This document shows, piece by piece, positions 1-33,613 of a stretch of DNA of 33,613 bases. Under the pieces are notes generated by a model. That model was not told the origin of the DNA, searched no databases, and saw only the letters and a list, made by a program, of their open reading frames with translations. The first letter of the stretch is position 1, and every line of letters begins with the position of its first letter. Source of the DNA: Verrucomicrobiota bacterium (GTDB taxonomy: Bacteria; Verrucomicrobiota; Verrucomicrobiia; Chthoniobacterales; UBA10450); assembly GCA_003219215.1 (NCBI GenBank), contig QHPY01000094.1, positions 1-33,613 of the forward strand. Reading direction: 5' to 3'. A program made the position numbers and the translations under genes.

Positions 1-24
1 CCACTTTATTTCAGAGTATGATAA

Positions 25-450
25 ATGAACAAAACGAATCCTAAGCTCGCTGGAGAAGAACTCAGACTGCCAACGGATCTTCGCAAAGCTCTCGCGGCTA
101 GCCGGGTGGCGAAGGCTCAGTGGAGCGGGCTCACGCCGATCGCGCGCAGGGACTTTATTAGTTGGATCGACTCAGCCAAACAACTGGAGACACGTAGACG
201 CCGGATTGAGAAAGCCCGGTCGATGCTTGCGGCCGGCAAGCGACGCCCCTGCTGTTATTCAATAGTGTCATTGAATCTTTACACAGCCCTCGCAGCTACC
301 CCGATGGCGAAGGCTCAATGGAGCGATCTCACGCCGATCGAGCGGAGGGACTTTATTAGTTGGATGGACTCAGCTAAACAACCGGAGGCACATAGACGCC
401 GGATCGAGAAAGCCTGCGTGATGCTCGCGGCCGGAAAGCGACGCCCCTGA
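25..450 (+). CDS. Small YdeI/OmpD-associated-type protein, internally duplicated
   Basis: A 141-residue product made of two copies of one module (residues 22-75 and 88-141). The copies match at 43 of 54 residues. Each has the pattern L-A-x(5)-A-x-W-x-x-L-T-P-x-x-R-R-D-F-I-S-W, then S-A-K, then R-R-R-I-E-K-A and M-L-A-A-G-K-R, which resembles the C-terminal segment of YdeI/OmpD-associated proteins. The usual N-terminal domain of that family is absent. The family's function is poorly defined, so no role is assigned. The first copy ends in CCC-TGC where the second ends in CCC-TGA, so loss of a stop codon seems to have fused two formerly separate short genes. A broken acetyltransferase follows directly. 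This may be a decaying ORF rather than a working gene. The start is the first in-frame ATG; only a weak purine stretch precedes it. Confidence 0.5.
   Translation: MNKTNPKLAGEELRLPTDLRKALAASRVAKAQWSGLTPIARRDFISWIDSAKQLETRRRRIEKARSMLAAGKRRPCCYSIVSLNLYTALAATPMAKAQWSDLTPIERRDFISWMDSAKQPEAHRRRIEKACVMLAAGKRRP
88..447 (+). repeat. Tandem duplication, two 162-nt copies 198 nt apart
   Basis: Copy 1 is 88-249 and copy 2 is 286-447. They are clearly similar at DNA level, for example GACTTTATTAGTTGGAT occurs in both. Similarity seems to continue past the coding part, since both are followed by a TTCAAT and a TTGAATCT (271-278 and 471-478). This suggests the duplicated unit included the original stop codon and some 3' flank. 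Confidence 0.8.
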
Positions 451-467
451 TTTTTCAATCTCTTAAG

Positions 468-685
468 TGGTTGAATCTCGAGGAGGCACGTCACACAGGC
501 CGGCCGGTCGGCTTGGAGGTGCTGAAGGTGAATCCCCAAGATCCTTATATAAACGGCTTGGTTTCCTAACCACCGGTCAAACCGCAACCCATTACTTGAT
601 GAGAGCTACACCCGAACAACAGACCCGGCCTAACCAGCCGCCTGCAGCCGACGGCAAAAAGCGCCGCGGCTTACAAAACGAGTGA
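468..685 (+). pseudogene. GNAT acetyltransferase C-terminal remnant, frameshifted
   Basis: Two frames together read like the end of a GNAT-family N-acetyltransferase. In the frame of TTG 471 the translation gives GRPVGLEVLKVNP (about 498-536), then stops at 574. In the next frame, from about 538, it gives RSLYKRLGF and then TTGQTATHYLMR, ending at TGA 683-685. In intact GNAT proteins these blocks are contiguous (V-x-x-x-N-P-x-A-x-x-L-Y-x-x-L-G-F). Eight bases lie between the NP and LY codons where nine would keep frame, so a one-base deletion near 536-543 is the simplest reading. The N-terminal half is missing, its place taken by the duplicated ORF upstream. The gene is therefore both truncated and frameshifted. 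Confidence 0.6.
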
Positions 686-688
686 GAG

Positions 689-706
689 AGTCCGAGCCGG
701 ACTGGC
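689..706. repeat. Hairpin containing a 17-nt repeat (copy 1)
   Basis: AGTCCG-AGC-CGGACT (689-703) is a perfect 6-bp stem with a 3-nt loop. The 17-mer at 690-706 recurs exactly at 26364-26380. It lies 52 nt downstream of the secDF stop on the minus strand, so it could help end that transcript, but no T-tract follows it directly. Confidence 0.6.
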
Positions 707-757
707 ATCACCGAACTCGGCTATGCGTTGAATTCTAAGCGGGAAAAGGTCTCAGCA

Positions 758-3097
758 CTATCGGGCCAGCGGATTGGCTGCGGTCGGCTTTTGGGTAACT
801 TCCCGCCGCAGAGTGCTGGTGCTTTCGCCCCGCGCGCGTGTCCACCAGAGTACGATCGGCGAGGCGATAAAGATCGAGGAATAAGTTCCAACCACCACCC
901 CGATGATAATCGCCAGCGAAAAATCGCGAAGGACTGCGCCGGCAAACAGGAACAAACACAAAATCGGAATGAGGGTGACGGTGCTGGTCAGAATCGTGCG
1001 GCTCAAGGTCTGGTTGATGCTCGAATTCATGATCTCTTCAATGGAACCGCGCCGGCCGCTCGCCAGACCTTCACGAATCCGGTCGTAAACGACGATGGTG
1101 TCGTTGATCGAATAACCGGCGATGGTCAGAACGGCGCCGACCATGGTTAGAGTCAATTCACGACCGAGCAGCGAGAAAACGCCGACGGTAATGATCACGT
1201 CGTGGAATAGCGCGACGATCGCTCCGACCGCGAACGAAAGCTCAAACCGGAGGGTAACGAAAATCAAAACGCCCAGAATTCCGAGGCCAAGCGCAACCAG
1301 CGAACTCTTGGCCAGCTCACCGCCGACCAAAGCGCCGACGCGCTCCGAGCGCTCCACTTTAAATCCGGCGCTCGGCATTGCCTGAATGATTTGCTTCTCA
1401 ACTTTGTCGCTCGTGTTCAAGGGACTGCGCACAGTGATGTAATTCTTGCCGCCCTGGGCCGATTCCTGGATCGACGCATCAGCCAACCCGATCGGCTTCA
1501 ACGCGTCGCGCACTTGTCCGATGTCGATCGTCGCCGGTGAGCTCAAGGTCACCAAGTCGCCGCCGCGGAAATCGACGCCGAAGTTTTTCTCGCCTTTGAT
1601 GTAAAACGAAGTCGCGCCGGCCAGAATGAGCGCGAGCGAACACATGCAGGCGAGAAAACCTTTGCCAAGGAAGTTGATGTTCTGCGACGAAATCAGATGC
1701 AGCATCGAAATCTTTTTCACCTTGCCGGCATCAACCGCCCAACCGAGCGCGTTTCGGCCAACAATGAGCGCAGTGAAGAGCGACGCCAGAATGCCGAGCG
1801 TCAGCGAAATCGCGAATCCTTTGACCGGCCCGGTTGCTTTCCAAAATAAAATCGCAGCCGTGATCAACGTCGTCACGTTTGCATCGAAGATGGAGCTGAA
1901 CGCTTTTTCGTAAGCGGTTTCCAACGCCACTTTGAGCGATTTGCCTAACGCCATTTCTTCGCGTAACCGCTCGTAAATCAGCACGCTCGCGTCGACCGAC
2001 AAACCGATCGTCAAGATAATGCCGGCGATTCCCGGTAACGTCAGGACGAACCGGAACATCGTCAGCGCGCCAATTAAGAGGACGAGGTTTACGATGAGCG
2101 CGAGGTTCGCTACCAATCCGGGCAAGCGATAATAAATGAGCACGCACACGAGCGTGATCGCGAGTCCCATTAAACCCGCCATGACGCTCGCGCGAATTGA
2201 ATCCATCCCGAGCGTCGGCGAAACGCTGCGTTCTTCTTCGATGCTGACCGGCGTTTGTAACGGATTCTCGAGAACGCTCGCGAGACCGCGCGCTTCCTTC
2301 TCCTCAAATTTTCCGGTGATGATGGCGTCGCCGCCGTAAATCGCATCGCGAATCACCGGTGCCGATTGAATTACGCCATCGAGCACGATCGCAAACCGAT
2401 GCCCTTTATATTGCTCGGTGATTTTGCCGAATTGTTTCGCGCCCTCGCCATCAAATTTGAGCTGCACCGTCCAGCCTTCGTTGCCGTAATAGGCGTGCGA
2501 TTCGCGGACGCGATCGCCACCGAGATCGGCTTTCTTTTTGACGAGCAAGCGTTCTTCGCGCGGCTTTTCATTTCCTTCCGCCGCCATTTTGTAAACTTCG
2601 ATCCGATACTCCGGCGGAATAACTTCCTTGCCGCCATCAATCGCCCTCAAACGTTCGCCGTTGTCCGGAAAAACAAGGCGAAACTCCAGCTTCGCCACCC
2701 GCGAAAGTTGTTCACGTACCTCCTGAATCTTCGCGGTATCGAGACCGGGAATTTGGACCAGGATCCGATCGTTCCCGACCGGACTGATAACCGGTTCACT
2801 GACGCCGAAAACGTCCACGCGCTTTCGGATCACTTCGACCGCCTGGTCGAGCATTCCCTTGTTTACTTCTTTATCGGCGCCCATCAGACGAATCAGAAAC
2901 GATGTGCCGCCCTGAATATCGAGACCGAGCTGAATTTTTTCTTTCGGCGGCCAAATGGTTGCGATGCTGAAAGCGACCAGCAGCATCACCAGCGTCGTCG
3001 CCAACAGCCGTTTTCGCAGACCGACGTCAGTCGCGAAATACCAGCCGAAAAGAACGAGCAGTCCGAGGCCGGCAAAAAATGTGAGAGCGGGACTCAT
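758..3097 (-). CDS. secDF: Protein translocase subunit SecDF (SecD-SecF fusion)
   Basis: SecD and SecF in one 779-residue chain. The complex sits in the inner membrane beside SecYEG and uses the proton gradient to pull exported proteins to the periplasmic side. The SecD half has an early membrane segment, then LGLDIQGG at residues 57-64, a large periplasmic domain, and SVDASVLIYERLREE at 367-381 in the membrane bundle, the conserved region carrying the proton-relay Asp. The SecF half starts near residue 475, with GVDFRGG at 507-513 and SINDTIVVYDRIRE at 663-676. Fused SecDF is known in several phyla. It lies 42 nt downstream of yajC on the same strand, as a likely transcription unit. The first residues are hydrophobic and extend the chain before the segment at 31-49, so a start slightly further in is possible. 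Confidence 0.97.
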   Translation of the reverse strand: MSPALTFFAGLGLLVLFGWYFATDVGLRKRLLATTLVMLLVAFSIATIWPPKEKIQLGLDIQGGTSFLIRLMGADKEVNKGMLDQAVEVIRKRVDVFGVSEPVISPVGNDRILVQIPGLDTAKIQEVREQLSRVAKLEFRLVFPDNGERLRAIDGGKEVIPPEYRIEVYKMAAEGNEKPREERLLVKKKADLGGDRVRESHAYYGNEGWTVQLKFDGEGAKQFGKITEQYKGHRFAIVLDGVIQSAPVIRDAIYGGDAIITGKFEEKEARGLASVLENPLQTPVSIEEERSVSPTLGMDSIRASVMAGLMGLAITLVCVLIYYRLPGLVANLALIVNLVLLIGALTMFRFVLTLPGIAGIILTIGLSVDASVLIYERLREEMALGKSLKVALETAYEKAFSSIFDANVTTLITAAILFWKATGPVKGFAISLTLGILASLFTALIVGRNALGWAVDAGKVKKISMLHLISSQNINFLGKGFLACMCSLALILAGATSFYIKGEKNFGVDFRGGDLVTLSSPATIDIGQVRDALKPIGLADASIQESAQGGKNYITVRSPLNTSDKVEKQIIQAMPSAGFKVERSERVGALVGGELAKSSLVALGLGILGVLIFVTLRFELSFAVGAIVALFHDVIITVGVFSLLGRELTLTMVGAVLTIAGYSINDTIVVYDRIREGLASGRRGSIEEIMNSSINQTLSRTILTSTVTLIPILCLFLFAGAVLRDFSLAIIIGVVVGTYSSIFIASPIVLWWTRARGESTSTLRREVTQKPTAANPLAR

Positions 3098-3139
3098 CTT
3101 TTTGTCATGTCGAGGGAAGTCGAGACATTACTATTTCAG

Positions 3140-3472
3140 TCATTCAGTTTTCAAAACGTTACTGATCGCCGATTTCTCCATCTCGATCTTCACGTTGTCA
3201 GCCACTTTCACGATCACGGTGGTTTCCTTCACGTTGGCGATCAACCCGTGAATGCCGGCGTTCGTCACAACTCGATCGCCGGTTTTTAAACTCGAAACCA
3301 AACGCTGCTGCTGCTGCTGCCGTTTTTTCTGCGGACGAATCAGAACAAAATACATAATGACGATGATGAAAAACCAGAAGGGCAGGAGATTGAGAAAACC
3401 GGAAGCGCCCCCCGGAGCTGGAGCAGGCGCGGCCGGCTGCGCTTGAGCTAAGAAAATCGCTAAGATCGGCAT
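3140..3472 (-). CDS. yajC: Sec translocase accessory subunit YajC
   Basis: A 110-residue single-pass inner-membrane protein that associates with SecDF. It has an N-terminal Ala/Pro-rich stretch (residues 11-24), a membrane segment at about 28-47 ending in the family hallmark FVLIRPQKKR, then a small cytoplasmic domain with LKTGDRVVTNAGIHG near residues 62-76. The N-terminal Pro/Ala insert makes it slightly longer than many YajC proteins. A run of five Gln codons follows the RPQKKR motif. Transcribed toward secDF, so the order yajC-secDF is normal. tgt, often just upstream of yajC, is here separated by an opposite-strand gene. Confidence 0.95.
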   Translation of the reverse strand: MPILAIFLAQAQPAAPAPAPGGASGFLNLLPFWFFIIVIMYFVLIRPQKKRQQQQQRLVSSLKTGDRVVTNAGIHGLIANVKETTVIVKVADNVKIEMEKSAISNVLKTE

Positions 3473-3613
3473 CGGGGACTTTTGAGCGAGCGGGAGCTTA
3501 AACGCGAAACCTTCTGCTGCAACTGCATAGACGACTGACGAGGATTAATTTCCAAGCCACAAAGCGGGCTTAGTCCAAATTTAAGATCGTCACGCGTTTC
3601 CGGTTTGGTAATC

Positions 3614-5275
3614 ATGCTTCGCCGTGTTTCGCTTGGAGCTTTGAATTCATTTTCGTCAAAATTGACGCCTATCGTGAGCGACTCGCGCAGAAATTTAGTT
3701 TGGCTTGCTTTGATTACGGTCGCCGCGCTCTCGCCTTTCCTGAATAAGGCGTTTCATGTTGACGATCCACTTTTCATCTGGATGGCCGAACAGATCACCA
3801 GGCATCCGCTGGATCCTTACGGATTCAAAGTGAACTGGGCCGGTTTCGCGCAGCCCATGACGGACGTGATGCAAAATCCGCCTCTTTGCTCTTACTACAT
3901 CGCGCTGGTGGCAAGTGTTCTGGGATGGAATGAATCGGCTCTGCACGTCTCGTTCTTATCTTGGGCGGTGATGTCCGTGATCGGAACATTTTTCGTTGCG
4001 CGGCGGTTCTGTTCCTCTGCCTTTCACGTCGCCTTACTCACGTTCTTCACCCCTGTATTTCTTATTTCTGCCACTACCGTCATGTGCGATGTGATGATGC
4101 TCGGGCTCTGGATTTGGGCGATCGAATTCTGGCTCGCGGGTTTAGACCGAGAACAATGGTGGCGCTTTCTCGTTTCGGCGTTACTGATCTCCGCCGCGAT
4201 CCTCACAAAATATTTTGCAGTGAGCCTTGTTCCGCTGCTCGCTGTTTACACTCTGGTCCGCAATCGGCGCTTGAGCGTGCATCTCACATGGCTGCTCATT
4301 CCGGTGGCGGTGCTTTCCAACTACGACTTCTTGACCGAGCAAAAATACGGCCGCGCACTTTTCAGCGGCGCGATTACAACTTCAGCGGCCGTCACATCAG
4401 GAACTAGGCTGCCGCGTCCGGTCAATGCGCTGATTGGCCTCGCCTCTATCGGTGGTTGCTTCTTCAGTGTGATCTTCTTTTGCTCTTTCCGCAGCAAGCG
4501 GCTGCTTGTCTGGGCCGTGATTAGCTTAGTTCTTTTTGCCGGTGCATTCCGATTTTTTGTTGTGCCGTGGCAGTATCTTGAGGCGGCTGAAGCGCCGGTG
4601 TGGTTCGAGGGCGGCATCTTTGCTGCGATTGGCGTTGGCATTTTGGCGATGGCTGCAGCCGATCTCGCGCGGCGACGTAGTCCGGATGCGCTCTTCCTTC
4701 TCCTTTGGATTGGGGGTACGTTTTTCTTTTCGACCTTTCTTAATTGGTCGGTCACAAGCCGAACACTGCTCCCGGCGGCGCCGGCAGTGGCAATCTTAGC
4801 GATGCGCCGAGCGGAGCAGCGACGGGCATCACGGGTGACGACCTATTCATTGGCAGCCGCTGCAGTTTGTTCGATGCTGATCGCGATCTCCGATTATCGC
4901 GATGCGCAATGCGAACGAGTCGCGGCCCGTTTTTTCCAAGAGCGGTATGCTTCCGGTTCGCGTCCCTTCTGGTTTCAAGGGCACTGGGGTTTTCAGTATT
5001 ACATGCAACAGTGGGGCGCGATTATTTATGATCGCAGCAATCCACAAGTCAGGCCCGGGGAATTGGTTGCTGGCGCTTTTAGCGATGTGCAAGCATATCG
5101 ATTTCCGGATGAGCAAATCATCATGCAGGACTGGTTGCGACTGACGGCTTTTCCTTTCCTCGGTGTATCGACTTTAGGAGGTGGCGCCAGTTTCTACAGC
5201 AGCTTTGGCGGACCGCTCCCTTGGATCGTCAACAATGTCCCGCCGCAACGTTACTATTGCTTCAAAGTTCGGTGA
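3614..5275 (+). CDS. Polytopic membrane protein, GT39/ArnT-like glycosyltransferase
   Basis: A 553-residue protein with many hydrophobic segments. After the first membrane segment (about 27-45) comes HVDDPLFIWMAEQI with an Asp pair at residues 50-51, then HPLDPYGF and NPPLCSYY. This is the arrangement of the first periplasmic loop in PMT/ArnT-type (GT39/GT83) transferases, which move sugars from a polyprenyl-phosphate carrier to an acceptor; the Asp is the expected catalytic residue. Substrate cannot be told. An in-frame TTG at 3605 would add three residues; ATG 3614 is preferred, though neither has a clear ribosome site. It lies on the opposite strand between tgt and yajC, interrupting a conserved cluster, and may have been inserted there. 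It converges on tgt. Confidence 0.75.
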   Translation: MLRRVSLGALNSFSSKLTPIVSDSRRNLVWLALITVAALSPFLNKAFHVDDPLFIWMAEQITRHPLDPYGFKVNWAGFAQPMTDVMQNPPLCSYYIALVASVLGWNESALHVSFLSWAVMSVIGTFFVARRFCSSAFHVALLTFFTPVFLISATTVMCDVMMLGLWIWAIEFWLAGLDREQWWRFLVSALLISAAILTKYFAVSLVPLLAVYTLVRNRRLSVHLTWLLIPVAVLSNYDFLTEQKYGRALFSGAITTSAAVTSGTRLPRPVNALIGLASIGGCFFSVIFFCSFRSKRLLVWAVISLVLFAGAFRFFVVPWQYLEAAEAPVWFEGGIFAAIGVGILAMAAADLARRRSPDALFLLLWIGGTFFFSTFLNWSVTSRTLLPAAPAVAILAMRRAEQRRASRVTTYSLAAAAVCSMLIAISDYRDAQCERVAARFFQERYASGSRPFWFQGHWGFQYYMQQWGAIIYDRSNPQVRPGELVAGAFSDVQAYRFPDEQIIMQDWLRLTAFPFLGVSTLGGGASFYSSFGGPLPWIVNNVPPQRYYCFKVR

Positions 5276-5315
5276 CTAACTAGGTCGCCAGTGTTCGATA
5301 CGTAACGAGCAGTCC

Positions 5316-5333
5316 GCCGATGAGGACATCGGC
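5316..5333. repeat. Inverted repeat between convergent genes
   Basis: GCCGAT-GAGGAC-ATCGGC is a perfect 6-bp stem with a 6-nt loop, located between the glycosyltransferase-like gene stop and the tgt stop. It could act as a weak bidirectional transcription end, but neither strand has a T-tract after it. Confidence 0.45.
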
Positions 5334-5335
5334 AG

Positions 5336-6550
5336 CTACACAGCGATGTCGACATCTCGCGTTTCGTAATTCGAAACGAATTCCCGGCGAAACTCGTCGA
5401 ATGTGCCTTTGTCGATCTTGTCGCGGGCTTGTCGCATCAAATCGAGATAGAAATGCAAATTATGGAGTGTGATTAAACGGAGCCCGAGAATTTCTTCGGC
5501 TTTAATCAAATGGCGAACGTAACCGCGGCTGAATTCACGGCAGCTGGAACAAACGCAGTCCTCTTCGATCGGCCTTCTGTCCTTGGCGTACTCCGCATTT
5601 TTTAAATTGAGCGTGCCGGTGGCCGTAAACGCGGTTCCGTTCCGCGCGAGTCGTGTTGGCAGCACGCAATCGAACATGTCCATCCCGCGAGAAATCATTT
5701 CCAGCAATTGCGGCGGCGTGCCGAGCCCCATCGCATAACGCGGCTTCTCGTTTGGCAAGAACGGCTCGCTCGATTCGACCGCGCGAAACATTTCCTCTTC
5801 CGGTTCGCCGACGCTGACCCCACCGATCGCGTAGCCGTCGAAATCAAGATCGACGATCGCTTGCGCGCTTTGTTCGCGTAGCTCACCAAAGGTCGCGCCT
5901 TGCACGATTCCGAAGACCAGCTGACGGTCAATTGCGGATTGCCCAATGTCGGTCGTTCGATCTTCAATGTTCGATGTTGGCGGTTCGGCGTTGGACGTTG
6001 GGAGTTGGGCATTTTCTTTTGTCCACTCTTTGCAACGCTTGGCCCAGCGCGTCGTCATCTCCGCGCTTTTTGCGGCGTAATCGTACTCGCATGGCCACGG
6101 CGGGCATTCGTCCAGCACCATCGCGATGTCGCTGCCAAGCGCAGCTTGAATTTCCATCGCGCTCTCCGGTGAAATGAATGCCGGACTCCCGTCGACATGA
6201 TTCTGAAAATGCACGCCGTTCTCGGAGATTTTGCGCAGCTTCGCCAATGAAAAAATCTGGTAACCGCCGCTGTCCGTTAGAATCGGCCGGTCCCAGGTCA
6301 TGAATTTGTGCAGTCCGCCGAAATGTTTGATCACCTCAATCCCCGGCCTGACGAAAAGATGATAAGTGTTTCCCAGAACAATCGGCGCATTGAGCTCACG
6401 CAATTCGCGCGGACTCACCGCCTTCACACTTCCTTGCGTGCCGACCGGCACGAAGGCCGGCGTTTTAATCGCGCCATGTGCCGTCGTTAAACGACCGTGC
6501 CGCGCTCTCGATTGTCGATCTTGGGCAAGAAGCTCGAATATTTTCTGCAT
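5336..6550 (-). CDS. tgt: tRNA-guanine transglycosylase
   Basis: Exchanges guanine-34 for preQ1 in tRNAs with GUN anticodons, a step in queuosine synthesis. From the chosen start it is 404 residues. [10 protein letters not shown] (91-100) carries the general acid/base Asp93. [15 protein letters not shown] (291-305) carries the nucleophile Asp294. The zinc site is Cys332, Cys334, Cys337 and His363. FGIVQGA lies at 213-219 and AIGGVSVGE at 241-249. The start is taken at ATG 6548-6550 because the sequence from [11 protein letters not shown] onward matches the family; the frame stays open to 6646 without recognisable sequence. About 28 residues (181-208) form a Pro/Thr/Ser/Asn-rich insert not expected in the family. 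tgt is divergent from rpsL. Confidence 0.96.
5927..6010. repeat. Low-complexity repeat inserted in frame within tgt
   Basis: On the tgt strand this segment encodes Gln/Leu/Pro/Thr/Ser/Asn-rich sequence in which PTSN occurs twice (residues 184-187 and 191-194). The DNA is built from short repeating blocks of the CCCAACG/TCCAACG type. It sits between KEWTKEN and RQLVFG, which are nearly adjacent in typical Tgt proteins. It looks like a small intergenic-type repeat that entered the gene without breaking the frame. Confidence 0.6.
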
Positions 6551-6608
6551 CGCAAAAGAGAAATTGCGCGTGTTCGCGCGGAATAACAACCAGCGCGCAA
6601 AATATTCT

Positions 6609-6636
6609 TTGCGACCTGCGCTTTTCCCTCTATATT
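6609..6636 (+). promoter_or_regulatory. Candidate sigma70-type promoter for the rpsL-led array
   Basis: TTGCGA (6609-6614), 16-nt spacer, TATATT (6631-6636), in the divergent gap between tgt and rpsL. It would start transcription near 6643, leaving a leader of about 95 nt before the rpsL ATG. It is the best -35/-10 pair I see in the gap; assigned by eye only. Confidence 0.45.
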
Positions 6637-6738
6637 CGCGGCTCACCGCATCAGGCGCGTGACAGTGTATTACGCGGCTGGGCGGGTTTTTTTGTCGCCT
6701 GGAACACGAGGTTTTTGGCGGCGCTTTATTCGGAAAAA

Positions 6739-7185
6739 ATGCCCACGATTAATCAGTTGATTCGGAAAGGACGCCGGAAAGTGTCGGTGAAATCGAAGTC
6801 ACCGGCGTTGACTAATTGTCCCCAGCGCCGCGGCGTGTGCGTGCAGGTAATGACGCGCACACCGAAGAAGCCGAATTCTGCCCTGCGCAAAGTGGCAAAA
6901 GTGCGGTTGACGAACGGCGAGGAAGTGATTGCCTACATTCCGGGCGAGGGCCACAATTTGCAGGAGCACTCGATCGTGCTCGTGCGCGGGGGACGAGTGA
7001 AAGATTTGCCGGGCGTACGCTATCATATTGTGCGCGGCTCGCTCGACAGCCTCGGCGTTGATGGGCGGCGCCGAAGTCGTTCCAAGTACGGGGCGAAGCG
7101 CCCGAAGGGTGGCGCGGGCGGAGGTGGCGGCGCGAAGCCGGCCGCAGCCGCAAAGGAAGCAGCGCCAAAGGAAGAGAAGAAATAA
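6739..7185 (+). CDS. rpsL: 30S ribosomal protein S12
   Basis: Decoding-centre protein of the small subunit. [11 protein letters not shown] (41-51) and [13 protein letters not shown] (84-96) are the conserved loops facing the A site. The lysines where streptomycin-resistance changes usually occur are in the normal state. The chain is 148 residues, longer than the usual ~124, because of a C-terminal tail rich in Gly, Ala and Lys (about 124-148). ATG 6739 gives the canonical MPTINQL start; the frame is open further upstream but that part is not S12-like. It is the first gene of the long ribosomal array. Confidence 0.97.
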
Positions 7186-7208
7186 ATTTTTGAGACGAAA
7201 GATCGACA

Positions 7209-7682
7209 ATGTCGCGACGGAAAAGGGTTCACAAAAAAGAGGAGCGTGTCGATTCCCGTTACGGGAGTCCGGCGGTCGCGCGGCTCATCACCACGGTGAT
7301 GAAGCGCGGCAAGAAATCGCTCGCCGAGCGCATTGTCTACACCGCGATTGAAAAGTCGCGGGAAGGTTCCGATTCAGTCGATCCACTCGAAGTCGTAAAC
7401 AAAGCCATCGAGAACGTTCGTCCGCGGCTGGAAGTAAAATCGCGTCGGGTCGGTGGCGCGACTTATCAAGTCCCGTTGGAAGTGCCGCCCGCGCGCCAAA
7501 TTTCTCTGGCCACGCGCTGGATTGTCCAATACGCGGACACTCGCAAGGGCATGCCGATGGCGCAGGCACTCGCTCAGGAAATCAAGGACGCAGCGGCAGG
7601 TCAGGGCAACGCGATCAAGAAACGCGAAGACACGCATAAAATGGCGCAGGCGAATCGCGCGTTTGCGCATTTCCGCTGGTAA
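7209..7682 (+). CDS. rpsG: 30S ribosomal protein S7
   Basis: Nucleates assembly of the 16S rRNA 3' major domain and lies at the E site. The 157-residue chain has standard length, with MSRRKR at the N-terminus, [19 protein letters not shown] at 26-44 and the C-terminal block [20 protein letters not shown]. It follows rpsL by 23 nt and precedes fusA by 4 nt, the normal str order. Confidence 0.98.
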
Positions 7683-7686
7683 ATTT

Positions 7687-9864
7687 ATGCCCGCGACGCT
7701 CGAAAAGAAAAAATCGGCCGCGGCGGGCCCGAACTCGCCGAATCGCAAGTTCCCGCTCGAGCGGACGCGAAACATCGGGATTGCCGCGCATATTGACGCC
7801 GGCAAAACGACGATCACCGAACGCGTGCTGTTTTACACCGGGATGATCCACAAGATGGGCGAGGTGCACGAAGGCACCACCGTCACTGACTGGATGGAGC
7901 AGGAGCGCGAGCGCGGAATCACGATCACTTCAGCGGCGACGACCTGTAGCTGGGCGCAACGCAAAGAAGAAGGCGTTTACAAAAGTTTCGAAGGAATCAA
8001 GCAGCGGATCAACATCATCGACACGCCGGGCCACGTTGATTTTACCGCCGAAGTGGAGCGTTCGTTGCGCGTGCTCGACGGCGCGATCGCTGTTTTCGAC
8101 GGCGTCGCCGGAGTACAGCCGCAATCTGAAACGGTTTGGCGACAGGCCACCAAATACAACGTCCCGCGCCTTGCGTTCATTAACAAGATGGACCGCGTCG
8201 GCGCCGATTTCGCGATGTCAGTGGCCAGCATTCACAAGAAACTCGACGCAAATGCGTGGCCGGTGCTGTTGCCACTTGGCCGGGAAGATCAGCTCAAGGG
8301 CCAGCTCGATGTTATTAATAAGAAGGCGATCATTTACTCGGACAGCGACCAGCTTGGATCGACATATGAGGTCACGGATATTCCCCAGGAACATGCCGCC
8401 GCTGTCGACAAGGCTTACAAAGAGCTGGTGGAACAGATTTCCAATCTCGATGACGAAGTTGCGGAAGTCGTTCTGGAAGAGAAGCCGGTTACGCCGGAGA
8501 TTTTAAAAGCGGCTATCCGCCGGCAAACGATCGCAAACAAATTTGTGCCGGTGATTGGCGGCTCGGCATTGAAGAACATCGGTGTGCAATATCTCGTTGA
8601 TGCAGTCGTCGATTATTTGCCGAGCCCGCTCGAAATTCCGCCGGCCAAAGGGATGGAACCCGACACCCACGAGCCGATGGAAGCTCCGACGGACGATAAC
8701 GGCAACTTCTGCTCGCTCGCGTTCAAACTTTGGAGCGATCCGTTTGTCGGCAAACTCGTTTTCTTCCGCGTTTATTCCGGAACACTTTCGAAAGGCGATA
8801 CGGTTTACAATCCGCGCACGAACAAACGCGAACGCATTTCGCGGTTGATCCAAATCCAGGCGGACAAGCGCGAAGACATCGAGACTTGTTACTCGGGCGA
8901 CATTGCCGCGATTGTCGGCATCAAAAACATCACGACCGGAGATACGCTCTGCGACGAAGATCATCCGATCTTGCTCGAGCCGCCGACGTTTCCTGATCCG
9001 GTCATTTCAATGGCGATTGAGCCGAAGACGAAATTGGACCAGGAAAAAATGGGTGTGGCGCTGCAGCGTTTGTCCGAAGAAGATCCGACGTTCAAGGTTT
9101 ATACGCACGAAGACACCGGCCAGACCATCATTGCGGGCATGGGCGAATTGCATTTGGAAATCATTCGCGATCGCATGTTCCGCGAATTCAAAGTGGATGC
9201 GAATGCGGGCAAACCGCAGATCGCGTATCGCGAAACAATCACCACCAACGCGCACGGTGTTGGCAAGTTAATCAAACAGTCGGGCGGTCGAGGTCAGTAC
9301 GGACACGTTGAAGTGGATTTACGGCCGGGCGAGCGCAGCAAAGGCCTCGTCGTCGAAAACAAGATCGTCGGCGGCGTTATTCCGCGCGAATACATCCCGG
9401 CGGTCAAGAAAGGTATCGAAGAAGCAGTGCTCGATGGAGTGCTCGGCGGCTACCCAGTCGTCGATGTTGAGGCGGACATTGTTTTCGGAAGCTTCCACGA
9501 AGTCGATTCGAGCGAGCTCGCATTCAAGATGGCGGCGATCTTCGCAATGAAGGACGGCTTCCGGCAGGGAAAACCGATTTTGCTCGAGCCGATCATGAAA
9601 GTGGAAAACATCACCCCGGAAGAATATCAGGGCGATATTATCGGCGACTTAAATCGGCGCCGCGGCCAGGTGAATAGCATCGAGTCGCGCGGAAACCTGA
9701 CCATCGTGCACGCTGAAGTTCCGTTGGCAGAGCTGTTCGGTTATGCCACCGCGATTCGCTCGCTTTCGAAAGGCCGGTCCAGTTACTCGATGGAGCCGTC
9801 GCACTTTCAACAGGTGCCGCAGAATTTGGTCGCCGCCATCCTCGATCAAAAGGAGGAGAAATAA
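7687..9864 (+). CDS. fusA: Elongation factor G
   Basis: GTPase that drives tRNA-mRNA translocation and, with RRF, ribosome recycling. 725 residues. The G-domain motifs are AHIDAGKT (34-41), RGITI (76-80), DTPGH (112-116) and NKMD (166-169), with GSALKN as the G5 region near residue 295. Domain IV contains [10 protein letters not shown]. Start ATG 7687 directly follows the rpsG stop through ATTT; an N-terminal Lys/Ala-rich stretch of about 22 residues precedes the conserved ERTRNIGI. The frame is open upstream within rpsG, but that part is not EF-G sequence. In many genomes tuf follows; here rpsJ does. Confidence 0.98.
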
Positions 9865-9867
9865 TTT

Positions 9868-10179
9868 ATGGCGGACGGCCAGCGCATTCGCATTCGTTTG
9901 AAGGCATTCGACCATCGCATGCTCGACCAATCCGCGGTTGAGATTGTTGAGACCGCGAAACGTACCGGTGCCCGCGTGGCCGGTCCGATTCCCCTGCCGA
10001 CATTGATTGAGAAGTTCACCGTGAATCGCTCCCCACACGTCGATAAAAAATCGATGGAACAATTTGAAATCCGCACGCACAAACGGTTGCTGGACATTAT
10101 CGAGCCAACCGCGAAGACGGTGGATGAGTTGAAGAAACTGAATTTGCCTGCGGGCGTCGATATTACGATTAAGATTTAG
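9868..10179 (+). CDS. rpsJ: 30S ribosomal protein S10
   Basis: Head-domain protein of the small subunit and, in species with NusB/NusE antitermination, also NusE. 103 residues, normal length, with [18 protein letters not shown] near the start and GPIPLPT and [10 protein letters not shown] as conserved landmarks. AGGAGG at 9851-9856 lies 11 nt upstream of ATG 9868, inside the end of fusA; this is one of the few junctions with a strong Shine-Dalgarno. The spacer from the fusA stop is only TTT. With no tuf in between, the str and S10 groups are joined. Confidence 0.98.
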
Positions 10180-10208
10180 CCGCTTGAGAATTTTGCCACG
10201 CCGCCAAC

Positions 10209-11024
10209 ATGAGCATCGGGTTACTAGGACAGAAAATCGGCATGACCAGCGTCTACGACGCCAACGGTCGGCTGCATCCTGTGACCGTGATCGCAGTCGG
10301 CGATAACGCTCTTTTGCGTCGTCTGACGCACGAGAACGATGGCTACTCGGCCGTGCAGGTCGGGTTCGGTTCGCAAAAAGAATCGCGTGTAAGCAAAGCG
10401 GAGCTCGGTGTCTTCAAGGCTGCCAGTTCGGAACCGAAACGATTCGTGCGCGAGTTTCGCCTAACGAGCGATTTGGGCGAGGGCGAAGTGAATCTCACCG
10501 TCACCCAATTTCAGCCGGGCGATTTTGTCGACGTGATTGGACGCTCGAAAGGCAAAGGTTTCCAGGGTGTGATGAAGAAGCACAACTTCGATGGGCAAGG
10601 CGCGGCCCACGGATCGAAAACGCACCGGCGTAACGGAGCCGTGGGGAATCGTTCCACGCCGGGCCGCATTTGGAAAAACATGGGAATGCCCGGTCACCTC
10701 GGTGACGAGCGCGTGACCGTGCAGAATCTGCAAGTGATGCAGGTGCGCGAGGCCGAGAAAGTGATTTTGATCAGCGGTGCGGTCCCAGGCTGTAACGGGA
10801 GTTACGTCGTTGTTAGGCCGGCGATCAAAAATCCCGCCGCGCAGATAAGACTGCACCAGCAGCACGCGAAACAAGACAAGGCCGTCGCGAAGAAGCACGA
10901 AGTGGAGAAGAAAGCGGAAGAGAAAAAGCCGGGAGCCGAGAAAAAACCTGAGGCCGAAAAGAAACCTCAGGCCGAAAAGAAACCTGAGGCCGAAAAGAAA
11001 CCTGAAGCGGCTGAGAAGAAATGA
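10209..11024 (+). CDS. rplC: 50S ribosomal protein L3 with Lys/Glu/Pro repeat tail
   Basis: Early-assembly protein whose loop reaches the peptidyl transferase centre. The core (about residues 1-207) shows LLGQKIGMTSVYD at the start, KGKGFQGVMKKHNFDGQ and RRNGAVGNRSTPGRIWKNM. Beyond it lies a tail of about 60 residues rich in Lys, Glu, Ala and Pro, built partly from an 18-nt tandem repeat. Typical L3 is 205-215 residues, so 271 is long. The stop overlaps the rplD start by ATGA, which suggests translational coupling. Confidence 0.97.
   Translation: MSIGLLGQKIGMTSVYDANGRLHPVTVIAVGDNALLRRLTHENDGYSAVQVGFGSQKESRVSKAELGVFKAASSEPKRFVREFRLTSDLGEGEVNLTVTQFQPGDFVDVIGRSKGKGFQGVMKKHNFDGQGAAHGSKTHRRNGAVGNRSTPGRIWKNMGMPGHLGDERVTVQNLQVMQVREAEKVILISGAVPGCNGSYVVVRPAIKNPAAQIRLHQQHAKQDKAVAKKHEVEKKAEEKKPGAEKKPEAEKKPQAEKKPEAEKKPEAAEKK
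10935..11006 (+). repeat. Four 18-nt tandem repeats in the rplC tail
   Basis: Units start at 10935, 10953, 10971 and 10989 and follow GCCGARAARAAACCTSAR, encoding the hexapeptide A-E-K-K-P-E with one Gln variant. Units 2 to 4 are almost identical in DNA, so the array probably expanded by slippage recently. Confidence 0.85.
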
Positions 11025-11656
11025 GCGCGAAAGTTTTAACCAAAGCTGCGGCCAAGGAAGCGAAGATCGACATCATCGAGGATGGTCGCGGTTCGCAGGC
11101 TGTTCACGATGTCGTGGTCGCGATGCGCGCGGCGCGGCGTTCGGGTTCGGCGAACACGAAAACAAAAGCGGAAGTCGACATGTCGGGCGCGAAACCGTGG
11201 CGGCAAAAGGGAACGGGCCGGGCCCGGGCTGGCTATGTTTCATCGCCGATTTGGCGCGGCGGCGGCGTCGTTTTTGGGCCGAAGCCGCGTGATTACTCCA
11301 AGAAAGTTTCCAAATCAGTGCGGCGCCTCGCGCTGCAAAAAGCGCTAAGCGAGCGGATCAAAGCCGGCGACGTTCTCACGATCGACAAATTTGCCGTCTC
11401 GGAAATTAAAACGAAAGCCTTTGTCGATCTTGTCCGCAAACAAACCGACGCTGACAAAGTTCTAATCATTTCCGATTCGTTCGACGACAAGACCCACAAG
11501 TCGGCGCGCAACGTGAAGCCGGTGAAACTCGCGACGGCGGCGGACGTGAACACGGAGCAATTGCTCGCGTTTCAGAAAATTTTGGTGACGTCGAAGGCGC
11601 TCGAAAAGTTAGCGGAGAGAATCCATCCGCCTACGCAGGAGGCTACGGCGCGATAA
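11021..11656 (+). CDS. rplD: 50S ribosomal protein L4
   Basis: Lines the peptide exit tunnel through an extended loop. 211 residues, with the loop signature GAKPWRQKGTGRARAGYVSSP at about 55-75 and IWRGGGVVFGPKPRDYS following. The start ATGA overlaps the rplC stop. In enterobacteria L4 represses the S10 operon through an mRNA leader; no such leader is possible at rpsJ here since the array continues from fusA. It ends 1 nt before rplW. Confidence 0.97.
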   Translation: MSAKVLTKAAAKEAKIDIIEDGRGSQAVHDVVVAMRAARRSGSANTKTKAEVDMSGAKPWRQKGTGRARAGYVSSPIWRGGGVVFGPKPRDYSKKVSKSVRRLALQKALSERIKAGDVLTIDKFAVSEIKTKAFVDLVRKQTDADKVLIISDSFDDKTHKSARNVKPVKLATAADVNTEQLLAFQKILVTSKALEKLAERIHPPTQEATAR

Positions 11657-11657
11657 A

Positions 11658-11939
11658 ATGAACGAGCCGCACGAAATTATCGAGACCGCGTCGCTGACCG
11701 AAAAGTCGACGCTGATGAGCGAAAAACAGAACAAATATGTCTTTCGGGTCAGCCCGCGCGCGAACAAGATTCAAATCAAGGACGCGGTTGAGCGTTTGTT
11801 CCAGAAGAAAGTCGTGAATGTGAACACGTGCAACTACGCCGGCAAAGAAAAGCGAGTCCGCGGACCGCTCGGCCGGCGCGCGCATTGGAAGAAAGCAATC
11901 GTGACGCTCGCTGAAGGCGAGAAGATCGAACTCGTGTAA
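11658..11939 (+). CDS. rplW: 50S ribosomal protein L23
   Basis: Sits at the tunnel exit and docks trigger factor and SRP. 93 residues. The family core [19 protein letters not shown] begins near residue 13, and the tail [20 protein letters not shown] is typical. The ATG lies one base after the rplD stop. An internal ATG at codon 20 is less likely because the conserved TEKS block precedes it. Confidence 0.96.
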
Positions 11940-11943
11940 ATTT

Positions 11944-12792
11944 ATGGCGCTCAAAAATTATCGTCCACTCACGCCGATTCAGCGTTTTAAGCAGACGCCT
12001 GCTTTCGATGAGATTACGAAGTGGCGGCCGACACGCGCTCTCATTGAGCCGAAGAAAAAATCCGGTGGCCGCAACAATTACGGGCGGCTCACTTCGCGGC
12101 ACATCGGTGGCGGTCACAAACAGAATTACCGCAAAGTCGATTTCAAACGCCGCAAGCACGGTGTTTCAGCCGAAGTGATGGGGATTGAGTACGATCCGAA
12201 CCGCTCGGCGCGAATTGCTCTTATTAAGTACACCGACGGCGAATTAAGCTACATCCTGGCGCCGAACGGTCTGCAAGTTGGTTCCAAAGTTGTCGCCGGC
12301 AACGACGTCCCGCCCGATCTCGGCAATTCATTGCCGCTGCGCGCGATTCCCCTCGGCACGAACATTCACAATATCGAGCTAAGCCCGGGCCGCGGCGGTC
12401 AGGTTGCGCGAAGCGCGGGTCAGCAGGCAATCTTGAACAACCTCGAAGGAGGTTACGCGTTGGTGAAAATGCCATCGGGGGAAATCCGCCGGATTCACGA
12501 GAATTGTTTCGCGACGATCGGACAGGTTGGAAATGTCGATCACATGAACGTGGCCAGCGGCAAAGCGGGACGCACGCGCTGGCGCGGACGCCGGCCGCAC
12601 GTACGCGGAATGGTGATGAACCCGATCGACCATCCAATGGGCGGCGGTCAGGGTAAATCAAAAGGCGGCGGGGGGCGTCATCATCCCGTGAGTCCGTGGG
12701 GGCAATTGGCCAAAGGATTCAAAACGCGGAGCAAACGCAAGCCGAGCGACCGCTTCATTTTGGAGCGCAAGCGTGGCAAGAAGAAAATTTGA
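11944..12792 (+). CDS. rplB: 50S ribosomal protein L2
   Basis: Needed for subunit association and near the peptidyl transferase centre. 282 residues. [19 protein letters not shown] lies near residues 57-75, and the C-terminal block [18 protein letters not shown] contains the conserved His. The ATG follows the rplW stop through ATTT, with no Shine-Dalgarno in the junction. Confidence 0.98.
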
Positions 12793-12797
12793 TTTTT

Positions 12798-13076
12798 ATG
12801 GGAAGATCACTAAAGAAAGGACCCTTCGTCGAATCGCATCTTCTGGAGAAGATCGACAAGATGAACGCCTCGGGCTCGAAAAAAGCGATCAAAACCTGGT
12901 CGCGACGCTCGATGGTGACGCCGGATTTTGTCGGCCACACGTTCCTGGTGCACAACGGAAAGACGTTTCATTCCGTTTTCATCACCGAGAACATGGTTGG
13001 ACATAAGCTCGGCGAGTTTTCGCCAACGCGAATCTTTAAGAAGCACGGTTCGCACACGGCGAAGGTGACCAAGTAA
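12798..13076 (+). CDS. rpsS: 30S ribosomal protein S19
   Basis: Head-domain protein contacting S13 and the A site. 92 residues from ATG 12798, beginning [19 protein letters not shown] and including [15 protein letters not shown] and [16 protein letters not shown]. The frame is open upstream inside rplB but only the sequence from 12798 matches S19. The spacer after the rplB stop is TTTTT. Normally rplV follows directly; here another gene intervenes. Confidence 0.98.
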
Positions 13077-13081
13077 TTTGA

Positions 13082-13109
13082 ATTTTCGATTTTCGATTTT
13101 CGATTTTCG
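13082..13109. repeat. Four tandem ATTTTCG heptamers
   Basis: Perfect ATTTTCG units at 13082-13088, 13089-13095, 13096-13102 and 13103-13109, directly after the rpsS stop. Similar AT-rich tandem blocks are common intergenic repeats in some Verrucomicrobia and Planctomycetes as I recall them. Their placement inside a ribosomal operon is unusual. Confidence 0.85.
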
Positions 13110-13111
13110 AT

Positions 13112-13181
13112 TGCTCGAAAGAGCAGCCGGTTGGGGATCGATGATCATTTTTGTTGGGATGTTGCCAGCCGGAGGGCTGGC
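13112..13181. repeat. Two hairpins at the 5' end of the unknown S10-cluster gene
   Basis: TGCTC-GAAA-GAGCA (13112-13125) is a 5-bp stem with a GNRA-type tetraloop. GCCAGCC-GGAG-GGCTGGC (13164-13181) is a 7-bp stem. Both flank the proposed ATG at 13141. They could be repeat-derived or could shape translation of the gene or mRNA stability between rpsS and rplV. Confidence 0.6.
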
Positions 13182-13914
13182 GGGAGAGGGAAATAGTTCT
13201 TTGTCAGAATCCAAAATTGAAAACGCGGAGCAAAAGATCACCGTCGAGTCGCTGCTCGCGCAGAATGAAGATCTGCGCAAGCAATTGTCGATTCAACAGG
13301 AGTCGCTCAAGACATTGACGGCGAGCCTGGCGGAATCGAACGCCGAAGCGGAACTGTTTCGCCGCAAGTATTCCGATTTGGAGCTGCGGATGGAAGCACT
13401 TGGGCTGGCGTCGGCGAATAAAGATCGCACAAAGCTCGAGCAACGATTGCTCGCGGCGGTGAGCGATCTTCGATTGACGCAAAAAGAGCGCGATGAATTT
13501 CGCGATCAGCTCCTCGGTTTGGACGAGGCGCTGTTGCGATATTTGCAGACATCGCAGGGTGGCGACGCGCAGGCGCGAATGGACGTGGAAATGCAATTGC
13601 GCAAAACGAGCGAGCTGGTTGGAGGATCGACATCCGCCGCTGCGCAGGAACCGCAGCCAAGTTTGATGGATGGCAGCGTAGTTAGCGTGAAGGACGAATG
13701 GTCGTTTGTGGTCGCGAACATTGGTGAGCAGCACGGCGTGAAAATTGGCATGCCGCTGCGAGTGATGCGCGGCGATCAAAAGATCGCAACGCTCCGCGTG
13801 GTGGACGTGCGTCAGCGGATTTGCGGGGCGGTGATGGAGGATTCCGGAAAAGAGAAAATAAAAGTGGGCGATCGCCTCCAGGCGGATGCCCGCTCGAATG
13901 TGACTTTAAAGTAA
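13141..13914 (+). CDS. Unknown coiled-coil protein encoded inside the S10 cluster
   Basis: I do not recognise this gene. From ATG 13141 it is 257 residues: a short hydrophobic N-terminus (MIIFVGMLPAGGLA) that may be a weak signal or anchor, a long charged helical stretch with coiled-coil character at about 33-157 (many E, K, Q and L), a Ser/Ala/Pro linker, then a compact domain at about 175-250. That domain has the pattern GSVVSVKDEWSFVVANIG, GVKIGMPLRV and KVGDRL, suggesting a small beta-barrel like those in cell-envelope scaffold proteins; this is only an impression. The frame is open back to a TTG at 13078 within AT-rich repeats, so a longer start is possible. The stop TAA is followed at once by the rplV ATG, so it is co-transcribed with and probably translationally coupled to rplV. 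Base composition resembles the neighbours. Confidence 0.75.
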   Translation: MIIFVGMLPAGGLAGEGNSSLSESKIENAEQKITVESLLAQNEDLRKQLSIQQESLKTLTASLAESNAEAELFRRKYSDLELRMEALGLASANKDRTKLEQRLLAAVSDLRLTQKERDEFRDQLLGLDEALLRYLQTSQGGDAQARMDVEMQLRKTSELVGGSTSAAAQEPQPSLMDGSVVSVKDEWSFVVANIGEQHGVKIGMPLRVMRGDQKIATLRVVDVRQRICGAVMEDSGKEKIKVGDRLQADARSNVTLK

Positions 13915-14373
13915 ATGGAAGTTAGATCGATATATAAGTACGCGAGGATTTCGCCATTTAAGGTGCGCGAAGTGACGCGAGAGATTCAGGGTCTGCCGGT
14001 TTCGGCAGCGCTCGACGTTCTCGCTTTCACGCCGAAGAAAGCGGCGTTCCTGATCAACAAGACGCTCAAGAGCGCGATCGCGAACGCGGAAAACAACGCG
14101 AATTTAAAAGCGGACGGTCTGGTCGTGAAGGAAGCGGTCGTGGGCGAGGGTCCGACTTTCAAACGAATGATGACGCGCGCCCGTGGCAGTGGCAGCCGGG
14201 TTCTGAAGCGGACGAGTCACATCCGGATCGTTTTGACGGACGACGTGGCAATTGAGACGCGCGAGACCAAAAAGGCGAAGCGCGATCAGGAAAAGAAGGG
14301 CGGCGAGAGCGCAGCAAAATCGACAACGGCGAAAAAAGGAAAGAAGAAGACCGCGAAGGCGGCCAAGAAATAA
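13915..14373 (+). CDS. rplV: 50S ribosomal protein L22 with Lys-rich tail
   Basis: Lines the exit tunnel opposite L4. Core residues 1-110 include [38 protein letters not shown] and [18 protein letters not shown] basic tail rich in Lys, Ala and Thr (about 117-152) makes it 152 residues against the usual ~110. The ATG directly abuts the stop of the unknown coiled-coil gene (TAAATG). Confidence 0.96.
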
Positions 14374-14377
14374 TTTT

Positions 14378-15079
14378 ATGGGACAAAAAGTTAATCCGAT
14401 TGGATTTAGACTCGGTGTGAGTCGGGACTGGCGGTCGCGCTGGTACGCATCGCCGCAAGAGCTGCCCGCGTTCCTTCACAGCGATCTTGAAATTCGCGCT
14501 TACGTGAAGAAGAAGCTGCAATTCGCCGCGGTCGCAAAGATTGTGATCGAGCGTGCTTGGAATTCGATTCGCGTCACGATCCACACTGCCCGTCCGGGAA
14601 TCGTGATCGGCCGCAAAGGTGCTGAGATCGAAAAGATGACGGAAGAAATTTCGAAGATGGCGCAGGGCAAACAGATCAAGATCGACATCCAGGAGATCAA
14701 GACTCCGGAGATGGATGCGCAATTGGTCGCCGAGAACGTGGCGCTACAAATCGAGCGCCGAATCGCTTATCGCCGCGCGATGAAGAAAGCGGTCCAGACG
14801 GCGATGGATTTTGGCGCGGAAGGAATTCGTTTGCGTTGCTCGGGTCGATTGAATGGTGCCGAAATTTCGCGTTCGGAGTGGTATCGCGAGGGCAAAGTGC
14901 CGCTGCACACATTGCGCACCGCGATCGATTACGGGTTTGCGGAAGCGAACACGGTTTATGGAAAGATCGGTGTGAAATGCTGGATCTGTAAGAAGGAAGA
15001 AGCACCAAGCGAAGCGCCGATCGCAGCCGCACCACCACCACTACCACCGCCTCCACCAACTGAGCCAGTCGAAGCCTGA
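14378..15079 (+). CDS. rpsC: 30S ribosomal protein S3 with Pro-rich tail
   Basis: Part of the mRNA entry site and its helicase activity. 233 residues. It starts [13 protein letters not shown]; the KH domain carries the GxxG loop GRKG at 78-81; the C-terminal domain has [20 protein letters not shown]. The end is an Ala/Pro-rich tail with runs of prolines (about 214-233). The frame is open upstream inside rplV, but S3 homology begins at ATG 14378, four T residues after the rplV stop. Confidence 0.97.
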
Positions 15080-15084
15080 TTTTT

Positions 15085-15510
15085 ATGCCGTTGATGCCCA
15101 AACGAGTGAAGTATCGGAAGTCCCAGCGGGGAAGCCGCAAGGGGACTGCTTCGCGCAATTTGCGAATCAACTTTGGCGAGTTCGGTTTGCAAACGCTCGA
15201 GCGCGCATGGATCACCAACACGCAGATCGAAGCCGCGCGTGTGGCACTGACTCGCAACATGAAGCGCAAAGGCAAACTCTGGATCCGGATTTTTCCGGAC
15301 AAATCGGTTACCGCGCGTCCGCCCGAAACGCGAATGGGCAAGGGAAAAGGTCAGCCGGAGTTTTGGGTCGCGACCGTGAAGCCGGGAAATATTTTGTTTG
15401 AGCTCGACGGTCTGACTGAATCGGTCGCACGCGAGTCGTTGCGACTGGCGGCGGATAAATTGCCGGTGCGCACAAAATTTATTAGCCGCCACCACGTAGC
15501 GGCGGCCTAA
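15085..15510 (+). CDS. rplP: 50S ribosomal protein L16
   Basis: Binds near the A-site tRNA elbow. 141 residues, with [16 protein letters not shown] at the start, [20 protein letters not shown] and [18 protein letters not shown]. The spacer from rpsC is TTTTT. Arg81-region residues around the GKGKGQPE loop look intact. Confidence 0.97.
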
Positions 15511-15515
15511 CGAAC

Positions 15516-15749
15516 ATGAAAATTAAAGAAATTGTAGAAATGAGTACCGATGAGCTGCTGACGAAGCGACGCGACCTCCGTCAGGAACGTTTGCATTTGC
15601 GTTTGCAGCAGCAAAGCGGTCAGCTTGAGCAACCGAGCCGTTTGCGCTTACTGCGCCGCGATGTGGCGCGGATTGAAACGATTCTTTCACAGCGTGCCAA
15701 GCAACCGCAGTCCATTCCGGCCGTGGAACCAAAGGCGAAAAAGAAATAA
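15516..15749 (+). CDS. rpmC: 50S ribosomal protein L29
   Basis: Small two-helix protein at the tunnel exit next to L23. 77 residues: MKIKEIVEMSTDELLTKRRDL, then LRLQQQSGQLEQPSRLRLLRRDVARIETIL, matching the family helix-turn-helix, followed by a short Pro/Lys tail. It comes 5 nt after rplP. Confidence 0.93.
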   Translation: MKIKEIVEMSTDELLTKRRDLRQERLHLRLQQQSGQLEQPSRLRLLRRDVARIETILSQRAKQPQSIPAVEPKAKKK

Positions 15750-15752
15750 TTT

Positions 15753-16064
15753 ATGGCCGAGCAAGCATCACAAGATCTACAACCGACCGCGCAGCCGCCG
15801 CCATTGCCAGCGAAGTACACTCGCGCGGCGCGGAAGACGCGCGTCGGCGAAGTGATTTCTCACCAAATGAACAAAACGATCGTGGTGCGGACGACTACGC
15901 GCGTACCCCACCCGAAGTTCGGCAAGATCGTGAAGCAGATCCGAAGATTTTACGCGCACGACGAGGAGAATAAGGCGAAGACCGGCGACACCGTTCGGAT
16001 TATGGAAACGCGGCCGCTGAGCAAGTTGAAACGCTGGCGGTTGGTGGAGGTGCTCCAGAAATAA
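15753..16064 (+). CDS. rpsQ: 30S ribosomal protein S17
   Basis: Primary 16S rRNA 5'-domain binder. The core [19 protein letters not shown] begins near residue 27, followed by [20 protein letters not shown] and [16 protein letters not shown]. 103 residues, with an extra N-terminal segment of about 25 residues rich in Gln, Pro and Ala. The spacer from the rpmC stop is TTT. Confidence 0.96.
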
Positions 16065-16069
16065 ATTTT

Positions 16070-16435
16070 ATGGTGCAACTTCGATCCAGACTTGAAGTGG
16101 CGGATAATACCGGCGCGCGGATGGCGACAATGATCGGCGTAATCGGCAAGGCTACGCTTTATGCTGGGATCGGAGATGTGATTACCGCGAACGTGAAAGA
16201 AGCGAGTGCGACGGGCACGGTGAAGAAGGGCGAAGTCGTGCGAGCGGTCCTGGTTCGGACGCGCCAGCCGATTCGTCGCGATGACGGCTCTTTTCTGCGC
16301 TTTGACAACAATGCGATCGTGATCATCGACAAAGATTTGAATCCCCGCGGGACCCGCATTTTCGGCCCGGTCGCGCGGGAACTGCGGGAGCGCAATTTCA
16401 TGAAAATCGTGTCCTTAGCCCCGGAGGTTTTATGA
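16070..16435 (+). CDS. rplN: 50S ribosomal protein L14
   Basis: Subunit-interface protein contacting L19 and 16S rRNA. 121 residues, standard length. [19 protein letters not shown] opens the chain, with [16 protein letters not shown] and [20 protein letters not shown]. The stop overlaps the rplX start (ATGA). Confidence 0.98.
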
Positions 16436-16731
16436 ACCGGATGAAGTTTCACGTTAAGAAAGGCGACCAAGTCGAAGTGATCTCCGGAAACTTCAAAGGT
16501 TCCTCCGGCAAAATCCTTGAAGTCATCCCGCGGAAACAACGCGTGCTGATCGAAGGCGTGCGCATTATCAAAAAACATCTGCGCAAATCGCAGGACAATC
16601 CGCAAGGCAAGATCGCCGAGCGCGAAGGTCCGATTCACATTTCGAATGTGAAATTGATCGAACGCGAGAAAAAGGCGGAGAAGAAAACCAAAACGAAGCC
16701 GAAGGAAGTGGCTGAGAAAAAGGCGGCGTAA
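16432..16731 (+). CDS. rplX: 50S ribosomal protein L24
   Basis: Assembly initiator for the large subunit. 99 residues, with the KOW motif around [20 protein letters not shown] and later GIRI-like [17 protein letters not shown] and [12 protein letters not shown] Lys-rich tail ends the chain. ATG 16432 overlaps the rplN stop; GGAGG at 16423-16427 precedes it by 4 nt. ATG 16441 (three codons in) is an alternative with a 13-nt spacing. Confidence 0.96.
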
Positions 16732-17339
16732 TGGAAAACGAATTTTATCGTCATTACAAAGAACGGGTGGTGCCCGCTTTGCGTGAACGGCATAAGTACA
16801 AAAACGTCCACCAGATTCCGCGGGTTGATAAAGTTGTGATCAACACGTCGGTCGGCTCGCAGACCGACTTGAAGCAGGCGATGGAGGAAGCGAAAACGGA
16901 GCTGGCGCTGATCACCGGTCAGCAACCGGCGGAGACGCGCTCGAAAAAGAGCATCGCCAATTTCAAGTTGCGCAAAGATCAGGTGATCGGTGCAAAGGTC
17001 ACGCTTCGCGGCGACCGGATGTATGAATTTCTCGAGCGATTGATCAAAGCCGCACTCCCGCGGATCCGCGATTTTCGCGGGGTGTCGCCGCGCTGTTTTG
17101 ATGGGCACGGTAATTACACGCTCGGCGTAACCGACCAGACGATTTTTCCGGAAGTCGAGCTCGATAAAATCAAGCGCAACATCGGATTTGATGTTACCAT
17201 TGTGACCACCGCGCGGACGGACGAAGAGGCCAAATCGCTCTTGAGCGAGTTGGGAATGCCTTTTGCCGATCGCGCGAAAAAGCTCGCCACGGCGAGTCCG
17301 TCCGAAGGCGGACCGGCTGGACAAGCGCAAGCCGCCTGA
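16731..17339 (+). CDS. rplE: 50S ribosomal protein L5
   Basis: Binds 5S rRNA in the central protuberance. 202 residues. HKYKNVHQIPRVDKVVINTSVG near residues 21-42, then LITGQQPAETRSKKSIANFKLR and DFRGVSPRCFDGHGNYTLGV. The start overlaps the rplX stop by one base (TAATG). rpsN normally follows; it is missing here and rpsH comes next. Confidence 0.98.
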   Translation: MENEFYRHYKERVVPALRERHKYKNVHQIPRVDKVVINTSVGSQTDLKQAMEEAKTELALITGQQPAETRSKKSIANFKLRKDQVIGAKVTLRGDRMYEFLERLIKAALPRIRDFRGVSPRCFDGHGNYTLGVTDQTIFPEVELDKIKRNIGFDVTIVTTARTDEEAKSLLSELGMPFADRAKKLATASPSEGGPAGQAQAA

Positions 17340-17344
17340 ATTTC

Positions 17345-17743
17345 ATGAGTACCGTTACAGATCCAATTGCAGACCTGCTTGCTCGCATGCGCAACGGCGC
17401 GGCCGCGCAGAAGGTCGAGATTTTCGTGCCGTACTCGAGGCTGAAAGCTGAAGTCGTCCGGATTCTGAAGAATGAAGGTTACATCAGCGATTACGAAGTC
17501 GACATGAAAGCGGCGCATCCGCGGATCAAAATTACGAATAAGCTGGTCGATCGCACCTGCGCCATCACCGGATTGAAGCGGGTCAGCCGGCCCGGTCTGC
17601 GACGTTACGTTGGCGCCGGAGAAGTCCCGCGCGTTCTCGGTGGAATGGGAACAGCGATTTTGTCGACGTCGCGCGGCGTGATGTCGGGTCGCGAAGCGAA
17701 AAAACAAAAAGTGGGCGGCGAACTGCTCGCCTACATTTGGTAG
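17345..17743 (+). CDS. rpsH: 30S ribosomal protein S8
   Basis: Central-domain 16S rRNA binder; in enterobacteria also the spc-operon repressor. 132 residues, with TDPIADLLARMRNG at 5-18 and the C-terminal signature STSRGVMSGREAKKQKVGGELLAYIW. It follows rplE through ATTTC with no room for rpsN. Confidence 0.98.
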   Translation: MSTVTDPIADLLARMRNGAAAQKVEIFVPYSRLKAEVVRILKNEGYISDYEVDMKAAHPRIKITNKLVDRTCAITGLKRVSRPGLRRYVGAGEVPRVLGGMGTAILSTSRGVMSGREAKKQKVGGELLAYIW

Positions 17744-17748
17744 ATTTT

Positions 17749-18288
17749 ATGTCGCGAATTGGAAATAAGCCGGTCGACATTCCCGATAAGGTCAAAGTCA
17801 ACATCGACAATGAAGGCGGCGTTTCGGTGGAAGGTCCGAAAGGCAAACTTAACTGGAAGTTGCCGCGGCAAATCACGGGCAGCGTGAAAGACAATCACGT
17901 CTCGATCGCGCGTGGCGCGGAAACGCGCAGCGTCAAAGCGTTGCACGGACTGTCGCGCGCGCTTGTGCATAACATGGTTGTCGGCGTGAGCGAAGGCTTC
18001 ACTAAACAGCTCGAAATCGAGGGCGTAGGTTTCAAAGCTGCCGTGCAAGGCACTAACTTGAATCTCAGCCTCGGTTTTTCGCATCCAATTTTGTTCCCCA
18101 TTCCAAAGGACATCAAAATTACCGTTGCCGATCAGACCAAGATCACGATTCAAGGCGCGGACAAGAAAGTCGTGGGACAAGTCGCGGCCGACATTCGTCG
18201 CTATTACCCGCCGGAGCCGTACAAGGGCAAAGGTGTTCGTTACGCAGGCGAACAAATCCGGCGTAAGGAAGGCAAAACGGTCCAGTAA
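17749..18288 (+). CDS. rplF: 50S ribosomal protein L6
   Basis: Stalk-base protein near the GTPase centre. 179 residues from ATG 17749, starting [15 protein letters not shown]. It has [26 protein letters not shown] in the first half and [17 protein letters not shown] near the end. The spacer after rpsH is ATTTT. A TTG at 17737 inside rpsH would add four residues and is unlikely. Confidence 0.97.
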
Positions 18289-18292
18289 TTTT

Positions 18293-18658
18293 ATGGCGAC
18301 GTTCAATCGGAAAGCAGCGCGTGAGCGGTTGCATCGGCGGATCCGAAAGAAAATTTCCGGCACGTCGGCGCGGCCGCGTTTGTCGATCTACTTTTCCGGC
18401 AAGCACGTTTACGCGCAGGTGATCGATGATGACGCGGGCAAAACATTGATCGCAGCGTCCACCGCCGAGAAGGATGTCCTTGGGAAAAATAAAGCCGCAG
18501 CCAATCGCGCGAGCGCCGAAGTTGTCGGCAAAGTCATCGCCGAGCGCGCGCTTGGAAAGAAGATCGACAAAGTCGTGTTCGACCGCGGCGGATTCCAATA
18601 TCAAGGCAAAGTAAAAGCGCTGGCCGACGCGGCCCGCGAAGGTGGATTAAAGTTTTAA
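18293..18658 (+). CDS. rplR: 50S ribosomal protein L18
   Basis: 5S rRNA-binding protein. 121 residues from ATG 18293. [19 protein letters not shown] lies at about 15-33, [19 protein letters not shown] follows, and the chain ends [26 protein letters not shown], the family C-terminus. The frame is open upstream within rplF but carries no L18 sequence. The spacer is TTTT. Confidence 0.97.
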
Positions 18659-18662
18659 TTTC

Positions 18663-19220
18663 ATGGCAGCACCAGGACAAGGCAGACGACCAGACTCCCG
18701 TCATCAGGACAGGACGCCGGCGGCAAAAGGCGACACGACCGAGAAAGTCGTGTTCATCAACCGCTGCGCGAAAGTCGTGAAAGGCGGACGACGTTTTAGT
18801 TTTAGCGCGCTAATCGTGGCCGGCGATCATGACGGATCGGTCGGCGTGGGATTCGGAAAAGCGAACGAAGTTTCGGAAGCGATCCGCAAGGCTTCGGAAT
18901 CGGCGCGGAAGTCGATGGAAAAAGTTTCACTCCACGAAAACACGATTCCGCACGAGACGATCGGTGAGTTTGGCGGCGGCCGGGTGTTGCTGCGGCCAGC
19001 TTCACCTGGAACCGGTGTCATTGCCGGTGGTGGTGTGCGGGCGGTGGTTGAAGCGGCCGGAATTCGCGACGTGCTCGCGAAATCACTTGGCTCGAGCAAT
19101 CACGCGAACGTGGTTAAGGCGACGATCGCGGCGCTCAAATCGTTGCGGCGCAAAGATGAGATTTTCAAAGTGCGCGGAATTAAAGGCGGCGACGGAAAGG
19201 CAGCCGCCCAAGCAACATGA
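18663..19220 (+). CDS. rpsE: 30S ribosomal protein S5
   Basis: Decoding-fidelity protein at the mRNA entry channel. 185 residues. The double-stranded-RNA-binding-like part has [20 protein letters not shown] at about 34-53, and [20 protein letters not shown] and [20 protein letters not shown] follow. An N-terminal Gly/Arg/Pro-rich segment of about 25 residues precedes the core. The stop overlaps the rplO start (ATGA); rpmD, which often lies here, is absent. Confidence 0.97.
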
Positions 19221-19813
19221 TGCGCTTACACAATTTGAGGCCGCGCCCAGGCGCGCGACATCGCGTTAAGAGACTTGGTTGCGGCGAAAGCTCCGGTCAC
19301 GGAAAAACCAGCGGCAAAGGCCACAAAGGTCAAAAGGCGCGGTCGGGCGGCAGCATTCGTCTCGGGTTCGAAGGCGGACAGATGCCGTTGATTCGGCGTT
19401 TGCCGAAGCGCGGTTTCAATAACGCCGCTTTTCATGCGACCTACGCGATCGTTAATTTGAGCGACCTGAATGAATTCAAGGCTGGCACGGTTGTGAACGA
19501 AGAATTGCTTCGCGAGTCGAAGCTCGTGCGCGGCGACGTTGCTGGAATCAAAATTCTGGGTGACGGAGAATTGAAGCACCCGCTGAAGATCGAAGCGGAC
19601 AAAGTCAGTGAATCGGCCAAAGCAAAGATCGAGAAGGCTGGCGGAACGATTATCCCGCGGCTGCGGGACGAGCCGGCAACACGAAAGCCGACGGCGGGCG
19701 CAGACGATGTCGATCAAACGGCGAAGGAATCTGGGGGCGTGGCCAAGTCGAAGAAAAAATCGCCAGCGGGCTCGCAGCCGACGGCGATAAAGAGGGCTTC
19801 CAAAAAGCGATAG
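19217..19813 (+). CDS. rplO: 50S ribosomal protein L15
   Basis: Late-assembly large-subunit protein. The core runs from [20 protein letters not shown] through [20 protein letters not shown] and [19 protein letters not shown]. At 198 residues it is longer than the usual ~145 because of a tail (about 150-198) rich in Ala, Lys, Ser and Thr. Two in-frame ATGs (19217, 19220) are adjacent; the first makes the ATGA overlap with rpsE. Confidence 0.96.
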
Positions 19814-19835
19814 CGCTGGCAGCGTGAATTACTAA

Positions 19836-21341
19836 ATGGTTTCGGCCTTTCTCAACACGGTCAAGATACCGGAGCTGCGCCGCCGAATTTTGTTCACCCT
19901 GGCCATCGTTGTCGTTGTGCGACTTGGCGCGGCGATCACGACACCGGGCGTCAATCAGGCGGTATTGCAGGAATGGTTTCGCAGTGCCCTGACTGAAAAA
20001 TCTGGCGGCAACCTGGCTGCCTTATTGAATTTGTTCAGCGGCGGTGCGCTCGAAAACTGCGCGATCTTTTCGCTCGGCATCATGCCTTACATCAGCGCAT
20101 CGATTATGATGCAGCTGCTTTCGGCGGTCATTCCGCAGTTGGGGCGACTCGCGCGCGAAGATGGCGGCCGACAGAAAATCATGCAATACACGCGGTTCAT
20201 GACCGTGGGGCTGTGCATTTTCCAAGGCTACCTGCTCGCGATTTCGTTCCAGCATCCGGAAGCATATCGCGTGGCGTTGCCGGGAATCTCGGAGACGATT
20301 GCGCGGCTTGGCATTCCGCTGGTCGACGATCCCGGATGGGTTTTCCGGGTCGTGACGGTCATTTCACTTACGACCGGAACGCTCATGTTGATGTGGCTCG
20401 GCGATCAAATCACTGAGCGCGGCATTGGCAACGGAATTTCGTTGATCATCACGATTGGTATTGTGGCGAGATTGCCGGCGGCACTGGCGCAGGCGTGGAA
20501 AACGTTTGTGCCAAGCGGAGGACAGAGCAGCCAAGTCAACCCCATGGTTCTCGTCCTGATGATCCTGTTTCTGTTTTGCGTTATCGCGGGCGTAATTGCG
20601 ATTACACAAGGTGTCCGGAAGATCACGGTGCAGTACGCCAAGCGCGTTGTCGGCCGAAAGCAATACGGCGGCAATACGCAATACATGCCGTTGAAAGTGA
20701 ATTATCCCGGGGTCATGCCGATCATCTTCGCCTGGGCACTCTTGTTGTTTCCAAATCAGATCGTGAGCTGGGCGTTTCCAAACAGTCCGACCGCGCGGCA
20801 GATCTCTGAGATGCTTTCGACCGGTTGGCTGCATTACGTCGTTCTCGCCTCGATGATTTTCTTTTTTAGCTATTTCTGGGTCGCCACCCAATTTCAGCCG
20901 GCACAGATCGCGGACGATTTGAAGAAGTACGGTGGTTACATTCCCGGCGTGCGTCCGGGGAAACCGACCGCGGAGTTTCTCGATTTTACAATGACGCGTC
21001 TGACTTTTGCGGGCGCGATTTTTCTGACGTTGATTGCGGTTTTGCCGAGTTTACTGAGCCAGGGTTTAAACGTCCCGACGGTGACCGCGCAATTTTTTGG
21101 CGGCACAAGTTTGCTCATTATCGTTGGTGTGATGCTAGACACGATGCGTCAGGTTGAAACGCATTTGATCCAGCGGCATTACGACGGATTTCTGCGGAAA
21201 GGCCGCGTCCGCGGCGGATTTACCGGGCGCTCGGCCTACGTTCGCGGCGAAGCTGCGGCGCAACGTACGTTAATGTGGCTTTATGTCGGCATCGCCATCA
21301 TCGTGATTGGTGGAGTGGCGGCGTTTTTGGCGTCGAAGTGA
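19836..21341 (+). CDS. secY: Protein translocase channel subunit SecY
   Basis: Central channel of the inner-membrane SecYEG translocon. 501 residues with about ten membrane segments. NTVKIPELRRRILFTLAIVVV is the N-terminal region, and GALENCAIFSLGIMPYISASI forms the plug/TM2 area. The cytoplasmic loop QYAKRVVGRKQYGGNTQYMP and YGGYIPGVRPGKPTAEFLD are hallmark ribosome-binding and TM8-9 regions. About 60 residues longer than E. coli SecY, partly in periplasmic loops. GTGA overlaps the adk start. Confidence 0.98.
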   Translation: MVSAFLNTVKIPELRRRILFTLAIVVVVRLGAAITTPGVNQAVLQEWFRSALTEKSGGNLAALLNLFSGGALENCAIFSLGIMPYISASIMMQLLSAVIPQLGRLAREDGGRQKIMQYTRFMTVGLCIFQGYLLAISFQHPEAYRVALPGISETIARLGIPLVDDPGWVFRVVTVISLTTGTLMLMWLGDQITERGIGNGISLIITIGIVARLPAALAQAWKTFVPSGGQSSQVNPMVLVLMILFLFCVIAGVIAITQGVRKITVQYAKRVVGRKQYGGNTQYMPLKVNYPGVMPIIFAWALLLFPNQIVSWAFPNSPTARQISEMLSTGWLHYVVLASMIFFFSYFWVATQFQPAQIADDLKKYGGYIPGVRPGKPTAEFLDFTMTRLTFAGAIFLTLIAVLPSLLSQGLNVPTVTAQFFGGTSLLIIVGVMLDTMRQVETHLIQRHYDGFLRKGRVRGGFTGRSAYVRGEAAAQRTLMWLYVGIAIIVIGGVAAFLASK

Positions 21342-21997
21342 AGAGACGACTCGTCTTACTCGGCGCCCCCGGTTCCGGCAAAGGAACGCAGGCGGAATTG
21401 ATCACGCGCCAGTTTGGGATTCCGGTCACTTCACCTGGTGCGATTTTGCGTCGTGAAAAGGATTTGGGTACGCCGCTTGGATTGGAAACCGCAGAAATGT
21501 TACAGCGAGGGGATTTGGTTCCGGACAAAATCATCGTAAAGCTGATTGAAGATTGGCTGCGTCTCCATGGAGGCTACGGTTTTGTGTTCGATGGATTTCC
21601 AAGGACGCTTCCGCAGGCGGAAAGTCTGGCATCGATTTTGAAAAGTCTGCACACCTCGCTCGACGCAGCGATCTGGCTCGAGGTTTCGGAGGAAACCATC
21701 CGCGCGAGGATTTCCGGGCGGCTGCAGTGCCGTACTTGCGGTTTTACGACGAGTGTGGACAGCGCAAAATTTGCGGACCGCCCAATCTGTCCTTATTGCG
21801 AAGGACGACTTGAGCGCCGAAGTGATGATGACATGAGCGTTCTGCAGACGCGATTGCGCGAATACAACACTAAAACGCAGCCCCTGGCCGATTATTACGG
21901 GAAGATGTCGATCTTGCGCCGAATTGACGGAAACCGTGACCGCGACACAGTGTTCGCGGATATTTCGCGTCTGATCGAAGACAAAGTGCCGGCATGA
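21338..21997 (+). CDS. adk: Adenylate kinase, zinc-LID type
   Basis: Interconverts ATP + AMP and 2 ADP in the cytoplasm. 219 residues from GTG 21338, which overlaps the secY stop by four bases. P-loop GAPGSGKGT at 9-17, AMP-site block DGFPRT at 85-90. The LID has two Cys pairs, Cys131/Cys134 and Cys151/Cys154, the arrangement that binds structural zinc in many bacterial adenylate kinases. The frame is open upstream inside secY, but the protein begins at the GTG. It ends with an ATGA overlap with map. Confidence 0.95.
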   Translation: MKRRLVLLGAPGSGKGTQAELITRQFGIPVTSPGAILRREKDLGTPLGLETAEMLQRGDLVPDKIIVKLIEDWLRLHGGYGFVFDGFPRTLPQAESLASILKSLHTSLDAAIWLEVSEETIRARISGRLQCRTCGFTTSVDSAKFADRPICPYCEGRLERRSDDDMSVLQTRLREYNTKTQPLADYYGKMSILRRIDGNRDRDTVFADISRLIEDKVPA

Positions 21998-22770
21998 TTC
22001 CAATCAAGAATGCCAAAGAAATTGAGAAGATGCGGCAATCGTGCCGAACCGCGAGCGACATTCTGGATCGCGTCAGCGAGCTGATTCGCCCCGGCGTTAC
22101 GACGAAGGAAGTGGATGAAGCTGCCGCCGATTTTATGAGTGAAGCGCGGGTGAAGAGCGCGTTTCTGGGTTATCGACTGGGTCACAGAGTCTTTCCCGGC
22201 AACATTTGCATTTCACTAAACGATGAAGTTGTGCACGGCATCGGCAGTCAACGCCGGATTCAGTACGGCGACATTGTGAAACTCGATATCGGCGTGATTC
22301 AAGACGGCTGGGTGGGAGACACTGCGACTACGGTTCCGGTCGGAATTGTCGATGAACGAACCGATCAACTCTTGCGAGTTACCGAAAAAGCACTGGATCG
22401 CGCGATCAACATTGCCGCGGAAGGCGTTCGACTCGGCGACATTTGCGCGGAGATTGAAGATGAAGCTGCGCGCAATAGTTTTTCGGTTGTGCGCGAGTTT
22501 GTCGGACACGGTGTCGGCCGAAAATTGCACGAAGAGCCGCAAATTCCGAATTACGGCCGACGCGGCAGCGGCCCGAAATTGAAATCCGGCATGACCCTGG
22601 CGATCGAGCCGATGATTAACATTGGAAGTGCCGAGGTCCGCTTGCTCGATGACGGCTGGACGGTGCGCACGGCTGACGGCACGCGATCGGCCCACTTTGA
22701 ACATACGGTCCTGATTACCAGAGACGGGCCTGAAATCCTGACATGGCGCGGAAAGACGCAATTGAAGTAG
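21994..22770 (+). CDS. map: Type I methionine aminopeptidase
   Basis: Removes N-terminal Met from nascent proteins. 258 residues. The metal ligands of the pita-bread fold are all present: Asp98, Asp109, His172, Glu205 and Glu236, with His81 in [13 protein letters not shown]. No N-terminal zinc-finger extension, so it is the short bacterial form. The start ATGA overlaps adk. Its last nine codons overlap the start of infA by 28 nt, an unusually long overlap for two essential genes. Confidence 0.97.
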
Positions 22771-22961
22771 AAGGCACTGTGGTCGAGTTGCTTCCGAATA
22801 CCATGTTTCGGGTCGAGCTGCCGAATGGTCACCGGGTTTTGGCCCACGTCTCCGGGAAAATGCGGCTCCACTTCATTCGCATCTTGCCCGGCGACAAAGT
22901 TATGCTAGAGATATCTCCCTACGATTTGTCGAAGGGGCGGATCACCTTCCGCCAGAAGTGA
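22743..22961 (+). CDS. infA: Translation initiation factor IF-1
   Basis: OB-fold protein that occupies the A site during initiation. 72 residues, canonical length. [20 protein letters not shown] opens the chain and [20 protein letters not shown] closes it. The start is fixed by homology even though it lies 28 nt inside map. An intrinsic terminator-like hairpin begins 3 nt after its stop. Confidence 0.97.
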
Positions 22962-22963
22962 CA

Positions 22964-22992
22964 ACGCGGATATGGCTCCGCGTTTTTTGTTT
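22964..22992 (+). terminator. Intrinsic terminator-like hairpin between infA and rpmJ
   Basis: ACGCGGA (22964-22970), loop TATGGC, TCCGCGT (22977-22983), with a T-run to 22988 and TGTTT beyond. The 7-bp perfect stem with T-tract fits a rho-independent terminator. It ends only about 9 nt before the rpmJ ATG, so it may be an attenuator or part of a regulated leader rather than a full stop. Confidence 0.75.
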
Positions 22993-23000
22993 CAACCAAC

Positions 23001-23114
23001 ATGAAAGTGCGACCCTCAGTTAGAAGACTTTGTGAAAGCTGCAAAATTGTGAAGCGCAAGAATGTGGTGCGGGTGATTTGCAAGAACCCGCGTCACAAAC
23101 AGCGCCAGGGCTGA
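23001..23114 (+). CDS. rpmJ: 50S ribosomal protein L36, zinc-ribbon form
   Basis: Smallest large-subunit protein, 37 residues: [20 protein letters not shown] and then [16 protein letters not shown]. Cys11, Cys14, Cys27 and His32 form the CCCH zinc site, so this is the zinc-binding (C+) form. Start ATG 23001 has no clear Shine-Dalgarno; it sits just after the hairpin at 22964-22983. It precedes rpsM, the usual order. Confidence 0.97.
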
Positions 23115-23142
23115 TTGCGCAGCGCACGATCGACATTTACTT

Positions 23143-23538
23143 ATGCCAAGATTACTCGGAGTTGAAATTCCAGCGGATAAACGCATCGAAGCGTCCCTGA
23201 CCTACATTTACGGAATCGGGTTTAGCACCGCCCGGCGAATTTTGGAGCAAACGAACATCGACCCCAATTTGCGCGCCAAGAATCTGACTCCGCAGCAAAT
23301 CAACGAGATCATTCACGCGATCACGAACAACAAAATCAAAATCGAAGGCGATTTGCGGCGCGACATTCAGGGAAATTTGAAACGGTTACAGGCGATCAAT
23401 TGTTACCGCGGCCAACGCCACCGTCGCGGCTTGCCCGTCCGCGGTCAGCGAACATCGACAAACGCGCGCACGCGCAAAGGACCGCGCAAAACTGTCGGCG
23501 TGATCCGCAATCCGGAAGCAAAAGCAGGCAAAGTTTAA
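23143..23538 (+). CDS. rpsM: 30S ribosomal protein S13
   Basis: Head-domain protein forming intersubunit bridges with L5 and L31. 131 residues. [24 protein letters not shown]-like start (ends [11 protein letters not shown]) and the C-terminal block [20 protein letters not shown] with [12 protein letters not shown] are diagnostic. It lies 28 nt after rpmJ. Confidence 0.97.
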
Positions 23539-23543
23539 TTAAG

Positions 23544-24179
23544 ATGGCCGAACACAAAAAACCAGCGAAGCCGAAAGCGGAGAAGGCGGACAAGCCGAAA
23601 AAGCCGGAAGCTGAAGACAAATCTCCGGCTGCGGAAGCCAAGGCGGATCAGACCCCACTAACGCCAGCTGCTGAAACGGCAGCGCCCGTCGGCGCCGAGG
23701 CAAAGCCAGCCAAAAAGCCGGCGAAGCCGACTAAGCAAGAGGCAGCTCCGGTTGAAGCGCCTCGCGAGAATCTCACCTTGGATGCCGACGAGATTGAGAA
23801 GCCAAAAATTGTTAAGGCGAAAGGCGCCAAGAACATTCATTCCGGCATCGCGCACGTTTACGCGAGCTTTAACAACACCATCGTCACGATCACAGATTTG
23901 AACGGAAACGTAATTGGCTGGTCGAGCGCGGGCAAAGTTGGTTTCAAAGGTTCGCGCAAGAGCACGGCTTACGCGGCACAATTGGTCGCGCAGGATGCAT
24001 CGCGGCAAGCGATGGGTCACGGACTCAAAGAAGTGCAAGTTCTCGTCAAAGGCCCGGGCGCTGGACGCGAATCGGCCGTGCGTGCGTTGCAGGCGATCGG
24101 ACTCGATCTCACTCTGATTCGCGACGTCACGCCGGTTCCACACAATGGCTGCCGGCCACCGAAACAACGCCGCGTCTGA
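23544..24179 (+). CDS. rpsK: 30S ribosomal protein S11 with long N-terminal extension
   Basis: Platform protein near the E site. The S11 core starts near residue 93 ([20 protein letters not shown]) and ends with [13 protein letters not shown] and [18 protein letters not shown]. About 90 residues of Lys/Pro/Ala/Glu-rich sequence precede it, so the chain is 211 residues against the usual ~129. The extension begins at ATG 23544, 5 nt after rpsM. No in-frame ATG is seen close to the core, so the extension is probably translated. Confidence 0.96.
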
Positions 24180-24218
24180 TCCCAACTTTTCAACAACTAA
24201 AACCTCTCGACTTCTCTC

Positions 24219-24830
24219 ATGGGCAGATATACCGGACCGAAAACAAAGATCAGCCGTCGTTACGGCGTGCAGATTTTTGGACCATCGAAGTCGCTGGAGC
24301 GAAAAAATTATCCGCCCGGAATGCACGGACCAAAAGGCTCTCGCCGCAAACAGTCCGATTACGCGATCGCGCTGGGCGAAAAGCAAAAGCTTCGTTACCA
24401 ATATGGTCTTCTTGAGCGGCAATTTCGCCGAATTTTCCAGAACGCGTTGCGCAAGCGAGGTGTGACCGGCGAAACCCTGCTCCAGCTGCTCGAAACGCGG
24501 CTCGACAATGTGATTTACCGTTTGGGTTTGGCGAACACGCGCAACGCCGCTCGCCAGCTGGTTTCCCACGGCCATGTCCAAGTCAATGGTCGCAATGTCA
24601 ATGTCGCTTCCTTCAACGTTAAAGCCGGCGACGAGATCGCGATCAAAGATAAACCAAAATCGCGGCAGCTCGCATTGCGCAATCTCGATCTTACCCAAAT
24701 CGTGCCGGTGCCAGATTGGCTGACCGTCGATCGCGACGCGCTCAAAGGAAAAGTCGCGCATATCCCGTCGCGCGAAGAAATGCAGCCGATCGTCAACGAG
24801 CAGTTGATCGTCGAGTTGTACTCGCGCTAA
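24219..24830 (+). CDS. rpsD: 30S ribosomal protein S4
   Basis: Initiates 16S rRNA 5'-domain assembly; in some bacteria represses the alpha operon. 203 residues, MGRYTGPKTKISRRYGVQIFG at the start, with no Cys cluster, so it is the zinc-free form. The S4 RNA-binding domain spans RLDNVIYRLGLANTRNAARQ and SHGHVQVNGRNVN. A terminator-like hairpin follows directly; rpoA and rplQ, which commonly come next, are not here. Confidence 0.97.
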   Translation: MGRYTGPKTKISRRYGVQIFGPSKSLERKNYPPGMHGPKGSRRKQSDYAIALGEKQKLRYQYGLLERQFRRIFQNALRKRGVTGETLLQLLETRLDNVIYRLGLANTRNAARQLVSHGHVQVNGRNVNVASFNVKAGDEIAIKDKPKSRQLALRNLDLTQIVPVPDWLTVDRDALKGKVAHIPSREEMQPIVNEQLIVELYSR

Positions 24831-24831
24831 G

Positions 24832-24860
24832 CGCGTGGCTTTCATCACGCGTTTTCGTTT
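24832..24860 (+). terminator. Terminator after rpsD
   Basis: CGCGTG (24832-24837), loop GCTTTCAT, CACGCG (24846-24851), then TTTTCGTTT. The 6-bp stem begins right after the rpsD stop and would end the ribosomal array. The T-run is interrupted by CG, so efficiency is uncertain. Confidence 0.6.
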
Positions 24861-25160
24861 GGCTGCTCTTTTGTTCACTCGCGGTGTGTTCCGTCGTTAC
24901 ATCTCGAGCGGAGCCCAACATGCGAATGACGAAGGACCAGGTCGTTGCAGTTGGGACGCGCGCAATTGAAGCGCGATTCCCAGGAGCGACTAAGGGCCGT
25001 ACGTTTTCGCTGCTTTCATGATCGCAGACGGATACTGGGCAATCTCGGTCCAACGTGGCGGTCGGCCGCTCCGGTTTAGCGGAGGCGACCCCGTTGGTGA
25101 AGTCCGCGATCGCGACGGAAAAGTCGTGAACGTTTTAGCTGGCGAAATAGAAGCCGAGCT
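24842..25160 (+). pseudogene. Degenerate small secreted protein, frameshifted
   Basis: One frame gives a hydrophobic, signal-like stretch (VFVWLLFCSLAVCSVV), then AEPNMRMTKDQVVAVGTRAI and EARFPGATKGRTFS before a stop at 25020. The next frame, from about 25010, continues plausibly as AAFMIADGYWAISVQ, then GGDPVGEVRDRDGKVVNVL. Together they resemble a small exported protein of the kind with helix-then-beta repeats; I do not assign a family. A one-base change near 25005-25015 would rejoin the frames. No convincing start codon is seen, and the 5' end abuts the rpsD terminator. The exact ends are approximate. Confidence 0.4.
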
Positions 25161-25161
25161 A

Positions 25162-25416
25162 CTAGTTGACGCTTGGCGCCGACGGCGCGGCGCCCTCCAA
25201 ATATTCGAGCGCTTTGTCATAGCTTTTGCGCTGAAGAAAGTGGGCGAGCTGCGGATCGACCGGGCGTGGCAAGGCGGCGGCGAGATTGTCGATTTTTTCT
25301 GAGATCGCTTGTAGGCGAGCAGTGTGCGCTTCGGGGTCGCGCCGGCTGTTTTCATCGCGAATAGTTTCCAGACGCTCGCGTAAAGCGGCGGCAAGATCGA
25401 CAGTCGATCGGTTCAT
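25162..25416 (-). CDS. Small unknown helical protein
   Basis: 84 residues, start ATG 25414-25416. The composition is that of a soluble helical protein: RRDPEAHTARLQAISEKIDN in the middle, then AAALPRPVDPQLAHFLQR and KSYDKALEYLEG. I do not recognise a family, but the amphipathic pattern and a proper start support a real gene. It stops at 25162 and converges on the degenerate gene from the rpsD side. Confidence 0.55.
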   Translation of the reverse strand: MNRSTVDLAAALRERLETIRDENSRRDPEAHTARLQAISEKIDNLAAALPRPVDPQLAHFLQRKSYDKALEYLEGAAPSAPSVN

Positions 25417-25424
25417 GACCTGTT

Positions 25425-25549
25425 AACCACTAATAGACACGAATCCGCCTCCGCATAAAGCTACGGCGTGACAGGTCGACACGAAGAACAGCACCGCGCT
25501 AAAAGTTCTCGTCGAATTCGTCCGTGCTTATTCGTGTTCATTCGTGCTT
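25425..25549. repeat. Imperfect inverted repeat pair of the ATTCGTGT type
   Basis: 25425-25444 read on the minus strand and 25530-25549 on the plus strand match at about 16 of 20 positions (ATTCGTGTYYATTMGTGSTT). The plus copy is part of a short run in which TTCGTG and TCCGTGCTT recur (25521-25549). The pair encloses about 85 nt between the small unknown gene and the response regulator, with no gene in it. This motif family appears in intergenic regions of several Verrucomicrobia as I recall. Confidence 0.6.
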
Positions 25550-25551
25550 AA

Positions 25552-25974
25552 ATGAGCGCCGTGGCGGCCGAGCCGAAACGCATTTTGATCGTTGATGACG
25601 ACGTCGCACTGTTGCGCGTGGTACGTGAAGCGTTGGTGGCATCGCTGCGGTGTGAAGTCGATACCTCGCCCAAGCCGGAGTACGCGTTCGAGCTCTCGCT
25701 GAAGAAAAAATACGACCTCCTCATCTTCGATTTTCAAATGCCGATGATCGATGGCGCGATGTTGTTTTTTCTGATTGGCAAAGTTTATCAAAATAGTCAT
25801 CCGGTGAGAGAAGTTCCGCCGCTGCTTCTTATTTCCGGAAAAGCCGAGGAGGCGAGAGCGCAAGAGGTACTTAAGGAACCGGGTGTCGCCGGCTTAGTGG
25901 CGAAGCCTTTTGCAATCAATCGGCTACTGGAAAAAATCAAGGAAGCCGTTCCCACGATCCAGTCGGCAGCTTAG
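25552..25974 (+). CDS. Stand-alone response-regulator receiver protein
   Basis: 140 residues, essentially one CheY-like receiver domain with no output domain. The acidic pocket is Asp15-Asp17, the phosphoacceptor Asp60 (LLIFDFQMP), the switch Ser95 (LLISGKA) and Lys118 (VAKPF). Phosphorylation by an unlinked histidine kinase is expected; none is encoded nearby. It converges with the DUF2934-type gene, 11 nt apart. Confidence 0.88.
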   Translation: MSAVAAEPKRILIVDDDVALLRVVREALVASLRCEVDTSPKPEYAFELSLKKKYDLLIFDFQMPMIDGAMLFFLIGKVYQNSHPVREVPPLLLISGKAEEARAQEVLKEPGVAGLVAKPFAINRLLEKIKEAVPTIQSAA

Positions 25975-25985
25975 TGACGCGCGAA

Positions 25986-26303
25986 TCAGCGCGGGCCGAT
26001 CTCGGAGAGGAGCTGTCGTTTTGCTTCCAGCCAATCCGAATTTGCGTCGCCGGGGAGATCGAATCGGCGCCGTCGCTCGGATATAAAGTAGGCACGCATT
26101 TGAATTTGTTCGTCCGTTGGATCCAGGTCGAGCGAAGCTGCCGTTGGCGGTCTCGGTTTTTGGGCGGCGCTCTTTTTTCGCGTCGCTGGTTTTTTCTCTT
26201 TTGCAGGTGTCAATCTTCCGCTCGTTCTTATTTTGCCCGCCTTGTCCGACGATCTCGCGTCCGCCGCCGATTCACTTCCGATTCCCTTGTTCTTCTTCGC
26301 CAC
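25986..26303 (-). CDS. DUF2934-type protein
   Basis: 105 residues from GTG 26301-26303, which has GGAGG nine bases upstream; a TTG two codons earlier is also possible. A basic Lys/Ala/Pro-rich N-terminal half (to about residue 55) is followed by DPTDEQIQMRAYFISERRRR and DWLEAKRQLLSEIG, which match the short DUF2934 helix pair (A-Y-x-x-x-E-x-x-G/R ... W-x-x-A-x-x-x-L). Function is unknown. The basic tail may bind nucleic acid, which is only a guess. Confidence 0.7.
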   Translation of the reverse strand: MAKKNKGIGSESAADARSSDKAGKIRTSGRLTPAKEKKPATRKKSAAQKPRPPTAASLDLDPTDEQIQMRAYFISERRRRFDLPGDANSDWLEAKRQLLSEIGPR

Positions 26304-26355
26304 AATCAAATTCCTCCCAAATTACGCTTTACCGCGGGAAGTTGGATTTCAAGCG

Positions 26356-26388
26356 GTTTTCCGGTCCGAGCCGGACTGGCGTTTTCCG
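26356..26388. repeat. 17-nt repeat (copy 2) flanked by 8-nt direct repeats
   Basis: The 17-mer at 26364-26380 is identical to 690-706 and contains the stem GTCCG-AGC-CGGAC. It is bounded exactly by GTTTTCCG at 26356-26363 and 26381-26388. The first copy has no such flanks. The arrangement recalls a target-site duplication but could be chance. Confidence 0.6.
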
Positions 26389-26408
26389 AGACAATCCCTC
26401 ACCTTCGC

Positions 26409-26433
26409 CCTCTCCCTTTGGGAAAGGGAGAGG
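26409..26433. repeat. REP-like palindrome
   Basis: CCTCTCCCTTT-GGG-AAAGGGAGAGG is a perfect 11-bp stem with a 3-nt loop, between the divergent DUF2934-type and holin-like genes. Near-identical palindromes are dispersed in many bacterial genomes. No T-tract follows. Confidence 0.8.
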
Positions 26434-26456
26434 AGAACGGAATGCCAGGCGCCTCT

Positions 26457-26486
26457 TTGTCTGTGCAAAGCGTGCCGAATCATAAT
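26457..26486 (+). promoter_or_regulatory. Candidate promoter for the holin-like gene and trpF
   Basis: TTGTCT (26457-26462), 18-nt spacer, CATAAT (26481-26486), just upstream of ATG 26498. The predicted start would leave a very short leader. Assigned by eye. Confidence 0.3.
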
Positions 26487-26497
26487 AACGTTCCGCC

Positions 26498-26914
26498 ATG
26501 AGGCATTTCGTTTTTCGCTGGTTTGTCACCGCGTTCGCCGTGTTTGTGGCGGCGCCGATCGTGGGAATCGATTACACCGGGATCGGTTGCCTGCTCGGCG
26601 CGTCGCTGCTTCTGGGAATCATCAACGCGTTTGTTCGCCCGATTCTGTTGTTCCTGAGTATTCCGTTAATTCTGGTGACGCTGGGCTTCTTCATCTTGGT
26701 CATCAACGCGCTGATGCTGAAATTCGTGAGCGAGATTGTGCCGTGTTTCAAAGTGCATGGGTTTTGGAGCGCGATTTTTGGCGCGATCATCATTTCGATT
26801 GTGAGCTGGCTGCTGAGTGCATTCTTTCGCGGCAGTGACGGACGGGTCCATGTGTTGACGCATCACAGCCAGATTAAACAAGTTCGTGGTCGGGTGATTG
26901 AACCCGGCGAGTGA
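26498..26914 (+). CDS. Phage-holin-family (superfamily IV) membrane protein
   Basis: 138 residues with about four membrane segments (roughly 5-22, 28-49, 50-75 and 85-108). The motif GIINAFVRPILLFLSIPLIL followed by TLGFFILVINALML is typical of the four-helix 'phage holin' proteins found in many bacterial chromosomes outside prophages. Their role is not established. The C-terminal tail is hydrophilic. GTGA at 26911-26914 couples it to trpF. Confidence 0.82.
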   Translation: MRHFVFRWFVTAFAVFVAAPIVGIDYTGIGCLLGASLLLGIINAFVRPILLFLSIPLILVTLGFFILVINALMLKFVSEIVPCFKVHGFWSAIFGAIIISIVSWLLSAFFRGSDGRVHVLTHHSQIKQVRGRVIEPGE

Positions 26915-27591
26915 AAATCAGCGGGATGTTCGATGGTAAGGCAGGGCCAGGCGGCCGCGTTCGCGTCAAGATCTGTGGAATCACCAACGAGGCGGATGCG
27001 CTCGCTGCGATCAAAGCCGACGCGGACGCGCTCGGATTCAATCTCGTTCGCCAAAGCAAACGTTACATCGACATTCAGGCGGCGGCTGGCTGGATCGACA
27101 AATTGCCGAAAGAAATCTGCAAGGTGGCGGTGTTGGTGAACCCGAGTTGGGACGAGGCGTTTCGAATTAGTCAGCTGTCTTTTATCGATGCTTTGCAGTT
27201 GCACGGCAATGAGTCGCCTGAGTTCTGCAGGCGCTTGGCCGAAGCCGGAATTCGATTTGCGAAAGCGCTGCCGGTAGAGGATTCGAAGTCGCTCCTTGAC
27301 GTGCCGGGGTTTTCTACGGACACAATAATTTTGGATTCCGCTTCGGGCCGCGAGTTCGGCGGGACCGGCAAAGTATTTCAGTGGAATTTAGCGCGCCAGT
27401 TCGTCGAAACGCGCCCGAATCTGAATGTAATTCTCGCCGGTGGATTGAACCCCGAAAATATCGCCGAAGCCGTTCGCGACGTCCGTCCCGCTGGGGTCGA
27501 CGTCAGCAGTGGCGTCGAGATCTCTCCCGGACGCAAAGATCATCGCCTGATTAAAGCCATTGTTCAGGCGGCTCGTTGTGTGGAGCGCTGA
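26911..27591 (+). CDS. trpF: Phosphoribosylanthranilate isomerase
   Basis: Third step of tryptophan synthesis from anthranilate, an Amadori rearrangement in a TIM barrel. 226 residues from GTG 26911, overlapping the holin-like gene; ATG 26926 is an alternative start. The catalytic Cys22 lies in VKICGIT and the Asp142 in IILDSASG; GGTGKVFQW (150-158) and VILAGGLNPEN are the phosphate-binding strands. No other trp genes are present, so trpF stands apart from the rest of the pathway. Confidence 0.95.
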   Translation: MKISGMFDGKAGPGGRVRVKICGITNEADALAAIKADADALGFNLVRQSKRYIDIQAAAGWIDKLPKEICKVAVLVNPSWDEAFRISQLSFIDALQLHGNESPEFCRRLAEAGIRFAKALPVEDSKSLLDVPGFSTDTIILDSASGREFGGTGKVFQWNLARQFVETRPNLNVILAGGLNPENIAEAVRDVRPAGVDVSSGVEISPGRKDHRLIKAIVQAARCVER

Positions 27592-27627
27592 ACGGTTCCG
27601 GATAGCGGGTGTTCTGGCCGATTCACC

Positions 27628-27641
27628 GGGGAAACTTCCCC
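27628..27641. promoter_or_regulatory. Small inverted repeat upstream of the secretin gene
   Basis: GGGGAA-AC-TTCCCC lies between trpF and the secretin gene. It could be a short operator or an RNA hairpin near the alternative upstream ATG 27643. No bound factor can be named. Confidence 0.3.
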
Positions 27642-27699
27642 AATGCTGGTCTGCTTCCTGCTTTTATCCGGCCAGCACTTATCTCACTTCCTTCTAATT

Positions 27700-29448
27700 A
27701 TGGTTACTTCACTTAAGCAACGGGGATGCGTCGTGGCGGTGGCCTTACTGGGCGTCCTTTCCCTGTCCCAAGGGCAGACAAATCCCGCGCCGGCCGGCCC
27801 AGCTCAGCCACCCGACCCAATCAAACCAGCTGACCATCCGCAAATGTTGCTGGCGCAAGCCCTGGTCCAAGCTGCCTCTCCAGCCGCGGCATCGACCACA
27901 AAATCGACCACGACCTCTTCCACGGTGGCGACTCCGGTTTTGACCGAAGCCGATGCAACGGTTGAAAGCGGTGGTGTTGGCGTACGGGAATTTCAAGGGG
28001 ACGACGTCGGCCAAGTGCTCCGATTGCTCGCCCGCCAGGCCAAGGTCAACATGGTTGTGAGCGATGCTGTTACCGGGACGGTAACGATGCGGTTGGAAGA
28101 CGTGACGGCGCTTCAAGCGATCTCGATCATCGTCAAAGCCAAAGGGCTTTTCATGGATAAGATCGATACCGTCTATTACATCAAGACCGCTGCCGAGCGG
28201 ACGGCTGAGCCCACTGAAACTGACAATTACCAATTCAGCTACGCGCGCGCCAAAGATATTACGCCGCTAATCGCGTCGCAGCTGGCGAGTAAAGTTCCAC
28301 CGCAAATCGACGAACGCACCAACACGATTTTCTTCAGTGAAACCCGCAGCAACATCGACAACATCCGAAAGATGTTGGTGCAGATCGACAAGCCGACGAA
28401 GCAAGTGATGATCGAAGCGCGGCTGGTGGAAGTGAGTGCCGATCCGGTGCAGGCCTATGGAATTAACTGGGCCGGAACGGTAGGCAGCGCCTCCTCGCCA
28501 AAAACCTTCCAGTACGGTGCGCCAACGACCAGCACCAGCACCACCGACCCTAAAACCGGCTTAACAACGACTAATTCGACATTTACCGGCGCAACCTCAC
28601 CTTTCGCTTTGGGCAATCCCGGAAGCTCGAATTTCTTCGGCAGTCTCACTAAACTCGCCTTCGGCCAATTTGCGATTCTATCAGTACCGCAGTTTTCCGC
28701 GACCCTGCAGGCTCTGAATGAGGACTCGGATGCTGAATTTCTAGCGAACCCGCGCGTTGTCACGGCGGATAATCAGCAGGCCAAGATCGAAGTCCTCCGG
28801 AATCAACCAATCCCGCAGCTGAATTTTAACGAGCAAACTGCCACCGCTGTTTTCGGCGGTTTCCAAGATAAGCAATTCGGTAACACGCTGATTGTTCGAC
28901 CGTCGATCAACAAAGACAATTTCGTCACGCTTTCAGTGAAGCCTGAGATCAGCAACAAGGTGAACGATTTCCACTTCTCTTTTAACGGCGCGGATGTCAC
29001 CAGTCCGATCATTGATAAGCGTTCTCTCGATTCCAATGTTCTCATCAAGAGTGGCGACACGCTGGCAATCGGCGGTTTGATTTCGGATCAGGTTTCGAAG
29101 TCGCGAACCAAAGTGCCATTGCTCGGCGATATTCCAGTAATTGGCTACGCATTCCAAAGCCATGACAATGAACGTCACAAACGCAACCTGCTTATTTTTG
29201 TGACGCCGACGATCATCGATCAGCATTATGGCACCGGATTGGAAGATCAGGTTTCCGGACTCCATCACAACGGCGAAGAGTATGCCGATCCAAATGGCTG
29301 GCGAAATAATGCCAAGGGCGCAGTCCGGCTGGTCCCCACTTCGCATCGCCAGCTAGCGGCCGATTATGCCAAACCCGGGGAACCGCCGCCGCCGGAGGAA
29401 GCCGCTCGAGTGCAGTTTAAGGGCAGCGCGAAAGACCGGGACGAATAA
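27700..29448 (+). CDS. Outer-membrane secretin (GspD/PilQ family)
   Basis: Forms a multimeric outer-membrane channel for type II secretion or type IV pili. 582 residues from ATG 27700. Signal peptide at 1-25 (VVAVALLGVLSLSQGQ). A Thr/Ser/Pro/Ala-rich linker to about 90. An N0/STN-like domain at about 95-165 (REFQGDDVGQVLRLLARQAK). An N1-like domain at about 175-235, ending IDKPTKQVMIEARLVEV. The secretin pore domain follows, with the signature VPLLGDIPVIGYAF near residue 471 and LLIFVTPTIID. ATG 27643 upstream is in frame but lacks a signal-peptide pattern. No other secretion or pilus genes lie nearby, so its system cannot be told. Confidence 0.9.
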   Translation: MVTSLKQRGCVVAVALLGVLSLSQGQTNPAPAGPAQPPDPIKPADHPQMLLAQALVQAASPAAASTTKSTTTSSTVATPVLTEADATVESGGVGVREFQGDDVGQVLRLLARQAKVNMVVSDAVTGTVTMRLEDVTALQAISIIVKAKGLFMDKIDTVYYIKTAAERTAEPTETDNYQFSYARAKDITPLIASQLASKVPPQIDERTNTIFFSETRSNIDNIRKMLVQIDKPTKQVMIEARLVEVSADPVQAYGINWAGTVGSASSPKTFQYGAPTTSTSTTDPKTGLTTTNSTFTGATSPFALGNPGSSNFFGSLTKLAFGQFAILSVPQFSATLQALNEDSDAEFLANPRVVTADNQQAKIEVLRNQPIPQLNFNEQTATAVFGGFQDKQFGNTLIVRPSINKDNFVTLSVKPEISNKVNDFHFSFNGADVTSPIIDKRSLDSNVLIKSGDTLAIGGLISDQVSKSRTKVPLLGDIPVIGYAFQSHDNERHKRNLLIFVTPTIIDQHYGTGLEDQVSGLHHNGEEYADPNGWRNNAKGAVRLVPTSHRQLAADYAKPGEPPPPEEAARVQFKGSAKDRDE

Positions 29449-29471
29449 CGAATTTCGGAATGTGGGGTTGA

Positions 29472-29514
29472 GAGGGGGCGGGCGCCCGCGAGGGCCCCGC
29501 CCTCTTTGGGTTTT
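29472..29514 (+). terminator. GC-rich terminator after the secretin gene
   Basis: GAGGG near 29472 pairs with CCCTC at 29500-29504, with a partly mismatched GC-rich inner stem including the palindrome GCGGGCGCCCGC. CTTTGGGTTTT follows on the plus strand. It overlaps the end of the convergent sigma-factor gene. Confidence 0.5.
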
Positions 29515-30112
29515 ATCGCTCCAGATAATCCCGCAAACGCTCGCGCAATTCCGTCCGCGCGCGAAAGAGCAGGCTCTTTACCGCTGGGACGGATAGATCG
29601 AGCACATCGGAGATTTCTTCGTAGCTGAGCTCTTCGTATCGCCGTAGCACCAGCGCCATGCGTTGCGTTTCTGGAAGGAGCGTGATCGCCGTCTCAATCG
29701 CGCTCTGTAATTCCGCCTGAAGAAGGGTCGCATCCGGCGTCGCAGTCGCCTCGTCCTTCAATGGCATCTCCTCAGCCTCAGGTTCGATTTGCACCGGCAC
29801 CCGGGGATGACGTTTGGCGCGGCGCATCTCGTTAAAAACCAGATTACGCGTGATCTTCAGCAGCCAGGTCGTGAACTTCGCGCGTGGTACATACCGGCCT
29901 GCGCTTTTCCAGACGCGAACAAAAACCTGCTGCGCGATGTCTTCCACGTCCGAATTGCTGCTAAGCATTCGCGCGACAGTTCCTGCGACCAGCGCCTGGT
30001 GCCGCTCGACCAGTTTTTCAAACGCGGTCGTATTGCCATCGGCAACCAATCGCATCAGGCGGATGTCCTCGGCGTCATCCTCGGAGCGCGCCGGTGCTTC
30101 TGGATCGGCCAT
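29513..30112 (-). CDS. ECF-type RNA polymerase sigma factor
   Basis: 199 residues. Region 2 spans about 30-105: AFEKLVERHQALVAGTVARM, then DVEDIAQQVFVRVWKSAGRY and FTTWLLKITRNLVFNEMRR. Region 4 is LPETQRMALVLRRYEELSYE followed by EISDVLDLSVPAVKSLLFRARTEL-type helix-turn-helix sequence. No region 1 or 3, as in the RpoE/ECF group. No anti-sigma gene is adjacent, so its control is not visible. It converges on the secretin gene and diverges from mqnE. Confidence 0.92.
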   Translation of the reverse strand: MADPEAPARSEDDAEDIRLMRLVADGNTTAFEKLVERHQALVAGTVARMLSSNSDVEDIAQQVFVRVWKSAGRYVPRAKFTTWLLKITRNLVFNEMRRAKRHPRVPVQIEPEAEEMPLKDEATATPDATLLQAELQSAIETAITLLPETQRMALVLRRYEELSYEEISDVLDLSVPAVKSLLFRARTELRERLRDYLER

Positions 30113-30125
30113 TGATAAACAGACG

Positions 30126-30155
30126 TTGATTGCTAGGCAGCGATTCGAATGTTAT
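30126..30155 (+). promoter_or_regulatory. Weak candidate promoter for mqnE-mqnA
   Basis: TTGATT (30126-30131), 18-nt spacer, TGTTAT (30150-30155). It would give a leader of about 100 nt before ATG 30266. Weak match, by eye only. Confidence 0.22.
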
Positions 30156-30265
30156 CGCGTTCTGCGTCGGTCGTGCTCTATCAGTCGCACGCGCCCCGGC
30201 TCTTTTTGTTGCAACTGGTGAGTCGCCTGTGCATGGTAAGCCATCAATTTCAGGGTCGGCTCCGG

Positions 30266-31417
30266 ATGAATTACACACTAATCCCAAAGGAACTTAGACC
30301 GATCGCAGAGAAAATCGAGGCGAAGGCTCGCATTTCCGAGGACGACGCTCTTGCTTTGTATCGCTCAAACGATCTGAACGCGCTTGGAATACTGGCCAAC
30401 GTCGTGCGCGAGCGAAAGAACGGCAATTTCGCCACCTACATTCACAATCGCTACATCAACTACTCGAATATCTGTGTCTTATCGTGTCAGTTTTGCGCCT
30501 TTGCCGCCAAAAAACGGGATGCCCATGCGTTCGAGCATGCCGTTAGCGAGGTCATTCAGATTGTCGCAGAAGCGCTTCCGCTGGGGATTACGGAAGTGCA
30601 TATGGTCGGCGGTTTGCATCCGACCTTGAAGAAAGAGTGGTATCTCGATTTGTTGCGCGGATTGCGCTCTCTCGATCCCAATCTCCACATCAAAGCCTTT
30701 ACTGCGATTGAAGTTCGCCATCTCGCTCAGCGAATCTTCAAGATGTCGATCCCAGAAACGCTCGAGCTTCTCCGCGAAGCGGGCCTTGGCTCCATCACTG
30801 GCGGAGGCGCCGAAATTTTTGATGCCGCAGTCCGAGACCGGGTTTGCCGCGGCAAAGAAACGGCCGAGGAGTGGCTTGATGTTCACCGAATTTGGCATCG
30901 CATGGGTGGCCGCAGCACTTGCACCATGCTTTATGGTCACGTCGAGACTCTCGAGCAGCGTGTCGATCATTTACGGCAACTTCGTCAACTTCAGGATGAA
31001 ACCGGCGGATTTAGCGGTTTTGTTCCATTTGCCTTCGAGCCGCAAACGACGGTGCTTGCTCACATCAGGCGGGCTTCTGCCATCGAGCAACTGCGCAACC
31101 TCGCTGTCAGCCGAATTTATCTCGATAACATCGATCATTTGACCGCTTATTGGGTCAGCTTGGGTCTGCCGCTGGCACAAGTGTCGCTTAGTTACGGCGT
31201 GGACGATTTGCACGGCACAATCATGGAAGAGAAAATTTTCCACATGGCCGGAGCAACTACGCCGCAGCAACAAAGCATCGCTGCGCTCGAACATGCCATT
31301 CGCGAGGCTCAGCGAATTCCTGTCCAGCGCGACAGTTATTACCAGCATCTCAACGGCGCGGAGCAAAGATCGACATCGAGCCGGCCGCGTTCTGAAGCAG
31401 AACTCGCCTGCGCCTAA
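30266..31417 (+). CDS. mqnE: Aminofutalosine synthase (radical SAM)
   Basis: Second enzyme of the futalosine route to menaquinone; joins 3-[(1-carboxyvinyl)oxy]benzoate to SAM-derived adenosine. 383 residues from ATG 30266. The radical-SAM motif CVLSCQFC gives Cys70, Cys74, Cys77 binding the 4Fe-4S cluster. HMVGGLHP and IKAFTAIEVRHLAQ are typical of MqnE rather than MqnC. SYGVDDLHGTIMEEKIFHMA lies near the end. The frame is open back to 30149 but without family sequence. It is 3 nt before mqnA. Confidence 0.93.
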   Translation: MNYTLIPKELRPIAEKIEAKARISEDDALALYRSNDLNALGILANVVRERKNGNFATYIHNRYINYSNICVLSCQFCAFAAKKRDAHAFEHAVSEVIQIVAEALPLGITEVHMVGGLHPTLKKEWYLDLLRGLRSLDPNLHIKAFTAIEVRHLAQRIFKMSIPETLELLREAGLGSITGGGAEIFDAAVRDRVCRGKETAEEWLDVHRIWHRMGGRSTCTMLYGHVETLEQRVDHLRQLRQLQDETGGFSGFVPFAFEPQTTVLAHIRRASAIEQLRNLAVSRIYLDNIDHLTAYWVSLGLPLAQVSLSYGVDDLHGTIMEEKIFHMAGATTPQQQSIAALEHAIREAQRIPVQRDSYYQHLNGAEQRSTSSRPRSEAELACA

Positions 31418-31420
31418 CGA

Positions 31421-32197
31421 GTGCAGGATCGGCATCCGCTGCGAATTGGCTGCGTTAAATATCTCAACGCGCGTCCGCTAATTCACGGCTGGCCAATCGA
31501 TGTTGTGCTCGATCATCCGTCCGCGCTTTGCGCGCAGCTTTCGGGTGGCGAGCTCGATATTGCGCTCGTTTCGAGTTTCGAATTTCTCCGCAACCCAATC
31601 TACCGGATGGTGGACGGCATTTCTATTTCGTCGGACGGCCCGGTTTATAGCGTTGTCGTCGCCCACGTCGGCGAAATGTCCGATGTAAAAGAGATTGAAC
31701 TCGACCCGGCCGCGGAAACCTCCGGCAATTTGCTGCGTTGTTTGCTCAATGAGCGAAAACTGACTCCGCGGTTCGTCGCAACATCGACATCTTCTTCTCT
31801 TCCGAAAGGAACGGCGCGCCTGCTCATCGGCGATCAAGCCATTCGATTCCGCCAAAAGCATGCGAAAGAATTCCAGTTTTGGGATCTCGGCGAACAATGG
31901 AAAAAATTGGTTGGCCTTCCGTTCGTTTACGCGCTTTGGCTCGTTCGACCTGAAGTTGTCGATCCAAAATCGATCGCGGATCGGTTACGCAGATTGCGCG
32001 ACAGTAACCTCGCGAACATCGACAGCCTGATCGCCGGCGAGAAGGAATTTGATCGTGGTTTTTGCGCCCGCTATTATCGTGAGCATCTTCGATTCGGTTT
32101 CGGAGAACGCGAGATGGAAGGGCTGCGAGCCTTCCATCATTTATGCCAAAAACACGACCTGCTGCCAAAACGCGACTTCGCGTTGAACCTCGTCTAG
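31421..32197 (+). CDS. mqnA: Chorismate dehydratase
   Basis: First step of the futalosine menaquinone pathway: chorismate to 3-[(1-carboxyvinyl)oxy]benzoate. 258 residues from GTG 31421. RIGCVKYLNARPLIHGW at the N-terminus, GELDIALVSSFEFL (about 43-56) and LLIGDQAIRFRQ match the periplasmic-binding-like fold of MqnA. The GTG lies 3 nt after the mqnE stop, so the two are coupled. mqnB, mqnC and mqnD are not in the window. Confidence 0.93.
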   Translation: MQDRHPLRIGCVKYLNARPLIHGWPIDVVLDHPSALCAQLSGGELDIALVSSFEFLRNPIYRMVDGISISSDGPVYSVVVAHVGEMSDVKEIELDPAAETSGNLLRCLLNERKLTPRFVATSTSSSLPKGTARLLIGDQAIRFRQKHAKEFQFWDLGEQWKKLVGLPFVYALWLVRPEVVDPKSIADRLRRLRDSNLANIDSLIAGEKEFDRGFCARYYREHLRFGFGEREMEGLRAFHHLCQKHDLLPKRDFALNLV

Positions 32198-32257
32198 CCG
32201 GCCCTTTTGCGCGATGGAGGCGATTACGGCGGAGTTAACGCGAGCGTAGCTGAAGAG

Positions 32258-32662
32258 CTAGGGCCTCGTCTGTTTGGGCGCGTTCATGTTCGGACCGGTC
32301 TGACCGCCGGGGGGCGTCCATTGCCCGACGATGTCGGCGCCGAAAATCCACTCATCCTGAAGCGTTCCGTTTACGGAGATGGTTTTTTCGTAATATTTTC
32401 TCAGATTAATTTGTTGCTTCTCAAATTCAGTTTCTCTGCGAGCGCGGGTCAGGCGCAAGAGCGTATCAGGATCTTTCAGGAGACTTAATCGATATGCGCC
32501 ATCGACCAGGACAACTTTTCCGGTGAACACCTCGGTCTTGCGTTCGAGCTTGGCTGACTCTTTTTGTGGCGGACCGCTCGGCTGCTCCAACATTTTCCTG
32601 CCTAATGCGCACCCGGACAAAACAAGCAGACCTACGGACAAGATGATTGCGATCGATTTCAC
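32258..32662 (-). CDS. Unknown lipoprotein
   Basis: 134 residues with a lipoprotein signal: hydrophobic IAIILSVGLLVL then the lipobox LSGC, with Cys18 the lipidated residue. The mature part has TGKVVLVDGAYRLSLLKDPDT and VNGTLQDEWIFGADIVGQWT, suggesting a small beta-rich domain, and ends in a Pro/Gly/Asn/Gln-rich tail. No family recognised. It is transcribed away from recJ. Confidence 0.72.
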   Translation of the reverse strand: MKSIAIILSVGLLVLSGCALGRKMLEQPSGPPQKESAKLERKTEVFTGKVVLVDGAYRLSLLKDPDTLLRLTRARRETEFEKQQINLRKYYEKTISVNGTLQDEWIFGADIVGQWTPPGGQTGPNMNAPKQTRP

Positions 32663-32725
32663 AGTCCCTGTCTAGTTTAGCGGTCAATCGCGAGTCAACT
32701 GATTATGAGTAAAATGCTCTCCTAG

Positions 32726-32753
32726 TTGTCAGGAAATGCCCGGCAGATAAAAT
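32726..32753 (+). promoter_or_regulatory. Candidate sigma70-type promoter for recJ
   Basis: TTGTCA (32726-32731), 16-nt spacer, TAAAAT (32748-32753). Transcription would begin near 32760, about 47 nt before the recJ ATG. A good -35/-10 pair by eye. Confidence 0.45.
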
Positions 32754-32806
32754 AATCGGTGCAAAGCCGCGTAGAGGAAACCCTGATCGCCGCGGAGCAG
32801 CGTAGA

Positions 32807-33613
32807 ATGTTTACGCGGCAAAGCCGATGGATCCTTATTCCGCCTGAGGAACTCAATGACGATCCAATTCCGTGGAGCGAAATCTGCGGCTGCGAATGTA
32901 TCGCCCGACTCTTATTTCGAAAAGGTTTCCACACCGCCGATGAAGTGCGGGCGTTTTTGCAGCCGCGCCTGAAATCATTGAGTGATCCGTTTTTGCTGCC
33001 GAACATGGAAGCGGCGATCACGCGCATTTTCACGGCATTGGATCGACATGAACGAATTGTCCTTTTCGGAGATTACGACGTCGACGGAGTCACCTCGCTC
33101 GCCTTGCTGGCTGAAACACTCCGCGGATATGGCGTTGCGCCGGATTTATTTCTGCCGCTGCGGATGGAAGAGGGTTACGGCCTGAGTCGAGAGAGTGTTG
33201 AGCGCTGCATTCAACAATATCATCCCCAGCTTCTCGTCGCGCTCGACTGCGGAACATCGTCGGTCGCCGAGATTCTCGATCTTGGCAACAGGGGCGTGGA
33301 TGTGATTGTGCTCGATCACCACGAGCCGAAATCCGCCCTGCCAGAGTGCGTCGCGATTGTAAACCCAAAAGTCGATCCGACGTCGCCTTTCCACTATTTG
33401 TGTAGCGCCGGAATTGTTTTCAAGCTTTGCCACGCGCTTTTGAAAACGCGGCCGGTCGATTTTGATCTCAAATCAAAACTCGATCTGGTTGCGCTCGCAA
33501 CCGTTGCCGACATCGTTCCGCTTCGCGGTGAGAATCGGACGCTTGTCCAGCGCGGCGCGATCGAAATCGCACGAACGGCAAGACCCGGGCTAAAAAAGTT
33601 GATTGAAATCAGC
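32807..33613 (+). CDS. recJ: Single-stranded-DNA-specific exonuclease RecJ, 5' part
   Basis: 5'-3' exonuclease on single-stranded DNA in recombination and mismatch repair. The first 269 residues are in the window; the gene continues past its end with no stop. DHH-family motifs: DYDVDG at 89-94, DCGTSS at 147-152, DHHEP at 170-174 and ATVADIVPL at 231-239, all metal-binding blocks. ATG 32807 is preceded by GGAG at 32794-32797, nine bases upstream. It is divergent from the lipoprotein gene. Confidence 0.93.
   Translation, partial: MFTRQSRWILIPPEELNDDPIPWSEICGCECIARLLFRKGFHTADEVRAFLQPRLKSLSDPFLLPNMEAAITRIFTALDRHERIVLFGDYDVDGVTSLALLAETLRGYGVAPDLFLPLRMEEGYGLSRESVERCIQQYHPQLLVALDCGTSSVAEILDLGNRGVDVIVLDHHEPKSALPECVAIVNPKVDPTSPFHYLCSAGIVFKLCHALLKTRPVDFDLKSKLDLVALATVADIVPLRGENRTLVQRGAIEIARTARPGLKKLIEIS

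Follow-up and report, generated by a model that had tools for sequence, protein, structure and literature searches.

TsaP and FlgT, the best domain relatives of the protein considered here, are periplasmic ring proteins, and the gene pair rpsS-rplV is among the most rigid in bacteria. TsaP, the type IV pilus secretin-associated protein (PDB 3jc8/3jc9), is exported, carries a small beta domain and is a LysM protein by its PDB entry name; FlgT (PF16538) has N-terminal and middle domains in addition to its C-terminal one (FlgT_C); and MreC (PF04085) follows the order signal or anchor, coiled coil, beta domain. A small PVC-restricted hypothetical protein, the CT421.2 family of about 53 to >80 aa, has been described as a molecular signature (PMC3444138). 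The gene reported here, located in a 33,613-nucleotide stretch of Verrucomicrobiota DNA (the window), lies between rpsS and rplV and is referred to as the S10 gene. Its product resembles TsaP in its predicted export and in a small beta domain of the same type, but it has a coiled coil in place of LysM, for which Pfam scans found no match in the protein or its family members. At 257 aa with a signal peptide it is also set apart, by description, from the CT421.2 family. The S10-spc cluster of the window is otherwise standard, as judged from open reading frames and translations, and its relevant features are as follows.

11944..12792, + strand: rplB (L2), from its open reading frame and homology to the mapped loci
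12798..13076, + strand: rpsS (S19), upstream neighbor, from its open reading frame and translation
13082..13112, + strand: heptamer ATTTTCG, 4.4 copies, in the gap between rpsS and the S10 gene (TRF)
13141..13914, + strand: S10 gene, predicted exported coiled-coil protein of 257 aa with a FlgT_C/TsaP-like C-terminal domain, from its open reading frame, dN/dS and same-place orthologs
13141..13185, + strand: predicted Sec signal peptide core MIIFVGMLPAGGLAG, cleavage near residue 14-15, from hydropathy and alignment
13243..13626, + strand: helical coiled-coil region, residues 35-162 (AlphaFold2)
13663..13890, + strand: C-terminal beta domain, residues 175-250, from alignments, the TsaP profile match, sub-threshold FlgT_C matches and AlphaFold2
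13915..14373, + strand: rplV (L22), downstream neighbor, from its open reading frame
14378..15079, + strand: rpsC (S3), from its open reading frame and homology to the mapped loci

The earlier note on this DNA had described a 257-residue gene whose stop abuts the rplV start, and this was borne out: the frame is intact from ATG 13141 to the stop at 13912-13914, and the junction reads TAAATG, with the rplV ATG at 13915. The window's own genome holds one copy. Compared with eight relatives, the gene has a dN/dS of 0.10-0.25, with changes falling mostly at third codon positions, a pattern that, on sequence grounds, marks it as translated and constrained by purifying selection. No sigma-70-like promoter was found on either strand between 12700 and 14450, nor a terminator-like site on the + strand of the same interval, which fits, without proving, a single transcript over rpsS, the S10 gene and rplV; the region gave no Rfam match to an RNA element. 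The location of the gene and its operon membership are well supported, and by sharing the S10 transcript its output would be expected to track growth rate.

Two in-frame TTG codons upstream of ATG 13141, at 13111 and 13078, would each lengthen the product. TTG 13111 is a credible start, since in the close relatives L007 and L016 the frame begins five codons ahead of the matching ATG (the codon there is GCC in the window) and since a product begun at ATG 13141 would lack a basic residue before its hydrophobic core; a basic n-region is present only if translation begins at TTG 13111. Read in frame, the heptamer repeat encodes the N-terminal extension NFRFSIFDFR. Long exact copies of the motif were seen at just 4 of 213 loci; the window's own genome contains six overlapping matches to its 18-base core, against none for the reversed control. 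The repeat appears to be a dispersed heptad-repeat element that, on insertion, would supply in-frame N-terminal codons to the S10 gene. On the other side of the gene, seven relatives (L007, L009, L010, L016, L020, L021 and L030) have a segment of ~95-110 nt before rplV with complementary GTTAAAAG/GTTACAA-type and CTTTTAAC/TTGTAAC-type words, possibly palindromic filler. Other features of the window include an 18-bp tandem repeat of 3.9 copies (10935-11005) encoding the lysine/glutamate-rich C-terminal tail of an L3-like protein, charged tails in rplV and L24-like proteins as well, an imperfect tandem duplication at 87-449 (period 198, 1.8 copies, 87% matches), and a secretin-family protein at 27643-29448 (PF00263 match 28711-29220), about 14 kb downstream of the S10 gene.

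The hydrophobic N-terminus suspected in the earlier note is real and general, and the envelope or membrane role that it had guessed fits a signal peptide. A hydrophobic N-terminal segment above 1.8 hydropathy is present in all 73 homologs examined (best 10-residue value: mean 2.59, minimum 1.85), a count that is supportive rather than independent, as hydropathy was among the criteria for choosing start codons and signal peptides were called by a simple hydropathy rule, not SignalP. The same cut-off was passed by 0 of 488 control N-termini of rpsS, rplB and rpsC, and by 33% of those of rplV. Lysine or arginine precedes the core in 63 of the 73, and the core of the window protein aligns with GLAA-EGNSSLSES of its relatives. 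Some relatives have lipoprotein-like or membrane-anchor N-termini, which would point to the periplasm. The window protein itself was rejected as a lipoprotein: the lipobox cysteine is missing, and lipobox-like motifs occur in only 13 of the 73 homologs.

The long coiled coil claimed for the protein gained support from AlphaFold2 models, with helices at residues 35-86, 89-140 and 143-162, mostly at pLDDT 72-93. Six strands were predicted for the C-terminal domain of ~80 residues, also in line with the earlier description of a compact beta-like fold, at a modest confidence of about 60-67 pLDDT; both AlphaFold2 runs modeled this domain with low confidence because they were built from close relatives only. 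Foldseek returned no match below E 0.001 for either model. The domain has the conserved pattern G..GVk.GMPf.V.R....i...rVvdVr..i.GAv ... GD, and when a profile of 27 C-terminal domains was run with hmmsearch against PDB sequences, homology to TsaP was found (E 1.1e-6 for the whole sequence, i-E 0.048 for the best single stretch), with a weak match to solved FlgT (3w1e, E 0.28). The stretch that resembles FlgT_C is the G..GV..G.pf.V.R segment; the N-terminal and middle domains of FlgT are absent. Sub-threshold matches to FlgT_C, with E values no higher than 0.1, were obtained for 36 of the 58 members (best 6.2e-5), and the window protein scored 11.1 bits against a gathering cut-off of 27. Membership in FlgT_C was rejected, as no member exceeded the Pfam cut-off and no protein in 38 genomes did, the window's own included.

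MreC shares with the S10 protein the order of signal or anchor, coiled coil and beta domain. Faint matches to the MreC barrel were seen in 3 of 58 members (E 0.027 or worse) and in 5 of 27 C-terminal domains, together with a weak Foldseek match, but no S10 member lies above the PF04085 cut-off. A true MreC is encoded by a separate gene in the window's genome (1.5e-41), and also in genomes lacking the S10 gene; being separate nearly everywhere, it was rejected as the identity of the S10 protein. MreC matches above threshold were found in 36 of the tested genomes, the exceptions being the two of genus g47, G237 and G290. The general plan recurs in dispersed Verrucomicrobiota paralogs (L158, L171-L176, L179, L181-L184), which have an anchor, a coiled coil and a recognizable C-terminal domain, as in the S10 protein, but lie outside S10; L182 and L184 comprise two tandem copies. 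In a quick-search tree of 82 columns from the C-terminal domain, these 12 paralogs separate from 65 S10 rows with SH-aLRT 98, so the S10 copies appear to be a single orthologous lineage passed down at this position.

Homolog searches covered Verrucomicrobiota genomes. Within the family of the window's genome, whose named members are Spartobacteria, Chthoniobacterales and Candidatus Udaeobacter MAGs, orthologs were found in 79 of 83 genomes and in all 30 of good quality. Across the order, matches at E up to 0.01 were found in 181 of 197 genomes (107 of 112 in the good-quality subset), a tally that includes some weak matches to the C-terminal domain, and with a 58-member profile (alignment A1) the gene was recovered throughout the class and from further classes of the phylum. 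Within the order, homologs are only about 30-50% identical to the window protein. The earlier note had weighed homologs being missing or always outside ribosomal clusters; the opposite was found: across the phylum, homologs sit in the rpsS-rplV interval. In 140 of 140 genomes with both flanks readable (repeats of one genome left out, and rpsS, the S10 gene and rplV mapped in every locus), the homolog lies between these two genes on the same strand, and in seven further loci one flank is visible. The mapped loci were picked for having hits, and every strong hit fetched lay between rpsS and rplV; matches elsewhere in the genomes were weaker, and no strong ortholog outside S10 was seen among the sampled genomes, despite the dispersed paralogs. 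Neither Pfam nor NCBIfam has a model above cut-off for the protein, no PDB sequence matches it in full, and no description of the gene was found in the papers searched. The kind of domain is known; what appears to be undescribed, in the literature and databases searched, is the gene together with its place and its conservation across the phylum.

The gene is widespread, not universal. Families f21, f24 and f47 have a short form of about 120-160 aa, consisting of the signal peptide and the C-terminal domain, so the coiled-coil part is dispensable in several families. In f41, f45, f50 and f6/g40 a divergent reading frame of similar build occupies the same place, at or below the profile threshold. 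The gene is absent, and rpsS and rplV are 1-20 nt apart, in f13/g32, f19, f20, f26, f29, f31, f32, f33, f37, f40 and one f45 genome; it is also absent from two 0.9 Mb genomes of f8 (gaps of 148 and 313 nt) and from some f24 genomes (26-218 nt). One locus (L188, genome G085 of f4) has 552 nt between rpsS and rplV and no clear homolog, though its genus-mates have the gene, which may reflect recent decay or an assembly error. Because many lineages manage without it, the gene is not universally essential.

An ortholog is also present in a cultured genus. Genome G237 encodes proteins matching the solved Amuc_1102 and Amuc_1100 (E 2.6e-137 and 5.5e-177, respectively, with near identity to Amuc_1100 along 287 residues), and from these matches it can be assigned to Akkermansia. 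Its S10 gene (L216) is flanked by rpsS and rplV and lies on the same strand as the S10 cluster, and the product shares 31% identity with the window protein across 192 residues (E 4e-24). In a published transcriptome, the ribosomal cluster Amuc_0294-0308 shifts as a block (PMC11480725), and from genome position this block would contain the S10 gene.

These results are most economically read as pointing to a FlgT_C/TsaP-like scaffold or adaptor in the periplasm, with its production linked to that of the ribosomal proteins. The protein would be exported through Sec to the periplasm, where the coiled-coil region would hold up the small FlgT_C/TsaP-like beta domain, and this domain would dock on, or assemble with, an envelope structure. 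Because the gene lies mid-operon, its product may be made in proportion to ribosomal proteins, so that supply would scale with growth. Co-occurrence with MreC and secretins named no docking partner. We consider it somewhat better than an even bet that this is a vertically inherited, Verrucomicrobiota-wide envelope gene in S10, encoding a periplasmic helical scaffold in growth-scaled supply.

A serious rival, which we judge clearly less probable though far from negligible, is that an ordinary envelope gene landed in the S10 cluster of an early ancestor and stays there as breaking the operon is costly, its place being functionally meaningless. The place has indeed stayed constant while sequence and architecture drifted widely (257 aa versus forms of about 130 aa), the gene was lost cleanly in several lineages to leave the 1-20 nt gaps, and its distance to rplV varies across loci from overlap to >100 nt. 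However, if S10 expression were of no use to the gene, occasional moves would be expected over the history of a phylum, and strong orthologs were never seen relocated in the sampled genomes, though dispersed paralogs prosper elsewhere.

Less likely still, and in our view improbable, is an accessory of an outer-membrane secretin of the type IV pilus or type II kind, a TsaP-like ring stabilizer devoid of LysM. TsaP is the best solved relative of the C-terminal domain; secretins occur in 36 of 38 tested genomes, with one in the window (28711-29220), and of the two secretin-less genomes (f20), G241 also has a compact rpsS-rplV junction. Against this, the TsaP match is limited to the C-terminal domain and LysM is missing, and secretins are present in many genomes without the S10 gene (G127, G160, G218, G232, G247 and others). 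Partnership with a secretin is thus not supported by co-occurrence, as secretins persist where the S10 gene is gone.

The fixed position of a predicted exported protein directly upstream of rplV would also suit a regulator in cis, in which export of the nascent chain, sensed during translation as in SecM or MifM, sets rplV initiation. In 31 of 175 loci (not deduplicated) the stop codon of the gene touches or overlaps the rplV start, so that translation of the two may be coupled in some lineages, but more than 15 nt separate the two genes in 85 of the same 175. Moreover, alignments place conservation in the folded domain, with no short arrest-like motif at the C-terminus, and lineages without the gene have a normal junction. 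That the S10 gene is a cis-acting export monitor whose secretion state tunes rplV-rpsC translation therefore seems very unlikely; if true, ribosome synthesis in Verrucomicrobiota would be gated by envelope export capacity. A cytoplasmic ribosome-assembly or translation factor belonging with its neighbors, suggested by location alone, is unlikely to the point of being scarcely credible and was rejected on the signal-like N-termini (73 of 73, with lipoprotein-like forms among relatives) and the periplasmic nearest domain relatives, with identity of only about 30-50% across the order also against it. The earlier interpretation was thus partly supported: the role it proposed in ribosome supply or nascent-chain export found no support, given the predicted exit from the cytoplasm, the kinship of the domain with TsaP and FlgT, and the ordinary compact junction of lineages lacking the gene.

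The retention of a predicted exported protein between rpsS and rplV in most sampled lineages suggests a hard-wired co-production of an envelope component and ribosomes. The conserved placement spans soil Chthoniobacterales to Akkermansia and other classes, and the family, which Pfam and NCBIfam scans did not recognize, is worthy of a name for annotators. With an ortholog in a cultured gut bacterium, the proposed link between growth rate and envelope supply is directly testable.
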